Assembly: GCF_950100655.1 (NCBI RefSeq)
Contig: NZ_CATNLY010000001.1
Location: 310,001-374,000, forward strand
DNA from: Pleomorphomonas sp. T1.2MG-36
GTDB lineage: Bacteria > Pseudomonadota > Alphaproteobacteria > Rhizobiales > Pleomorphomonadaceae
Length of the DNA stretch: 64,000 nucleotides
Reading direction: 5' to 3'
Below are positions 1 to 64,000 of the stretch, in pieces. The notes beneath the pieces are model-generated. The model was not told where the DNA came from. It did no database searches and saw only the letters and a program-made list of their open reading frames with translations. The translations under genes were made by a program, and so were the position numbers. The number at the start of each line of letters is the position of its first letter. The stretch's first letter is position 1.

Positions 1-28
1 CAGGGGCTATATTTTCGAAAACTACTTT

Positions 29-352
29 ATGTTCAACATGATCGTATTTACGATCGGTGTGCTCTGTCTGGCATTGATTGCAAGTTACCACATCCTTGCG
101 AGCCTGCTAATTGCCCTTCCTTTGATGGTCCTTATCAGCACGATAACCACTGCTGCGTATATGATAGTGTTCACCAACGGTCGAGCAATAGATCTATTCT
201 TTAATGATCCTGAAGGGGGGCGAGATTATTTGCTGGAGTCCGGAATTGAATTTGGCTTGACGGGTATTGTTCTAGCCCCAACGCTATTCCTTCTATTTTG
301 GTTTTTCGGGAGAAAAGGAGACAAATCGAATAAGGAAGTTGACCAAAGTTGA
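29..352 (+). CDS. hypothetical small membrane protein, AT-rich
   Basis: The 107-residue product is not recognised. It has hydrophobic stretches at about residues 4-50 (two or three helices, broken by short polar turns) and another at about 72-93. A polar loop with the acidic stretch NDPEGGRDY lies between them, and the tail is charged and Lys-rich. This predicts a small inner-membrane protein. Codons are clearly richer in A and T than in the following genes, which suggests transfer. It sits just beyond the 3' end of tRNA-Ser, a common island insertion site. No Shine-Dalgarno motif is clear, and ATG at 38 is an equally possible start. Confidence 0.5.
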   Translation: MFNMIVFTIGVLCLALIASYHILASLLIALPLMVLISTITTAAYMIVFTNGRAIDLFFNDPEGGRDYLLESGIEFGLTGIVLAPTLFLLFWFFGRKGDKSNKEVDQS

Positions 353-474
353 CCGGCTAAAGCCGAATGCTTGGTAGCATCTACGCTGCCGCCTGGGAAA
401 CTCCGGTCAGTAAACCATCTCGCTGCAACTCCGGCGGTTGTAGCGCGAGCGGTTTGTCAGAGACCACCGCCCTG

Positions 475-529
475 AAATCCAACAAGCCGCGTCGAAAACA
501 CAGCTCCCATCACAACGTCAGTTGGATTT
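475..529. repeat. inverted repeat next to tRNA-Ser 3' end
   Basis: The 9-bp arms AAATCCAAC (475-483) and GTTGGATTT (521-529) are perfect complements separated by 37 bases. The right arm touches the CCA end of tRNA-Ser. It could be a weak termination or processing structure for the tRNA transcript. The rest of 353-474 holds nothing I recognise. Confidence 0.35.
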
Positions 530-618
530 GGCGGACGGAGTGAGATTCGAACTCACGGAGGGCTTACACCCTCGGCGGTTTTCAAGACCGCTGCCTTAAA
601 CCACTCGGCCATCCGTCC
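529..618 (-). tRNA. tRNA-Ser (anticodon UGA)
   Basis: Read on the minus strand, the 90-base sequence begins GGACGGATGGCCGAGTGG and ends with an encoded CCA. The anticodon loop CTTGAAA gives anticodon TGA, which reads UCA serine codons. A long variable arm typical of class II tRNAs follows the anticodon stem, and the T-loop GTTCGAATC is present. The acceptor stem pairs GGACGGA with TCCGTCC. The 3' end faces the AT-rich left edge of the window. Confidence 0.96.
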
Positions 619-669
619 ATGCCGGCGCGCGACCATGTCGACTTTTCACCGTCTTGGCAAGGGGTTCGC

Positions 670-1155
670 TCACTCTCGCGAGCGAAGAAGCCTTGCCTTT
701 TCCCGGTTCCAGTCGCGTTCCTTGGTCGCCTGCCGCTTGTCGTGCAGCTTCTTGCCTTCGGCCACCGAAATCTCGCACTTGGCCATGCCGCGCTCGTTGA
801 AATAGAGGCGAAGCGGCACGATGGTCATGCCCTGGCGCTGGATCGAGACGATCAGCCGGTCGATCTGCTTGCGATGCAGCAGAAGCTTCCGGGGGCGGCG
901 CAGCTCGTGATTGAATCGGTTGCCCTGAAGATATTCCGGGATATGGGCGTTGTAGAGGTAGACCTCGCTGCCCGCGACGCCGACATAGGCTTCGCCGAGA
1001 TTGATGCGCCCGGCACGCAGGCTTTTCACCTCCGTGCCGAGCAGCATGATTCCCGCCTCCAGCTTTTCGCCGAGCGCATAGTGATAGCGCGCCGCCCTGT
1101 TATCGGCGACGACCTTCCGGTTCGGATCGGCCTTTTTCTTCTTCTGCGCCATCAC
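670..1155 (-). CDS. smpB: SsrA-binding protein SmpB
   Basis: SmpB binds tmRNA and delivers it to stalled ribosomes for trans-translation. The 161-residue product has the family's oligonucleotide-binding core with GTEVKSLR (about residues 40-47), NAHIPEY and the basic C-terminal tail [19 protein letters not shown], which becomes helical in the ribosomal mRNA channel. Length matches the usual 150-160. The ORF opens with two Met codons, and the second (MAQKKKK) is an equally good start. It lies 10 bases after dapA on the same strand, the frequent alphaproteobacterial dapA-smpB arrangement, so the two are probably co-transcribed. Confidence 0.96.
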
Positions 1156-1165
1156 CTGGTGCCCA

Positions 1166-2041
1166 TCAGCTCAAGAGGCCGGCATGCTCGAGCGCCTTGC
1201 GCAGCGCCGTTTCTGTCGACGGCGCCACCGGCACCAGCGGCAGACGCAGCTCATTCTGCATCTTGCCGATCAGCGACAAGGCGTATTTGGCGCCCTGCGG
1301 ATTCGGCTCGATGAACAGCGCATGGTGCAGCGGATAGAGCTTGTCCTGGATCGACAGCGCCTTGGCGAAGTCGCCCGCCAGACAGGCGTTCTGGAACTCC
1401 GCGCAGAGACGCGGCGCTATGTTGGCCGTCACCGAAATGCAGCCATGGCCGCCGTGCGCCATGAACGCCAGCGCGGTGCCGTCCTCGCCGGACAACTGGA
1501 TGAAGCCGGGGCCCATCGCCTGCCGCTGCGCGGACACGCGCTCGACTTTCGCCGTGGCATCCTTGACGCCGACGATGTTCCTGAGCTCGTTGAGTCGGGC
1601 CATCGTCTCCACCGACATGTCGATCACCGACCGGCCGGGGATGTTGTAGATGAAGATCGGCAGGCCGACGGCGTCGTTGATCGCCTTGAAGTGCCGGTAA
1701 AGGCCCTCCTGGTTCGGCTTGTTGTAGTAGGGCGTGACGACGAGAAGCGCGTTCGCCCCGGCCTTTTCGGCAAACTGGGCGAGATCGATCGCCTCGGCCG
1801 TGTTGTTCGAGCCGGCACCGGCTATCACCGGCACGCGCCCCGATGCGACCTTGACGCAGGCCTCGACCACCCGTTTGTGCTCGTCATGGCTCAGCGTCGG
1901 GCTTTCGCCCGTGGTTCCCACCGGAACCAGGCCATGACTACCTTCCGTGACTTGCCAATCGACGAAAGCCTCGAAGGCCTTCCAGTCGATGGCGCCGTCG
2001 CGAAAAGGCGTGACGAGCGCGGTGATCGATCCCTTGAACAT
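1166..2041 (-). CDS. dapA: 4-hydroxy-tetrahydrodipicolinate synthase DapA
   Basis: DapA condenses pyruvate with aspartate semialdehyde, the first committed step of lysine and meso-diaminopimelate synthesis in the cytoplasm. The 291-residue TIM-barrel protein has GTTGES (residues 42-47, containing the catalytic threonines), Tyr132 in IYNIPGRS and the Schiff-base Lys160 in IVGVKDAT. These match E. coli Thr44/45, Tyr133 and Lys161 within one residue. It is the first gene of a probable dapA-smpB operon and is divergent from the lytic transglycosylase across a 229-base gap. Confidence 0.97.
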
Positions 2042-2270
2042 GATCCCTCTTCATGATGGACTGGGCAAGGTGCGAAAGTGCACCCCGGTCCGCAGCCGGC
2101 GGACAATAAGGCGAGGATGGGCGAAGAACAACTGCTCCGCCCGCCTTTGTGGAAATTTGCCACAAAGCCGTGTCACAAATCGGCTTCACCCCCTCCCCGT
2201 CGGCAGCGTCAAGGTTTCCTCAACAAAGTGGCGACATCTTGAAGTTAATTTTCACTTGATGAGGGTTGCC

Positions 2271-4283
2271 ATGCTCAAGACGCCTTCGCTCGTTGCCGCA
2301 CTGCTGATCGCCCTGCCGGCCCTGCTGTCGGAGCCGTTGCCGGCCCTTGCCGCCCCCTCGGCCGACATTACGGGCGCTCTGCCGAACGTGTCGCAAAGCA
2401 ACATCGACGGCCTGCGCTCGGCCCTCAACGCACTTGATTCCAAGAACCTTTCCGGCGCCCTCTCGATTGCGGCCAACCTGCCCGTGATCGATCGTGACAT
2501 CGTGACATGGATGGCCATTCGGCGAGGTGTCGAGGGCCTGACGCCGGCCAGCATCACCGACTTCGCCCGCCGTCGGCCCGACTGGCCGTCGGTGGAGCTG
2601 ATGCGCCGCCGTGCCGAGCAGGCGCTGTCGGACATGAATCTCTCGCCGGCCGACGAGATCGCCGCTTATGCCGGCTCGGCCCCGATCTCCGACAAGGGAA
2701 CGAAATCGCTCGCCCGCGCCTTGATCGCCGCCGGTCGCAATTCCGACGCCTCGGCCCTGCTCGGCGCCTGGTGGGCGCGTGAGCGCCTGTCGCCCGCCGA
2801 AGACAAGGCGGTGATCGCCGAGTTCGGCAAGGTGCTGACGCGCGCCCAGCACAAGGCGCGCTACGACATGCTGATGTATGCCGATCGCGTCACCCAGGCG
2901 GCCGCGCTGACGCCCTACCTGCCGAACGGCTTCGCCGACCTCGCCACCGCGCGCACCGCCGTGCTGCGCGGTGGAGCCGATGCCGGCCGCAAGCTCGATG
3001 CCGTGCCAAAGGCGGCCCGCAAGGACCCGCTCTACGCCTTCACGCTGGCTGAGTGGCATCGCCGCGCCGATCGGCCGGATCAAGCGGCCAAGGCCATTCT
3101 CTCGGTCGATGCCAAGGCCACCGCGCTGCACGGCGACGAGTGGTGGGTGGAGCGCCGCATCGTTTCCCGCGACCTCATGGAACAGAACAACCATCGCCTT
3201 GCCTACAAGGTGGTAGCCAACCACGCGGGGGGCGGTGAGACGACGCTGCAGGAAGCCTACTTCCATGCCGGCTGGTACGCCCTGCGCTTCCTCAAGGATC
3301 CGCAATCGGCACTGAAGCACTTCGGCCAACTGGAAAAGGTGTCGCAAAAGCCGATTTCCCGCGCCCGCGCCAACTACTGGATGGCGCGCGCCGAGGAGGC
3401 AGCGGGACGCACGGGCAACGCGCGGGAGCGCTACGGTCGCGCGGCGGCCGACGAGTTCACCTTCTACGGCCAGCTATCGCGCGTGAAGCTCGGCCTTTCC
3501 AACCTCGGCCTGCCGCCGGCGCCCAAGCCGACCGAGGCCGATCGCGCCGCATTCGCGCGCACCGAGCTGGCCCGCGTCCTGGTGCAACTGCTCAGGACCG
3601 GCCGGGAGAGCGACGCCAACCTGCTCTATCTCGAACTGGCCAAGACGCTGCCCACGGGCGGACAGGTCGCACTGCTCGCTAGCTTTGCCGAAAGCCAGGG
3701 CGACCATCGCCTTGCCCTTCAGATCGGCAAGCTCGCCGCCGACCGCGGCCTTGGGGCGGAACGGCTCGCCTTCCCGCTCGACGCCATCCCCGAAAGCGCC
3801 CGCCATCAGAAGCTCGTGGAAACGGCGATGGTCTACGGCATCGCCCGCCAGGAAAGCGCCTTCGATCCTCGCGCTCGTTCGTCAGCCGGCGCACTCGGTC
3901 TTCTGCAGCTGATTCCGTCGACGGCCGCCAATACGGCCAAGGCGATCGGCGTCAAATACTCCAAGGATCGCCTGACCAGCGATCCCGGCTACAACGCCAC
4001 GCTGGGCGCTGCCCATCTGCGCGAGCTGCTCGACGAGTTCGGCGGCTCCTACATCCTGACCTTTGCCGCCTACAACGCCGGCAAAAGCCGCGTCCGGGAG
4101 TGGGTGCGGCGCTTCGGGGATCCGCGCAACCCAGGTGTCGATCCGGTCGACTGGATCGAGAGCATTCCCTATGGGGAGACGCGCAACTACGTGCAGCGCG
4201 TGCTGGAGAATATCCAGGTCTATCGCGAGCGCCTTGACGGAGCCCGTCTCGCCATCTCCGAGGATCTTCGGCGCGGCAGTTGA
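2271..4283 (+). CDS. soluble lytic murein transglycosylase (Slt-type)
   Basis: This periplasmic enzyme should cleave the MurNAc-GlcNAc bond of peptidoglycan to give 1,6-anhydro ends. An N-terminal signal peptide (about residues 1-30, ending ALA-AP) is followed by a roughly 450-residue helical superhelix. The C-terminal GH23 domain has the catalytic Glu528 in ARQESAFDP, then GALGLLQLIP and TFAAYNAGKSRV, the usual motif order. About 670 residues fits the Slt family (E. coli Slt is 645). The reading frame stays open far upstream, but ATG 2271 has GAGGG five bases before it and begins the signal peptide. ATG 2259 is the alternative. Confidence 0.93.
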   Translation: MLKTPSLVAALLIALPALLSEPLPALAAPSADITGALPNVSQSNIDGLRSALNALDSKNLSGALSIAANLPVIDRDIVTWMAIRRGVEGLTPASITDFARRRPDWPSVELMRRRAEQALSDMNLSPADEIAAYAGSAPISDKGTKSLARALIAAGRNSDASALLGAWWARERLSPAEDKAVIAEFGKVLTRAQHKARYDMLMYADRVTQAAALTPYLPNGFADLATARTAVLRGGADAGRKLDAVPKAARKDPLYAFTLAEWHRRADRPDQAAKAILSVDAKATALHGDEWWVERRIVSRDLMEQNNHRLAYKVVANHAGGGETTLQEAYFHAGWYALRFLKDPQSALKHFGQLEKVSQKPISRARANYWMARAEEAAGRTGNARERYGRAAADEFTFYGQLSRVKLGLSNLGLPPAPKPTEADRAAFARTELARVLVQLLRTGRESDANLLYLELAKTLPTGGQVALLASFAESQGDHRLALQIGKLAADRGLGAERLAFPLDAIPESARHQKLVETAMVYGIARQESAFDPRARSSAGALGLLQLIPSTAANTAKAIGVKYSKDRLTSDPGYNATLGAAHLRELLDEFGGSYILTFAAYNAGKSRVREWVRRFGDPRNPGVDPVDWIESIPYGETRNYVQRVLENIQVYRERLDGARLAISEDLRRGS

Positions 4284-4294
4284 GCCGCGCCGAA
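4267..4294. terminator. strong hairpin over slt stop codon
   Basis: A perfect 11-bp stem, TTCGGCGCGGC with GCCGCGCCGAA, encloses a 6-base loop that contains the TGA stop. No T-tract follows on either strand. It sits between two convergent genes and may block or attenuate transcription from both sides. Confidence 0.5.
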
Positions 4295-4307
4295 GCCAGA
4301 ACGAGAC

Positions 4308-6065
4308 CTATTCTTCGTCGGAGCTTTCGCCACCACCCGAATCGTCTCCACCCGACGAATCGTCAACGCTGCCGGAGTCGTCCCCGCCCGAATAGTCCTC
4401 TCCGCCGCCGGAGTCGTCCTGCGCGGCGGAGTCATCTCCGGCAGGTTCGTCGTAGGACTGATCGTCTCCGCCGCTGTCCTGGCCGGACGCGCCCTCGTCG
4501 CCCGTGGCACCCTCGTCGTTGGAAAAACAATCCGCTGGCGGGTTGTCACCGGCGCAGACGTCGCCGCCTTCGTCCGATTGACCGGCGCTATCGTCCTGCA
4601 CTGCGCCGCCATCATCTTGGACCGCGGCGCCGTCGTCTTGCGCGGCACCATCGTCTTGTACCGCGCCATTGTCCTGTACTGCGCCACCATCATCTTGCGT
4701 GGCGCTACCGTCGTCTGCCGCGCCGTCGTCCGTAGCGCCGCCATCGTCAGGCGCCACTTGGTCCTGATTCTGATCTTCGGGAGCCGCCTCATCCGGAGCC
4801 TGTCCGTCCTGGTCGCCGGGCGCTACCGCATCTTGCCCATCGCCATTGTCGACAGCTCCGGCGCAACTCTCAGGCGGGTTCTCGCCCGCGCAGACGTCCC
4901 CGTCAGGAGTGGGTTCGTCGGTTTGAGCTCCGGCAGCATCATCCCGCTGATCGACGGCGCCTTCATCGGGCTGGGGCGGCGCCTCTTCAGTGTTGGCGGG
5001 TTGATCGTCTTGGGCATCCGGCACGGCCGCGTCCGGTTGGGCCGGCTCGGCGGCGGTCGCCTCTTCCGTGTCGATCTGGGTCTCGACGCTATCGAGGGTC
5101 TGCCGCTCCTCGGAGGACTGATAGAGGCCTTCGACTTCGCTGACGCTGGCGCCCGAGGTCTCCACCGTCGTTTCGGCAGCGGTGAACTCCGTCTCGCTCA
5201 GACCGAATTCGTAGCTCTCGGAAACCTCGACCGTCTGCTCGTAGGACGTCCAGGTATACTCTTCGTAATAGGTCACCGATTCCCGATAGAAATATTGCGT
5301 CTCGGTTGAAATTGTCTGCCAGGATTCCCGGTAGTCGACGGCATACGCAGGTTCGTAGGCCGAGTAGTACTCGTAAGCGCCGGCGTAATAGCCGTATATC
5401 TCGGCCATCAGCATGGACGCATACCATAGCTGGTCGGCCTGACGGCTGGCTGCGTCGGCCTCTCTCAGAAGGGCCAGAAGGTGGGCTCGTTGCGCCGCCG
5501 CTTGCGCTGCCGCCCGGCGATCGCCTCTCTGGCTTACGCTACGCGCCATCAACTCGCGGCGCATGCGGCTGATCTTGCGCGCACTGGCCGTGGCTTGCTT
5601 TTGCGACCAGTGTGGCGTGCCGACATTGACGGCCTTGAGATAGGTTTTCCAGAGTCCGTTGAGGGACTTCAGGGAACTGGCGATTTTAGGATCACGAATC
5701 CCCGACAGCTGATAGGCGCTGTTGAGCTTGGCGAGCGAGGTCGAGACCTTGGGCAGCGCAGCCCCCATTTTGCGGTTGTCGTGCGCCCTGCTGGCCGCGG
5801 CGACGTCCCGATAGGCGTTGGCGACATCGATCAAGCCCTTCAGAAACGGTGCCGACCTGCCGCGCGCTTCCTTGGGCAAGGCAGTGTAGCTCTTGGCAAT
5901 GACCGTGACGGCAACCTGTTGTCGGCCTAGCATTTGCGCCGCGGTGAGCCTGACCGGGGCATTCTGCGCGGCGGCAAAGGCCCGTGCCCCCTCCGTGACA
6001 GCGAGTGGCCCGCCCGCCAGGACCGCGGCCGACAGCATGAGAACTTTCACAAGACGCGCTATCAT
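4308..6065 (-). CDS. secreted acidic repeat protein of unknown function
   Basis: The product (585 residues) is not recognised. A signal peptide spans about residues 1-30. A basic helical region follows to about residue 190, then a Tyr-rich segment around MAEIYGYYAGAYEYYSAYEP, then about 300 residues rich in Asp, Gln, Ala, Gly and Ser, with short repeats such as QDDGAA and GGAVQDD. Two near-copies of DVCAGxNPPxxC lie at about residues 390-402 and 502-514 and hold Cys pairs eight residues apart. The start was chosen because GGGAGAA lies at good distance from the second of two adjacent ATGs (6065 rather than 6068). The extreme acidity suggests a cell-surface or periplasmic spacer, possibly cation-binding. 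That role is inference. Confidence 0.8.
   Translation of the reverse strand: MIARLVKVLMLSAAVLAGGPLAVTEGARAFAAAQNAPVRLTAAQMLGRQQVAVTVIAKSYTALPKEARGRSAPFLKGLIDVANAYRDVAAASRAHDNRKMGAALPKVSTSLAKLNSAYQLSGIRDPKIASSLKSLNGLWKTYLKAVNVGTPHWSQKQATASARKISRMRRELMARSVSQRGDRRAAAQAAAQRAHLLALLREADAASRQADQLWYASMLMAEIYGYYAGAYEYYSAYEPAYAVDYRESWQTISTETQYFYRESVTYYEEYTWTSYEQTVEVSESYEFGLSETEFTAAETTVETSGASVSEVEGLYQSSEERQTLDSVETQIDTEEATAAEPAQPDAAVPDAQDDQPANTEEAPPQPDEGAVDQRDDAAGAQTDEPTPDGDVCAGENPPESCAGAVDNGDGQDAVAPGDQDGQAPDEAAPEDQNQDQVAPDDGGATDDGAADDGSATQDDGGAVQDNGAVQDDGAAQDDGAAVQDDGGAVQDDSAGQSDEGGDVCAGDNPPADCFSNDEGATGDEGASGQDSGGDDQSYDEPAGDDSAAQDDSGGGEDYSGGDDSGSVDDSSGGDDSGGGESSDEE
4575..4750 (-). repeat. coding low-complexity repeats (DDGA/QDD units)
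   Basis: This part of the acidic secreted protein consists of about ten imperfect units of 6-9 codons with the pattern QDDGA(A/V). The DNA shows matching degenerate direct repeats built on ATCGTCTTG-like words. Such repeats readily change number by slippage, so length variation between strains is expected. Confidence 0.7.
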
Positions 6066-6764
6066 CATTTCTCCCAGACCGGCACGAGCCGACTCTGTTG
6101 GACCGTCCCGTCGATGGAAATCCCTGTGTCCCATCGCCCCACGGCAAGGCGACGAAATCGTTCCGCCTGAAAACGGTCAAGCCAGCAGAATCGATTCACA
6201 ACCCGCGACATCGTTGCGGCATAGCGAGTTGTGTTGCGGATCGGCGAAAATGACACACATTGCTAAGTAAGCGGCAGTTTATCGAGCCTTTTGTCAGGTT
6301 GAATGCACCCTTGCTGCCGGCTTCGATGAAGCGACCGATCGTCTGCTTCCGGATAGGGCAACAAAGCGCCGCGCTTGAAAGAGGCACCATATGCCATCCG
6401 GCGCCGACGATCCGCGAACCGCCACCGACGAGGCCTATCGTCGATCGAACGCTTTTCATCCACGGTGCAGGGCCACGAGGCACTCGTTTGCCTTGGGGGG
6501 CGAGACTTCAAATCCGGATTCGCCGGCAAAGTCTCGCCGGCCTCGTCCTTCGCTCCGAAATGGCCGTTCCCACAGCGACATGTTGAAGGAAATATGCGAG
6601 GGAATTCAGGAGGATTCCGCCAATTTTTCATACACGCCGCGCCCGTCCGACAAAAAGTCGGAAAAGGTCGCTTGACTTCCCCGGAGGCATCCCCTAATTC
6701 ACCGCTCACCAACACGGAACGCGGCGCTGCCGACAAGACAGCGAGCGGAACGATACGGCCCAGC
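6066..6764. other. 699-base intergenic stretch
   Basis: Several open frames cross this stretch on both strands, but none has a convincing Shine-Dalgarno site, recognisable motif or codon pattern. I see no RNA gene other than the tRNA-Asp leader and its promoter at the right end. A small RNA cannot be excluded. Confidence 0.5.
6672..6700 (+). promoter_or_regulatory. likely promoter of tRNA-Asp
   Basis: TTGACT (6672-6677) and TAATTC (6695-6700) are separated by 17 bases and lie about 65 bases before the mature tRNA-Asp. The -35 element is a 5/6 match to the housekeeping consensus, preceded by the C favoured in alphaproteobacteria. Confidence 0.5.
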
Positions 6765-6841
6765 GGGGGTGTAGCTCAGTTGGTTAGAGTGCCGGCCTGT
6801 CACGCCGGAGGTCGCGGGTTCGAGCCCCGTCACTCCCGCCA
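6765..6841 (+). tRNA. tRNA-Asp (anticodon GUC)
   Basis: This is a 77-base cloverleaf. The acceptor arm GGGGGTG pairs with CACTCCC, the D-arm contains AGCTCAGTTGGTTAGAG, the anticodon loop CTGTCAC gives anticodon GTC, and the T-loop is GTTCGAGCC. The CCA end is encoded. A housekeeping-like promoter lies upstream at 6672-6700. Confidence 0.97.
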
Positions 6842-7113
6842 TTTTCACAAAATAGATATAGAAGTCATCGCCTTGGGCGATGTTCTTCATTTTTGGCTTC
6901 AGGTCACGGCTGAAGGCTCTGAGCCTCTCTGCGCCTGACGTGTTGAGCCTCGGTTCCATCTCGTCGGCGGTTCGCGGCATGCCGGGTAACCCAATTCCAC
7001 CCCGTCGGAAACAAGGTTGCCCAGCCGAGCGGTAGAGGGTCAGAGCCTGAACTCCGTCCGGTAAAGCGGTCCGCGCACCCAAACCGCATTGGCGAATGCG
7101 TCCTGGGCGAAGA

Positions 7114-7650
7114 TCATCCTTCGCCGTTCAGGATGGCATGCGTCGGCAACACTTCGACGCCGCCGGGTGCGATCAATCCGCCCCAGACCCAGTTATGATG
7201 CTCGATGATGGCCCGGGCCGTCAGATGCGGCCGATCGGACACTGTATGAGCGTCGGCGACGGGAACCACAGACCGGCCGAGGGTGACGGCCTGCCGTACG
7301 GTGGCGTCGACGCAAAAGTCGGTTGCCCAGCCGGTGACGAACAGCCGCTCGGCGCCAAGATCGCCGAGGATCTCGGATAGCGGACTGTCATGGAACGGAT
7401 CGTTGAGCGTCTTGGCGACCACAATATCCTCGGGCGCTCGTCGCAACTCCGGCAGAAACCGCCAACCGGGCGTGCCCAGCTCGAACCGGTCTCCCTTGTC
7501 GCCGCAGTGCTGGATGAACAACACCCGGCCGCCCCGCTTCCGAATGGCACCACCAAGGGCATTGATGCGACCGACGACACCGAGGAGATCGTACTTCGGA
7601 GCGCCTTCCCTAAGGCCGACCTGCATATCGACGACGAGCATCACGTCCAT
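7114..7650 (-). CDS. isochorismatase-family cysteine hydrolase
   Basis: A cytoplasmic alpha/beta hydrolase of the isochorismatase/nicotinamidase fold. The catalytic triad is visible as Asp8 (VVDMQ), Lys80 (AKTLNDPF) and Cys113 (TDFCVDATVR). The 178-residue length is normal for the small members, which hydrolyse amides, ureas or vinyl ethers. The substrate cannot be read from the sequence. The start has GGAGG five bases upstream. It stands alone, facing tRNA-Asp and divergent from rpsF. A second, longer family member lies at 21820-22512. Confidence 0.85.
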   Translation of the reverse strand: MDVMLVVDMQVGLREGAPKYDLLGVVGRINALGGAIRKRGGRVLFIQHCGDKGDRFELGTPGWRFLPELRRAPEDIVVAKTLNDPFHDSPLSEILGDLGAERLFVTGWATDFCVDATVRQAVTLGRSVVPVADAHTVSDRPHLTARAIIEHHNWVWGGLIAPGGVEVLPTHAILNGEG

Positions 7651-8014
7651 GTCGGCCTCCTCGCCGTTTCACCCCAAGGAGTTCAGCCAAGCATGGCCGG
7701 ACGGCCTTGACCATCCGGGCAAATCCCTGTGCCGTGCAACAATCGCCGGAAGGGCGGCCCAAGCGCCGCCGCGGGCCGATTTTGCTTGCCGCACCGGCGT
7801 GTTTCCTGTAATGAGCGCGCCATCGTTCAAGATGGACGGTACCCGGCTGGGGGCTGAACGGAAGGTGACCGCGTCGCAAGGCAAGGTCTCTGATCCTCGA
7901 ACAAGGATCGTCTTCCCGTGTCTCCGCTCTCGATCTCGTATCTGTGGAGCCTTTCGGAGGGTTCGCAGAGGCTTGGCGCCGGGTGGTCAATGAACCGAGA
8001 AAGGCTGTACCGAC
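7651..8014 (+). other. rpsF upstream region
   Basis: This 364-base gap between the divergent cysteine hydrolase gene and rpsF must hold the promoter of the ribosomal operon. An imperfect GC-rich hairpin (AGCCT at about 7950 with AGGCT at about 7970) lies some 40 bases before the rpsF start and could be part of an S6/S18 autoregulatory leader, but I cannot match it to the known leader motif. No gene is supported here. Confidence 0.35.
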
Positions 8015-8461
8015 ATGGCGCTCTACGAGCACGTGTTCCTGGTCCGCCAGGACGTTTCCGCCCAGCAGGTGGAAGCGATCGCTGACCAGTATAAGGCCGT
8101 CATTGAAAGCAATGGCGGCGCGGTGAAGAAGGTGGAGAACTGGGGCCTGCGCGCCCTCGCCTACCGCGTCAAGAAAAACCGCAAGGCTCACTACGTCCTG
8201 TTCAATCTCGATGCGCCGCACGCGGCCGTCGCCGAGATGGAGCGCCAGGAGAGCCTCAGCGAAGACATCCTCCGCACGATGACCATTCGCGTCGACGAGC
8301 TGGAAGAAGGCCCGTCGGCCATGCTCCAGAAGCGCGACCGTGACGAGCGCGATGGCGCGCCGGCTGGCCGTGGCGACCGTGGTGGCTTCCGCGGTGGCGA
8401 TCGTGGCCCGCGCCGCGACCGTGCCCCCCGTCGTGAAACCGAAGCTGGGGATATGGAATAA
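8015..8461 (+). CDS. rpsF: 30S ribosomal protein S6
   Basis: S6 sits on the 30S platform bound to S18. The N-terminal ~95 residues form the S6 fold ([39 protein letters not shown]). As in many alphaproteobacteria, a charged Arg/Gly/Asp-rich tail follows ([20 protein letters not shown]), bringing the length to 148 residues. The stop is two bases before rpsR, and the order rpsF-rpsR-DUF2232-rplI-dnaB marks a conserved operon. Confidence 0.97.
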
Positions 8462-8463
8462 TC

Positions 8464-8712
8464 ATGGAAATCACCTCCCTCCCGGCCGCCCGTCGTCCGT
8501 TCTTCCGTCGCCGGAAGACCTGCCCGTTCTCCGGTGCCAACGCCCCGAAGATCGACTACAAGGACGTGCGTCTGCTGCAGCGCTACATCTCCGAGCGTGG
8601 CAAGATCGTTCCTTCCCGCATCACTGCGGTATCGGCCAAGAAGCAGCGCGAACTCGCCCAGGCGATCAAGCGCGCCCGTATCCTCGGCCTGCTGCCGTTC
8701 ATCATCAAGTGA
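8464..8712 (+). CDS. rpsR: 30S ribosomal protein S18
   Basis: An 82-residue basic protein with the hallmark [15 protein letters not shown] start and the core [43 protein letters not shown]. It pairs with S6 in the small subunit. It begins two bases after the rpsF stop, so translation of the two is probably coupled, giving equal amounts of the two partners. Confidence 0.98.
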
Positions 8713-8888
8713 TGACGGGCGCCTGACGGCGCATTGAGACATCCGGCGTCGCGGTCACGATCGTGGCGCCGTTCCTGCAAAGTTGGGATGCGGCCGTTCG
8801 GCTCGGCACCCCTAACCGCCCGGCGGCACCGGCCGTCGATCACAGCATCGATCGTTCTTCAGCGATCGCGCGGGACAGCGAGACCAAA

Positions 8889-9830
8889 GTGAACGGACCT
8901 CTTCTCGGCATCGCAGCTGGTGCCGCCTCCGCTCTGCTTTTCGCGGCCGTCACAAGTGGCGGTGCCCTTGGCACGCCGCTGTTCTTCATGTCCGCGCTTC
9001 CCATCGCCATCGTCACCATCGGTTGGGGCACGTTCGCCGGCATCGCCGCCGTGCTCGCCGGCCTTGTCGGCCTTTGGGCTTTCGTGTCCTGGAAGGCCGC
9101 TCTGCTGCACGCACTGGTCGTCGCCGGCCCGATGGCCTTCTATGCCTATCTCGTCGGCCTAGGCCGGCCGCTCGATGCCGAGGGGCGGAGTTTCGAGTGG
9201 TATCCTCTCGGTCGCGTCTTCACCGCCATGGTGCTGATCACTGCCGCGACCATCGTCGGTGTCGGCATGGTGATCGGCTTCGATATCGAAGCGACCGCTG
9301 GCGATGTTGCCGACATGCTGGTAGCCATGGGCCAGGCTTCGGGTGAACTCGGCGCGCCGACCCGAGAAGACCTGCTGCCGGCTCTGCTTCTCTACATGCG
9401 CCTGATGCCCTTTGCGCTTGGCATGTTCTGGCTGGTCCTGACCGCTATCAATCTGTGGCTGGGTGGCCGCGTCGTACGTCTTTCGGGGCGCATGAAGCGC
9501 GGCGAGGACTCCATAGCCGAGACGCTGTCGCTGCCGATGTGGATGGCGGGCGTGTTCGTGGCCGCTGCCCTGCTTGCCGGTCTCGATGGTCCGCTCGGCC
9601 TCGTTGCCGGCGTCGTCGCAGGGGCTGCCGGCATGGGCTTCGCGATGGTCGGCTTCGCCGTTCTCCACGTTTTCATGCGCGGGAACCCGACGGCCCCACT
9701 CATTCTTGGCGTCACCTACGGCGCCACGTTCGTGCTCTCCATTCCTCTCATTCCGCTGGCCATCGCCGGCATTCTCGACGGTCCGCTTGGCCTCAGGGCC
9801 AAGCGACTTGGCAAACGACCGGGTGCCTGA
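8889..9830 (+). CDS. DUF2232 multi-pass membrane protein
   Basis: This is a hydrophobic protein of about 313 residues with some eight predicted membrane helices. It occupies the usual place of the DUF2232 (YybS-like) family between rpsR and rplI in Rhizobiales. The function is unknown. The frame is open from GTG 8763, but that would add a polar 42-residue leader. GTG 8889 starts directly at NGPLLGIAAG and the first helix, and is preferred. Both candidate starts are GTG, so the choice is uncertain. It is likely co-transcribed with the ribosomal genes. Confidence 0.8.
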   Translation: MNGPLLGIAAGAASALLFAAVTSGGALGTPLFFMSALPIAIVTIGWGTFAGIAAVLAGLVGLWAFVSWKAALLHALVVAGPMAFYAYLVGLGRPLDAEGRSFEWYPLGRVFTAMVLITAATIVGVGMVIGFDIEATAGDVADMLVAMGQASGELGAPTREDLLPALLLYMRLMPFALGMFWLVLTAINLWLGGRVVRLSGRMKRGEDSIAETLSLPMWMAGVFVAAALLAGLDGPLGLVAGVVAGAAGMGFAMVGFAVLHVFMRGNPTAPLILGVTYGATFVLSIPLIPLAIAGILDGPLGLRAKRLGKRPGA

Positions 9831-9887
9831 CGGCCTCGATCCGCACAACGGCGGCGACGCCGCAACAAACAGAACGGAGTAAACAAA

Positions 9888-10451
9888 ATGAAGGTCATCC
9901 TTCTCGAGCGCATCGGCAAGCACGGCACCCTCGGCGAGACCATCAGGGTCCGCGACGGCTTCGCCCGCAACTACCTGCTGCCGCAGGGCAAGGCGCTGCG
10001 CGCCACCAAGGAAAACCAGGCCCGCTTCGACCGCGAGCGCGCCGCTCTCGAGGTCCGCAACGCCGAGCGCAAGTCCTCTGCCGAGCAGGTCAAGGTCGGC
10101 CTCGACCAGCGCTCCTTCGTCGTGGTCCGCCAGGCTGCCGAGACCGGCCAGCTCTACGGTTCCGTCGCCGCCCGCGACATCGTCGACATCCTGGCCGCCG
10201 CCGGTGAGACCGTCACCCGCTCGCAGGTGGACATCAACACGCCGATCAAGAACCTCGGCGTCCACAGCGTCGAGATCGTCCTGCACGCCGACGTTCGCGC
10301 CACCATCACCCTCAACATCGCCCGCTCCGAGGAAGAGGCCCTGCGCCAGGCCAAGGGTGAAGATGTCACCGCTGGCGCCCGCGAGGACACCTTCGTGCGC
10401 GAAGTCGGCTCGGTGCTCGACGACGAGGGCATGGACCGCGAGGAACTCTGA
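9888..10451 (+). CDS. rplI: 50S ribosomal protein L9
   Basis: L9 binds 23S rRNA near the L1 stalk and helps hold the reading frame. The N-terminal domain shows [37 protein letters not shown], the classic signature, followed by the long connecting helix and C-terminal domain. At 187 residues it is longer than E. coli L9 (149) through an acidic C-terminal extension, as is usual in this order. A GGAG motif precedes the ATG, and a strong terminator follows 36 bases after the stop. Confidence 0.97.
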
Positions 10452-10487
10452 GCCGACTTCGGTTCTGAGTCTGCGAAAGCCAACAAG

Positions 10488-10515
10488 CCCCGGGATTCGC
10501 ATCCCGGGGTTTTTG
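10488..10515 (+). terminator. rho-independent terminator after rplI
   Basis: The stem CCCCGGGAT/ATCCCGGGG (9 bp) has a TCGC loop and is followed by a run of T. It closes the rpsF-rplI operon and separates it from dnaB. Confidence 0.9.
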
Positions 10516-10697
10516 TTGTCGAAACAATGGCATGACGATTCTTTCGTTCAGCGTTGCCGCGAGACGAGAGTCAATGGGTATCATCGCAAATTCGATTCCC
10601 GTGTGAATTACGGGAACCGATGACAACTGCCGCATCCCGGCAGGGCGAGGCTTGATACTGTCCCTCCTTCATCCGTCAGCAGGAACACGTTCGTCCC

Positions 10698-12185
10698 ATG
10701 TCAACCGTCCGCCGTGTCGAAGATCAGACTACCGCGCTCACCCGCAGCGCGCCGCACAATGTCGAGGCGGAGCGGCAGTTGCTGGGTGCCATGCTGATGA
10801 ACAACGAGACGTTCTTCCGCGTCTCCGACTTCCTCGAGCCGCCGCATTTCTTCATCGAGCAGCACAAGGCGATCTACGAGAAGATCGGCCAGCTCATTCG
10901 CGGCGGCAAGGTCGCCTCGCCGATCACCCTGAAAACCTTCTATCCCGCCGATTATCAGATCGCCGAGATGCCGGTGACGCAGTATCTGCTGCGGCTCGCC
11001 TCCGAGGCGACCACCATCATCAACGCCGAGGACTACGGCCGCATCATCCACGACCTCGCCGTCCGCCGCGACCTGATCCGCATCGGCGAGGACATGGTCA
11101 ACATCGCCTATGACGCGCCGATCGACATGCCGCCGCGCGCCCAGATCGAGGATGCCGAGCGGCGGCTGTTCGGCATCGCCGAGAGCGGCCGCTACGAGGG
11201 CGGATTCCATACCTTCTCCGACGCGCTGCGCGAGGCGATCGACATGGCCGCCGCCGCCTACCAGCGCGACGGGCATCTGTCGGGCATCGCTACCGGTCTT
11301 GCCGATCTCGATCGGACCATGGGCGGTTTGCAGCGGTCAGACCTGATCATCCTTGCCGCGCGTCCCGCCATGGGCAAGACGTCGCTGGTCACCAACATCG
11401 CCTTCAACGTCGCCAATGCCTACGAGGCGGCCGAGCAGCCGGATGGCTCGCTGAAGACCGTCAACGGCGGTATCGTCGGCTTCTTCAGCCTTGAAATGTC
11501 GTCCGAGCAGCTGGCGACGCGTATCCTTGCCGAGCAGTCGGAAGTGTCGTCGTCCGACATCCGCCGCGGCAACATCGACGAGAATCAGTTCGCCAAGCTG
11601 GCCGCCGTCGCCCAGCGCATGCAGACGCTGCCGCTCTACATCGACCACACCGGCGGCATCTCCATTGCCCAGCTCGCAGCGCGTGCCCGGCGCCTGAAAC
11701 GCCAGCGCGGCCTCGACGTGGTCATCGTCGACTACCTGCAACTGCTATCTGGCTCCTCGAAGTCCGCCCAAGGCGGCCGCGTTCAGGAAATCACCGAGAT
11801 CACCACCGGTCTCAAGGCGCTGGCCAAGGAACTGGCAGTGCCGATCATCGCCCTGTCGCAGCTGTCGCGTCAGGTGGAAAGCCGCGACGACAAGCGGCCC
11901 CAGCTTTCCGACTTGCGCGAATCCGGCTCGATCGAACAGGACGCCGACGTGGTGATGTTCATCTACCGCGACGAGTATTACCTGCAATCGCGCATGCCCA
12001 AGGAAGGCACCGAGGACTTCTTCAAGTGGCAGACCGAGATGGACCGCGTCACCGGCAAGGCCGAGGTGATCATCGGCAAGCAGCGCCACGGCCCCACGGG
12101 TACCGTGCAGCTCGCCTTCGACGCTTCGGTCACCCGCTTCTCCGATCTTGCCAAGGACGACTATCTGCCCGAGCGCTTCGAATGA
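10698..12185 (+). CDS. dnaB: replicative DNA helicase DnaB
   Basis: DnaB is the hexameric 5'-3' helicase that unwinds DNA at the fork. The N-terminal primase-interaction domain begins at APHNVEAERQLLGAML. The RecA-like domain carries the Walker A motif ARPAMGKTSL, the Walker B region VVIVDYLQLL, then SQLSRQVESRDDKRPQLSDLRESG. The 495-residue length is normal, and no intein or insertion is seen. It lies downstream of the rplI terminator with a 182-base gap, so it probably has its own promoter. Confidence 0.97.
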   Translation: MSTVRRVEDQTTALTRSAPHNVEAERQLLGAMLMNNETFFRVSDFLEPPHFFIEQHKAIYEKIGQLIRGGKVASPITLKTFYPADYQIAEMPVTQYLLRLASEATTIINAEDYGRIIHDLAVRRDLIRIGEDMVNIAYDAPIDMPPRAQIEDAERRLFGIAESGRYEGGFHTFSDALREAIDMAAAAYQRDGHLSGIATGLADLDRTMGGLQRSDLIILAARPAMGKTSLVTNIAFNVANAYEAAEQPDGSLKTVNGGIVGFFSLEMSSEQLATRILAEQSEVSSSDIRRGNIDENQFAKLAAVAQRMQTLPLYIDHTGGISIAQLAARARRLKRQRGLDVVIVDYLQLLSGSSKSAQGGRVQEITEITTGLKALAKELAVPIIALSQLSRQVESRDDKRPQLSDLRESGSIEQDADVVMFIYRDEYYLQSRMPKEGTEDFFKWQTEMDRVTGKAEVIIGKQRHGPTGTVQLAFDASVTRFSDLAKDDYLPERFE

Positions 12186-12205
12186 CGGTCGGTTCTTGAA
12201 ATGAC

Positions 12206-12246
12206 AAAGGCCCCGGCGGCGTTAAGCTCCGGGGCCTTCGCTTTTT
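12206..12246. terminator. bidirectional terminator dnaB / phytase-like gene
   Basis: AAGGCCCCGG (12207-12216) pairs with CCGGGGCCTT (12229-12238) around a 12-base loop. CTTTTT follows on the plus strand, and TTTGTCATTT follows on the minus strand, so it can serve both convergent genes. Confidence 0.85.
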
Positions 12247-12257
12247 GGTCGATGCAC

Positions 12258-13613
12258 TTACTTGGCAGCGAGGAAATCGCCCACTTCGAGCAACACGAAC
12301 TCGTTGTCATCCGCCTTGTCCACGGCGCGTCCGGCCGAGTACGGCAGGTTGTTGTCGTTGCCGACAATGATATGCGTGGCATCGACGACATCGACGTTCT
12401 CGATGGTGACGAAGGGCATCGTGTAGACACCGTTCACGGCGCCCTGCCTGGCCTTGCCGTCCGGATCGGCAATGTTCAACAGATCGATATAGCCGACCTT
12501 GCGCACCGCCTTGCCGACGTTGTCGTCACCGAAGGCTATCTTGTAGATGCGCTTGTGCTTGGCCGGCTTGTCGAAGCAGGTTGGCTCGGGCTTGGCCGGA
12601 TCGGCACACGCCTTGTCGGCGAGGCCGGCGCCACCGTCGCGCTCGATCACTAGCGCCGTGCCCTCGTCGACCATGTTGAAGTCGCCGATGTTGGTGCCGG
12701 CGCCCGAGAAGGGATAGAGCCAGGAGCGGCCGGTCCAGGCCTTCTTGGCAACGTCGAACTCGATGATGCGGGTGGCGGTCGCACCGTCGGCCTGCTCGAA
12801 CTTGCCGTCCCCAAGATAGAGCGGCCCCTCAAGCAGCGCATAGAGCTTGCTGCCATCCTTCGACTGGGCCAGCCCCTCGAAGCCGTTGGAACGGCGGAGA
12901 TTGAAGGCCGGCAGCGGCTTGGTGGGGTCGGCCGTCAGAGCCAAGGTCGGATTGTCCGGCGATAGCACCGGCTTGCCGTCGACGAGCGTCGGGATGACGT
13001 CGGTCAGCTTGCCCTCGGCGGTGACGTGGAGAAGATAGGGGCCGAGTTCCTCGCCGATCCAGAAGCCGTCGCCAACCGGCTGGATCGACTCGATGTCGAA
13101 GTCGGCGCCGGTGAGATAGCGCGCGTCGGCGCCTTCCATGACGATCGGGAACGGCGCCACCTTGTCGGGATCGCTCAGGAACAGCGTATCGAGGCGATCG
13201 ATCTTGCCGGCCTGCCAGTCCGGCTTGATGTGATGCAGCATCAGCATGGCGTCGGACGAGTTGGACTTGCTGCCGAATCCATTGTCGCTGAGGCTCCAGA
13301 ACGTGCCGTCGGCCATGGTCTTGATGCCCGAGAATCCTTGCACGGCCTGGCCGTCGAACGGCAGACCGAGGCCGGTCTTGCGAACGCCGTCGAGGCCGGG
13401 CACAGAGCCGAGCGTCGTCGCGCGCTTGCGGTCCGGCGTCGAGAACTTGCCCGCCTGCTTGAGGAACGACGGCGCATCCGCCGGGGCGGAAATGACGGTG
13501 TTTGCCGGCAGAATGGCCTGGGACACCAGCGTCGCCTTGAAAGCCGTTTCGTCGGCGACGGCGAAAGCGGAGGAAACCACAAGGGCGACGGACGCCAAGA
13601 GCAAAGTCTTCAT
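12258..13613 (-). CDS. esterase-like/phytase-like secreted protein
   Basis: A secreted protein of about 451 residues with a signal peptide (MKTLLLASVALVVSSAFAVA). It resembles the 'esterase-like activity of phytase' beta-propeller family: FSGIKTMADGTFWSLSDNGFG, EGLAQSKDGSKLYALLEGPL and FNMVDEGTALVIERDGGAG are typical blade sequences. The family is tied to phosphoester hydrolysis outside the cytoplasm, but the exact substrate is unknown. ATG 13613 is chosen over the in-frame GTG at 13622 because AGGTGAG lies just before it and the signal peptide starts there. A hairpin separates it from the ABC operon upstream. Confidence 0.8.
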   Translation of the reverse strand: MKTLLLASVALVVSSAFAVADETAFKATLVSQAILPANTVISAPADAPSFLKQAGKFSTPDRKRATTLGSVPGLDGVRKTGLGLPFDGQAVQGFSGIKTMADGTFWSLSDNGFGSKSNSSDAMLMLHHIKPDWQAGKIDRLDTLFLSDPDKVAPFPIVMEGADARYLTGADFDIESIQPVGDGFWIGEELGPYLLHVTAEGKLTDVIPTLVDGKPVLSPDNPTLALTADPTKPLPAFNLRRSNGFEGLAQSKDGSKLYALLEGPLYLGDGKFEQADGATATRIIEFDVAKKAWTGRSWLYPFSGAGTNIGDFNMVDEGTALVIERDGGAGLADKACADPAKPEPTCFDKPAKHKRIYKIAFGDDNVGKAVRKVGYIDLLNIADPDGKARQGAVNGVYTMPFVTIENVDVVDATHIIVGNDNNLPYSAGRAVDKADDNEFVLLEVGDFLAAK

Positions 13614-13727
13614 CGGGCTCACCTGAAAAGGATTGGAGAAAGCCCGACCTTGGTAAGAAGTGCAGGTGTCAGTGAATTGACATCGCCATGACGCTTCGAT
13701 GATGCATCCGACGCTCGAATGCGAAGA

Positions 13728-13747
13728 CGCCCGGCAGTTGCCGGGCG
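13728..13747 (-). terminator. hairpin after peptide-ABC operon
   Basis: CGCCCGGC pairs with GCCGGGCG around a 4-base AGTT loop, 47 bases beyond the stop of the binding-protein gene. The bases that follow on the minus strand (GTCTTC) form only a weak U-tract. It probably ends the iminopeptidase-ABC operon. Confidence 0.55.
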
Positions 13748-13793
13748 CCGATGATCGTGGTGCCGCTGCTTTCGGCGGCGCTCCCGAGAAGGC

Positions 13794-15308
13794 TTAGTTC
13801 TTCTTGGTTTCTTCCAGGAAGAAGCGGCCGAGCGGGTTCTGGTCGAAGTTCTCGATGTTCGAGCGAGACACGTTGCGGTAGGGGCTGTAGTAGAGATCCA
13901 CCCAGTTGACGTCGTCCTTCGCCATCTTCTGGAGATCGACGTACATCTGCTCGCGCTTCTTGGGATCCATCTCGACGCGGGCGGCGGCAACCAGATCCTT
14001 GACCGCCGGATTGTTGTAGCGGGTCATGTAGTTCATGTTGCTGTCGTGGCCGAGCACGAAGGTGGTCTTCTGGTCCGGGTCGAGCACGTCGTTGGTCCAG
14101 TACATGACGGATATGTCGTAGTCGCCGTCGATCAGCATGTTCCAGCTCTGGCTCGGATCGACCTTCTGGAGATCGACCGTGACGCCGGCCTTGGCAAGCT
14201 GCTGCTGCAGGAGAACGGCGATCTGCTCGTCGACCTCGTCGCCGGCATTGACCACATAGTTGAGCTTGAGATTGGCCGCGCCGGCGTCGGCCAGCATGGC
14301 CTTCGCCTTCTCCGGATCGTAAGGCCGCTGGAGATTGTCGGCGTAGTGGTAGAGGGCACCCTTCGGAATATAGGAGTAGGCCACCTGGCCGAGACCGAAG
14401 GTCACGGCATCGACGATCGCCTTCTTGTCGATCGCCATATCCAGCGCCTGACGCACTTCCTTCTTGGCGAGCGCGCCGTGCTCGTGGTTGATGAGGAGGT
14501 GATCCTCACGCGTCGAAGTGTCCAGATGGATCTTGAGGTTGGGATCCTTCTGAAGCTCGGCGATGCGGGAGAACGGCACGAAGATCGCCGTGTCGATCTC
14601 GCCGGCCTGCACCTTCAGCATGCGCGTGTTGTCGTCGGGAATGGAGATCCACTCGACGCCATCGAGGCTGACATTGGCGGCGTCCCAGTATTCCGGGTTC
14701 TTGACCAGGATGACGCGATCGCCGCGCCGCCACTCCTTGACGGCAAAGGCGCCCGAGCCGATCGGCGTCTCGCCGAAGGCTTCTTCACCCATTTCCTCGA
14801 GCGCCTTCTTCGGCAGCACCGACACGTTGGGCAGGGCCAGCGACGACAGGAAGGGCGCCGACGGTCCGGTCAGCTTGACGACCAGCGTCTTCGGATCAGC
14901 GGCCGTGGCCGTATCGACGATCTTGTAGCTGTCGGCCCACAGTGAGCCGGGGTTGTCGCGGATGCGCAGGATCGAGAAAGCGGCGTCATCCGCCGTCACC
15001 GGGTCGCCGTTGGAGAACTTGGCGTCGCGCAGCTTGAAGGTATAGGTCAGGCCGTCGTCGGAAATGGTCCAGCTTTCGGCAAGGCCGGGGATCAGCTTGG
15101 TACCGGTCTTGTCGACGCGGACCAGCACGTCGAACACGTTGGAGAACACCCAGTTGTCGACGTTCTGAGCGGTCTTGATCGGGTCGAAGGTCGTGCCGTC
15201 CTCGCGGCGGCCAATGGTGAGGACGCCGGCAGCCTCGGCGATCGAAGCCCCGAAAATAAGTGTGGCGAGAACGGTCGCCACGCTGAGTTTGGTCCACTTT
15301 GCGGTCAT
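13794..15308 (-). CDS. ABC transporter substrate-binding protein, family 5 (peptide/opine type)
   Basis: A periplasmic binding protein (504 residues) of the DppA/OppA cluster that should capture a peptide-like or amine solute for the permeases encoded upstream. A signal peptide ends at about residue 26 (ASIAEA). The family patterns FDPIKTAQNVDNWVFSNVFDVLVR and LIPGLAESWTISDDGLTYTFKLR are clear. AAGGGA precedes the start. It is the last gene of a minus-strand operon headed by an iminopeptidase-like gene, 22 bases after the ATPase gene. By context the ligand may be the plant-derived signal or a nutrient sensed by the divergent LuxR-type regulator (inference). Confidence 0.92.
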   Translation of the reverse strand: MTAKWTKLSVATVLATLIFGASIAEAAGVLTIGRREDGTTFDPIKTAQNVDNWVFSNVFDVLVRVDKTGTKLIPGLAESWTISDDGLTYTFKLRDAKFSNGDPVTADDAAFSILRIRDNPGSLWADSYKIVDTATAADPKTLVVKLTGPSAPFLSSLALPNVSVLPKKALEEMGEEAFGETPIGSGAFAVKEWRRGDRVILVKNPEYWDAANVSLDGVEWISIPDDNTRMLKVQAGEIDTAIFVPFSRIAELQKDPNLKIHLDTSTREDHLLINHEHGALAKKEVRQALDMAIDKKAIVDAVTFGLGQVAYSYIPKGALYHYADNLQRPYDPEKAKAMLADAGAANLKLNYVVNAGDEVDEQIAVLLQQQLAKAGVTVDLQKVDPSQSWNMLIDGDYDISVMYWTNDVLDPDQKTTFVLGHDSNMNYMTRYNNPAVKDLVAAARVEMDPKKREQMYVDLQKMAKDDVNWVDLYYSPYRNVSRSNIENFDQNPLGRFFLEETKKN

Positions 15309-15330
15309 GTCGAGTTCCCTTCTGGTTATC

Positions 15331-17043
15331 TTATGATGCTTCGTCCGTGATCAGTCCGGACGTTCCTTCGGCCAAAGCGTCCCCAGCCCTTGGAGACAAG
15401 AGCGGCTTGTCCGGATCGATATCCGGAATGGCGCCGATCAGCGCCCGCGTGTAGGCCTCTCGCGGCGCGGCGAAAACCTTGTCGGTCGGCCCCTCTTCGA
15501 CGATCTCGCCGTGGTACATCACCACCACCCGTTCGCAGAGGCTGCGGACGATGGCGAGATCATGGGCGATGAACAGCAGCGTCAGATTGAGTTGCCGCTT
15601 GAGATCGCGGAAGAGGTCGACGATCTGCGCCTGGATGGTGACGTCGAGCGCCGCGACGCACTCGTCGGCAACGATCAGCTTGGGATTGACCGCCAGAGCC
15701 CGCGCGATACCGGCGCGCTGGCACTGGCCGCCGCTCATCGACAGCGGCTTACGGTGCGCGAACTCACGCTCCAGGCCGACGAGATCGAGCAGTTCGCCGA
15801 TGCGTTCGGGTATCCGCTCCTTCGGCACGCTTTCCTGCACGGCCAGCACTTCGGCCAACATGGCGCCGATGGTGAGACGCGGATTGAGCGCGTTGTAGGG
15901 GTCCTGGAACACCATGGCCGTCTCGCGGCGTAGCTTCCTCAGCGCCTTTGCCCGCTCGGTGACGATGTCGGCCCCATCGAAGGCGACGTGTCCGTCGGAA
16001 ATCGGCGTCAGGCCGAGCAGCGCTCGCGCCAGCGTCGACTTGCCGGAACCGCTCTCGCCGACGATGCCCACCGTCTCACCGGGCATCACCTGCAGGCTGA
16101 CGCCCTTCACGGCCGAAAACTCACGCGGACCACCGGCGAACAGGGCTCGACCGGTGACCGGAAAGCGGACATGAAGATCGTCGATCTCGACGAGCGGCCG
16201 CGCCTTGGAGGCGGCATGATCTTGGACGACGATGGGCGCTGCCTGCCTTGCCGGCATCGACGGATGAGAGGCGATCAGGTTTTGGGTGTAGGGATGCTGC
16301 GGCCGACCCAGCACATCGCGCTTGTCGCCGGTCTCCAGCAGCCGCCCTTGCCGGAGCACGGCGATGCGGTCGCAGGTCTGGGCGACGATGCCAAGGTCGT
16401 GGGTGATCATGATCACCGACAGGCCTCGGCTTTCCCGGAGGTCCATCAGCAGCTTCAGGATCTGCGCCTGGATGGTGACGTCGAGCGCCGTAGTCGGCTC
16501 GTCGGCGATCAGGATGCGCGGATCGCAGGATAGCGCCACGCCGATCATCGCTCTTTGGCGCATGCCGCCAGAGAACTCGTGCGGATAGCCATTGTACTGC
16601 CGGGTCGGGTGCGGAAACCCCACCTGTTCCAGGATCTCCAGCGCCGCCGCCCTCGCCTCCTTGCCGTCGACGCCGCGATGGACGCGGATGCCCTCGGCGA
16701 TCTGGTCGCCGATGCGCATCAGCGGATCGAGATGGCTGGTCGGATTCTGGAAGATCATGCCGATGTCGCGGCCACGCACCGCGCGGATCTCGGCTTCCGA
16801 CGCCTTGGTAAGATCGCGGCCGTCGAGCGTCACCGAGCCAGAGGTGATCGCCAGCTTGGGCGACGGCATCAGCCGCACCAGCGACCGACAGGTCAAGCTC
16901 TTGCCCGAGCCGCTTTCGCCGACGAGGCCGAGGATCTCGCCCTTGCCGAGGTCGAAGGACACGGTGTCGATCAGCGTGCGCGGACCATCCTCGCCGGAGA
17001 AGACGACGCTGAGGTCGCGGACGGAGAGCAGCGTCTCGCTCAT
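15331..17043 (-). CDS. fused dual-ATPase of a peptide-type ABC importer (DppD-DppF like)
   Basis: One 570-residue polypeptide holds two complete nucleotide-binding domains that are separate proteins (DppD and DppF) in E. coli. The first has Walker A GESGSGKS and signature FSGGMRQRAMIG. The second has GESGSGKS and MSGGQCQRAGIARAL. Each has the family-specific C-terminal segment (RPQHPYTQNLIASHP, APREAYTRALIGAIPDI). The frame is open upstream, but ATG 17043 overlaps the permease stop by 4 bases (ATGA), which fixes the start and implies translational coupling. Confidence 0.94.
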   Translation of the reverse strand: MSETLLSVRDLSVVFSGEDGPRTLIDTVSFDLGKGEILGLVGESGSGKSLTCRSLVRLMPSPKLAITSGSVTLDGRDLTKASEAEIRAVRGRDIGMIFQNPTSHLDPLMRIGDQIAEGIRVHRGVDGKEARAAALEILEQVGFPHPTRQYNGYPHEFSGGMRQRAMIGVALSCDPRILIADEPTTALDVTIQAQILKLLMDLRESRGLSVIMITHDLGIVAQTCDRIAVLRQGRLLETGDKRDVLGRPQHPYTQNLIASHPSMPARQAAPIVVQDHAASKARPLVEIDDLHVRFPVTGRALFAGGPREFSAVKGVSLQVMPGETVGIVGESGSGKSTLARALLGLTPISDGHVAFDGADIVTERAKALRKLRRETAMVFQDPYNALNPRLTIGAMLAEVLAVQESVPKERIPERIGELLDLVGLEREFAHRKPLSMSGGQCQRAGIARALAVNPKLIVADECVAALDVTIQAQIVDLFRDLKRQLNLTLLFIAHDLAIVRSLCERVVVMYHGEIVEEGPTDKVFAAPREAYTRALIGAIPDIDPDKPLLSPRAGDALAEGTSGLITDEAS

Positions 17044-17876
17044 TCGCGTACCCCCAGGAGATCGCCAAGACCATCGCCGGTCAGAGAGAAGCCGAAGGCC
17101 AGCGTCACGATGGAGAGCCCCGGAAACAGTGTGATCCACCAGGCCGTGGTGATGAAGCTCTGCCCTTCCGCCACCATCACGCCCCACTCGGCGATCGGCG
17201 GTTGCACACCAAGGCCGAGGTAACTGATGGCCGCGCCGGACAGCAGCACCAGCACGCAGTCGGACATCGAGAACACCACCGAACCGGCAATGGCGTTGGG
17301 CAAGAGGTGGCGGAACATGATGCGCGGCCCTGAGAAGCCGAGACTGAGCGCCGCCGTGGCGTAGTCGACCGTCTTCAAGACCAGCATCTGCGCCCGGATC
17401 AGCCGGGCGTAGGACACCCAGCCGACCAGTGCCATGGCGATGTAGAAGCTCTGAAGCCCCGGCCCAAGAATGGCGATGATGGACAGCATCAGCACCAGGA
17501 AGGGAAAGGCGAGGATGATGTCGATGATGCGCATGAAGACGATGTCGACCTTGCCGCCGAGATAACCGGCGATCGTGCCGACCGTCGTCCCGATCAGAAA
17601 GGGAAAGAGGACACCGATCACCGCGATCTGCAAGTCGACGCGCGTGCCCCAGATGACGCGGGAGAAGATATCGCGGCCGAAGTTGTCGGTACCGAACGGA
17701 TGCGCCCAGGATGGCGCCTGGAGACGCAGGTCGCCATTTTGCAGGATCGGATCGTAGGGTGCGACGATCGGCGCCAGCAGTGCGATGACGACGAACAGGG
17801 CGAGCAGGATCAGGCCGGCCAGCAGTGTGGGCCGCTGGCGGACCGCCTTCCAGGCCGGAGCGAACGCGGCGGTCAT
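17040..17876 (-). CDS. peptide-type ABC permease, DppC-like
   Basis: An inner-membrane permease of 278 residues with about six helices and the cytoplasmic EAA-type loop YATAALSLGFSGPRIMFRHLLPNAI that docks on the ATPase. The N-terminal pattern PYDPILQNGDLRLQAPSWAHPFGTDNFGRDIFSRVIWGTR is a clear DppC/OppC signature. It overlaps its neighbours on both sides by 4 bases (17040-17043 and 17873-17876), as expected in a tight transporter operon. Confidence 0.94.
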   Translation of the reverse strand: MTAAFAPAWKAVRQRPTLLAGLILLALFVVIALLAPIVAPYDPILQNGDLRLQAPSWAHPFGTDNFGRDIFSRVIWGTRVDLQIAVIGVLFPFLIGTTVGTIAGYLGGKVDIVFMRIIDIILAFPFLVLMLSIIAILGPGLQSFYIAMALVGWVSYARLIRAQMLVLKTVDYATAALSLGFSGPRIMFRHLLPNAIAGSVVFSMSDCVLVLLSGAAISYLGLGVQPPIAEWGVMVAEGQSFITTAWWITLFPGLSIVTLAFGFSLTGDGLGDLLGVRE

Positions 17877-18811
17877 TGCTTCACCCTCGGGTCGATGGCG
17901 ACGGTGACGATGTCGGCGATGAAGTTCACCAGCACCGTGGCGCAGGCGAACACCATGGCAACGCCCTGCACCACCATGTAGTCGCGCGAGAAGATGGCGC
18001 GGACGAGCAGTTGGCCCATGCCCGGCAGCGCGAACACGCTTTCGACGACGACGGTGCCGCCGATCAGCCAGCCGATGTTGACGGCCAAGAGATTGACTGT
18101 CGGCACCAGCGAGTTGGGCACGACATGTCGCCAGAAGACGATGCTCTCCGGCATGCCGCGCGCCCGTGCCGCCGTGGCGAGGTCGCCCTTCAGCTCGGCG
18201 ATCATCGCCGTCCGAAGGGAACGGATCAGCACGGTCGACAGCGACAGCGCGATGGTCAGCGATGGCAGGATCAGATGATAGAGCTTGTCGGCAAGATTCT
18301 CGCCGTAGCCGGAGACCGGGAAGAGGTCGAGCCGCACCGAGAAGAAGATGATCAGCATCAGCGCCAGCCAGAACGGCGGGAATCCGATGCCAAACGTCGA
18401 AATGAAGCGCACGATGTGGTCGGCCGGCCCACCGTTCGATCGCGCCGCCAGCGAGGCGAGCGGCACGGCGATGATCAGCGACAGCAGCACCGCCGAAAGC
18501 ACCAGCGCCAGCGTCGGCTCGATGCGCGTCGTGATCAGCCTCAGGACGTCGATCTTGTACAAGATCGACTTGCCCATCTCGCCGTGGGCGAGGTTCTGGA
18601 GAAAGTAGAAGTATTGCAGCCAGATCGGCTGATCGAGCCCGTACTGGGCACGAATGGCCGCGATGGCCGTCGGCGTCGACTTGGTGCCGAGCAGCACGCG
18701 CGCCGGATCGCCTGGGATGAGACGCACCAGGACGAAGGTGATGACGCTGATGCCGAACAGCACCGGCAGGAACTGCAAGGGGCGATAGAGGACGAACTTA
18801 TACCGGTGCAT
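17873..18811 (-). CDS. peptide-type ABC permease, DppB-like
   Basis: A 312-residue inner-membrane permease of the DppB/OppB group. It starts with RPLQFLPVLFGISVITFVLVRLIPGDPARVLLG and has the EAA loop DLATAARARGMPESIVFWRHVVPNSL. It forms the channel with the DppC-like protein that follows. GGAAG precedes the ATG. It begins 45 bases after the stop of the iminopeptidase-like gene, so the hydrolase and transporter probably share one transcript. Confidence 0.94.
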   Translation of the reverse strand: MHRYKFVLYRPLQFLPVLFGISVITFVLVRLIPGDPARVLLGTKSTPTAIAAIRAQYGLDQPIWLQYFYFLQNLAHGEMGKSILYKIDVLRLITTRIEPTLALVLSAVLLSLIIAVPLASLAARSNGGPADHIVRFISTFGIGFPPFWLALMLIIFFSVRLDLFPVSGYGENLADKLYHLILPSLTIALSLSTVLIRSLRTAMIAELKGDLATAARARGMPESIVFWRHVVPNSLVPTVNLLAVNIGWLIGGTVVVESVFALPGMGQLLVRAIFSRDYMVVQGVAMVFACATVLVNFIADIVTVAIDPRVKQ

Positions 18812-18856
18812 TGCGGCTTCCGGACTGGGGAATGAGTGTCATTGGCGGGACAGGCG

Positions 18857-19747
18857 TCATCGCTGGCTGTGTTTCCCGAGGAAAGCAAGGAGCGCCGGAT
18901 AGTAATCCCCCGGGTTCTCGTAGAACGGCATATGGCTGGAGTTGGCGAACACCTTGAGGTCGGCATCGGGCAGATGCAGCTTCATGCGAAGCGCACAGGC
19001 CGGGGTCAGCTCGTCATGCTCGCCGCAGGTGATCAGCGTCGGCGCCGTGATCTTGCAGAGGTCGGGAACGCGATTCCAGTCCTTGAGGTTGCCGGTGTAG
19101 AGGAACTCGTTGGGACCTTGCATGGTGCCGTATGGCCCCATGTTCCAGTCCGATAGCGACCGCGTGACGGGCGCCGGCCAGTCCTTCAGGCGACAGACGT
19201 GGCGATAGTTGAGCAGCGTGATCGCCGCCATATACTCGGGATGATCGATGGTTCCGGCTGCCTCGTGCGCCTGCATCATCGCCACCGTCTCGGAGCCGAG
19301 CGCGCCGCGCAGGCGTTCGAGCTCGGTGATGAGGTGCGGCATGTCGGCGACGGTGTCCTCGAGGATCAGCGTCTTGAGCGCATCCGGATAGGTCAGCGCA
19401 TAATCGATGGCCAGCCAGCCACCCCATGAGTGGCCGAGGAAATGCACCTTGCCGAGGCCGAGCGCCTTGCGCACCGTCTCGGTTTCCTCGACATAGCGGC
19501 CGATCGTCCAAAGGCCGGGATCGGTGGGCCGGTCGGATGCACCGGTGCCGAGCTGATCGAAGGCGACGACCCGAAAGCCGTGATCGATCAAACACGAGTG
19601 GGCGTCGCGGAGGTAGTCGCAGGGAAGGCCCGGGCCGCCGTTGGCGAGAAAAACCACCTCGTCGCCGGTGCCGAACTCATAGGCGACGACGTCGTGGCCA
19701 TCCACCTTCACCACATGCTTGGCATCCGGGGCGATTTCCCGCCACAT
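18857..19747 (-). CDS. proline iminopeptidase-like alpha/beta hydrolase (operon leader)
   Basis: An S33-type alpha/beta hydrolase of 296 residues with no signal peptide, so cytoplasmic. The nucleophile is Ser107 in GHSWGG, with probable Asp245 (GEHDELTP) and His272 (NSSHMPFY). The family's oxyanion motif HGGPG reads NGGPG (36-40). It is the first gene of the operon that continues with the peptide-type transporter, so it likely hydrolyses the imported compound. It is divergent from the LuxR-type regulator. Genes called pip next to plant-responsive LuxR solos (XccR, OryR, PipR) form a known association. The real substrate may be an amide rather than a Pro-peptide. Confidence 0.88.
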   Translation of the reverse strand: MWREIAPDAKHVVKVDGHDVVAYEFGTGDEVVFLANGGPGLPCDYLRDAHSCLIDHGFRVVAFDQLGTGASDRPTDPGLWTIGRYVEETETVRKALGLGKVHFLGHSWGGWLAIDYALTYPDALKTLILEDTVADMPHLITELERLRGALGSETVAMMQAHEAAGTIDHPEYMAAITLLNYRHVCRLKDWPAPVTRSLSDWNMGPYGTMQGPNEFLYTGNLKDWNRVPDLCKITAPTLITCGEHDELTPACALRMKLHLPDADLKVFANSSHMPFYENPGDYYPALLAFLGKHSQR

Positions 19748-19782
19748 GGTCGATCTCCGCGATCCGATTCAAAGCCCACGAT

Positions 19783-19819
19783 TTGAGCGTGATCAAATTT
19801 TGGCTGAATTGACGCTCAA
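19783..19819. promoter_or_regulatory. inverted repeat between divergent pip-ABC operon and luxR
   Basis: Perfect 8-bp arms TTGAGCGT (19783-19790) and ACGCTCAA (19812-19819) are separated by 21 bases. The element begins 36 bases before the iminopeptidase start and ends 86 bases before the luxR start, well placed to control both. It differs from the classic 20-bp lux box by its wider spacing. A role as operator of the LuxR-type protein is inference. Confidence 0.45.
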
Positions 19820-19863
19820 CACCAGCTATTAGAAGTGATAGGGTCTGGCCGATGGAGGAGCCT

Positions 19864-19897
19864 AAAGCCGCCGTCCGAGGGGCTTTCACTCCGGAGT
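19864..19897 (+). promoter_or_regulatory. hairpin and RBS-containing palindrome before luxR
   Basis: AAAGCC (19864-19869) pairs with GGCTTT (19881-19886). It is followed at once by the 10-bp palindrome ACTCCGGAGT (19888-19897), which contains the GGAG ribosome-binding site nine bases before the luxR ATG. RNA folding could hide the site and lower basal translation. Confidence 0.35.
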
Positions 19898-19905
19898 AGC
19901 TATAG

Positions 19906-20688
19906 ATGCCCGTCGACATCGCCGCCGTGAGAGAGCGGCTCGCTATCAAGACCGGCCTGGAAGGATGTATCGACCAAGCCTTCGACATGATGAAGGGCTT
20001 TGGCTTCGACGCGCTCATCTACGACTACACGCCGGTGCCCTACGACGTCGACGGCAGCATGAACATTCCCTCGCTCCTGAAGCTCAGGAACGTGCCCGAG
20101 GACATGCATGAATATTGGTGCGGACGAGGCTACTTCCGGTTCGATCCGGTTCAGCAACTGGCATTGCGGACATCGACGCCCTTCTTCTGGAACTACGACC
20201 GCGACGCCGACACGGCGATCCGCCGCTATCTCTGCGACGATAGCCGCCCGGTGGAAAGCTATCTCAGGGATCGCGGCCTGACGTCGGGCGTCACGGTGCC
20301 GGTACACTTGCCGCGCGGGGACTACGCGACCGTGACGGGCGTTCGCTTCGGCGCCGATGCAGATTTCCAGCAAACCGCCGAAGGCGCCATCGCCGACTTC
20401 GGCCTTCTCGCCCACCTGTTCCACGAGACGGCCTATTCGGCCTTCGACGCGCCGGCCCGCATCGGCGCCATCCCGCGCCTGACCGACCGGGAGCGAGAGT
20501 GCCTGCGCCATTCCGCCGAGGGACTTTCCGCCAAGGAGATCTCGCGCATCATCGACCGATCGGTACCGACGGTGGTGATGCATCTCAACTCGGCGATCCG
20601 CAAGCTCGGCGCCCGCAACCGCACCCAGGCCGTGGTGCGCGCCATCCATTATCGGCTGCTCGACGGACCCCAGACCTATAACTTCTGA
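19906..20688 (+). CDS. LuxR-type solo regulator, plant-signal (OryR/PipR-like) class
   Basis: A 260-residue transcription factor with an N-terminal autoinducer-binding domain (about 15-170) and a C-terminal LuxR helix-turn-helix (about 190-250: LTDRERECLRHSAEGLSAKEISRIID). Aligned on RGYFRFDP with TraR, Asp70, Pro71, Trp85 and Gly113 are kept (here Asp80, Pro81, Trp95, Gly128). TraR Trp57 is Met67 and Tyr61 is Trp71. Those two changes define LuxR solos that respond to plant compounds instead of acyl-homoserine lactones. No luxI gene is present in the window. Iminopeptidase-like genes on both sides fit the same class. The ligand is unknown. PipR of Pseudomonas responds to an ethanolamine derivative. 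Confidence 0.93.
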   Translation: MPVDIAAVRERLAIKTGLEGCIDQAFDMMKGFGFDALIYDYTPVPYDVDGSMNIPSLLKLRNVPEDMHEYWCGRGYFRFDPVQQLALRTSTPFFWNYDRDADTAIRRYLCDDSRPVESYLRDRGLTSGVTVPVHLPRGDYATVTGVRFGADADFQQTAEGAIADFGLLAHLFHETAYSAFDAPARIGAIPRLTDRERECLRHSAEGLSAKEISRIIDRSVPTVVMHLNSAIRKLGARNRTQAVVRAIHYRLLDGPQTYNF

Positions 20689-20754
20689 TAGCTGCTGCTC
20701 AGCTTTTCGCCGCGCTATGTTTTTGCCCAACGCATATGCAGCGGAGGGTGAAGA

Positions 20755-21654
20755 GTGGTGGACGTCGTGGAAGGATTTGCGCCCTTTGGCGCTTATGAAA
20801 CGTGGTTTCGCGTCAGCGGCTCCCTGTCGTCTCCTCGTCTGCCGCTGATCGTCGCCCATGGCGGTCCGGGCTGCACGCACGATTACGTCGACAGCTTCAA
20901 GCGCATCGCCGATCTCGATGGCCGCGCCGTCATTCACTACGACCAGCTCGGCTCGGGCAACTCGACCCATCTGCCCGACAAGGGCAAGGACTTCTGGACG
21001 ATCGAGCTGTTCCTCGACCAACTCGACGCCCTTCTGTCCCATCTCGGCATCGCCGACCGCTACGCCTATCTCGGCCAGTCCTGGGGCGGCATGCTCGGCG
21101 CTGAGCACGCCGTGCGCCGGCCAACGGGCCTCAAGGCGCTGATCATCGCCAACTCGCCGGCCAACATGCACACCTGGGTGAGCGAGGCCAATCGGCTGCG
21201 GGAGCAACTGCCGCCCGAGGTGCAAGCCACGTTGTTGAAACACGAAGCGGCCGGAACCATCACCCACCCCGATTACGTCGCGGCATCCAGGGTGTTCTAC
21301 AACCGGCACGTCTGCCGCCTCGAACCCTGGCCGAAGGAGGTGAGCCGCACCTTCGAGCTGATGGACCTCGACAATACCGTTTACATCAACATGAACGGCC
21401 CCACCGAATTCCACGTCATCGGCACGATGAAGGACTGGACGATCGAAGATCGCCTGCCGCTGATCAACGTGCCGTCCCTGCTGATCTCCGGCAAATACGA
21501 CGAGGCGACGCCCGAGGTGGTCCGTCCCTACGTCGAGAAAGTGCCCGGTATCCGCTGGGTGCTGTTCGAGCATTCGAGCCATATGCCGCACGTCGAGGAA
21601 GAGGCGAAATGCCTCGCGACCGTGTCGGACTTCCTGAAGTCGGTGGAGGGCTGA
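20755..21654 (+). CDS. proline iminopeptidase-family hydrolase (second copy)
   Basis: A cytoplasmic S33 hydrolase of 299 residues with an intact HGGPG motif (35-39). The nucleophile is Ser109 in GQSWGG, with Asp249 ([10 protein letters not shown]) and His276 (HSSHMPHV). It lies 66 bases downstream of luxR in the same direction and starts at GTG with GGAGGG six bases upstream. It shares the HEAAGTI...HP segment and overall plan with the hydrolase at 18857-19747 but differs widely elsewhere, so it is a divergent paralogue rather than a recent duplicate. It probably acts on the same or a related imported amide. Confidence 0.9.
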
Positions 21655-21819
21655 CACACCAGCGCTTTCGCCCTCCGCAAAAGTGGAGCCAGCCACCCGG
21701 AGGGCTATACCGCCCTCGCCTTTCGCAATGCCGCAGCGGAAGCGAGGGCGGATCCATGTGTAGAATGGGCAATCCGGCCTCTCCGCCGGCGAGTCGCCGC
21801 CAACGTTCGAGGACCGACC

Positions 21820-22512
21820 ATGACCTGGAAGACAGCCCGCCGCTCCTTTTACTACGACGGTGCCCCGGAACCGCTGGACCCCGTGCTCATCGCCGGCAAG
21901 GTGGCGCTGCTCGTCATCGACGTGCAGAACGTCTATCTCGACCGCCCCGATCCTTCGACGCTGACCGGCGAGGACCTCGCCCGCTATCACGCCTGGACGC
22001 CATTTCATGAGCGCATGCATGGCACGGTGATCCCGTCGATCGCAAAGCTGCTTCAAAGCTTCCGCGGTCGCGGTCTCGACGTGCTCTATGCCCGCATCGC
22101 CGCGTTGCGCCACGATGGACGCGATCGATCGCTGAGCCAGAAAAAGCCAGGCTGGAACGACCTTTTGCTGCCCAAGGACGAACTGCCGTCGCAGATCGTG
22201 CCGGCGATCGCCCCCGAAGGCGACGAAATCGTCGTCACCAAGACTACCGACAGCGCGCTGACGGGCACCAATCTCCGTCTGGTGCTTGCCAACCTCGGCA
22301 TCACCCACGTCGTCTGTTGCGGCATCTTCACCGACCAGTGCGTCGCCTCGACGGTGCGCAGCCTTGCCGACGAGAGCTTCGACGTCATCGTCGCCGAGGA
22401 TGCTTGCGCGGCCGGCACTATGGACATGCACGACCGAGAGCTGGAAATCATGAACATGATCTACTGCTCGGTGATGAGCAGCGACGAGGTGATCGGCTAC
22501 CTGCCGGCCTGA
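21820..22512 (+). CDS. isochorismatase-family amidohydrolase
   Basis: A cysteine hydrolase of 230 residues with the Asp34 (VIDVQN), Lys141 (VTKTTDSAL) and Cys174 (GIFTDQCVASTVRSL) triad. Several enzymes of this fold split amides, ureides or carbamates. It follows the second iminopeptidase-like gene by 165 bases on the same strand, so it may be the last catabolic step of the LuxR-solo locus. That link is inference from position. Its N-terminal 25 residues extend past the core fold. The next gene, ugpC, is convergent. Confidence 0.87.
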   Translation: MTWKTARRSFYYDGAPEPLDPVLIAGKVALLVIDVQNVYLDRPDPSTLTGEDLARYHAWTPFHERMHGTVIPSIAKLLQSFRGRGLDVLYARIAALRHDGRDRSLSQKKPGWNDLLLPKDELPSQIVPAIAPEGDEIVVTKTTDSALTGTNLRLVLANLGITHVVCCGIFTDQCVASTVRSLADESFDVIVAEDACAAGTMDMHDRELEIMNMIYCSVMSSDEVIGYLPA

Positions 22513-22520
22513 GCGCGACC

Positions 22521-22547
22521 GGCGGCTCAATCATCGGGAGAGCCGCC
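22521..22547. terminator. hairpin between convergent genes
   Basis: GGCGGCTC (22521-22528) pairs with GAGCCGCC (22540-22547) across an 11-base loop, just after the isochorismatase-family gene and overlapping the end of ugpC. No T-tract follows, so efficiency is uncertain. Confidence 0.45.
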
Positions 22548-23583
22548 TGCCGCTTTCTCCGTCGAAGAAATGCAGCCGGTCGGCGGCGACCACCACACGC
22601 ATCTCGTCGGCAAGCGGCAGGTCCGGCGACAGTGCCATGGTGAGGTGCATCCCCTCGACCGAGCCGTGAACCAGCCGCTGCGCTCCGAGTTCCTCGACAT
22701 AGCGGACGGAGAAAGGCACGCCGGTACCGGAGGCCGCCGGATGAATATCCTCGGCCCGCAAACCGATGGTCAGCCGGCCGTCCTTGATGCCGGCCACCCC
22801 GCTCGCGATCATCTGCCCGCCGATGGCCACGGCGCCTCCGGTCACCTTGGCATCGGCAAGGTTCATGGCCGGCGAGCCGATGAAGCTCGCTACGAAGGTC
22901 GATGCTGGGTTGTGATAGACATCGAGCGGTCGGCCGACCTGCTCGATGCGCCCGCCGTTCAGCACCACGATCCGATCGGCCAGCGTCATCGCCTCAAGCT
23001 GGTCGTGCGTCACGTAAACCGAGGTGACGCCGAGCCGGCGCTGCAACTGGCGAATCTCGCCACGCATCGAGACGCGCAGCTTGGCGTCGAGGTTGGAGAG
23101 CGGCTCGTCGAACAGGAAGGCATCCGGCTTGCGCACGATGGCGCGCCCCATGGCGACGCGCTGCCGCTGACCGCCTGAAAGCTGCTTCGGCTTGCGCTGG
23201 AGGAAGGGCTCGATTTCCAGCATGCGCGCCGCCTCGGCTACCCGGGTGTCGATGTCCGCCTTGGGTACGCCGCGGTTCCTGAGGCCATAGGCAAGGTTGT
23301 CGTAGACGCTCATGTGTGGATAGAGCGCATAGTTCTGGAACACCATAGCGATGTTGCGGGCCGCCGGGTCGATCTCGTTGACCACCCGGCTGCCGATGGA
23401 GACGGTCCCCGAGGTGATCGTCTCAAGGCCTGCGATCATCCTGAGCAGCGTCGACTTGCCGCAGCCGGACGGCCCCACCAGCACGATGAACTCGCCATCG
23501 GCGATCGACAGGCTGACGTCGGAGACGGCCCGGACGCCGCCGGCGTAGAGCTTGCTTACGGCGGCGATTTCAATGGCGGACAT
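22531..23583 (-). CDS. ugpC: sn-glycerol-3-phosphate ABC transporter ATPase UgpC
   Basis: A cytoplasmic ATPase (350 residues) of the carbohydrate-uptake-1 family that energises the UgpAE permease. It has Walker [10 protein letters not shown], signature [16 protein letters not shown], Walker [16 protein letters not shown] and a C-terminal regulatory TOBE domain (from about 240). The frame is open upstream inside ugpE. ATG 23583 is used because it starts the conserved [17 protein letters not shown] segment and lies 2 bases before the ugpE stop. It is the last gene of ugpBAEC. Confidence 0.92.
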
Positions 23584-23585
23584 GC

Positions 23586-24434
23586 TCACTTCTCCGTTTC
23601 GATCAGGCCCTTGACGAACAGCCGCTGCATGCCAACCACCACGATGACCGGCGGCAGCATGGCGAGCACGACGGTGGTCATGACGACGTTCCATTGGGGC
23701 AAGGCGTCGGCCACGTCCGACATGCGCTTGATGCCCATGACGATGGTGTAGTGGTCCGATGTTGTGGTGACCATCAGCGGCCAGAGATACTGGTTCCAGC
23801 CGTAGATGAAGAGGATGACGAACAGCGCGGCGATGTTGGTGCGGCTGAGCGGCAGCAGTATGTCGCGGAAGAACTTGAGCGGCCCTGCCCCGTCGATGCG
23901 CGCCGCCTCCATCAGTTCGTCCGGCACCGTCAGGAAGAACTGCCGAAACAGGAAAGTGGCGGTTGCCGAGGCGATCAGAGGAATTGTGAGGCCCGCGTAG
24001 CTGTCGAGCAAACCGAGGTCGGCCACCACCTTGAACGTCGGCACGATGCGCACCTCGACCGGCAGCATCAGCGTGACGAAGATCATCCAGAAGGCGACCG
24101 CCCGGAAAGGAAACCGGAAATAGACGATAGCGTAGGCCGACAGGATCGAGATGACGATCTTGCCGAAGGCGATCGAGAGAGCCATCACCAGCGAGTTCCA
24201 CAACATGCCGCCGAGCGGCGGCGCGCCCGAACTGGAAAGGCCGTCCGTCAGCATCGAGCGATAGTTGGCTACCATTTCGCCGCCGGGCAGCAGAGGCACC
24301 AAGCCCGACATGAAATCGTTGGGGCCATGCGTCGAGGCGATCACGGCGACATAGACGGGAAAGGCGACGATCAGGATGCCGGCGATCAGCACAGCATGGG
24401 CAAGCGCGTCGAGCCAGGGATGGCGATCGATCAT
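23586..24434 (-). CDS. ugpE: sn-glycerol-3-phosphate ABC permease UgpE
   Basis: An inner-membrane permease (282 residues, six helices) of the MalG/UgpE type. The ATPase-docking loop [30 protein letters not shown] is clear, and [29 protein letters not shown] resembles UgpE. It pairs with UgpA. GAGGAT precedes the ATG, and the gene starts 10 bases after the ugpA stop. Confidence 0.92.
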
Positions 24435-24444
24435 GGCCGGATCC

Positions 24445-25329
24445 TCAATAGGTTACCTTGCGCTCGACCCATTTGAACTGGATCACCGTCAGCGCAACGA
24501 CGATGGCCATCAGCACCACCGACTGCGCGGCGGAAGAGCCGAGGTTGAGGCCTATGAAGCCGTCGACGAACACCTTGTAGACGAGGATGTTGGTCGACTG
24601 GGCCGGATTGCCGCCGGTGGTGGCGTGGATCACCGGGAAGGTGTCGAACATCGCGTAGACGAGGTTGATGACGGCGAGGAAGAAGGTGGTGGGTGACAGG
24701 AGCGGGAAGACGATGGTGAAGAAACGCTTCACCGGCCCGGCGCCATCAATGGCCGCCGCCTCGATCATCGACTTCGGGATCGCCTGCAAGCCCGCTGTGA
24801 AGAACAGGAAGTTGTAGGAAACCTGCTTCCAGCTGGCGGCGATGACGACCAGGATCATGGCGTCGGTGGGCTGCAGCGCGTGATCCCAGCGATAGCCGAC
24901 CGCGGCAAGCAGATAAGGCAGCAGACCGATGGTCGGATTGAACAGAAACCACCACAGGATGCCGGCGACGGCGGGCGCGACCGCATAGGGCCAGACCAGG
25001 AGCGCGGCGTAGACGCGGCCGCCGCGAACGAGCCGGTCGAGACTGACGGCGAAGACAAGACCGAGCCCCACGGACAGCAGCGTTACCGCCGGCGCGAAGA
25101 TGGCCGTCACCTTCAACGAGTTGAGATAGGTCGGCTCCTGAATAAGGTCGGCATAATTGGTGAGACCGACCCATGTCGTGGACAGACCGAAGGCATCTTC
25201 GCGCTGGAAGGACTGAAGAACAGCCTGGGCCGCCGGCCACAGGAAGAAGACGACGGTCACTGCGATTTGCGGCAAAAGGAGCGCATAGGGCAGCAGGCGG
25301 TTGCCGAAAACGGTGCGCTTGGTCTGCAT
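24445..25329 (-). CDS. ugpA: sn-glycerol-3-phosphate ABC permease UgpA
   Basis: A permease of about 294 residues, recognisable along its full length as Ugp[24 protein letters not shown] near the start, then [19 protein letters not shown] and [26 protein letters not shown] 25329 gives MQTKRTVFG, matching the start of known UgpA. The frame extends to 25383 without a better ribosome-binding site. It follows ugpB after a gap that contains a strong hairpin. Confidence 0.92.
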
Positions 25330-25388
25330 GAAGGAAACCGGATCGAGAAGCGCGGATGCGGCATATCCTGCCGCCATCCGCAAGAAGG

Positions 25389-25420
25389 CCGGCGCCGAAC
25401 GGGAAGCCCGTCAGCGCCGG
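25389..25420 (-). terminator. hairpin between ugpB and ugpA
   Basis: CCGGCGC (25389-25395) pairs with GCGCCGG (25414-25420), with an inner CGGG/CCCG stem. On the minus strand it is followed by CCTTCTTGC. Such a structure commonly stabilises or partly terminates the abundant binding-protein mRNA so that it exceeds the permease mRNA. Confidence 0.5.
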
Positions 25421-25442
25421 ATTTAACGGGGAAAAGGCGGGG

Positions 25443-26762
25443 TCAGCCGTTCGCGGCGCGGAAGTCGGCGATCAGCTTGTTGCCGCGCGTCACGACGGAG
25501 TCGAGCGCCTCCTTCGGAGCCTTCTTGCCGGCCAGCAGATTCTGGAACTCCTCGTCGATCACGTCACGAATCTGCACGTAGTTGCCGAAGCGCAGACCCT
25601 TGGAGTTGTCGGTCGGCGGATTGAGGGTGATCTGCTTGATGGCGACGTCGGAGCCGGGGTTCTTGGCATAGAAGCCCTGCTCCTGGCCGAGCTTGTAGGC
25701 CGCCGCGGTGATCGGCAGATAACCGGAATACTGGTGCCAGTCGGCCTGCACTTCCGGCGACGACAGGAAGGTGAAGAAATTGGCGACGCCCTTGTACTCG
25801 GCGTCGTTATGCCCCTTCAGCACCCACAGCGTAGCGCCGCCGATGATCGAGTTCTGCGGCGCGCCCTGCACGTCGGAGTAATAGGGCAGCATGCCGAAAC
25901 CGACCTGGAAATCCTTGGAGTTGGCGATCACGCCGGCGCGCGAGGCCGACGAGTTCATGTAGATCGCGCATTCCTGGCTGTAGAACTTCGGCGGCGCGTC
26001 GTTGCCGCCGGCCGGACCGCCATACTGGAACAGTCCCTCGTCCTGCCACTTCTTGAGATTGGTCCAGTGACGGACCTGCAGGTCGCCGTTGACGGTCAGC
26101 TCGGCGTCCGCGCCGCCGATACCGTTCTGGAGGGTGCCGATCGGCTTGTTGTGCCAGGCCGACAGGTTCTCGAGCTGCAGCCAGGAGATCCAGCCGGTGG
26201 TGAAGCCGCACTTGGCGGCACCCGACGACATGATCTTCTTCGAATAGGCTTCGACGTCTTCCCAAGTTTTCGGCGGCTGCTCGGGGTCGAGCCCAGCCTT
26301 CTTGAAGACATCCTTGTTGTAGTAGAGGATCGGCGTCGAGGAGTTGAACGGCATCGACAGCATGTTGCCGTCGGCGTCGGTGTAGTAGCCGACCACGGCC
26401 GACAGGAACGCCTTGGGATCGAAGGCGGCACCGGTATCCTTCATCAGCTGGTAAACGGGATAGACGGCGCCCTTTGCCGCCATCATCGTACCCGTTCCCA
26501 CTTCGAACACCTGAACGATGTCGGGCTGCTGCTTGGCGCGGAAAGCGGCGATGGCGGCCGTCATGGTCTCGGGATAGGAGCCCTTGTAGACGGCCGTTAC
26601 CTTGTACTCGTCCTGCGAGGCATTGTACTTGGCGACGATTTCGTCGAGCTTCTTGCCGAGCTCGCCGCCCATGGCGTGCCACCAGGTGATTTCGGTAGCG
26701 GCAAAGGCGGAACCGGACATGAGGGTCAAGGCTAGTCCGGCGATGAGGGACCGCGTCAGCAT
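25443..26762 (-). CDS. ugpB: sn-glycerol-3-phosphate-binding protein UgpB
   Basis: A periplasmic binding protein (439 residues) with signal peptide MLTRSLIAGLALTLMSGSAFAA. The start of the mature part, EITWWHAMGGELGKKLDEIVAKYNASQ, is diagnostic of UgpB, as are YKGSYPETMTAAIAAFRAKQQPDIVQVFEVGTGTMM and MPFNSSTPILYYNKD. It binds sn-glycerol-3-phosphate or glycerophosphodiesters, a phosphate and carbon source. It is the first gene of ugpBAEC, and phased GTCA repeats like a Pho box lie about 53 bases upstream. Confidence 0.94.
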   Translation of the reverse strand: MLTRSLIAGLALTLMSGSAFAATEITWWHAMGGELGKKLDEIVAKYNASQDEYKVTAVYKGSYPETMTAAIAAFRAKQQPDIVQVFEVGTGTMMAAKGAVYPVYQLMKDTGAAFDPKAFLSAVVGYYTDADGNMLSMPFNSSTPILYYNKDVFKKAGLDPEQPPKTWEDVEAYSKKIMSSGAAKCGFTTGWISWLQLENLSAWHNKPIGTLQNGIGGADAELTVNGDLQVRHWTNLKKWQDEGLFQYGGPAGGNDAPPKFYSQECAIYMNSSASRAGVIANSKDFQVGFGMLPYYSDVQGAPQNSIIGGATLWVLKGHNDAEYKGVANFFTFLSSPEVQADWHQYSGYLPITAAAYKLGQEQGFYAKNPGSDVAIKQITLNPPTDNSKGLRFGNYVQIRDVIDEEFQNLLAGKKAPKEALDSVVTRGNKLIADFRAANG

Positions 26763-27483
26763 GGCGTCATCCTACGTTCGATGTTGTCGGTGACGGCAAG
26801 CAGTAGGGGCGGCATGTGACAGAGGCATTGCCTCCTTGTGACCGTTCGGTGACGAGCGCGAACGGATGGGGCGACTCATCCCGCCGTCATGAGAGCCGGA
26901 ACCAAGGCGCTGGAAAACCTGCCAAAATCAGAGACCCAGTCTGAGGTGCGCATCACCTGGACATCGGCTGCGTGTCGCGATGAACCGCATAAGCGGCTAA
27001 GTCTTTCGTATATGCGCACTTTTGCCTAGGTATTCGGAGAGGCGGACTTCGCCTCGCTCCGGAACAAGAAAATCTGACCAGCGACTCACACTGAAGCAGC
27101 CGCGCCAAATATCCGGTCCGGTCCACATCAGACAACTTGGAACTGTGCCGAGAGCGAGACGCAAGGCGCGCCGTCAAACGCAGTGCTTTCCACGTCGCAC
27201 GCATCAATATTTCTAGCGGAACACCATAATAAACTTACGAAAGTAGATTCTATACCCCTTTATTCAGCAATATCGAGTTTCGATTGTATCGTTTCACCTT
27301 AAGACAAAACGAAGCACAACGATAATTATCGCGACATATGTTCAGATGTCCGCACCGGCTTGCGAAGTTTGCCGATCGAATAAACGACAGCTTAACTCCG
27401 CATGTCCTGAAATGCGCCCCACACATGCGAATGCGCGGCTTAGACAAGACAATTGGCTGAGCGATTGCTTTTGGGAGAGAGAG
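26763..27483. other. divergent regulatory region ugpB / chemoreceptor
   Basis: This 721-base stretch holds the Pho-box-like array near ugpB. From about 27190 to 27345 it becomes AT-rich, probably promoter DNA for the chemoreceptor. Open frames crossing it lack ribosome-binding sites and known motifs, so I call no gene here. Confidence 0.5.
26815..26856 (-). promoter_or_regulatory. Pho-box-like phased GTCA repeats upstream of ugpB
   Basis: On the minus strand GTCA occurs at 26853-26850, 26842-26839 and 26820-26817, spacings of 11 and 22 bases. This equals the one-turn phasing of PhoB half-sites (CTGTCAT-N4-CTGTCAT). The best pair reads CGTCACC-GAAC-GGTCACA. The nearest repeat is about 55 bases before the ugpB ATG. 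ugp is a Pho-regulon operon in several bacteria. Confidence 0.5.
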
Positions 27484-29517
27484 ATGCGCTGGACTGTTGG
27501 CAAACCCAGGTTGAAGGCCTGGCGACTCGGCATATTGGGCAAGATCGTTTCCGGCTTTCTGATAGCGCTCGCGTTGATGGCTATCGTCGCCGGGGTCGCG
27601 CTCCGGACCTTCTCCCAGTCGAACAGCGTGGTCACCGATCTCGCCACCCGCAACGTCGAGGTCGGCATCGCCAATGATGTCCAGGCGAAGTTCCTCGAGT
27701 ATCGGCGTCTCAGCCGCGAGCTCATCTACACCTCGCTTCCCGGCACGGCTCAAGCCACAGAACAACAGGCCGAGCTTCTGCGCGCCGCCATCACCGAGGG
27801 TGTCAGCAAGGTCTCTGATTTCGGACAGCGCGACACTCTGAAGGAGCTGAGCCTGGAGTTCGAGTCCTATGCGACCGAGCTTGCCCGCATCGGCACGGAA
27901 AAGGCCAAGCTCGCCACGATGCGGGTCCAGTCCATGGAGCCCGCCATTGCCGCCGTGCAGAAGGGCCTCGAAGACGTCGCCGCCATCGCACTGGCCACCA
28001 GCGACGCCTCGACGCGCGACACGGTCAACGAGATCCTGCGGCTGGTGCTGCTGGTGCAGAACCAGGTCAACGTCGCCCTCGCCAATCTCGACGACGAGTC
28101 CCTCCAGGCAGCGCTCGACACGCTGACCACCGCCGACAGCTGGATCGACTCCTCGGCCAAGTCCGGCCCCAAGGAGTTGCGGTCGACCTTCGCCGAATTG
28201 CGCGACAAGGCACAGCAATACGAGTCCGACTTCACCGTCATCCAGGCATCGAGCCTCCAGAACATCAAGGATGTCGCGGCGCTCAGCGACAAGGTCACCG
28301 GCATCATCAACACGCTAGACGCCTTCATGGGTGTCGCCAACAAGAGCCAGTCCGCCCTTCAGGCCAAATCGGAGCAGATGCTGGCCTCGTCGGAGACCAT
28401 GCTGTGGGGCATCTCGGCTGGCGGTCTCGTCGTCGGCATCGTTCTCGCCCTCCTTCTCGGTCGCGGCATTTCCCGGCCGATCGTATCGATCACCAGCGCC
28501 ATGCAGCGCCTGTCCGCCGGTGAGCTGGCCGTGACCGTTCCCGGCCTCGGCCGGACCGACGAAGTCGGCACCATGGCGGCGACGCTCAACGTCTTCAAGG
28601 AAGGGCTGGTCGAGAACGAGCGCCTGCGCGTCGAGCAGGACCATGCCAAGGCCGTGACGGAGGAACGCCGGCGCGGGGAGATGAGCCAGCTTGCCGACGC
28701 GTTCGAAATGGCCGTGGGCGGGGTCGTCCAGTCGGTGGTCAGCGCATCATCCCAGTTGCAGCTGGCTGCCCGGTCGATGACCTCGGCCACCGAGGAGGTG
28801 TCGGGGCAGTCGATCACCGTCGCGAGCGCCGCCGAGGAAGCGTCCACCAACGTCGAGACCGTGGCGGCCTCGGCCGAAGAACTCGCCTCGTCCATCGGCG
28901 AGATCAAGCGGCAGGCGGATGAAAGCACCCGCGTCGCATCGCGTGCCGCCAGCGATGCGCAGGCGACGGCCAACCGCGTCCGCGAACTGGCAGACAGCGC
29001 CAATCGCATCGGCGAGGTGGTCAACCTCATCGACAACATCGCCAGCCAGACCAACCTCCTGGCGCTGAATGCCACCATCGAAGCAGCGCGGGCCGGCGAG
29101 GCGGGCAAGGGGTTCGCGGTGGTCGCCGCCGAGGTGAAACAGCTCGCCGACCAGACCTCGAAGGCCACGTCGCAAATCTCCCGCCAGATCGGCGAGATCC
29201 AGTCGTCGACGCAGTCGTCGGCCGAGGCGATCGTCGGCATCACCTCGATCATCGAGCAGCTCAACGCCATCGCTTCGTCGATCGCCGCGGCCGTCGACCA
29301 GCAGGGCGCGGCGACAAACGAGATCGCCCGCAACGTCGCCCAAGCCTCCTCGGGTACCCATCAGGTGTCGCAGAACATCGTCGGCATCACCCAGGCGGCA
29401 ACCGAGTCCTCCAGCGCCGCAACCCAGGTGCTGGCATCGGCCGACGACCTCGCCCGCCAGTCGGACACGCTTCGCGACGAGGTCAGCCGTTTCCTGTCTT
29501 CGGTGCGCACCGCCTGA
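27484..29517 (+). CDS. methyl-accepting chemotaxis protein
   Basis: A transmembrane chemoreceptor of about 677 residues. A first helix at about 15-37 ([16 protein letters not shown]) is followed by a periplasmic sensor of about 265 residues, predicted all-helical. That size suits a helical bimodular domain. A second helix ([14 protein letters not shown]), a HAMP domain ([23 protein letters not shown]) and the signalling domain follow. The hairpin tip [24 protein letters not shown] is intact. No C-terminal NWETF methyltransferase tether is present. ATG 27484 has GGGAGAGAGAG before it and starts the positively charged N-terminus. The upstream open frame is ignored. The ligand is unknown. Confidence 0.92.
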
Positions 29518-29541
29518 GAACCTTCGTCTGACAGCAACTTC

Positions 29542-29573
29542 ACGGCGGTCCCTCGGGCCGCCGTTTTCTTTTG
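29542..29573 (+). terminator. rho-independent terminator after chemoreceptor gene
   Basis: ACGGCGG pairs with CCGCCGT, and the stem extends inward with CC/GG. It is followed by TTTTCTTTT, 25 bases after the stop codon. Confidence 0.85.
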
Positions 29574-29574
29574 C

Positions 29575-30687
29575 TCACTCCAGCCGGCGCCGGAAGAGCC
29601 AGCCGGCGATCGGCAAGGTTGCGCAGGCGATCAACGCCATCGGAACCGTCTCGACGACGATCTCGGCAAGCGGGATGTCCTTCAGGAACACACCGCGGAC
29701 GATCACCAGGAAGTAGCGGAGCGGATTGATGTAGGTGAGCACTTGCAGCCACTCGGGCATGTTGGCGATCGGCGTTGCGAAGCCGGACAGCAGCATGGCC
29801 GGAGCCAGAAACAGGAAGGCGCCGAGGATCGCCTGCTGCTGCGTCGCCGCCAGCGCCGATATGAACAGTCCGAACCCAACCAGGGAGATCAGGTAGAAGA
29901 AGGCGGCGACATAGAGAGCGACGACCGACCCGCGCAGCGGTACGCCGAAAATCCAGACGGAGGCGAGGACGAACAGGCTGATATGCACGAAGCCGATCAG
30001 GATCGGCGGAATGACCTTGCCGATCAGGATTTCGTGCGTCCGAAGCGGCGACACCATCAACTGGTCGAAGGTGCCCAACTCACGTTCCCGGGCGATGGCC
30101 AGCGCCGTGACCAGCAGGCCGACCAGCATGGCAATCGACGCAACGAGGCCGGGCACCATGAACCACGTGAACTCAAGGTTCGGGTTGAACCAGTTGCGGG
30201 CGGCAGTACCGACCCGAACGGATGCGAGCCGCTGGCCGGCCGGGGTGTCGGCGGCAAGCCCCGCCGCGATCGATGAAATGTAGCCCGAGACGATCTGCGA
30301 GGCATTGGAGCGGCGGCCATCGAGAATGATGGCGACATCGGCTGTGGTGCCCGCCTCGATGTTGCGGGAGAAGTCCGCTCCGATCTCGACGGCGGCGATC
30401 ACGCGCTCGCGGTCGATCGCATCGCGAAGCTCGGCCGGATTGTCGGTTCGCTGAACGAGACGGAACTGCGGCGAGGCCTCGATGCGGCTCGTGAGTTCGC
30501 TCCCCCAGTGGCCGGCGTCGAGGTTGAACACCATCACGTCGACGTTGCGCACCTCCAGCGTCGCGGCATAGGAAAACACCAACAGTTGCAGAACCGGCGG
30601 CGCGATCAGGATCATGCGGCTCTTCGGATCGCGAAAGAGGGCGAGGAACTCCTTTCGGACAAGGGCGAGAAGGCGCGTCAGTCCCAT
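29575..30687 (-). CDS. ABC-2 type efflux permease, YbhR-like
   Basis: An inner-membrane permease (370 residues) with one N-terminal helix, a periplasmic domain of about 140 residues and five to six C-terminal helices (ABC2_membrane_3 architecture). The motif LGTFDQLMVSPLRTHEILIGKVIPPI is the usual cytoplasmic segment. Length and position as last gene match E. coli ybhR in ybhGFSR. It begins one base after the upstream permease stop. The exported substrate is unknown. The E. coli system affects resistance to cefoperazone and chloramphenicol. Confidence 0.9.
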   Translation of the reverse strand: MGLTRLLALVRKEFLALFRDPKSRMILIAPPVLQLLVFSYAATLEVRNVDVMVFNLDAGHWGSELTSRIEASPQFRLVQRTDNPAELRDAIDRERVIAAVEIGADFSRNIEAGTTADVAIILDGRRSNASQIVSGYISSIAAGLAADTPAGQRLASVRVGTAARNWFNPNLEFTWFMVPGLVASIAMLVGLLVTALAIARERELGTFDQLMVSPLRTHEILIGKVIPPILIGFVHISLFVLASVWIFGVPLRGSVVALYVAAFFYLISLVGFGLFISALAATQQQAILGAFLFLAPAMLLSGFATPIANMPEWLQVLTYINPLRYFLVIVRGVFLKDIPLAEIVVETVPMALIACATLPIAGWLFRRRLE

Positions 30688-30688
30688 G

Positions 30689-31815
30689 TCAGGCTATCCT
30701 CTTGGCTGTCTTGCGGATGGCAATGGCGAAGAGAACGAGGCCAAAGCCGACCAGGACCAGGATGGCGCGCAGAAACATCGGCCATATGTCGCCGGCCAGG
30801 AACACCGACTGCAGGCTTGGTATCAGGTAGCGGGCCGGCACGATCATCGAGATGTACTGGATCACCAGCGGCATCGAGTTGATCTCGAAAATGAAGCCCG
30901 ACAACAGAAAGCTCGGCAGGAAGCCGGACAGCAGCGCCAGTTGCGAGGCAAGAAACTGGTTCTTGGTGACCGCCGAAATCAGGAACCCCTGCCCCAGCGC
31001 CGGCATGAGGAAGGCGGCCGACAGCGCATAGAGCGCCAGGATCGATCCTCGGAACGGCACGCCGAACAGAAATACCGCGAGAACGACGCAAAGAGTCATC
31101 GAGCCGAGGCCGAGCAGGAAGTAAGGCACGATCTTGCCGGCCAGCAGCTCCCAGGCGGTGACCGGCGTCGCCATCATCGCCTCCATGGTGCCGCGTTCCC
31201 ATTCGCGGGCGATCACCATCGACGTGAGCAATGTGCCAACAAGCGTCATGACGATGGTGATAGAGCCCGGCACCAGGAAGTTGCGGCTCTTGAGCTCCGG
31301 ATTGAACCAGAATCGCTGCTGGATGGAGAGCGGCGTCGCCGTGAGCGCCCGCTCGGCCGCCCGCTGCGCTTCCCAGGTCGAGACCGTTCCGGCAGCGTAG
31401 TTCTGCACGAAGTTGGCCGTGTTGGGATCGGCGCCATCGACGATCACCTGCACCACCGGGTGGCGGGCGGCGGTGAGATCGGCCGTGAAGCCGTTGGGGA
31501 TGACCAGGATGCCGCCGATCCGACTCTGGACGAGGTCCGAGGTGAATTCGCGTCGGTCGCGCCCAACGGCCACGTCGAAATAGCGGGAGTTCTGAAAGCT
31601 TGCCGCCAGATCGAGGGTGGCGGGCGTGGTCTCCTCCAGTACGAGGCCGACGCTGGTGCGCGTGGTATCCAGCGACACGCCATAGCCGAACAGAAACAGC
31701 AGGATCAGCGGCAGAACAAGCGCGATCAGGATGCTGGAGGGATCGCGAACGATCTGGAAGCTCTCCTTGCGGATCAGAGCGAGAATGCGGCGGGCCCGAC
31801 CTCGGCGATAGGCGT

Positions 31816-31819
<4 letters not shown>
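30689..31819 (-). CDS. ABC-2 type efflux permease, YbhS-like
   Basis: The partner permease (376 residues, E. coli YbhS is 377) has the same plan: N-terminal helix LVLPLILLFLFGYGVSLD, large periplasmic loop, then RGTMEAMMATPVTAWELLAGKIVPYFLLG and C-terminal helices. It overlaps the ATPase gene by 4 bases (31816-31819). It probably forms a heterodimeric channel with the following permease. Confidence 0.9.
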
Positions 31820-33560
<1,741 letters not shown>

Positions 33561-33564
<4 letters not shown>

Positions 33565-34574
33565 TTTGCCTCGCTCTGGGCAGGCGGCAGATGAACGGTG
33601 ACCGGCATGCCCTGCCTCAGATCCTTGCCAGGATGGTCGACGATGATGCGAAGCCGGTAGACGAGGTCTGTGCGCAGGTCCGGCGTCTCGACCGCCTTCG
33701 GCGTGAACTCAGCCACCGGCGAGATGAAGCCAACCTGCCCCTCGTAGCCCGCGCCGGTCATGCTGTCGGACGTGACCTTGACCTTCAGTCCAGGATGAAC
33801 GCGGCCGAGATCGAGCTCGGAAACGTAGGCGCGGACCCAGACCGGCTCGGTCAGTGCCAAGACCAGCACATTGGTCGAGGGCGCGACGATGGCACCCGGC
33901 TCGCTGACGCGCGACAGGATCACGCCGTCGGCCGGTGCCTTCAGTTCGGTATCGGCAAGCGACGTGCGGGCCGCGTCGAGCTGTGCCTCGGCAGCGCGAA
34001 GCTGTGCCTCGGCGGCCATGATATCTTCCGTTCGGCTGCCCTCCTCGATGAGCGATAGCGCCGCCCTGGCGCTGGCCACACGGGCACTCGCCATGTCCTT
34101 GGCGGCCGTCGCCGTGTCGAGGCTCGATTGGGCGACGGTGCCTTGGCTGCGCAGTTGATCGGCGCGGGAGAGAGCCAACTCGGCATTGGCCAGACTGGCG
34201 ACCTGCTCCTCGTAGGCGGCGCGCACCTTCGCGATCTCGGATGGGCGGGCGCCGGCCTTGAGTTTGTCGAGCGTCGCCTTGAGCGCCGCGACATTCTCCT
34301 CGGCGGCCCGGACGGCAATGTCGTAGGGGCCGGAATCAAGGCGGGCCAGAAGGTCGCCAGCCTTCACGGCGTCACCCTCTTCCACCACCACGCCGGCAAG
34401 CCGGCCACCGACACGGAAACCGAGCGGTACCTGGCGAATGTCGACATTGCCGTAGATCACCTGGGTCGGCGGCGACGGCACGAGAAATCCATAGCGTTGC
34501 GGCAGGCCGAGGTACCAGGCGGCACCGGCGCCTGCGGCGACGAGGAGCAGGACGACGGGGACGATCTTGTTCAT
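33561..34574 (-). CDS. HlyD-type membrane fusion protein, YbhG-like
   Basis: A periplasmic adaptor of 337 residues (E. coli YbhG 332). An N-terminal membrane anchor, [23 protein letters not shown], is followed by a lipoyl half-domain ([27 protein letters not shown]), a long alpha-hairpin coiled coil (about 85-190) and the second lipoyl/beta-barrel part ([20 protein letters not shown]). ATG 34574 overlaps the regulator stop by 4 bases, fixing the start against a longer upstream frame. It links the YbhF-S-R-like pump to an outer-membrane channel encoded elsewhere. Confidence 0.92.
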
Positions 34575-35263
34575 GTTGCACTTTCCCTGATGGGATGGAT
34601 GCTGGCGACGAGTTCGGCGGCGATACCGCGGATCGCGGCGACTTCCGCCGGTCCGACCGCCGACCATTCCATCTCTCGCAGGATGGTGGCTCGTCCGACG
34701 CGATAGACGATCAGCGAGCCGACCAGCGACAGCGTCCGCAGTCGCACGCGTTCGCAGTTGGGATCGGATTCGAGAAGGATGCCGACGAGATGGCGCACGG
34801 CCACCAACATTGGCTGCATGAAGCCAGTGTACATTCGATCATAGGCCTCGGTCGGCTCGGCCTGTTCGCGAACCATGTATCGGACCCAGACGGCCGACTC
34901 GTCGTCCGCGAACAATGTCAGCATGGTTTCGCCAAGCACGGTCAGGATGGCGCGCGCCTCGTCTGCGTCGATCGGCTGACCACCCGACTGAGCCTCGGCA
35001 AAACGGCCGAGTACCAGCTTCCGTCTCTCGCCGATGCGGGCCTGCAGTCGACAGATCAGATAGTCGGCGACAGCGTTGTAGAGGCCCCGCTTGTTGCCGA
35101 AATAGTAGTTGATCGCCTGAAGGTTGACGTCTGCCTGCTCGGCAAGTCTGCGGGTCGAGACGCCGTCGAAACCATACTGGCCGAACAACTCGAGCGCGGC
35201 GAGAAGAAGCTTTTCGCGCGGACCGTCGTTATGGGCGGTGTCGGGTGAAGATGGCTTTGTCAT
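34571..35263 (-). CDS. TetR-family regulator, CecR-like
   Basis: A repressor of 230 residues with N-terminal helix-turn-helix [28 protein letters not shown] (about 35-62) and a C-terminal domain like that of CecR/YbiH (DUF1956). In E. coli cecR heads the operon with ybhGFSR, the same order as here, which supports the call. A TetR-type palindrome lies 27 bases before its ATG, so it probably represses itself and the pump operon. The inducer is unknown. Confidence 0.9.
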
Positions 35264-35289
35264 GCCGCCAATCTATACCCCATCCGTTT

Positions 35290-35305
35290 TCAGTCAATCG
35301 ACTGA
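35290..35305. promoter_or_regulatory. TetR-type operator before CecR-like gene
   Basis: TCAGTC-AATC-GACTGA is a 16-bp interrupted palindrome centred in an AT-rich setting (TTT on the left, TTTA on the right), 27 bases upstream of the regulator start. Position and shape fit an autoregulatory operator. Confidence 0.6.
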
Positions 35306-35382
35306 TTTACGGATGTTGGAGGAATGACGAGCAACCGCCCGGCGACGCCGGGCGAAGCTTCCGAAACGAGCGGGAAGGATCG

Positions 35383-37347
35383 TCAGTCCCGTGACAATGC
35401 GACAACCGGGTCGAGTTGCGAGGCGTTGCGGGCGGGAAGGAAGCCGAATACCACGCCGATCAGCGTCGAACAGACGCATGCGGCGACGATGGAGGTGGTC
35501 GAGTAGATCAAGGCAAAATCGCTGGAAATGAGCTTCACCAACTGGCCGATGCCGAAGGCGGCGCCTATGCCGCAAAGCCCGCCGATAAGACAAACCAGAA
35601 CGGCTTCGATCAGGAACTGCTGAAGGATGTCGCCCTGACGGGCGCCGACGGCCATGCGCACGCCGATCTCGCTGACCCGTTCCGAGACCGACACCAGCAT
35701 GATATTCATCACCCCGATGCCGCCGACCACCAGCGAGATGACGGCGATGGCCGCGATCAGCAAGGTCAGCATTTGCGTGGTCGAGGTGATCGTCTGCCGG
35801 ATATCGTCGGTATTGAGGATGAAGAAGTCCTGGCTGCCATGGCGCTGGGTCAGGAAACGCGTCACGTCCTGCTCGGCAAGGCTGGTATCGACGTCGTCGG
35901 CGACGCGCACGGTGATCGAGCGCAAAGACATGTTGCCGAGGAAGCGGGTCTGCACCGTCGTGTACGGCAGATAGACGGACAGGTTCTGGCTGGACCCGAA
36001 GCCCCCCTGTTGAGGCTGGGTCACACCGACGATCCGCGCCGGTACGTTGCCGATCAGCAGGACCTGGCCGACAGGCGAGGTCGGGCTGTTCGCAAACAGC
36101 GTCTTGAGAGTGTTCTCGTCGATGACCACATCGGTTGCCCGGTTGCGCACCGACCTCGCGTCGAAAAAGCTGCCCTCGGCGAGCTTGGTGCCGCGCGCGG
36201 CGAAATACTGCTCGCCGACGCCGTTGACGAGTGCGCTCGCCTCCAACGAGCCGACGCGCAGTGTCTTGCTGGCGGACACCGTAGGCGTGACCGCCGCGAC
36301 GTAGCTCTGCCGCGCCAGCGCCTCGGCATCGGAAGCGACCAGCGTGGTGATCTTCCCCGAGCGGGTATCACCAAAACTGCGGCCGGCGAAAATCTCCAAC
36401 GTGTTGGTGCCGAGACTGGAGATGTTGGCCAGAACCTGCTGTTGCGTGCCCTGCCCGATCGCCACGACGGACACCACCGAGGCGATGCCGATGATGATGC
36501 CGAGCATGGTGAGAAAGGTCCTGAGGCGATGAGCCGCCATGGCCAGCACGGCCATGCGCAACGCCTCCTTGAAACGATCGACCACAGACCGCAGATAGCC
36601 GCCATTTCTTGGACGTTCACCCTGAGGCGCCGAAGCGGTGACGGGCGCGCGCTCCTCCGCCGCCTCGCTCTTCCTGTCGCTGAGAATGACGCCGTCGGAA
36701 ATCTCTATGATGCGGTGGGCGCGGCTTGCGACGTTCATGTCATGGGTGACGATGATGATCGTCTTGCCCTCGGCGTTCAGCTCTTCGAGGATGCGCAGCA
36801 CCTCTTCGCCGGAATGCTTGTCGAGGGCCCCGGTCGGCTCGTCGGCGAGAATGACGTTGGCGCCGTTCATCAGGGCGCGGGCGATCGAAACGCGCTGCTG
36901 CTGACCGCCCGAGAGCTGTCCCGGACGGTGGTCGGTGCGGTCGCTCATGCCGAGCCGGTCGAGCAGACTTTCCGCCCTTGCCCGTCGGTCGCGCGGCGCC
37001 ATGCCGGCATAGATGGCCGGGATCTCCACATTGGCGAGCGCGTCGAGTTCGCCGAGCAGGTGATAGCGCTGGAAAATGAAGCCGAAGTGCTCGCGACGGA
37101 GAGCGGCGAGTTCATCGGGCTCCAGCAAGGCGGTTTCCCGCCCCGAGATGCGATAGCTGCCGGCGGTCGCGCGATCGAGGCAACCCAGGATGTTCATCAG
37201 CGTCGACTTGCCGGAACCGGAAGCGCCGACGATCGCCACCATTTCGCCCGCCTCGATCACAAGGTCGAGGTCCTTCAGCACGGTGATCGTGTCGTCGCCG
37301 GACGGAAATTCACGCCGCAGCTTTTCCAGCCGGATGAGCTCGGCCAT
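35383..37347 (-). CDS. macB: macrolide-type efflux ATPase/permease MacB
   Basis: MacB couples ATP hydrolysis in the cytoplasm to expulsion of periplasmic substrates. The 654-residue protein has an N-terminal ATPase domain (Walker [10 protein letters not shown], signature [15 protein letters not shown]), a first helix at about 275-300, a periplasmic domain of about 240 residues and three C-terminal helices with [27 protein letters not shown]. That order is diagnostic of MacB. It follows macA by 3 bases and is the last gene of the OMF-MFS-macA-macB cluster. The substrate may be macrolides, lipopeptides or siderophores. Confidence 0.93.
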
Positions 37348-37350
37348 GGC

Positions 37351-38601
37351 TCACATCCCCGGCGGCGGGCCGCCGCCGCCCCGTCCGAGCCTCAGCGACG
37401 AGGATGCCGCCGCCCGCTGGGCGGCCGTCATCTCGCCGGTCACCACCTTGTCGCCCTCGGCAAGGCCGGATTTCACCTCTGCGGTGACCTTGTCGTTGAG
37501 GCCCACCTCGACCCGTCGCTCTGCCGTGCTGCCGTCGGCATTCAACACCCTGACCCGATAGGTCCCATCGGAGGCGCGGCTCCCCAGCGCGGCGGCCGGC
37601 ACGGTCAACACGTCTTCGGCGCGACCGAGAACGATGTTCACCTCGGCGGTCATATAGGTCCTCAGACGTCCTTCGGGGTTGGGGACGGTGAAGTTGCCGT
37701 AATAATAGATGGCCGAGGACGACGCGTTCGATGACGAGGAAGACGAACTTACCGTCGAAATGTCGGCATCGGTGCGGATCGACTCCGGCGCGGGGTCGAT
37801 GCTTTCGAGCGTCGCATCATAACGGTGCTCGGGATCGCCGATGATGGTGAAATACACCTTCTGCCCCGGCGCCACGTGGATGACATCGGCCTCGGATATT
37901 TCGGCCCGCACCCTCATGGTGTCGAGCTGTCCCAGAACGACGATCGTCGGTGCCGACTGGGCGGCGTTGACGGTCTGCCCGGCCTGGCTGACCACGGCTA
38001 GCACAGTGCCGTCGATCGGCGCGGTGATGCGGGTATAGCCGAGATTGGCCTGGGCGGTCTCCACAGCCACTTCCGACGACTGGATCTCCGCGTCGAGGGC
38101 GGCGATCTGCGCCTCCGTCGTCTTGACACTCGCCTCTGCGCTTTCGAGATCGGCCCGCGCGACGGCATTCTGGCTGACCATCGTTTGCTGGCGGTCCAGC
38201 GTCTGCCGGGCCAGTGTCAGCGATGCTTCCTTTTCCGACCGTTGTGCGCGAACGCTGGCCAGCGACGCCTGCGCTTTCTTGAGATCGTTCTGCTGCGTCA
38301 CCGAGTCGATCTCGGCGATGAGATCGCCGGCCTTCACCCGATCGCCGAGTGCGACCTCAAGCGAGGTGATGCGGCCCGAAACCTGGGCGCCGACGGCGAC
38401 AAGCTTCACCGGCCGCAGCTGACCGGTGGCCAGCACCGTCTCCTCGACGCCGCCCCGCGTGACGTCGGCGGTCATCATGGTGACGGTCGGTGCCGAGTAA
38501 TAGCGGCCCCTGACGAAATATGCGGCCGCCGCCAAGGCCACCAAAGCCACCAAGAGGATCAGGCCGCGACGGCTCTTGCGTTTGCGCGGAGCAGCGGTCA
38601 T
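37351..38601 (-). CDS. macA: periplasmic adaptor MacA
   Basis: A membrane fusion protein of 416 residues. A basic start and one helix (RRGLILLVALVALAAAAYF) precede the lipoyl domain (GQLRPVKLVAVGAQVSGRITSLEVALGDRVKAGDLIAEID), a coiled-coil hairpin (about 100-180) and a beta-barrel with the Ser-rich insert STVSSSSSSSNASSSAIYYYG before the membrane-proximal domain. It ends Gly/Pro-rich. ATG 38601 overlaps the MFS gene stop by 4 bases. It joins MacB to the outer-membrane factor, probably the one encoded at 39838-41328. Confidence 0.93.
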   Translation of the reverse strand: MTAAPRKRKSRRGLILLVALVALAAAAYFVRGRYYSAPTVTMMTADVTRGGVEETVLATGQLRPVKLVAVGAQVSGRITSLEVALGDRVKAGDLIAEIDSVTQQNDLKKAQASLASVRAQRSEKEASLTLARQTLDRQQTMVSQNAVARADLESAEASVKTTEAQIAALDAEIQSSEVAVETAQANLGYTRITAPIDGTVLAVVSQAGQTVNAAQSAPTIVVLGQLDTMRVRAEISEADVIHVAPGQKVYFTIIGDPEHRYDATLESIDPAPESIRTDADISTVSSSSSSSNASSSAIYYYGNFTVPNPEGRLRTYMTAEVNIVLGRAEDVLTVPAAALGSRASDGTYRVRVLNADGSTAERRVEVGLNDKVTAEVKSGLAEGDKVVTGEMTAAQRAAASSSLRLGRGGGGPPPGM

Positions 38602-39785
38602 GCGCGGCGCCCCATGTAGTAGGCCAGGGAGGCAAGCCCCCCTCCGGCGAGGATGATACCCACCATCGGATAGACGGTTCCATTGTGCAGCAGCCCGACG
38701 GCAGCGCTGGCAAGGCTGGCGACAGCGAACTGCATGACGCCCAGCACCGACGACGCCGTGCCGCGGTGAGCCCCGACATGGCTCATGGCGATCGCCGTCG
38801 AGTTGGCGCCGATCAAAGGCCCGGTCGAGAGGCAGAGCATCAGAAGCGCAACGAGCAACGGCAGCGGCGCATTCGCCGCCGTGACGACGAGGACGAGGCC
38901 CATGGTCACGTTGAAGGTCAGCGCACCGGCCATCACTGCTCTCGTCGAGAATCGGCGCAGCAATAGCCGGTTGACTTGCGAGGCGACGATCATGCCGCAG
39001 GCGTTGAGGCCGAACAGCCAGCCGTAGTGCTGCTGCCCGACGCCGTGGAGATGCATGTAGACGAAGGGGGATCCGGTGATGAAGGCGAAAATGCAGGCGG
39101 CCGCGAATGCACCGGACAAGGCCGGAGCCATGAAGGAACGATTGGCAAACACTTCGCCGAAAGCCCGAACCACGCCACCGATCCCCTGGGCATGGCGCCG
39201 TTCGGGTGGCAACGTCTCGGGTAACCCGCGCGTGGCGGCTAACAGGCAGCCGATGCCGAACAACGTCAGGACGACGAAGATCGCCTCCCACGGCGCCACC
39301 GCCAGGATGTAGCCGCCGAGAAGCGGCGCGACGATCGGGGCGAGGCCTTGCACAAGCATCATCTGAGACAGGAAGCGGGCGCTTCCACGCTCGTCGAACA
39401 GATCGGCGACGATGGCGCGGCTCACCACCATGCCGGCGCAGCCGCCGAGCGCCTGGCAGAGACGCAAGGCGATAAAGCTCTCGACGGTCGGAGCGACGAC
39501 AATCGCAGCCGAGGCAAGGGTGAAGATCAGGAGACCGGCGATCAGAGGCGGCTTTCGGCCGAAGCGATCGACCAGCGGACCGTAGATGAGCTGACCGACC
39601 GACAGGCCGAAGAAGAACACCGACAGCGAAAGCTGCACCCTGCCCTCGTCGGTGCCAAAGGTCTCGGCGAGGCTGGAAAAGCTCGCGAGATACATGTCGG
39701 TCGAGAGCGGCGCAAAGGCCGTGAGGGCGGCGAGGATGAAGGTCAGGCTTAAGGTGTTGAGTTTGACGGACGCAAGAGGTGACAT
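38598..39785 (-). CDS. Bcr/CflA-family MFS drug efflux protein
   Basis: A 12-helix proton-coupled exporter (395 residues). Its start, LAALTAFAPLSTDMYLASF, is the hallmark of the Bcr/CflA group, followed by GQLIYGPLVDRFGRKPPL (motif A) and RLCQALGGCAGMVVSRAIVADLF. The gene lies between the outer-membrane factor and macA, overlapping macA by 4 bases, an unusual place for an MFS pump. It may share the MacA-outer-membrane path or supply substrates to the periplasm for MacAB (inference). Confidence 0.92.
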   Translation of the reverse strand: MSPLASVKLNTLSLTFILAALTAFAPLSTDMYLASFSSLAETFGTDEGRVQLSLSVFFFGLSVGQLIYGPLVDRFGRKPPLIAGLLIFTLASAAIVVAPTVESFIALRLCQALGGCAGMVVSRAIVADLFDERGSARFLSQMMLVQGLAPIVAPLLGGYILAVAPWEAIFVVLTLFGIGCLLAATRGLPETLPPERRHAQGIGGVVRAFGEVFANRSFMAPALSGAFAAACIFAFITGSPFVYMHLHGVGQQHYGWLFGLNACGMIVASQVNRLLLRRFSTRAVMAGALTFNVTMGLVLVVTAANAPLPLLVALLMLCLSTGPLIGANSTAIAMSHVGAHRGTASSVLGVMQFAVASLASAAVGLLHNGTVYPMVGIILAGGGLASLAYYMGRRA

Positions 39786-39837
39786 CGTTTCACGAATTTA
39801 CCGGGGAAGCGCCGGCTCGCGGCTCAAGGCCATTGGA

Positions 39838-41328
39838 TCAGTTGGCGGCCGCGGTGCGCAGACGCGGGCCGGTCTTGGTATCCACCACTTCCGGCTTCGA
39901 GGCGTCGACCACACCGTCCCAGCCGCCGCCGAGCGCCTTGTTGAGAGCGATGTAGTTATCGGCGATGGCAACCGTGCTGGTGAGCAGTGAGTCCTCGGCC
40001 GAATAGAGCGAACGCTCCGCGTCGAGCACGTCGAGGAAGCTCGAGGAGCCCGACTGATAGAGAGACTGCGCCAGCTCCGACGCCTTGCGATAGGCCTGCG
40101 TGGCGGCGGACAGACGACCGTTCTTGATGCGCTCCTGCCGGAACGCGACGATGGCGTTCTCGACATCTTCCAGCGCCCCGAGCACGGACGCCTTGTAGGC
40201 GACAAAATACTGGTCGCGGGTAGCCTCGGCGACTTCCTGCGCGGCGGCGAGCTTGCCGGCGTTGAAGATCGGCACCGACAGGGATGGCCCCAGGCTCCAT
40301 GAGATCGACGAGGATTTCCCGAGATCGCCCACATTCGTCGCCGTCGTGGCAATGGCCCCGGACAGGCTGATCGAGGGATAGCGCGCGGCAGTTGCGGCGC
40401 CGATCTTGGCCGTCGCCTGCGCATACTCACGCTCCGCCTTGCGGATGTCCGGCCGATTGGCGAGGAGATCGGCCGGCAGGCCGGTCGGCACGGGCTGGCG
40501 CGGCCTCGGAATGGCTCCGCCCCTCTTCATGCGGGCGTCGAGTTCGGCAGGGGCGCGGCCGGTCAGAACCGCCAGGCGATGAACGGCTTCTGAGTAAGCC
40601 GTCTGGAGGTCGGGCAGCCTGGCTTCGGTGCTCGCGGCCTGTCCCTCGGCGTTGGAGACGTCGACCGCCGAGGCCGATCCCGCCTCGAACTTCTTCCGGG
40701 TCAGCCCAGCCGTCTCGCGTTGCGACGCCGCGCTTTGCCGAGCCAGCGCCATGCGCGCCTGATAGCCGCGTGCAGCCACGTAGTTCGAGGCGACGTCGCC
40801 GACCAGCGTCAGGAGAACCGAGTTGAGATCCTCGTCAGCCGCCTGACGGCCGTAGCTCGCCGCCTCTGACGAGCGTGCGTTGGCGCCGAACAGATCGAGT
40901 TCCCACGATGCGTCGAAGCCACCCTTGAACTGGTTGCGTATCTCGCCCTGGGCCTTCTGCCGCGAGGCCGATGACGACGCATCGGCCGATGGCGCCAGCG
41001 CCGCGTTCGTCTGCCGCTCGGCGGCGCGCGCCGTGCGGATTTTCGCCTTGGCGGCGGCAACATCGAGATTGCCGGCAACGGCTTCCTCGACCAACGCGTT
41101 CAGCTCCTTGTCGCCGAGACGTTCCCACCAGCGCCCGAGTTCGACCGGACGTGCCGGCGTCTCGGCGCCGGAAGAACTCCAACTCGCCGGCAGCGCCAGG
41201 CGCGGTACCATGTAGTCGGGCCCGACGGCACAACCCGACAACAGCAAGCCGAGAAGCGGGAGACTGATCCCCGCTGCGCGGCGGAATGAGGAGGAACCTT
41301 TGACCTTCGTATCCGCGCGCAAAATCAT
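39838..41328 (-). CDS. NodT-family outer-membrane efflux lipoprotein
   Basis: A TolC-like outer-membrane factor of 496 residues. A lipoprotein signal peptide ends at the lipobox LLSGC (AGISLPLLGLLLSGCAVGPDY). Two outer-membrane efflux repeats follow with the usual coiled-coil segments (ATAKIGAATAARYPSISLSG and LALVEDVENAIVAF-like ALGALEDVENAIVAF). The ATG at 41328 is chosen because it leaves a normal lipoprotein leader, although no strong ribosome-binding site precedes it. It is the first gene of the cluster with the MFS pump and MacAB. Confidence 0.9.
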   Translation of the reverse strand: MILRADTKVKGSSSFRRAAGISLPLLGLLLSGCAVGPDYMVPRLALPASWSSSGAETPARPVELGRWWERLGDKELNALVEEAVAGNLDVAAAKAKIRTARAAERQTNAALAPSADASSSASRQKAQGEIRNQFKGGFDASWELDLFGANARSSEAASYGRQAADEDLNSVLLTLVGDVASNYVAARGYQARMALARQSAASQRETAGLTRKKFEAGSASAVDVSNAEGQAASTEARLPDLQTAYSEAVHRLAVLTGRAPAELDARMKRGGAIPRPRQPVPTGLPADLLANRPDIRKAEREYAQATAKIGAATAARYPSISLSGAIATTATNVGDLGKSSSISWSLGPSLSVPIFNAGKLAAAQEVAEATRDQYFVAYKASVLGALEDVENAIVAFRQERIKNGRLSAATQAYRKASELAQSLYQSGSSSFLDVLDAERSLYSAEDSLLTSTVAIADNYIALNKALGGGWDGVVDASKPEVVDTKTGPRLRTAAAN

Positions 41329-41571
41329 GGCTGAGCTGACTATCCCTTTTTGAACCGTTACGATTTGGACCGCTTCGACGCCGGCCGGCAAATCAAAAGA
41401 GGTTTAAAAGTGTAACGGATGCCGGCAACTCACCGTTTTTTGAACGCAACCGCCCCGCAGCAGCTTCAGACACATAACGCAACGATATGTCGGGAGTTAC
41501 ACGACGGTTGACGGGCAGCCGATCGGGGGCCAGTTCTCAGCAACGTTGAACAACGTAAGCGAGTGTGCCCG

Positions 41572-42147
41572 ATGCCCGCCCTTCCCTCAAGCCTTTGCAC
41601 GAAACGCCTGACCCTGCGTCGCTATACACAGGACGATGCCGCCTGGTATGCGACGATGTCGCTGCGCAACCGGGCGCACCTTGCCCGCCATGAGCGGGAC
41701 AACGCGGCGATGACGATCGCCACCGAGGCCGATGCCGTGGCCGCAATTCGCGGGTTCGAGGAGGAGGCGCAGGCTGGCAAGGCTGCGTTTCTCGGCGTCT
41801 TTCGCCGTGACGACGGAGCTTTTGTCGCGCAGATCTACATCGGCGTCACCAATGCCGACCTGCCGGGCTACCTGATCGGCTACTTCTGCGATGAGGCCCA
41901 TGTCAGGCAGGGGTACGTTCTGGAAGCGGCGACGGCTGCGGTCGACGCATTGTTCGGCGAGTGCGGCGCCTTGCGCGTCGGCCTCTGGTGCGACGATACC
42001 AACGTCGCTAGCCGGCGCATCGCCGAGCGACTTGGCATGCGCCAAGAGGGCCACGTGCGCGCCGACAAGCGACACCCCGATGGGTCGATCACCGGTTCGC
42101 TTTGCTACGGCCTCCTGCGCGACGAGTTCCTCGCGCAGAAGGCGTAG
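41572..42147 (+). CDS. GNAT-family N-acetyltransferase (RimJ/RimL type)
   Basis: A cytoplasmic acetyl-CoA-dependent transferase of 191 residues. The RimJ/RimL-type start TKRLTLRRYTQDDAAWY, the core YFCDEAHVRQGYVLEAATAAVDALF (acetyl-CoA-binding turn RQGY) and the ending NVASRRIAERLGMRQEGHVRADKRHPDG are typical. ATG 41572 is preferred over GTG 41563, nine bases earlier in the same frame. The substrate cannot be deduced. It is divergent from the outer-membrane factor, and its stop lies 7 bases from the convergent dehydrogenase gene. Confidence 0.85.
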   Translation: MPALPSSLCTKRLTLRRYTQDDAAWYATMSLRNRAHLARHERDNAAMTIATEADAVAAIRGFEEEAQAGKAAFLGVFRRDDGAFVAQIYIGVTNADLPGYLIGYFCDEAHVRQGYVLEAATAAVDALFGECGALRVGLWCDDTNVASRRIAERLGMRQEGHVRADKRHPDGSITGSLCYGLLRDEFLAQKA

Positions 42148-42154
42148 CGCCCAT

Positions 42155-43399
42155 TCATTCGGGGCGGCCGACCGCCGGCACGAAGTCGGACAGGTCCTCC
42201 CGGTCGAAATGGACCGTGCGTCCCTCCTCGGCAGACTTGTAGAGGGCCATCAGCATCTCGATCACCGCCACGCCGTCGGCAAAGGTTTCGTCGGGCGCCT
42301 GTCCCTTGCGGAAGCGCTCGACCATGTGACGGTTCTCGTCGGTGTAGCCATAGACGCCGGCCTCATCCTCCAGCACCGGCATCAGCCCCTGCTCGGCATT
42401 CTGCTTCTCGACCAGGTCTTCGCCTTCGCTGCCGCTGACCCGGCGCGACATGAACACCTTGAGACCGGTGTTGAGCGAGGAGAACTCCAGCGCGTATTCC
42501 GGTCCGAGCAGCTCAAGCTGGATACGCAAGCCGGCGCCGACATAGGCCCAGGAAGTGGTCGCCTCGATGATCACTTCCTGTCCGAGATCATCCTCCAGCG
42601 TGATCATGCCGCGCGCGAAATCCTCGCTGGCCCGCCGGCCGTAATCGACAGTCGGCCCCATGCGCTCCTTGAGTTCGGCCGCGTAGTTCGGTCGCGTCCA
42701 CTTGAGACAGGCGATGGCGCCGGTGGCCGACTTCAGCTTAAGCGACGAGCGAGGCGCGCCCGGTCGAGTCAGCAGGAAGCGCGCCACCTCGACGGAGTGG
42801 CACATCATGTCGAGCAGCACGCCGCCGCCCTGCTGATCGCCCTTCCAGAACCAGGGCTCGTGCGGGCCGGCATGCTCTTCGGCTGCGCGCGCCAGATAGG
42901 GACGGCCTGCGGCCGGGACCGCCCGCCGCCAGATGATGTCCTTGCCGCGCATGACCGCGGTGGAGAACACCTGATTTTCGAGGTAGCCGTGGATGAGCTT
43001 GGCGTCCTCAACGAGCCGCAACATTTCGCGCGCCTCACGCAGCGTCCGGGCCAGCGGCTTTTCGCAGGCGACGGCGTAGATGGTCGAGCGGCCGGCCGTC
43101 TTGAGATCATGCAGAGCCCGCATCACGTCGAGGCGGGTGTAGTTGGGAGACAGCACCCAGATGGCATCGACGTCGGGCGCCGTCAGCAGCGCTTCCAGCG
43201 TCGGGTGGGCGGTACATGTCCCGAGATCGAGATCGCTCACGGCCTCGGCAAATGCCCGGCGCTTGCCTTCGGTCGGCGAATAGACGCCGGTCACCTCGAC
43301 ATTGCGGACGCCGACGAGCGACTTCAGATGGAAATGGGCGATGAAGCCGCTGCCAATGAAGCCGATGCGGAGGGTCTGGCGCGGAAAGTCGGTCGTCAT
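42155..43399 (-). CDS. Gfo/Idh/MocA-family NAD(P)-dependent oxidoreductase
   Basis: A sugar or inositol dehydrogenase of 414 residues. The Rossmann motif GSGFIA (16-21) binds NAD(P), and ACEKPLA holds the catalytic Lys of the family's EKP motif. MMCHSVEVARF carries the His typical of the active site. It is the last gene of the sugar ABC operon, 34 bases after the LacI gene, so it likely oxidises the imported sugar or polyol. The exact substrate is unknown. Confidence 0.9.
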   Translation of the reverse strand: MTTDFPRQTLRIGFIGSGFIAHFHLKSLVGVRNVEVTGVYSPTEGKRRAFAEAVSDLDLGTCTAHPTLEALLTAPDVDAIWVLSPNYTRLDVMRALHDLKTAGRSTIYAVACEKPLARTLREAREMLRLVEDAKLIHGYLENQVFSTAVMRGKDIIWRRAVPAAGRPYLARAAEEHAGPHEPWFWKGDQQGGGVLLDMMCHSVEVARFLLTRPGAPRSSLKLKSATGAIACLKWTRPNYAAELKERMGPTVDYGRRASEDFARGMITLEDDLGQEVIIEATTSWAYVGAGLRIQLELLGPEYALEFSSLNTGLKVFMSRRVSGSEGEDLVEKQNAEQGLMPVLEDEAGVYGYTDENRHMVERFRKGQAPDETFADGVAVIEMLMALYKSAEEGRTVHFDREDLSDFVPAVGRPE

Positions 43400-43433
43400 C
43401 TCTGGTCCTCCCAGGTTTCTTGTCGTTATTGCC

Positions 43434-44465
43434 TTATCGGGTTCCGGCGGCCGTCCGGCCCTCCGGCTTGGCGAGTGCGGTCGACGAGCGAACGACGAGT
43501 TCGGTCGGCATGACCACCTTGGCGTCCGGCGGAAGGCGACCTGCCAGCCGCTCGATCATCAGCCGCATGACTTCGACGCCGATGTCGCGTTGCGGCTGGC
43601 GGACGGTGGTCAGCGGCGGATTGCAGGCCACGGCGAAGATGGTGTCGTCGAAGCCGACCACGGAAACGTCATCGGGCACCGAAATGCCCCGCTCCCTCAA
43701 CCGGTTGATGGCGCCGACCGCCATTTCGTCGTTTGAGGCGAAGAGGGCCGAGAAGGACACGCCCCGTCCGTAGAGCTCGTCGATGGCCGCCTCGCCTGAG
43801 GCGAGGCTGTAGTCGCCACGAACCGCCAGTCGCTCGTCGGGGGGAAATCCGGCTTCGGTCAGCGTCCTGCGCCAGCCGGCGACGCGGGCGACGCTCATCA
43901 CCTCCGGCACCGGACCGCTGAGATGGGCGATCGCCGTGTGTCCGAGATCCAGAAGATGCCGTGTCGCCATGGCGGCGGCGCCTTCGTTGTCGATTTGCAC
44001 GGTCGGCAGCTTGCGTGTCGGCAGATACTCGAGCGCCACCACCATAGGCGGCAGTCCCGCATCCTCAAGCTCCACGGGCATCGATCCGGTCATCAGGATC
44101 AGCCCATCGGCGTGCCGCTCTCGCACCATGTCGATATAGTGGTGAACTCGGGCCGGGTCGGAACGGGCATCGCCCATCAGCACTTTGTATCCAGCCGACG
44201 AGGCGACATCCTCCACCCCCTTGAAGACGTCGAGATAGAACGGGTTGGAAATGTCGCGCACCAGCAGGATGACCGTGTCGGTGGCCTGCCGCCGGAAATG
44301 GCGCGCCTGAGCGTTCGGAACGAAGCCGAGCGCGGCCACGCAGCGCAGCACGGTCTCGCGCGTCTCCGGCCGCACGAGGTCCGGGTTCTTGAGCGTGCGC
44401 GACACGGTCGCCACCGACACGCCCGCCATGGCGGCGACGTCTCGAATGTTTGCGGAAGGCGACAT
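43434..44465 (-). CDS. LacI-family transcriptional regulator
   Basis: A repressor of 343 residues with N-terminal helix-turn-helix and hinge (NIRDVAAMAGVSVATVSRTLKNPDLVRPETRE, residues 6-37) and a periplasmic-binding-protein-like effector domain (VGFDDTIFAVACNPPLTTVRQP near the end). It is co-transcribed with the ABC genes it probably controls, starting 5 bases after the permease stop. Its likely operator is the palindrome at 49161-49176. The long open frame upstream overlaps the permease genes and is ignored. Confidence 0.93.
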   Translation of the reverse strand: MSPSANIRDVAAMAGVSVATVSRTLKNPDLVRPETRETVLRCVAALGFVPNAQARHFRRQATDTVILLVRDISNPFYLDVFKGVEDVASSAGYKVLMGDARSDPARVHHYIDMVRERHADGLILMTGSMPVELEDAGLPPMVVALEYLPTRKLPTVQIDNEGAAAMATRHLLDLGHTAIAHLSGPVPEVMSVARVAGWRRTLTEAGFPPDERLAVRGDYSLASGEAAIDELYGRGVSFSALFASNDEMAVGAINRLRERGISVPDDVSVVGFDDTIFAVACNPPLTTVRQPQRDIGVEVMRLMIERLAGRLPPDAKVVMPTELVVRSSTALAKPEGRTAAGTR

Positions 44466-44470
44466 GGCGA

Positions 44471-45427
44471 TCACACCCTCAACCGTGCCTGCCGCCCGTA
44501 GAGCAGCATCAGGAGCAGCAGCGTCACGCCGAAGATCACCTGCCGCCCCCAGAACTCCAGGTTGAGCGTGGTGAGCACGCTCTGAAGCAGGATGAGTGCG
44601 ATGGCGCCAAGCGCCGTGCCGGTATAGGAGCCGGCGCCGCCTGCCAGGGACGTGCCGCCGATCACCACGGCAATTACCGACGGCAGCACGTACTGGTCGC
44701 CGACGCTGATGAACGAGTTGCCGGTGTAGCCAATGACGCAGACGCCGGTGAAGCCGCCGAACAGGCCGGCAAGGCCGTAGAGCAGCACGCGGATGCGACG
44801 AGCCGGAAGACCGGTGAGAATGGCCGCGTTCTCGTTGGACCCGACGGCGTAGATCGACCAGCCGAAGCGCGTCCGCTTCAGCATGAGCGCCATCAGCACG
44901 ATGATCGCCGCCCAGACGAACAGGATGCCGGGGATGCCGAGGAAAGCCGAACGATTGACGAAGGCCATCAGCGCCGGCGCCGCATTGCCGGATGGTACGC
45001 CGCGCGACAACACGACGAGGCCGCCCTGGATGACGCCCATCATGCCCAGCGTCATGACGAGGGGGGGAATGCGCAGGTATGTAACGCCGAGGCCGTTGAC
45101 GATGCCGATCATGAAGCCGGCAAAGCAAGCTGCGGCAAACGCCATGGGTATGGCGGCATCGGAGCCGTTCATCACATTGCCGGCGATGACGGCGCCGAGC
45201 GAGATGACGGCACCGATGGAAAGGTCGATGCCCTCGCGCCCGCCGAGAATGACGAGGTTCTGCCCGGCCGCGGCGATGCCGAGGATGGCTGACACGGTCA
45301 GGAGGCGGACGATCTGGTCGCCGCGCGCAAAGCCGGGCGACACCAGTTCGCCGATGACGAGCAGGGCCAGGATGGCGACGGAGGAGATCAGCAGCGGGTT
45401 CTTCGCGAGGTCGACGAAGCGGTTCAT
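44471..45427 (-). CDS. ribose-type sugar ABC permease (second)
   Basis: An inner-membrane permease (318 residues, eight to ten helices) of the RbsC/BPD_transp_2 family: AAGQNLVILGGREGIDLSIGAVISLGAVIAGNVMN and GLTGV-like AGLFGGFTGVCVIGYTG, then VIGGTSLAGGAGSYTGTALGAIAL. It forms a heterodimer with the permease encoded just upstream, separated by 12 bases. Confidence 0.92.
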   Translation of the reverse strand: MNRFVDLAKNPLLISSVAILALLVIGELVSPGFARGDQIVRLLTVSAILGIAAAGQNLVILGGREGIDLSIGAVISLGAVIAGNVMNGSDAAIPMAFAAACFAGFMIGIVNGLGVTYLRIPPLVMTLGMMGVIQGGLVVLSRGVPSGNAAPALMAFVNRSAFLGIPGILFVWAAIIVLMALMLKRTRFGWSIYAVGSNENAAILTGLPARRIRVLLYGLAGLFGGFTGVCVIGYTGNSFISVGDQYVLPSVIAVVIGGTSLAGGAGSYTGTALGAIALILLQSVLTTLNLEFWGRQVIFGVTLLLLMLLYGRQARLRV

Positions 45428-45439
45428 GGCTCTCCCTCC

Positions 45440-46384
45440 TCAGCGCCGGGTGACGAGGACGCCGCCGGCCAGCGCGGCGAGAATGATCAGGCCCTGGACC
45501 AGGGTCTGGTACTCGAACGGCAGGCCGGCAAAGAAGATGACCGAGCCGATCATGCCGACCACCCAGGCGCCGAGGACCGAGCCCAGCGTGCCGCCGACGC
45601 CGCCGGCAAGCGCCGTCCCGCCGAGCACCACCGCCGAGATCGCCGACATCGCCAGCGTCTGCCCCATGAGAGGATCGCCGCTCGCCGTCTCGCCGGTGAG
45701 GCAGAGGCTGGCAAAGGCGCCGAACAGGCCCGACAGCATGAAAGCCGAAACTCGCAGCCGCCCGAGTTCGAGGCCGGTCTGAAAGGCGGCGGTCCTGAGG
45801 CCGCCAACCGCCTTGAGGCGCGTCATGAACGGCCGCGAAGCCAGGAAGGCGGCGATCAGGAAAGCCAGGAGATAGATCACGTAGACCGTCGGCACGCCGG
45901 CAATCGTTCCGGCATAGGTACGCCAATAGGGTTCGGGCACCGGCATGCCCGCCTGCGGCAATACCCAGAGGGCAAGACCGGAGAAGACGATCGACGTCGC
46001 AAATGTGGTCACGATCGGCTGGAAGCGCAGACCGGCGATGATCAGGCCATTGACGAGACCGCACCCGGCCCCGACGCCCATGCCGACCAGAAGGCCGACA
46101 ACGACGGCCGTGCCATCACCGCCGAACGCGGCGATTACCGTGACGGTAACGACGTTGACGAGCGCCACGATGGCCCCGACCGACAGGTCGATATCGCCGC
46201 CCAGGATGACGTAGGTCTGGCCGATCGCCACCAGAACCAACGGCAGGAACGTGGTGAGGTTCGACTGGACGACCGACGGTTCCAGGAAATTGGACTGCAG
46301 CACCGTATTGACGATGAGAAGAACGACGAGCGCCGCCGCCGTCACGATCCAGGTGCGACCGCCGAGTTTTCTGAGCCCCGTCAT
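45440..46384 (-). CDS. ribose-type sugar ABC permease (first)
   Basis: A 314-residue RbsC-like permease with the signature AIGQTYVILGGDIDLSVGAIVALVNVVTVT and VVLGGTALAGGVGGTLGSVLGAWVVG. It overlaps the ATPase stop by 4 bases (46381-46384). Two different permeases in one operon point to a heterodimeric carbohydrate-uptake-2 transporter, as for autoinducer-2, rhamnose or several sugar-alcohol systems, rather than the homodimeric ribose type. Confidence 0.92.
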   Translation of the reverse strand: MTGLRKLGGRTWIVTAAALVVLLIVNTVLQSNFLEPSVVQSNLTTFLPLVLVAIGQTYVILGGDIDLSVGAIVALVNVVTVTVIAAFGGDGTAVVVGLLVGMGVGAGCGLVNGLIIAGLRFQPIVTTFATSIVFSGLALWVLPQAGMPVPEPYWRTYAGTIAGVPTVYVIYLLAFLIAAFLASRPFMTRLKAVGGLRTAAFQTGLELGRLRVSAFMLSGLFGAFASLCLTGETASGDPLMGQTLAMSAISAVVLGGTALAGGVGGTLGSVLGAWVVGMIGSVIFFAGLPFEYQTLVQGLIILAALAGGVLVTRR

Positions 46385-47883
46385 GCCGCGTCTCCGTAGG
46401 AAGCGCGTGTCAGCTCGAAGGGCGTCAGCCGGTCGCCGGTCAGATCGGCGGTGATGCTGCCACCGTTCAACACCAGCACCCGATCGCAGAGGGAAAGGAG
46501 TTCGCTGTCCTCGGAAGAGTAGATGATCACGGTCGCCCCTTCGTCGGCGAGCTTGCGCGCGAGGAGATAGAAATCGCCCTTGGCGCCAAGATCGATCCCC
46601 TTGGTGGGGTCGTCCAGCAACAGGAGACCCGGCGCCGGTGACAGCCAGCGCGAGATGAACACCTTCTGCTGGTTGCCGCCGCTGAGCGAACCGATTGGCG
46701 CGTCGAGACCGGAGTAACGGGTGTTGAGCCCGGCCAGCACCTCGGCGAAGCGCCCGCGGAAAACCGCGCCGGGCACGACATGCCGTCTCTCGCGCACCAG
46801 ACTCGCTATCGCGGTGTTCTCGAAGATCGAGCGGCCGGGCAACGCACTGTCTCGGCCACGATCACCGGAAACATAGGCGATGCGGTGGGCCATCGCGTCG
46901 GCTGGCCGATGCGCCGTGACGTCGACGCCATCGAGGCTGACGGAGCCGCTCTGAAACGGTTCGGCGCCGAAGAGGCCGGCAAGCAGAGCCTTCTGCCCCT
47001 GCCCTTGCAGCCCGCCAAGTCCGAGGATTTCCCCGCGCCGAGCCGTGAACGAGACCGGCCCCAGACGGGCCGCACGCACATCCTTCACCGCGAGGCGAGC
47101 ATCGCCTTCAAGCGGCTTGTGATCGCGAACAGACGCGGCGATGGCGCCGGTTTCGCCGACCATGGCGTAGACCACGGCGTAGCGGTCGGTCTCGGCCGCG
47201 GCGAACTCGGCCACCGTCTGGCCGTTGCGCATCACCGTGATGCGGTCGGCGATGGCGAACACCTCGTCCATGCGGTGCGAGATGAAAATGGAGGAGACGC
47301 CTTCGGCCTTGAGCTCGCGCAGGATTTCGAAGAACACCTCGACCTGTCGGCGATCGAGCGTCGCCGTCGCCTCGTCGAAGATGATGATCTTGGGCTTGCG
47401 CGCCAGAACCTTCAGGATTTCGGCCAGTTGGCGCTGATCCGGAGACAGGTCCGAAACACGGGCGTCCGGCGTGAATCCCTTGCCGGCCACCGCTGCGACA
47501 CGAGCGATCAGCGCCTCGGTCTCGCGCTGGATGGCGGCGCGGTCCGTGAAGCCAAGGCGATCGCGCGGCTCGCGGCCGAGGAAGACATTCTCGCCGACCG
47601 ACAGCTGCGGCACCAGCGAAAGCTCCTGGTAGAACAGCGCCACGCCCTGCTCTTCGGCGAGACGCGGCGAACCGAGGGCCGCCGCCTGTCCGTCGATCAA
47701 TACCTCACCGGCATCGAGGCCGACCGTGCCGGCGATGATCTTGCAGAGCGTCGACTTGCCGCAGCCGTTGGCACCGAGCAGCGCATGAATCTCGCCGCGC
47801 TCCACCGTCAGACGGGCCTGGTCGAGCGCGTGCACGGCGCCGAAGCTTTTGGATATGTCGCTGGCACGAAGAACTGGTTGCAT
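46381..47883 (-). CDS. sugar ABC ATPase, RbsA/MglA type
   Basis: A dual-domain ATPase of 500 residues. The N-terminal domain has Walker A GANGCGKST, a signature region reading SPDQRQLAEILKVLARKP, and FDEATATLD. The C-terminal domain has GLQGQGQKALL in place of a normal Walker A, and LSGGNQQKVFISRWL, exactly as in RbsA/MglA, where only the first site hydrolyses ATP. ATG 47883 starts the conserved RASDISKSFGAVHALD. A terminator-like hairpin separates it from the binding-protein gene upstream. Confidence 0.93.
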   Translation of the reverse strand: MQPVLRASDISKSFGAVHALDQARLTVERGEIHALLGANGCGKSTLCKIIAGTVGLDAGEVLIDGQAAALGSPRLAEEQGVALFYQELSLVPQLSVGENVFLGREPRDRLGFTDRAAIQRETEALIARVAAVAGKGFTPDARVSDLSPDQRQLAEILKVLARKPKIIIFDEATATLDRRQVEVFFEILRELKAEGVSSIFISHRMDEVFAIADRITVMRNGQTVAEFAAAETDRYAVVYAMVGETGAIAASVRDHKPLEGDARLAVKDVRAARLGPVSFTARRGEILGLGGLQGQGQKALLAGLFGAEPFQSGSVSLDGVDVTAHRPADAMAHRIAYVSGDRGRDSALPGRSIFENTAIASLVRERRHVVPGAVFRGRFAEVLAGLNTRYSGLDAPIGSLSGGNQQKVFISRWLSPAPGLLLLDDPTKGIDLGAKGDFYLLARKLADEGATVIIYSSEDSELLSLCDRVLVLNGGSITADLTGDRLTPFELTRASYGDAA

Positions 47884-47950
47884 CGGAGCATCCGGATTCG
47901 GATCGGCAACAGAGAACCGTCGCACGCGCGAACCGCGCACGTCGGACGAA

Positions 47951-47993
47951 GCGAAAAAGACGGGCCGATCCGGGAGGAAGAAGGACCGGCCCG
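47951..47993 (-). terminator. intra-operon terminator after sugar-binding protein gene
   Basis: On the minus strand CGGGCCGGTCC (47993-47983) pairs with GGATCGGCCCG (47971-47961), one G-T wobble, and is followed by TCTTTTTCGC. It lies 9 bases after the binding-protein stop and before the ATPase gene, so it probably lets only part of the transcripts continue and keeps the binding protein in excess. Confidence 0.85.
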
Positions 47994-48002
47994 CTCAGGA
48001 GT

Positions 48003-49019
48003 TTACTTGAAGAACTTGGCCGCGTCGTCGATCGACACGACGTCGGTCACTGACCAGTAGCCCGGCTTGCCTTCGGATTCCTTCAGCTTCTCAGCCAGGT
48101 TGTCGTTGGAGACGAACGGAATCGGGATGTATATGGCATTGCCATAGACACCGGCGAAGACGCCGTCCTTGAACTCCTTGCCCTGCAGCTTCAGGACCGC
48201 GACGTTGAGCGCCGAGGCCATCACGCCCGGAGGATTGACGGAGGCGCCGGACGTCAGGCCTTCCTTCGACCAGAGATCCATGAAGTCCTTGCGGATCTCG
48301 CCGGTGGCAACGATCGACTTCTGCTTGCCGGCCGCCATGATCGCGCGCCACGTACCGGCGGCCATGCCGTCCTGCACCCAGATGCCATTGATGTCGGGAT
48401 AAGTGGCGAGCAGCGTCTGCGCCGTCTGCTGACCCTGCGCCTGGTCCCAGTTCGCGTTGGCCTCGTTGAGGATCTTGATGTCGGGGAACTTCTTGAAGAC
48501 TTCCGTGTAGCCCTCGACGCGCATCTGGTTGGCCGGATGGCCGGCAACGCCGTTGATGGTGACGACATTGCCCTTGCCGCCCAGCGTGTTGGCCAGCCAC
48601 TCGGCCGACTTCATCGCCCAGCCCTTCTGGTCGATACCGACGTAGATGGCGTCCTTCGACGACACCTCGGCATCGGTGGCGACCACCAGAATGCCCTTGG
48701 CCTTGGCCTGGGCGAAGATCGGATCGAACGCCGTCGGGCTGTTCGGATTGATGATGATGGCGTCGACGCCCTGATTGATGAAGTTGCGGACGTTGCCGAT
48801 CTGGCCTTGCACGTCGACGTTGGCCGACTGCACGACGACGTTTACGGTGACGCCCTTGTCGGCCCATGCCTTGGCGGCAGCCTGCGCCTCCTCGATCATC
48901 TGGGTGCGCCACTCGCTGCCGACCCAGCCATTCGACAGGCCGATGGTGAACGTATCGGCCGCCGATGCCGCGCCAACCGCGGCCACGGCGATGCCCGCCG
49001 CCAACAGAACTGATTTCAT
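48003..49019 (-). CDS. sugar ABC transporter periplasmic binding protein
   Basis: A Peripla_BP_4-type binding protein (338 residues) with signal peptide MKSVLLAAGIAVAAVGAASAA. The mature start TFTIGLSNGWVGSEWRTQMIEEAQ and the segments GVDAIIINPNSPTAFDPIFAQAKAKGI and INGVAGHPANQMRVEGYTEVF are typical. Trp residues near the start of the fold (NGWVGSEW) could stack on a sugar ring. It is the first gene of the operon with ATPase, two permeases, LacI regulator and dehydrogenase. ATG 49019 is chosen because it opens the signal peptide. Confidence 0.93.
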   Translation of the reverse strand: MKSVLLAAGIAVAAVGAASAADTFTIGLSNGWVGSEWRTQMIEEAQAAAKAWADKGVTVNVVVQSANVDVQGQIGNVRNFINQGVDAIIINPNSPTAFDPIFAQAKAKGILVVATDAEVSSKDAIYVGIDQKGWAMKSAEWLANTLGGKGNVVTINGVAGHPANQMRVEGYTEVFKKFPDIKILNEANANWDQAQGQQTAQTLLATYPDINGIWVQDGMAAGTWRAIMAAGKQKSIVATGEIRKDFMDLWSKEGLTSGASVNPPGVMASALNVAVLKLQGKEFKDGVFAGVYGNAIYIPIPFVSNDNLAEKLKESEGKPGYWSVTDVVSIDDAAKFFK

Positions 49020-49157
49020 TGTCGCCTCCCTGACGCGCCGCAAACCGGTTTTCCGGTCCGCCGGCCATGTCGTTTGCTGTCGTTTCCTCAGGGACCTTCG
49101 CTCGCCGGCATCTGCCCGCGGCGAAACGATCCCATGGGCCCTCACTGCCCGGCAGGC

Positions 49158-49186
49158 ATGATGTAACCGGTTACATTGGTCGTCAA
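49158..49186 (-). promoter_or_regulatory. promoter with LacI-type operator of the sugar operon
   Basis: The 16-bp perfect palindrome ATGTAACCGGTTACAT (49161-49176) matches the pattern of LacI-family operators. On the minus strand a TTGACG -35 element (49186-49181) and CATCAT -10 element (49163-49158) are 17 bases apart, with the operator filling the spacer. Bound repressor would exclude RNA polymerase. It is about 140 bases before the binding-protein start. Confidence 0.8.
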
Positions 49187-49251
49187 TAGGTCCTTTCGCC
49201 TATAGTCTGGGCGCCTGACAACCTTGGGAAGCAGAGGTTTCTGCGCGCCGC

Positions 49252-50436
49252 TCAGCCGAGTGCCGCGTCGAGATCTGCGATGATGTCGGCTGCGTTCTCA
49301 AGCCCGACGGAAAGGCGGAAAGTCCCCTCGCCGGTCCAGTCGCGATAGGCAGCCGCATCGTCCCCCTCGAGGTGGAAGGACGAGGCGATCAGATCGTCGG
49401 CTGGAATGTGGAACAGCAGGCTGCGCGTCTTGCCGAGCGAAACGGCATAGGCCACCGTCTTGAGCCGGTCGGCGAACCGCCGGGCCAATGCCGGACCGTC
49501 ATCCGCAACGAAGGACACCATGCCCGAGAAGTTCCGCATCTGGCGGACGGCGAGGTCATGTTGCGGGTGGCTCAAGGCACCAGGCCAGTAAACGCGCTTC
49601 ACGCGCCGATGGGTCTCAAGGAAGCTCGATACGGCACGAGCATTCTCCTCGTGCGCCTTCATGCGGATCGGCAAGGTCTCAAGGCCCCGCAGGATCAGCC
49701 AGGCTGCGAAGGGATTGAGCGCGGCTCCGAGATGGATCAGCGACGTTTTCCTGAAATCGGCGATGGCATCGGCCTTGCCGATCACCGCGCCGCCCAGCGC
49801 ATCTCCATGGCCGCAGGCGTATTTGGTCAGCGAATGAACGACGAAATCGGCACCAAACTCCAGCGGCCGCGTAGCAACTGGCGTCGCCATGGTGGAATCG
49901 ACCGAGAGTTGGGCGCCGGCGGCATGGACGATTCCGGCAATGGCCGAAATGTCGGACAGACGGAGAATCGGGTTAGCCGGCGTCTCGATGTGAACGAGCT
50001 TCGTCTCGGGACGGATCGCCGCCGCCACCTTCGCGGGGTTGGAGGTATCGACGGCGCTCACCGCGATGCCGAGGTTGGGCAAGCTGTCATGGGCGAACTC
50101 GGCGACGCCGGCATAGCAGACGTTGGAGAGGACGAGATGGTCACCGGCCTTCAGCCGATTGAAAAACAACCCGGTTATCGCCGACATGCCGCTTGCGAAT
50201 GTCAGTGCCGCCTCCCCGCCGTCGAGGGCGGCAAGCCTCGCTTCTAGGGCGGCGGCGGTCGGATTGCTCCACCGCGTGTAGAAATGGGGAGCCCGGTCGT
50301 TGAGATCATTGGCCGAAAAGCCGATGTCGTCGGGATGAGCATAGAAGCTCGAAGCCGGAACCAGCGGGCTGAGAACCGGTTCGCCGGACTGGGCGGCCGG
50401 CAGGCCGGCGTGGATGGACTGGGTCTCGATCTTCAT
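49252..50436 (-). CDS. PLP-dependent trans-sulfuration enzyme (cystathionine gamma-synthase/beta-lyase type)
   Basis: A Cys/Met-metabolism PLP enzyme of 394 residues. The internal aldimine Lys205 lies in HSLTKYACGHGD. YTRWSNPT (53-60), ASGMSAI (81-87) and Tyr108 match the cofactor and active-site positions of MetB/MetC. Usual members read SATKY and N-HxD at the Lys loop. The Cys-Gly-His variant here leaves the exact activity (synthase, beta-lyase or methionine gamma-lyase) open. It is divergent from the MarR gene and has no operon partner. Confidence 0.88.
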   Translation of the reverse strand: MKIETQSIHAGLPAAQSGEPVLSPLVPASSFYAHPDDIGFSANDLNDRAPHFYTRWSNPTAAALEARLAALDGGEAALTFASGMSAITGLFFNRLKAGDHLVLSNVCYAGVAEFAHDSLPNLGIAVSAVDTSNPAKVAAAIRPETKLVHIETPANPILRLSDISAIAGIVHAAGAQLSVDSTMATPVATRPLEFGADFVVHSLTKYACGHGDALGGAVIGKADAIADFRKTSLIHLGAALNPFAAWLILRGLETLPIRMKAHEENARAVSSFLETHRRVKRVYWPGALSHPQHDLAVRQMRNFSGMVSFVADDGPALARRFADRLKTVAYAVSLGKTRSLLFHIPADDLIASSFHLEGDDAAAYRDWTGEGTFRLSVGLENAADIIADLDAALG

Positions 50437-50601
50437 GAATCTTCTCCCGGTTGGTGCGGCACAGTTGTCCGCACATTAGCCCCGCCGCCGGAGCGTCCTA
50501 AGGAACAGAATTCCGCCATTGCACCCTTCGGCGCATTTTCTTTCCTTCTTCTCGTCCGTATCCGCAATCGCCTTGGGGGCCACTTGAAGGCAACAAAATA
50601 G

Positions 50602-50613
50602 GGGTATATACCC
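50602..50613. promoter_or_regulatory. palindromic operator overlapping -10 of marR
   Basis: GGGTATATACCC is a perfect 12-bp palindrome that includes a TATATA -10-like element. TTGAAG lies 15 bases upstream (50584-50589). The palindrome ends only 5 bases before the MarR start codon, so the regulator could block its own promoter, and the mRNA would be almost leaderless. Confidence 0.5.
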
Positions 50614-50618
50614 GCGTC

Positions 50619-51017
50619 ATGGATTCACCGTGCTATTGCGACCTCCTCAGAACTGCGGCGCGCAAGACGACTGCCATCTACGACCGGCACCTTGGCGAGG
50701 TCGGGCTAACGCTTGCCCAATACAAGCTCTTGAAGAAGATTGATCGTGCCGGAGAGCTTTCGATTTCCGAGCTCGCGGCCGCCTGCGACCTCGACCGATC
50801 CACCATCGGTCGTAACGCCCAGGTTCTGGGAAAGCACGAGCTCGTCGAGGAAACCAGTTGTGGCGACGGCAGGCGCTGCATGTTGACGCTCACCGAGACG
50901 GGCCGACACCGTCTCGCCGCCGCCGCGCCGCTCTGGCAAACGGCGCAGGCCGAGATCGAGGCCATGCTCGGCCCCGACCAGATCAGGGCGATCACCGCGA
51001 TTTCCGGCGCTCTTTAA
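50619..51017 (+). CDS. MarR-family transcriptional regulator
   Basis: A winged-helix regulator of 132 residues, slightly short for the family (140-150). The recognition region is ISELAAACDLDRSTIGRNAQVLGKHELVEE, with a wing at GDGRRCMLTLTETG. No Shine-Dalgarno motif precedes the ATG, and a palindrome over the presumed -10 element is six bases upstream. It lies 33 bases before an MFS transporter in the same direction, so it probably controls that transporter and itself. Confidence 0.88.
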   Translation: MDSPCYCDLLRTAARKTTAIYDRHLGEVGLTLAQYKLLKKIDRAGELSISELAAACDLDRSTIGRNAQVLGKHELVEETSCGDGRRCMLTLTETGRHRLAAAAPLWQTAQAEIEAMLGPDQIRAITAISGAL

Positions 51018-51050
51018 GTCCCCGTCGCTCCTTCTCACGAAAGCCCGCCG

Positions 51051-52346
51051 ATGACGACGTCCGCCCTCCCGGCCTTCTTTGCCCGTCGCAACGTTCACTA
51101 TGGCTGGGTGGTCGCCGCCGTCACCTTCGTCACCATGCTGGCAACGGCAGGAGCCCTTGGTGCACCGGGCGTCATGCTGCGGCCGCTCGAGGCCGAGTTC
51201 GGCTGGAAGAACTCCGATATTTCCACCGCCTTCGCCGTCCGCCTGGTCCTGTTCGGTCTGATGGGGCCCTTCTCGGCAGCGCTGATGAACCGCTTTGGCG
51301 TCCGCCGGGTGGTCGTCACTGCCCTTTTCCTGATCATCGCCGGCTTCGGATTTTCGGTCACCATGACCGAACTCTGGCAGCTGATGCTGTTCTGGGGGCT
51401 TATCATCGGCTTCGGCACGGGCATGACGGCGCAGGTGCTCGGCGCAACGGTGGCGACCCGCTGGTTCGTCAGCCGGCGCGGCTTGGTGGTCGGCCTGCTC
51501 ACCGCGTCCAACGCCACCGGGCAGCTCATCTTCCTGCCGGTGATCGCCGCGGCCACCGAGGCGTGGGGGTGGCGGGTCGCCCTGGGCCTGGTTGTTGCCC
51601 TCCTCGCCGTCGCGCTGGTCGGCGTGCTGGTGTTGATGCGCGATCGGCCGGCCGATGTCGGTCTTGCGCCCATGGGAGGTGCATACCAAGCCGCCCCACC
51701 CCGCACGGCCGGCCTGTTGACGCTCGTGTCGGCGCCACTACTTGGCCTGCGCGACGCCTCGCGCTCCTATGTCTTCTGGGTGCTGTTCGTGACCTTCTTC
51801 GTCTGCGGCCTGTCGACCAATGGCCTGATCCAGACGCACTGGGTATCCATCTGTGGCGACTATGGCATCCGCCCGGTCAGCGCAGCGGGGTTCCTGGCCT
51901 TCGTCGGCCTGTTCGATTTCGCCGGCACGCTGCTGTCCGGCTGGCTGTCCGACCGCTACGACAATCGCTGGCTTCTGTTCTGGTATTATGGCCTGCGCGG
52001 GCTTTCGCTGCTCTATCTGCCGCTGACCGGATTCGACCCGCTTCTGCTCGCCGGCTTTGCCGTCTTCTACGGCCTCGACTGGGTGGCGACGGTGCCGCCG
52101 ACCGTGAAGATCTCGGCCGAGCGTTTCGGTGCCGAGAAGGCCGGGCTCGTCTTCGGCTGGGTGTTTGCCGGTCACCAGCTCGGCGCGGCCACCGCCGCCT
52201 ACGGCGCGGGCTGGAGCCGCACCGACCTTGAAAGCTACGTGCCGGCTCTCGTGGTGGCCGGCGGCTTCTGCCTCGTGGCGGCGGCCCTCTGTCTCACCAT
52301 CGATCGCAAGCGCGAACCGGCGGAGCCACAGCCGCAAGCGGCCTGA
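51051..52346 (+). CDS. MFS transporter (oxalate/formate or monocarboxylate type)
   Basis: A 12-helix secondary transporter of 431 residues. The N-terminal pattern VHYGWVVAAVTFVTMLATAGALGAPGVMLRPLEAEFGW is typical of the bacterial OFA/monocarboxylate-like MFS group. WFVSRRGLVVGLLTASNATGQLIFLP and WLSDRYDNRWLLFWYYG are the conserved loop motifs. It forms a likely operon with the MarR gene. Substrate unknown. Confidence 0.88.
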   Translation: MTTSALPAFFARRNVHYGWVVAAVTFVTMLATAGALGAPGVMLRPLEAEFGWKNSDISTAFAVRLVLFGLMGPFSAALMNRFGVRRVVVTALFLIIAGFGFSVTMTELWQLMLFWGLIIGFGTGMTAQVLGATVATRWFVSRRGLVVGLLTASNATGQLIFLPVIAAATEAWGWRVALGLVVALLAVALVGVLVLMRDRPADVGLAPMGGAYQAAPPRTAGLLTLVSAPLLGLRDASRSYVFWVLFVTFFVCGLSTNGLIQTHWVSICGDYGIRPVSAAGFLAFVGLFDFAGTLLSGWLSDRYDNRWLLFWYYGLRGLSLLYLPLTGFDPLLLAGFAVFYGLDWVATVPPTVKISAERFGAEKAGLVFGWVFAGHQLGAATAAYGAGWSRTDLESYVPALVVAGGFCLVAAALCLTIDRKREPAEPQPQAA

Positions 52347-52352
52347 GCGCCG

Positions 52353-52535
52353 CTACAGGAAGAAGGTCACGACGATCATCAGAACGAGGATCGCACCGCC
52401 GGCGATGGCGGCGATCGGCCGCCCTCCGGGCGATGAACGGGTGCCGGATGACGCGCCACTACCCGCCGCGCGGGCGGCCTCGGCCTTCTTGCGCGCTTCG
52501 CGCGCCTTCTTGTCGAGTTTGACGACCTCACCCAT
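52353..52535 (-). CDS. small single-pass membrane protein
   Basis: A 60-residue protein, not recognised. It begins with a basic helical stretch (KLDKKAREARKKAEAARAA), then a Gly/Ser/Pro-rich linker and a C-terminal helix of about 20 hydrophobic residues that ends the chain, so it is probably tail-anchored with the basic part in the cytoplasm. The stop lies 6 bases from the convergent MFS gene, and AGGACAGC-like purines precede its ATG. Codon use resembles the neighbours, which supports a real gene. Confidence 0.6.
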   Translation of the reverse strand: MGEVVKLDKKAREARKKAEAARAAGSGASSGTRSSPGGRPIAAIAGGAILVLMIVVTFFL

Positions 52536-52565
52536 GCTGTCCTCCGTTTGCCTTGATGCCGCCTC

Positions 52566-53597
52566 TCAGCCGGTAACGCCGTCAAGCGCCGCGGTGACGC
52601 GGATTTCGCCGACCGTGTCGCCCGCCCAGGTCTTGACCGGAGGGCTGACGAGGGCCCTCATCTCGGCATAACCCGGATCATCGGGGGTGAGTTTCAAAAG
52701 ATCGAACAGAATTCGGGCCATCGCCACCTCCGAGGCCCGTCCGGCACCATCGTCTATCTTCAGCGCAATACCAAGTCCGAGTTCCTTGATCGCCCCGATG
52801 AACACGCCCTCGGCGCCGGTTTTCACCAGTACGCGATTGCCAAGAGCTGTCATTACCCGCGTGCAGAAGCGCCCGGTCCCCGCGATCATGAACGGTTCGG
52901 CAGCGGCGGCCAGCCTCAGGCGCTCGGCGGCGCGTGCTCGCGTCGCCGTCAGGCCGACACCCGTCACGAAACGGGCGAACCCATGGGCGAGCGCCCTTGG
53001 GGCCACGGCGAAGGTTGGAATGGAGCAGCCGTCGGTGCCGCAAATATCGGTCGCATGCGGCGTGCCGGTCATCGAGGCACCAGCTGCGATCACCTCGCGC
53101 ATCACTGGATGCTCCGCCTGTTCATATCCTCTGGGGTCGGTCCCCGTGACGACGCAGGTGCAGAGAAACCCTGTGTGCTTGCCCGAGCAGTTGTTGTGGA
53201 TACGACCCGGCTTTTCACCGCGCCGATGCAACTCGCCCTGATCGTCATGTCGTCCCGGCCAGTGTGGGCCACAGGCAAGACAGGTTTCGTCGAGGCCGGC
53301 GGCGGCAAGCATCGCCCGGGCGGTTTCCACATGCCGGGGCTCGGCATTGTGGGACGCCATGGAAAGCGCCAGCTCCGCGTCGCCGAAGCCGAAGCGGTCG
53401 GCGGCCCCGCTTTCAAGAAAGGGAAGCGCCTGGAATGGCTTCACCGCCGAGCGGGGAAAGCTGGGCCTCTCGATGTCGCCGACACCGGAGACCAGTCGGC
53501 CGTCGCCATCGACGATCGCGACCGCCCCCCGGTGAAAGCTCTCGACGATGGAGCCGCGCGTGACTTCGACCAGAACCGGATTTTCCATCGAACTCAT
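52566..53597 (-). CDS. L-asparaginase, Rhizobium etli ReAV (AnsA) class
   Basis: The product belongs to the rhizobial asparaginase family (PF06089), which hydrolyses asparagine to aspartate and ammonia by a mechanism unlike that of E. coli-type enzymes. Residues correspond to the ReAV active site with a constant shift of two: Ser50 and Lys53 (PRSAVKPF), Ser82, Cys137 and Lys140 (NCSGKHTGF), Cys191. The protein has 343 residues and no signal peptide. ATG 53597 overlaps the aminotransferase stop (ATGA), suggesting coupling. ATG 53588 is the alternative. Confidence 0.92.
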   Translation of the reverse strand: MSSMENPVLVEVTRGSIVESFHRGAVAIVDGDGRLVSGVGDIERPSFPRSAVKPFQALPFLESGAADRFGFGDAELALSMASHNAEPRHVETARAMLAAAGLDETCLACGPHWPGRHDDQGELHRRGEKPGRIHNNCSGKHTGFLCTCVVTGTDPRGYEQAEHPVMREVIAAGASMTGTPHATDICGTDGCSIPTFAVAPRALAHGFARFVTGVGLTATRARAAERLRLAAAAEPFMIAGTGRFCTRVMTALGNRVLVKTGAEGVFIGAIKELGLGIALKIDDGAGRASEVAMARILFDLLKLTPDDPGYAEMRALVSPPVKTWAGDTVGEIRVTAALDGVTG

Positions 53598-54760
53598 CGT
53601 CCCTGTTTGTCGATCCAGGCGGAGAGACGGGCAATGGCCTCGTCGAGCACCTCGTCGCGCTTGGAAAAGCAGAAGCGTATGAACCGCTTTGGCGGTTCCG
53701 AAGCATAGAAGGCGGAAACCGGCACGGCGGCGACGCCGGCCTCTCGCGTCATTCTGAGGCAGGCTTCGGCGTCGTCGTCAATGCCGAGCGGTCCGGTGTC
53801 GGTCACCACGAAATACGTGCCGGCCGAAGCCAGCACGGAAAACCCGAGCGTCGCAAGCCCCTTCGAGAGACGGTCGCGCTTGGCTTGCAAGCCGGCGGCG
53901 AAGCCATCGAAATAGTCGTCCCCAAATGACAGCCCGTGCGCCACGGCCGTCTGGAGAGCGGGAGGCGTCGTAAAGGTGACGAACTGGTGCGCCTTGGCGA
54001 TCGGCTCCATCAGCGCCGGCGAGGCGGTGACGTAGCCCACCTTCCAACCGGTCAGCGAAAAGGTCTTGCCGGCCGACCCGATGCGGACGACGCGATCGCG
54101 CATGCCGGGAATCTGCATCGGCGAGATGTGCCGTTTGCCATCGAATACGAGGTGTTCATAGACCTCGTCCGAGATCACCACCGCGTCGTGCTTCAGGCAG
54201 AGGCCGGCAATCAGGTCCAGCTCCTCACGCGAGAACACCTTGCCCGCCGGATTCATCGGCGTGTTGATCAGGATCGCCTTGGTGCGGTCCGAGAAGGCGG
54301 CCGCAAGTGCTTGCGGGTCGACCTCCCAGTTGGGCGGAGCGATGCGAACCGTCTTGGCGATGCCGCCGGCCTGCCGGACGATGGGCAGATAGCTGTCGTA
54401 GAGCGGCTCGATCAGCACCACCTCGTCGCCGGGACGGACGAGACCGAGAATCGCATCGGCGAGCGCCTCGGTGGCGCCGGACGTCACCATCACCTCTGTC
54501 TGCCAATCGACATCGAGACCGTAGAAGCGTCGGTTGATCGCCGCGACCGCCTGTCGCAGCGCCGGCAGTCCCATCATCGGCGGGTATTGGTTGGGACCGG
54601 CAAGGAAAGCCTCGGCGGCGACGCGGCGCACCTCCTCCGGACCGTCGACGTCGGGAAAGCCCTGGCCGAGATTGATGGCGCCTGTGTCACGGGCAAGGCC
54701 GGACATGACTTCGAAGATGGTGGTGGGAAGGCCGGTGAAGATGGGATTGGTCGGTTTCAT
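53594..54760 (-). CDS. class I/II PLP-dependent aminotransferase
   Basis: A fold-type I aminotransferase of 388 residues in the subgroup of methionine/kynurenine-type transaminases (YbdL-like). The start has INLGQGFPDVDGPEEV and NQYPPMMGLPALRQAVA, the cofactor residues NTPMNPAGKVF and ISDEVYEHL, and the Schiff-base Lys232 in RIGSAGKTFSLTGWKVGYV. ATG 54760 opens the conserved PTTIFEVMSGLARD. The stop overlaps the asparaginase start by 4 bases, so the pair forms an amino-acid catabolic or recycling unit. Confidence 0.9.
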   Translation of the reverse strand: MKPTNPIFTGLPTTIFEVMSGLARDTGAINLGQGFPDVDGPEEVRRVAAEAFLAGPNQYPPMMGLPALRQAVAAINRRFYGLDVDWQTEVMVTSGATEALADAILGLVRPGDEVVLIEPLYDSYLPIVRQAGGIAKTVRIAPPNWEVDPQALAAAFSDRTKAILINTPMNPAGKVFSREELDLIAGLCLKHDAVVISDEVYEHLVFDGKRHISPMQIPGMRDRVVRIGSAGKTFSLTGWKVGYVTASPALMEPIAKAHQFVTFTTPPALQTAVAHGLSFGDDYFDGFAAGLQAKRDRLSKGLATLGFSVLASAGTYFVVTDTGPLGIDDDAEACLRMTREAGVAAVPVSAFYASEPPKRFIRFCFSKRDEVLDEAIARLSAWIDKQGR

Positions 54761-54921
54761 TGTCGATCGATCGTTGCAAAACCCGCCGACCCTAGTGGAC
54801 CGCCAGCGCCCCCACAAGCCGTTTGCGGCCGCGACGTCCTCCCCGCGCGCATAGCTCGATGTCACGGATCGAGGCCATCGCCTCTGGCGCGATGGGGATC
54901 ATCCAGCTAAGCTCGTCACAT

Positions 54922-55005
54922 CTCACGGGGTGCCCCATTCGGGGCTGAGAGGAGTTTCTCCAACCCGACGAACCTGATCCGGGTCATGCCGGCGGAGGGA
55001 TAGAG
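54922..55005 (+). promoter_or_regulatory. TPP riboswitch (THI element)
   Basis: The conserved parts of the thiamine pyrophosphate aptamer are present in order: CACGGGGTGCC (54924-54934), GGGCTGAGAGG with the CTGAGA core (54945-54950), AACCCGACGAACCTGATCCGG, and the 3' part GTCATGCCGGCGGAGGGATAGAG. The GGAGGG inside the 3' part is a potential ribosome-binding site, so ligand binding probably blocks translation start. It precedes the NIPSNAP-TRAP genes, not a thiamine biosynthesis gene. Confidence 0.95.
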
Positions 55006-55007
55006 CC

Positions 55008-55025
55008 ATGCAGACAGTCGCCTGA
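55008..55025 (+). CDS. five-codon leader ORF behind the TPP riboswitch
   Basis: ATG at 55008 lies seven bases after GGAGGGA of the aptamer and opens the reading frame Met-Gln-Thr-Val-Ala-stop. It is the only start codon at ideal distance from that ribosome-binding site. The NIPSNAP gene starts 41 bases later without a clear site of its own. It may be a leader peptide coupling riboswitch control to the downstream gene, or a chance ORF. Confidence 0.35.
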   Translation: MQTVA

Positions 55026-55066
55026 CGCGTTCCGCCGCCCGCAATTCCAACGACGGCCGAACGACC

Positions 55067-55399
55067 ATGATTCTCGACGAACGCACCTACACCATCGCGC
55101 CGGCGCATGTCGGCACCTATCTCGACCTCTATGTCCGCGAGGGCATGGCGATCCAGACCGGCCACCTCGGCAAGCTGATCGGCTGGTTCACCCAGGACAT
55201 CGGCACGGTCAACGACGTCGTCCACATCTGGCAGTACGACGACCTCGCCGATCGCGAGCGCCGCCGCGCCGCCATGGAGGCCGACCCCGCCTGGCAGGCC
55301 TTCCGCGCCAAGGCGGCCCCCTACGTGCAGACGATGAAGAGCCGCATTCTCAAACCGACGTGGTTTTCGCCGCTTGGCGGCGCCGGACTGCGACCATGA
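55067..55399 (+). CDS. NIPSNAP-family protein under TPP riboswitch control
   Basis: A small cytoplasmic protein of 110 residues with the NIPSNAP dimeric alpha-beta barrel pattern: MILDERTYTIAPAHVGTYLDLY at the start and VVHIWQYDDLADRERRRAAMEADPAWQAF in the middle. The biochemical role of bacterial NIPSNAP proteins is poorly known. It is the first full gene after the THI element, and its stop overlaps the TRAP permease start (ATGA), so it likely works with that transporter, perhaps on a thiamine-related compound. No strong Shine-Dalgarno site precedes the ATG. Confidence 0.88.
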   Translation: MILDERTYTIAPAHVGTYLDLYVREGMAIQTGHLGKLIGWFTQDIGTVNDVVHIWQYDDLADRERRRAAMEADPAWQAFRAKAAPYVQTMKSRILKPTWFSPLGGAGLRP

Positions 55400-57192
55400 C
55401 GACCATCGCCGCGCAACTTCACCAGGCGATCGACCGCCTGCTCGCAGGTCTGCTTTCAGTCATTCTTGCGGTCCTGCTGGTGCTGGTGTTCGGCGCCACG
55501 CTGCTGCGCTACGTCTTCTCGACCGGCTTTGTCGCCACGGAGGATCTCGGCATTCTCCTGCACACGGCGCTGGTCTTTCTCGGGCTGCCACTCTGTGCCA
55601 GCGGATCGCTCGCCATGCGCATCGATGTGGTGACGCGCCACCTCGGTCCCACGGGACGGAATTTGGCCGATGGCGCCTCCGACGCCGTCACGCTCGCCGC
55701 GAGCCTCGTCCTGATGCACGGTGCCGGCAAGGTGGCAGTGCTGATCGGCGGCACCTCCCCCACGCTAGGCATAGCCGAGAGCTGGCGATTCTGGCCGGTG
55801 GCGATCGGCGGCGCACTGGCAGCGGCACACCTGATTCTCGGCTCCCTATCCCAGGGGCGGACATGGTTGTTCATCCTTGCCGTTGTCGCCGGTGGAACGA
55901 GCCTCGCAGCCCTACCGCACCTGCCCCCGTTCATACCGGTCGCCCTGCCCAGCCTCGTCGCTTGCGCCGCCGCCTGTGCCGCTCTCCTCGTCGGCGCGCC
56001 CTTCGTACACTCGCTGATCGTCGGACTCGCCTTCGCCGTGCCCTTCGGCGCCCGTCTGCCCGAGGCGGCTATCGTGCAGCAGACCGTGTCGGGCTTGGGC
56101 AAGTTCCTGTTGCTCGCCATCCCCTTCTTCCTCCTCGCCGGCATGCTGATGAGCGTCGGAGGCTTGGCCCACCGCCTCGTCCGGTTCGCATCGACGCTGG
56201 TCGGACACCGGCGCGGCGGCATGGCCCAGGCAACGCTCGTCACCAATCTGATGTTCTCGGGCGTCTCCGGCTCGTCGATCGCCGACGCCGCCTTCGGCGC
56301 CAAAGTCCTGGCGCCGGCTCTCGTCGCCGATGGCGTCAAGCCCGAGAAAGCGGCGGCAATTGTCGCCGCCACGGCCGTCTTGCCCAACATCATCCCGCCA
56401 TCGATCGCCTTCCTGCTGCTTGCCTCGGCCACCAACCTGTCGGTCGGGGCGCTGTTCGAAGGCGGTCTGGTGGCCGGGCTGATCCTGGCTGCGGCCATGG
56501 CGGCGATGCTGCACGTCTCGGCCGATACCTCGCCCCGCCCCGCCGCCGACCGGCATGAACGTGTCGCCGCTTTCCTCGCGGCCGTTCCCGTGTTCGGATT
56601 GGCACTGGTCGTCTTCTTCGGCATCCGCCTCGGGATCGCCACGCCCACCGAGGCTGCCGCCGTCGCCTGCGCCTATGCGCTGGTCGCAGCCTTGAGCGGG
56701 CCGAATGGCGGCAAAGCCACGTTCCGGGCCTTCCTGCAAGCGGGACGCGAGACGGCGGCGATCGGTCTCCTCGTCGCCTCGTCGGCGCCTCTGGTGTTCC
56801 TGCTGGCCATCGATGGCTTGCCTCAGGCCCTGGCCGGTTGGGTGACGAGTTTCGGCGGCAATCCGCTCGCCGTGATGCTCGCCGCCAACCTGATCCTGCT
56901 CGCCGTCGGCGGGCCGCTGGATGTCGGCCCCGGCATCCTGCTGTTCGCGCCGCTGCTGCTGCCCTCGGTCGTCGCATCGGGCATCGACCCGGTGGCCTTC
57001 GGCGTCCTTCTCACCGTCAACCTGATGATCGGCGGCCTGACGCCCCCCATCGGCGTTCTCGTCTTCGTGGCCTCCGGGGTCACCGGTCTCTCTGCCAGCG
57101 CAGTGTTCCGCGCCGTGCTGCCACTCACCCTCACCCTCATCGCCGCCACCTCGGCGATGGCGATCGCCGTCGCCCTCTGGGCTCTTCTTTGA
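55396..57192 (+). CDS. TRAP transporter permease, fused DctQ-DctM
   Basis: An inner-membrane protein of 598 residues that joins the small (DctQ, about residues 1-160, four helices, ATLLRYVFSTGFVATEDLG) and large (DctM, about 210-598) subunits of a tripartite ATP-independent periplasmic transporter. The DctM part shows FLLLAIPFFLLAGMLMSVGG, NLMFSGVSGSSIADAAFGAKVLAPAL and ATNLSVGALFEGGLVAGL. Sodium or proton gradients drive such importers. ATG 55396 overlaps the NIPSNAP stop. The longer open frame starting earlier is disregarded. Confidence 0.92.
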   Translation: MTTIAAQLHQAIDRLLAGLLSVILAVLLVLVFGATLLRYVFSTGFVATEDLGILLHTALVFLGLPLCASGSLAMRIDVVTRHLGPTGRNLADGASDAVTLAASLVLMHGAGKVAVLIGGTSPTLGIAESWRFWPVAIGGALAAAHLILGSLSQGRTWLFILAVVAGGTSLAALPHLPPFIPVALPSLVACAAACAALLVGAPFVHSLIVGLAFAVPFGARLPEAAIVQQTVSGLGKFLLLAIPFFLLAGMLMSVGGLAHRLVRFASTLVGHRRGGMAQATLVTNLMFSGVSGSSIADAAFGAKVLAPALVADGVKPEKAAAIVAATAVLPNIIPPSIAFLLLASATNLSVGALFEGGLVAGLILAAAMAAMLHVSADTSPRPAADRHERVAAFLAAVPVFGLALVVFFGIRLGIATPTEAAAVACAYALVAALSGPNGGKATFRAFLQAGRETAAIGLLVASSAPLVFLLAIDGLPQALAGWVTSFGGNPLAVMLAANLILLAVGGPLDVGPGILLFAPLLLPSVVASGIDPVAFGVLLTVNLMIGGLTPPIGVLVFVASGVTGLSASAVFRAVLPLTLTLIAATSAMAIAVALWALL

Positions 57193-57215
57193 CCTCGATA
57201 AGCGGAGAAACTCCT

Positions 57216-58202
57216 GTGCCTATCCTCACGCGTCGCGTCTTTGCCGCCGGCCTCGCCACTCTCGCCCTTCCCGCCGTCATCCGGCCGGCTCGCGCCGCGC
57301 CCAGGGCGCTGACGGTCGCCTCGCTGCTTGGCGACGACAAGCCCGAGACCAAGATCTGGGTGAAGGTGCGCGATCTCGTCGAAGCCAGGCTTCCCGGCCG
57401 TTTCGATTTTCGCATCGTCGGCAACGCGGCGCTGGGCGGCGAGAAGGAAGTCGCCGAGGGCATCCGTCTTGATTCGGTCCAGGCCAGCCTGTCCACCCTG
57501 TCGGCCCTGTCGACCTGGGTGCCGGAAACCCAGCTCTTCGACCTGCCCTTCGTCTTTCGCGACCGCGACCACGTCCGCCGCGCCACCACGGGCCCGATCG
57601 GCGACGAGTTCAAGGCCAAACTGACCGATCAGGGCTTCGTCACCCTGGGCTTCGTCAACTACGGCGCCCGTCACCTGCTCGCCAAGGAGGCGGTGACGAC
57701 ACCGGGCGGTGTCGCCGGCAAGCGCATCCGCGTCATCCAGAGCCCACTGCATGTCGAACTCTGGAAGGCTTACGGCGCGCTGCCGACGCCCATCCCGATC
57801 ACCGAGACCTATAACGCCCTGAAGACGGGCGTCGTCGACATGATGGATCTCACCAAGTCGGCCTATGCCGGCTTCCGTCTGTACGAAGTGGTACCCTATC
57901 TCATCGAGACCGCCCATATCTGGGCAACCGGTGCCGTCTATCTGTCGGCCGGTTTCTGGAACAGCCTCGCCGATGACGAAAAGGCGGTGTTCGCCGCGGC
58001 GATCACCGAAGCCTCAGCCTATTTCGACACGCTCATGGAGGCCGACGAAATCACCTCCATGGAGGCGGCGAAGGCGGCAGGCGGCCAGATGATAGCCCCG
58101 GAAGACCGCGCCGCCTGGGTGAAGGGGGCCGAGGACGTATGGACGTCGCTGGCGCCCAAGGTCGGAGGCATCGAGCGGATCAAGGCCCTCGCCGCCCTGT
58201 AG
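57216..58202 (+). CDS. TRAP transporter substrate-binding protein DctP-like
   Basis: A periplasmic binding protein of 328 residues. A twin-arginine-like start (TRRVFAAGLATLALPAVIRPARA) gives the signal peptide. The DctP family is recognised from LPGRFDFRIVGNAALGGEKEVAEGIRLDSVQASL, DLPFVFRDRDHVRRA and GGVAGKRIRVIQSPLHVELWKAYGALPTPIPITETYNALKTGVVD, the last containing the conserved ligand-carboxylate Arg region. It starts at GTG with GGAG eight bases upstream, 23 bases after the permease. The riboswitch context predicts a thiamine-related ligand. Confidence 0.9.
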   Translation: MPILTRRVFAAGLATLALPAVIRPARAAPRALTVASLLGDDKPETKIWVKVRDLVEARLPGRFDFRIVGNAALGGEKEVAEGIRLDSVQASLSTLSALSTWVPETQLFDLPFVFRDRDHVRRATTGPIGDEFKAKLTDQGFVTLGFVNYGARHLLAKEAVTTPGGVAGKRIRVIQSPLHVELWKAYGALPTPIPITETYNALKTGVVDMMDLTKSAYAGFRLYEVVPYLIETAHIWATGAVYLSAGFWNSLADDEKAVFAAAITEASAYFDTLMEADEITSMEAAKAAGGQMIAPEDRAAWVKGAEDVWTSLAPKVGGIERIKALAAL

Positions 58203-58210
58203 CGCCAGAC

Positions 58211-58243
58211 AAAAAAGCCGGCGCGCCTTGCGGCGGCCGGCTT
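58211..58243 (-). terminator. rho-independent terminator of pyrG
   Basis: AAGCCGGC (58215-58222) pairs with GCCGGCTT (58236-58243). On the minus strand the hairpin is followed by TTTTTT. It lies 23 bases beyond the pyrG stop and may also stop the convergent TRAP transcript. Confidence 0.88.
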
Positions 58244-58265
58244 CCACGTCGAACGATGCCTTGCA

Positions 58266-59894
58266 TCAAACCAGGCGGCTCTGCTCCACGGCCGCCTCGA
58301 TGAAGCTCGCGAACAGCGGATGCGGCTCGAACGGCCGGCTCTTCAGCTCCGGATGATACTGAACGCCGATGAACCAGGGATGGTCGGGAATCTCCACCGT
58401 CTCCGGCAGCACGCCGTCCGGCGACATGCCCGCGAACGAAAGGCCGCAGGCCTCAAGCCGGTCACGATAGTCGATGTTGACTTCGTAGCGATGGCGATGG
58501 CGCTCGTGAATGATCTCGGAGCCATAGATCTCGGCGATCTTGGAGCCCTTGGCGAGATGCGCCTCGTAGGAGCCGAGGCGCAACGTGCCACCCATGTCGC
58601 CGCCGGCCCTGCGCTTCTCGAGAGCGTTGCCCTTCAGCCACTCGGTCATGAGGCCGACCACCGGCTCGCTGGTGGGACCAAACTCCGACGAGGAGGCCTC
58701 GGTCACGCCGGCCAGGGCACGAGCCGCTTCGATCACCGCCATCTGCATGCCGAAGCAGATGCCGAAATACGGCACCTTGTGCTGGCGCGCGAAACGAGCG
58801 GCCAGGATCTTGCCCTCCGAACCACGCTCGCCAAAGCCGCCCGGCACCAGGATGCCGTGCACGTGGTCGAGATAGGGAGTGGGATCCTCCTTCTCGAACA
58901 CTTCGCTCTCGATCCATTCGATCTTGACGCGCACGTTGTTGGCGATGCCGCCATGAACCAGCGCTTCGATCAGCGACTTGTAGGCATCCTTCAGCACCGT
59001 GTACTTGCCGACGACGGCGATGTTCACCTCACCCTCGGGGTTCTTGATGCGATTGACGATGCCTTCCCAGCGGTCGAGCTTGGGGGCCGGGGCCGCGTCG
59101 ATGCCGAAGGCCGCCAGTACCTCGTCGTCGAAGCCTTCCTTGTGGTAGGCGAGCGGCACCTCGTAGATGGTGCCGACGTCGAGACCGGGAATGACCGCCG
59201 ACTGGCGGACGTTGCAGAACAGCGACAGCTTCTTGCGCTCGCCTTCGGGAATCGGTCGGTCGCAACGGACGAGCAGGATGTCCGGCTGGATGCCGATGGA
59301 ACGCAGCTCCTTGACCGAATGCTGCGTCGGCTTGGTCTTGAGTTCGCCCGCCGAGGGAATGTAGGGCATCAGCGTCAGGTGGATGTAGACGCAATGCCGG
59401 CGCGGCAGCTCGTTGCCGAGCTGACGGATCGCCTCGAGGAAGGGCATCGCCTCGATGTCGCCCACCGTGCCGCCGATCTCGCACAGCACGAAATCGTAGT
59501 TCTCGTTGCCGTCAAGGATGAACGCCTTGATCGCGTCGGTCACGTGCGGAATCACCTGAACCGTACCGCCGAGATAATCACCGTGCCGCTCGCGGGCGAT
59601 GATCTCCTGGTAGATGCGACCGGTGGTGATGTTGTCCTGCTTGTTGGCCGGGCGCCCGGTGAAGCGCTCGTAATGGCCGAGGTCGAGGTCGGTCTCCGCG
59701 CCGTCATCGGTCACGAAAACTTCGCCATGCTGATACGGAGACATCGTCCCCGGATCGACGTTCAGATAGGGATCGAGCTTACGGAGACGAACCTTGTAGC
59801 CACGCGCCTGCAGGAGAGACGCCAGAGCCGCTGCCGCGAGCCCCTTGCCCAAGGACGAAACCACGCCGCCAGTAATGAAAATGTACCGCGCCAT
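58266..59894 (-). CDS. pyrG: CTP synthase
   Basis: PyrG aminates UTP to CTP with glutamine. The N-terminal synthetase domain begins [28 protein letters not shown] with the ATP-binding SLGKG loop and has [38 protein letters not shown]. The C-terminal class I amidotransferase domain has the Cys nucleophile in [12 protein letters not shown] and the His-Glu pair at [11 protein letters not shown]. The 542-residue length is standard. It follows secG by about 200 bases, a pairing common in this order. Confidence 0.98.
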
Positions 59895-60029
59895 GGGCCT
59901 TCAACCTATCTCTTTGCGGACCCGTTGGGGAGTGGTCCGACCGGTTTATCCAAAACAAAACGAAAAGGTCGCTCCGGAAAGTGTAACCTCTCCAGTCGAC
60001 ATTTCGCTTCAATCCGTTGTTCTATCTCA

Positions 60030-60058
60030 CGAAAACGGCCGCGGAAGCCCGCGACCGT
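60030..60058 (-). terminator. terminator after secG
   Basis: On the minus strand ACGGTCGCGG (60058-60049) pairs with CCGCGGCCGT (60044-60035) around GCTT, one T-G wobble, followed by TTTTCGTG. It lies 33 bases past the secG stop. Confidence 0.8.
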
Positions 60059-60091
60059 CTTTATCCGCTTTATGCCGGACGGGGTTCGTCC

Positions 60092-60610
60092 TTAAGGAGC
60101 CGGCGCGGGATTGGCCGGCGCCGACGGGGCCGAATCAGTCACCGGTGCAGCCGGAGCCTGCGTCGCCGGTGCGGCCGGAGCCTCTGCCGCAGGCGCGGCG
60201 GGAGCCTCGGCAGCCGGCGCGGCCGGTATTTCAACCGCCGGAGCAACCGGCGCATTGCCCGGCTGGGCAGCGGGCTTGCTGATCTGGTTGAGCTGGTCGA
60301 GAACGCCACCCTTGCCGCTGCCGATCGGCTGGTCGCCAGCCGGCGCGGAAGGAGCCGTCTGCACGCGGTCGAGGATCGAGCCCTGCGAGCCGGTGAAGCG
60401 CGGCAGAATCGACAGCCCGATCGAAGTCAGGAAGAACACCGCCGCCAGGATGGCAGTGGTACGGGTCAGCACGTTGGCGGTACCGCGGCTGGTCATGAAG
60501 CCGCCGCCGCCACCAATACCGAGCGCTCCGCCTTCGGAACGCTGCAGGAGCACGACGCCCACCAGGGCTGCGACCACCATCAGGTGGATGACGAGAAGAA
60601 CGGTTTGCAT
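60092..60610 (-). CDS. secG: preprotein translocase subunit SecG
   Basis: SecG is an accessory subunit of the SecYEG channel. Two helices (MQTVLLVIHLMVVAALVGVVLLQ and RTTAILAAVFFLTSIGLSIL) flank the conserved cytoplasmic loop QRSEGGALGIGGGGGFMTSRGTANVLTR. At 172 residues it is much longer than E. coli SecG (110) because of a Pro/Ala/Glu-rich tail built of PAAPAAEA-like repeats from about 105 to the end. Such tails are common in alphaproteobacteria. ATG 60610 starts directly at the first helix. Confidence 0.95.
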   Translation of the reverse strand: MQTVLLVIHLMVVAALVGVVLLQRSEGGALGIGGGGGFMTSRGTANVLTRTTAILAAVFFLTSIGLSILPRFTGSQGSILDRVQTAPSAPAGDQPIGSGKGGVLDQLNQISKPAAQPGNAPVAPAVEIPAAPAAEAPAAPAAEAPAAPATQAPAAPVTDSAPSAPANPAPAP

Positions 60611-60796
60611 GTAACCCCAAAAACTCTTGTCGGGCATCCCGGGGGACGCGCCAAAGGGCACACCGACCGCACATGCGGCCCGAGTCCGCGGCGTTGTACA
60701 CGAAGGCCGGCAGCCTTTCCACCTTTCTATGGCGTTTATTTTGGAAAGCCGACGCCCTATCACAAGCCCTCGCCATCAGGAAAAAGGAAGTCGATC

Positions 60797-61345
60797 ATGA
60801 TCCTCGCCACACCGCGCCTTCTGCTGGCTCCCTGGACGGAGCATGATCTGGCGCCGTTTGCCGCGCTGAATGCCGATCCAGAGGTGATGCGCTACTTCCC
60901 GAAAACCATGACGACCGAGGAAAGCAACGCTCTCGTCGACCGCCTTCGCGGCATGTGGGCGGACCACGGCTACGGTCTCGCAGCAGTGCGTCGGCGCGAG
61001 GACGACGCCTTCGTCGGCATGGTCGGCATTCAGAAGGTGTTGAACCCCGCCTACCCGTTCGCGCCAGCCGTCGAGGTTGGTTGGCGGCTGGCCAAGGCGT
61101 TCTGGCGGCAGGGATATGCCGGTGAGGCGGCGCGGGCCGCCCTTGCCCACGGCTTCGATGTCCTGGGCCTTGCCGAAATCGTCGCGTTCACGGCGGTTCC
61201 CAACCTGCCGTCACAAGCCGTCATGGCCAGCCTCGGCATGACACGCGATCCGGCCGATGATTTCCTGCATCCGCTCCTGCCGGAGGACCACCCTTTGAGG
61301 CCGCATGTGTTGTACCGGCTGAAGCAAGACGACTTCCGGCGCTGA
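60797..61345 (+). CDS. GNAT-family N-acetyltransferase (RimJ/RimL-like)
   Basis: A cytoplasmic acetyltransferase of 182 residues: TPRLLLAPWTEHDLAPFAALNADPEVMRYF is the typical RimL-type start, VEVGWRLAKAFWRQGYAGEAARAALAHGF is the acetyl-CoA motif with RQGYAGEA, and VPNLPSQAVMASLGM is the C-terminal signature. AAGGAAG precedes ATG 60797. The frame is open for 780 bases upstream across secG, but that part is antisense to secG. Substrate unknown. It lies divergent from secG. Confidence 0.87.
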   Translation: MILATPRLLLAPWTEHDLAPFAALNADPEVMRYFPKTMTTEESNALVDRLRGMWADHGYGLAAVRRREDDAFVGMVGIQKVLNPAYPFAPAVEVGWRLAKAFWRQGYAGEAARAALAHGFDVLGLAEIVAFTAVPNLPSQAVMASLGMTRDPADDFLHPLLPEDHPLRPHVLYRLKQDDFRR

Positions 61346-61361
61346 TCGATAGGGCATGTTC

Positions 61362-61379
61362 GGCGAACCCTGGTTCGCC
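61362..61379. terminator. hairpin between convergent genes
   Basis: GGCGAACC pairs with GGTTCGCC across CT, extended by TGTT/AACA with one bulged base. It sits 16 bases after the acetyltransferase stop. No long T-tract follows. Confidence 0.5.
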
Positions 61380-61383
61380 AACA

Positions 61384-61452
61384 CGTTCTAGTTCCTTGTT
61401 GTCGCATTGCTTATGCGGGAAACCGGTTTCCACCTTTCCGCACAGTGCTCTA
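61384..61452. repeat. rhizobial-type intergenic palindromic repeat
   Basis: The element runs from GTTCTAG through TTGTCGCATTGCTTATGC, the 14-bp palindrome GGAAACCGGTTTCC (61418-61431) and CACCTTTCCGCACAGTGCTCTAG. This layout (TCGCA, a central AAACCGGTTTCC, a following TTTCC and a final GTGCTCTAG) resembles the short repeats dispersed between genes in Mesorhizobium and relatives. Only one copy is seen here. It overlaps the last codon of the ATP12 gene. Confidence 0.5.
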
Positions 61453-62220
61453 GTCCAGAAGAAGCAGGACAGCCGCGTCGAAGTCGGCGCGTCGAAAATC
61501 GCGACGCAATCGGGCTTCGCTGTCGACACCCCAAAGCTCGGCATTCCAGTCTTCGTCGACATGGGCGGCAAGCCAGACGTCGTCGGGAAGAAGACGTCTT
61601 TCGAAAAGAGCCAAAGCGAGGAACACGGAGCCGGTCAGCGTGGTGATCAGCTCGATGGCGGCAAGGCAGATCGGATCATCGGGCAGAGCCGCGCGGATTG
61701 CCGTGACGAGCTCGGGCGGTTGGGCGATCGCCATGACACCGATCGTCGCCACCGGGCGGACGCCGAACCGCCCCCTGATCCAATCGAGCACCGGCTCCCA
61801 GGCGAGGCGCTGGCGTTCATCGAGGCGCGGCGGCTCTCCTGCCCGGTAACAGGTGAGGTCGGAACCGGCGTAGGCGGCAACCGTGTCCTTCACCGCCTCG
61901 ATCTCGCTCGACACGCCATCGATCGCCGAGTTGACGAGGCGCGTCAGCGGCATGGTCATCGGGTCGACGAACTCGCCCTGCGCGGCCCATTCGGCCTCCA
62001 GGGCACAGGCGGCCCGCAGCGAAGCCACGGCAAGCTGATGGCGCGCCGGCGTCCGCACCGGCTTGCCGTCGAGCAGCACCCGGTGGAGCCCGTCGACGGG
62101 CTCCACCGACACCACCTTGTAGAATCGCTTGGGCAAAACGCGCTGCACGTTGGCGCGCGCGCGTTCGGTGGCCAGCACCGGATCGAAGGATGCGGCGAGT
62201 TCTTCGAAGAGATCGGCCAT
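61450..62220 (-). CDS. ATP12-family F1-ATPase assembly chaperone
   Basis: A 256-residue protein of the ATP12 chaperone family, which in mitochondria protects the F1 alpha subunit before assembly. Alphaproteobacterial homologues are thought to act likewise. Signatures are RFYKVVSVEPVDGLHRVLLDGKPVRTPARHQLAV, EWAAQGEFVDPMTMPLTRLVNSAIDGV and DLTCYRAGEPPRLDERQRLAWEPVLDW. ATG 62220 follows the HAD gene by 4 bases. The longer frame would run back into that gene. Confidence 0.93.
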   Translation of the reverse strand: MADLFEELAASFDPVLATERARANVQRVLPKRFYKVVSVEPVDGLHRVLLDGKPVRTPARHQLAVASLRAACALEAEWAAQGEFVDPMTMPLTRLVNSAIDGVSSEIEAVKDTVAAYAGSDLTCYRAGEPPRLDERQRLAWEPVLDWIRGRFGVRPVATIGVMAIAQPPELVTAIRAALPDDPICLAAIELITTLTGSVFLALALFERRLLPDDVWLAAHVDEDWNAELWGVDSEARLRRDFRRADFDAAVLLLLD

Positions 62221-62224
62221 CGCC

Positions 62225-62902
62225 CTACTCCTTGGCGCCGAGGAGTCCCATCGCCAGCGTCGGCACTTCGGCAAAGCCGTCGGCAAGCACTTGAGCGCCG
62301 GCCTCTGTGAGCTCGTCTCGGCCGTTATAACCCCAGGTAACCCCGAGCGCGAAGGCGCCCGCCGCCCGGGCCATCAGCATGTCATAGCCGGTATCGCCCA
62401 CCACGACGGTGTGCGATACCTCGCCGCCGAGCGCCGCCACGGCGTCGACGACCATGAACGGATGCGGTTTCGACGGACCGTCGTCGGCCGTGCGCAGGAC
62501 CGAGAACATGGTCGAAAGCCCATGCGTTTCCAGGATGGCGTCGAGCCCACGCCGCGACTTGCCGGTCACGACACCCAACAGCACGTCGTCCCGATTCCGC
62601 AGTGCCTTCAAGGCGTCGAGCGCACCGGGGTAGAGCGGCGCGGTCTCGGCGAGGCGAAACCTCATCGACTGATAGGTATCGCGATAGGCCTCCGACACCA
62701 GGCCGACGGCGACTTCATCCAGACTGGGATCGAGGCGACCGATCGCTTCCGGCAGCGACAGGCCGATGATTGAGAGGACGCCGTCCCGGTCGGGCGGCGC
62801 ATGTCCGACCTTGGCGAAAGCCTCGGTCATGGTGGCCACGATCATATGTTGGCTGTCCACCAGCGTGCCGTCGCAATCGAACAGGACAAGCTTCGGCGCC
62901 AT
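62225..62902 (-). CDS. HAD-superfamily phosphatase (phosphoglycolate phosphatase-like)
   Basis: A haloacid-dehalogenase-type hydrolase of 225 residues: motif I LVLFDCDGTLVDS, motif II in GVVTGKSRRGL, motif III Lys in GPSKPHPFM, and motif IV VVGDTGYDMLMARAAG. A helical cap follows motif I. It resembles Gph and related sugar phosphatases, so the substrate is uncertain. ATG 62902 has GGGAAG seven bases upstream. A GTG at 62926 overlaps the glyQ stop and is an alternative start. It is probably co-transcribed between glyQ and the ATP12 gene. Confidence 0.88.
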   Translation of the reverse strand: MAPKLVLFDCDGTLVDSQHMIVATMTEAFAKVGHAPPDRDGVLSIIGLSLPEAIGRLDPSLDEVAVGLVSEAYRDTYQSMRFRLAETAPLYPGALDALKALRNRDDVLLGVVTGKSRRGLDAILETHGLSTMFSVLRTADDGPSKPHPFMVVDAVAALGGEVSHTVVVGDTGYDMLMARAAGAFALGVTWGYNGRDELTEAGAQVLADGFAEVPTLAMGLLGAKE

Positions 62903-62922
62903 CGGCCGACTTCCCGCCGCGC

Positions 62923-63858
62923 TCACGCCAGCGCACCGCCGCCGGCCGTTTTCAGCCAGGCTTCGCCACAGGCTTTCGCCAGCTCACGCACACGCAGGAT
63001 GTAGCTCTGCCGCTCCTGCACCGAGATGACGCCACGGGCATCGAGCAGATTGAAGCGGTGACTGGCCTTGATGCACTGGTCGTAGGCCGGCAAAACGCAC
63101 TTGTGGAGACCGTTGGTACCCGCCGCCGCGCCCTTTTCGAGCAGCGCCTTGCACTCCGCCTCGGCGTCCTTGAAATGCTGCATCAGCATGTCGGTGTCGG
63201 CATATTCGAAGTTATGGCGGGAATACTCTTCCTCGGCTTGGTGGAACACGTCGCCGTAGGTGACCTTGTCCGCGCCTTCCTGACCGTTGAAGTTCAGCTC
63301 GTAGCCGTTGTCGACGCCTTGCAGATACATGGCGAGGCGCTCGAGGCCGTAGGTCAGCTCACCCGACACCGGCGAGCACTCGATGCCCGCCACCTGCTGA
63401 AAATAGGTGAACTGGCTGACTTCCATGCCGTCGCACCAGCACTCCCAGCCAAGGCCCCAGGCGCCGAGCGTCGGGCTCTCCCAGTCGTCCTCGACGAAAC
63501 GCACATCGTGCAACTTGAGATCGATGCCGATCGCCTCGAGGCTTTCGAGATAGAGATCCTGCAGGTTCTCCGGCGACGGCTTCAGGATCACCTGGAACTG
63601 GTAATAGTGCTGGAAGCGGTTGGGATTCTCGCCGTAGCGACCGTCCTTGGGCCGGCGGGACGGCTGAACGTAAGCCGCCTTCCAGGGCTTCGGCCCCAGC
63701 GAGCGCAGCGTGGTTGCCGGATGGAAGGTACCGGCGCCGACTTCCATGTCGTATGGCTGCAGGATGACGCAACCCTTGTCCGCCCAGAAGCGCTGCAGGG
63801 TCAGGATCAGCCCCTGGAAGGAACGGCGGGGATCGTTGACGTGTGCGGGCTGGGTCAT
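62923..63858 (-). CDS. glyQ: glycine--tRNA ligase alpha subunit
   Basis: The catalytic alpha subunit of the bacterial alpha2beta2 glycyl-tRNA synthetase. At 311 residues it shows the family sequences [46 protein letters not shown] and [34 protein letters not shown] (class II motif 2 region). The beta-subunit gene glyS is not in the expected place downstream, where a HAD phosphatase gene lies instead, so glyS is elsewhere. Confidence 0.97.
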
Positions 63859-64000
63859 CGGGAGCTACCTGAAAGCGGCTGGAACCCCGGCGGATGCCGG
63901 GCGGGATCGGGCGCGAAATTAGGTGCGCCCCCTCGCCCCGTCAACCGCAAAAACCGCGTGGACCACCGCCCGGAAAAGCGGCCGGCGACGTTCAAGAGGC

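Follow-up and report, generated by a model that had tools for sequence, protein, structure and literature searches.

A divergent locus of Pleomorphomonas, in which a luxR gene lies between two iminopeptidase-like genes and beside a peptide-type ABC transporter, raises the question of whether the encoded system imports and breaks down the same compound that it senses, and of what an amidohydrolase gene at its end contributes. The locus occupies positions 13794-22512 of the window, the 64,000-nt stretch of DNA that was analysed (C1:310001-374000 of a 5.2-Mb genome). Its core is the already known PipR/NesR module of plant-associated bacteria. What is new here is a pair of predicted regulator boxes, with the local regulon that they predict, and the apparent move of the amidohydrolase gene into a plant-signal module. 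Published work is cited from the accessible parts of the papers named.

The module and its known relatives

Open reading frame coordinates and domain families place pip1, two permease genes, a fused ATPase gene, and a binding protein gene on the minus strand, divergent from luxR, pip2, and the isochorismatase-fold gene (ISO) on the plus strand, confirming the gene order and divergence given in the sequence-only reading. The minus-strand genes are joined by 4-base overlaps at the permease/permease and permease/ATPase junctions and by gaps of 22 and 45 bases at the other two. The features are as follows:

13794-15308, minus strand: AapF-type periplasmic binding protein, family 5 (SBP_bac_5; PF00496, 336 bits; best PDB match AapF, 7kz8/7kz9)
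15331-17043, minus strand: fused dual ABC ATPase, OppD-OppF type, 570 residues (two ABC_tran domains, two oligo_HPY stretches)
17040-17876, minus strand: OppC/NikC-like permease (domain/family search)
17873-18811, minus strand: OppB/NikB-like permease (domain/family search)
18857-19747, minus strand: PIP1, iminopeptidase-subfamily hydrolase in the AapA position (TIGR01250, 257 bits; cutoff 168)
19823-19842, minus strand: predicted LuxR box toward PIP1, CCTATCACTTCTAATAGCTG (exact pattern match; box in 81/81 loci)
19906-20688, plus strand: LuxR, PAB-type solo of the PipR/NesR class (PF03472, Autoind_bind; PF00196, GerE)
20675-20694, plus strand: predicted LuxR box for PIP2, over the luxR stop codon, CCTATAACTTCTGATAGCTG (exact pattern match; box in 81/81 loci)
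20755-21654, plus strand: PIP2, iminopeptidase-subfamily hydrolase in the PipA position (TIGR01250, 265 bits; best PDB match 7a6g, E 1.3e-142)
21655-21819, plus strand: PIP2-ISO spacer, 165 bases, with two hairpin-type inverted repeats
21820-22512, plus strand: ISO, isochorismatase-fold hydrolase (PF00857, 114 bits; motifs VIDVQN, VTKTTDS, and TDQC)

The locus has the AapF-family binding protein and linked type-I peptide ABC importer of PipR-Aap systems. Among solved structures, AapF (7kz8, 7kz9) is the best relative of the binding protein, at 804 bits (E 5.6e-241), and the next best reaches 168 bits (E 3.2e-48). PIP1 and PIP2 both exceed the TIGR01250 cutoff for the proline-iminopeptidase subfamily, align with iminopeptidase structures, and retain the serine, aspartate, and histidine motifs together with the GPxEF motif (GHSWGG, GEHDEL, SSHMPF, and GPNEF in PIP1). 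The structure best matching PIP2, 7a6g, is one that we take to be an L-proline amide hydrolase. A sugar ABC transporter encoded next to the locus (22531-26762) is unlikely to be part of the module; in one related locus (L008) the module lacks the gene for its ATPase as a neighbour, and a close homologue sits elsewhere than the same place in rhizobial loci.

The regulator belongs to the PAB type (class D, with OryR, PipR, and NesR), in which TraR W57 and Y61 are replaced by M and W (PMC10134790) and a specificity patch reads Q, V, L/M (PMC7301841). It carries the Autoinducer-binding and GerE domains and adjoins a pip gene; when aligned with the RhlR and LasR structures and 13 relatives, its M67 and W71 occupy the TraR W57 and Y61 positions, and its patch residues Q83, V116, and L120 match those at PsrR 83, 115, and 120, as mapped onto PsrR numbering by our own offset. 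No luxI is linked to the gene, and to this extent its description as a LuxR solo holds; the genome, however, is not free of luxI, having one match on another contig (C54), about 10 kb from the only other Autoind_bind LuxR of the genome. At four positions that contrast PsrR with PipR (PMC7301841; mapped with our own one-residue offset), K59 and H68 are as in PipR, whereas V63 and M67 are as in PsrR. PipR itself keeps a tryptophan at the TraR W57 position (PMC4981722), where the protein studied here has methionine. With only two of the four contrast positions matching PipR, and with methionine in place of that tryptophan, the ligand may differ from that of PipR. The nearest luxR protein is that of Pleomorphomonas sp. 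PLEO (93%), and luxR is found in 11 of the 14 genomes covered for the genus.

The likeness to Pseudomonas PipR loci that had been drawn from the sequence proved right and is made firmer by the AapF-family binding protein, the plant-type pocket, the two flanking peptidases, and the promoter boxes. The PipR-Aap-PipA system of Pseudomonas sp. GM79 (PMC4981722) likewise has a LuxR solo between two iminopeptidase-family genes, a divergent aap operon, and an AapF-type binding protein. However, GM79 has two separate NBD genes where the window has a fused ATPase, and the ISO gene after pip2 is extra to the GM79 arrangement. Another known relative is the NesR locus (class D / subgroup 0, PMC10134790), found in Sinorhizobium meliloti and in relatives from Rhizobium. 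S. meliloti 4H41 (L061) shares the layout and both boxes, with 79% for the binding protein, 81% for PIP1, 67% for LuxR, and 77% for PIP2; unlike the window, the NesR locus contains no ISO inside 10-kb flanks.

Conservation of the module was followed in the best 80 of 197 relatives retained from one scan with a 14-sequence luxR alignment. PIP1, both permeases, the ATPase, LuxR, and PIP2 stand in the same order in 80/80 of these loci, and the presence of both pip genes and both permeases throughout means that the arrangement is not due to chance. The binding protein accompanies them in 79/80 and is absent only where one contig ends (L012). The ATPase is one continuous match in 77/80 and is split in L045 and L046; contig ends cut two genes, the ATPase of L012 and PIP2 of L069. 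The sequence-only interpretation is therefore only partly borne out: the resemblance to PipR stands, but the second hydrolase is not an additional catabolic step, since PIP2 is the standard downstream pip gene in every one of these best 80 of 197 loci.

Since luxR had been the criterion for selecting these 80 loci, the comparison was also made in reverse. Among 397 genomes sampled from the order, 24 have luxR (E <= 1e-30) and 25 have the binding protein (E <= 1e-120), with 24 in common; the co-occurrence check that had been proposed thus found the genes together. The 25th genome (G015; 52% identity) carries the transporter together with two genes resembling pip1, and the stretch analysed (L140) contains no LuxR match. 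In a sample of the phylum, luxR is present in 12 of 398 genomes. Wider stretches from 11 of the more distant luxR-bearing genomes were compared for gene content. The ATPase match there is in two pieces in six and fused in three, and luxR is flanked by both PIP1 and PIP2 in six of the 11. PIP1 is missing from L149 and also from L141 and L151, the latter two having luxR, PIP2, and the transporter collinear. LuxR and PIP2 are accompanied by only weak transporter matches in L150, and in L146 neither pip nor transporter lies inside about 9 kb of LuxR.

Predicted LuxR boxes at the two pip genes

A near-identical 20-bp element occurs twice at the locus, as CCTATAACTTCTGATAGCTG at the luxR-pip2 junction and as CCTATCACTTCTAATAGCTG in the divergent region between pip1 and luxR. 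In the window and the best 80 of 197 relatives, 81 loci that are mostly from Rhizobiaceae and not independent, the junction box has 0-3 mismatches to CCTATAACTTCTGATAGCTG in 81/81 and the divergent box 2-4 mismatches to the same sequence in 81/81. Both boxes are oriented toward their pip gene in every one of these loci. Because luxR coding sequence covers just half of the junction box, a coding constraint cannot account for its conservation. Every box of both sets has CT(N12)AG, a signature reported for las and pip boxes (PMC4471428); by sequence match, the predicted boxes thus agree with the pip box found upstream of regulated pip genes in PipR-Aap systems. The putative pip box of Kosakonia (PMC7301841) is of another sequence.

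Spacing is also conserved. With PIP2 starts placed by alignment, the junction box is centred at -71.5 from the PIP2 start in the window, as is the pipA box of GM79 (PMC4981722), and at -67.5 to -78.5 in 79 of the 81 loci, the others being L055 (-89.5) and L044 (-145.5). The divergent box lies at -85.5 from the PIP1 start, whereas the upstream box of GM79 lies at -91.5 and overlaps pipR (PMC4981722). A TATG stands at offset 41 from the start of the junction box in 76/81 loci, which would place the box at about -43, not far from the -42.5 usual for lux boxes (PMC4471428). A generic CTGN8-12CAG scan gave 23/81 and 5/81 of the same loci, and a consensus promoter/terminator scan was at background (1 vs 1.3 expected, 5 vs 4.6).

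Across the 5.2-Mb genome, the box pattern has two exact matches, both at this locus. Allowing up to three mismatches adds two sites (with 2 and 3 mismatches), compared with eight matches for a reversed control pattern, so a wider LuxR regulon sought in this way is at background. The box pair predicts a local regulon, in which LuxR would bind both sites and control the operon and in which ISO, having no box of its own, would be reached only through pip2. Among the 11 distant LuxR-bearing stretches, L144 alone has both boxes at full strength; they are kept in part in L143 and L150 and marginally in L142 and L147. In L141, L145, L146, L148, L149, and L151, the best box score does not stand out clearly from background, for which the top chance score across the 64-kb window is 10.4.

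Distribution and apparent relocation of ISO

No NCBIfam isochorismatase-fold family, including biuret hydrolase, RutB, and others, fits ISO (top score 69 bits, cutoff 370), and its solved relatives are remote (best PDB match, 58 bits). Among the best 80 of 197 loci, ISO is present in nine, all of Pleomorphomonas type and always after pip2, and in 0/71 of those outside this type; it is not a standard part of the module. Within the genus, by contrast with that spread, it occurs in 11/11 module-bearing genomes as a single match each (E <= 1e-15), about 1 kb or less from the luxR-pip2 unit. The proposal that the amidohydrolase is an extra step thus survives in that ISO is extra to the core, but its conservation is confined to the genus. 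The spacer between PIP2 and ISO, in nine relatives and the window, measures 9-38 bases in 4/10 and 116-165 bases in 6/10, and the hairpin spacer of the window has no second strong copy in the genome that would mark it as a dispersed repeat.

Elsewhere in the order, ISO belongs to a different setting. Orthologues (E <= 1e-50) are present in 50 of 397 genomes, 11 of them as module copies and 39 as others, and the 39 non-module loci were examined to about 9.5 kb on each side, with eight shortened by contig ends. Their usual home is a Hyphomicrobiales cluster of a Pot-type importer, an APH-like kinase, and a class III phospholyase, in which the orthologous ISO lies by a Pot permease gene and a DeoR regulator gene; neither a LuxR nor a pip gene of the kind seen in the window occurs in the stretch. 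A Pot-type importer is found at 22 of the 39 loci, an APH-like kinase at 19 (10 of which also have the phospholyase), and an SDR at 24; 12 show none of importer, kinase, phospholyase, or SDR. The thresholds for these partners were set after 14 of the 39 loci had been seen, and no partner match exceeded them in 20 control stretches, each taken from a different one of these genomes. Among class III PLP enzymes, the phospholyase of the cluster, encoded outside the window, has its nearest relatives in phospholyases, matching 5g4i (phospholyase) at 375 bits and 6tor (ethanolamine-phosphate phospho-lyase) at 337, with the next match at 181. These scores do not separate ethanolamine phosphate from hydroxylysine phosphate, for which an enzyme could look alike, so ethanolamine is a substrate that we infer. 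The best solved relative of the kinase is 6ef6 (262 bits), named an aminoglycoside phosphotransferase.

A tree of 49 ISO proteins (the window, nine module loci, and 39 others) places the ten module ISOs in one clade (100/98) inside the cluster-type copies. The 39 non-module proteins fall into two groups, 27 nearer ones, four of them without any of the partners, and 12 distant ones, eight of them without any. The sister of the module clade (94/90, slightly below the strict mark of the tool) is the ISO of a congener (G370) without luxR and binding protein, in which ISO is the last gene of the Pot-importer operon and adjoins the DeoR regulator gene, with phospholyase and kinase genes alongside the operon. 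The window ISO is 81% identical to this orthologue and about 80% identical to that of a sister genus (G010). The phospholyase is present in 13 of the 14 genomes of the genus. ISO is absent from the 12 other phospholyase clusters, those of the 11 module-bearing genomes and of G243, and is missing between the permease and DeoR genes in all ten clusters in which both neighbours are present. G243 is without luxR, binding protein, and ISO, and the distance from a PHY-like gene to a chemotaxis gene, 13.7 kb in the window, is about 0.6 kb there. One further genome (G203) has no luxR, ISO, or phospholyase. From these contexts and the tree, ISO apparently moved into the plant-signal module from the Pot-importer/kinase/phospholyase cluster. 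In the simplest account, this move happened once, in an ancestor shared by the module-bearing species, and G243 lost the block later.

Mechanism, ligand, and competing explanations

In GM79, the response requires the transporter, PipR acts on the pipA box to activate that gene, and losing the peptidases strengthens the response; the model published for that strain already has the sensed compound imported and broken down (PMC4981722). By homology, the same loop most likely operates here, so the mechanism put forward in the sequence-only reading was largely known already; the ligand need not be HEHEAA. We consider it highly probable that the locus is a PipR/NesR-type import-sense-hydrolyse module for a plant signal, with ISO added. 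The AapF-type binding protein and Opp-like permeases, powered by the fused ATPase, would import a small amide- or peptide-like plant compound, which would bind LuxR in the cytoplasm. A LuxR dimer on the two near-identical boxes would activate the pip1-transporter operon and pip2, and PIP1 and PIP2 would close the feedback loop by destroying the ligand or a derivative. ISO, as part of the pip2 unit, probably cuts the same ligand or a product and would make the loop more catabolic. The ligand class, the substrate of ISO, and its co-transcription with pip2 are what we infer from these relationships.

Three other explanations compete with parts of this proposal. It is very improbable that LuxR acts as a receptor for AHLs supplied through the genome's luxI on C54, despite the luxI match itself, a report that the S. 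meliloti nesR promoter binds ExpR/AHL (PMC5977203), and the grouping of Pleomorphomonas oryzae among AI-1 listeners (PMC11069264); the M and W in the pocket are the plant-type pattern, luxI has the only other LuxR of the family about 10 kb away, and the module has its own importer, and the AHL reading is rejected on the pocket residues and the separate luxI/luxR region. Ordinary scavenging of peptides or amides, with transporter and pip genes serving nutrition and LuxR tuning them to substrate without any plant signalling, would account for the transporter and pip1-like genes of G015 without LuxR, for the exact box at this locus only, with no other targets predicted, and for the induction of GM79 PipR by peptone and a tripeptide (PMC4981722). 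It is nonetheless unlikely, given the plant-type class of the LuxR pocket and the reaction of GM79 to leaf macerate (PMC4981722).

For ISO, the competing view is that it is a bystander, beside pip2 by chance and unrelated to the LuxR ligand. Its absence from 71 of the best 80 of 197 loci, the missing box, the long spacer in 6/10 loci including the window (there with hairpins), and the orthologue without a module in G370 all agree with this. Against it, ISO follows pip2 in 9/9 Pleomorphomonas-type loci among those 80 and stays close to luxR-pip2 in all 11 module-bearing genomes of the genus; it is absent together with the whole block in G243, it still adjoins the module in L008 although the sugar transporter does not, and the spacer is only 9-38 bases in 4/10 loci. 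A bystander role is thus possible, though on balance disfavoured.

The apparent history of ISO hints at a hydroxyamine-type (ethanolamine-like) amide as the ligand. PipR responds to HEHEAA, an ethanolamine derivative, and the ligands given for PsoR are saponarin and 2-benzoxazolinone (PMC10134790). As far as the accessible parts of these papers go, a protein closely homologous to the HEHEAA transporter protein fails to bind the compound (PMC10134790), neither HEHEAA nor ethanolamine nor root macerate elicits a response from Kosakonia PsrR (PMC7301841), and Table 1 of PMC10134790 lists nine class D proteins with named compounds for two, PipR and PsoR. A specific version of the idea is that the signal is an N-(2-hydroxyethyl)amide such as HEHEAA, from which ISO or PIP1/PIP2 would free ethanolamine for a kinase and phospholyase encoded elsewhere, ISO having been taken from a hydroxyamine, probably ethanolamine, cluster. 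This version is tentative and somewhat doubtful. A literature search covering few subscription papers found no description of the module in Pleomorphomonas, of the box pair, or of the ISO relocation, and nothing relevant linking phospholyase, isochorismatase, and phosphotransferase.

Few plant-responsive LuxR solos have named ligands, and an apparently relocated amidohydrolase offers another kind of evidence on them, one that points toward amides of hydroxyamines. With two sites in one locus, the regulon predicted from the box pair is open to direct test, and the hydroxyamine-amide reading, if true, would give a short list of compounds for reporter strains. Should the signal be HEHEAA-like and ISO have moved as proposed, a plant-sensing circuit would have been turned into a pathway that eats the plant signal.

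Spacers within the module

Between the divergent box, a predicted LuxR box facing PIP1, and the PIP1 start lies a second dyad-like element, and the spacer between PIP2 and the isochorismatase-fold hydrolase gene (ISO) is filled by repeats:

19770-19800, second dyad-like element (TTGAGCGTGATCAA)
21660-21751, two hairpin-type inverted repeats, PIP2-ISO spacer

Several rhizobial loci carry a TTGCTCAA..TTGAGCA-like counterpart of the dyad-like element, which is possibly a further operator. Among the nine Pleomorphomonas-type module loci, an insert resembling that of the window is found in the PIP2-ISO spacer of four (L006, L007, L011 and L012), a differing insert is present in L009, and the spacers of L004, L005, L008 and L010 have none. 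A search of the genome returned no second strong copy of the window's hairpin spacer.

Neighboring transporter and variant layouts

Convergent with ISO is a second transport operon:

22531-26762, sugar-type ABC transporter operon with a UgpC-like ATPase

Its ATPase gene adjoins the module in eight of the nine Pleomorphomonas-type loci (all except L008), and in the congener G243 the sugar transporter region is absent together with the module block.

Other layouts occur in further genomes. In genus g74, two loci (L141 and L151) have luxR, PIP2 and the transporter collinear, without PIP1; the remaining four g74 luxR loci are consistent with this layout within the short stretches covered. G015 has two pip1-like genes and a transporter of 50-61% identity (L140, 1959-8865), with no LuxR match within that stretch, and G712 encodes a LuxR, 51% identical (L146, 9982-10740), with no pip or transporter within ~9 kb of it.

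Other loci

On a contig other than that of the module (G000:C54:55897-67002), the window's genome has a luxI match, with a further Autoind_bind LuxR ~10 kb away from it.

Two stretches, one of them also in this genome, combine a Pot-type importer with an SDR, a class III phospholyase and an APH-like kinase:

L138, 3884-12998, importer, SDR, phospholyase and kinase
L246, G000:C23:242970-251400, same gene set, source genome

Judged by its phospholyase, this cluster is retained in 13 of the 14 genus genomes, and it looks like a putative hydroxyamine utilization cluster.
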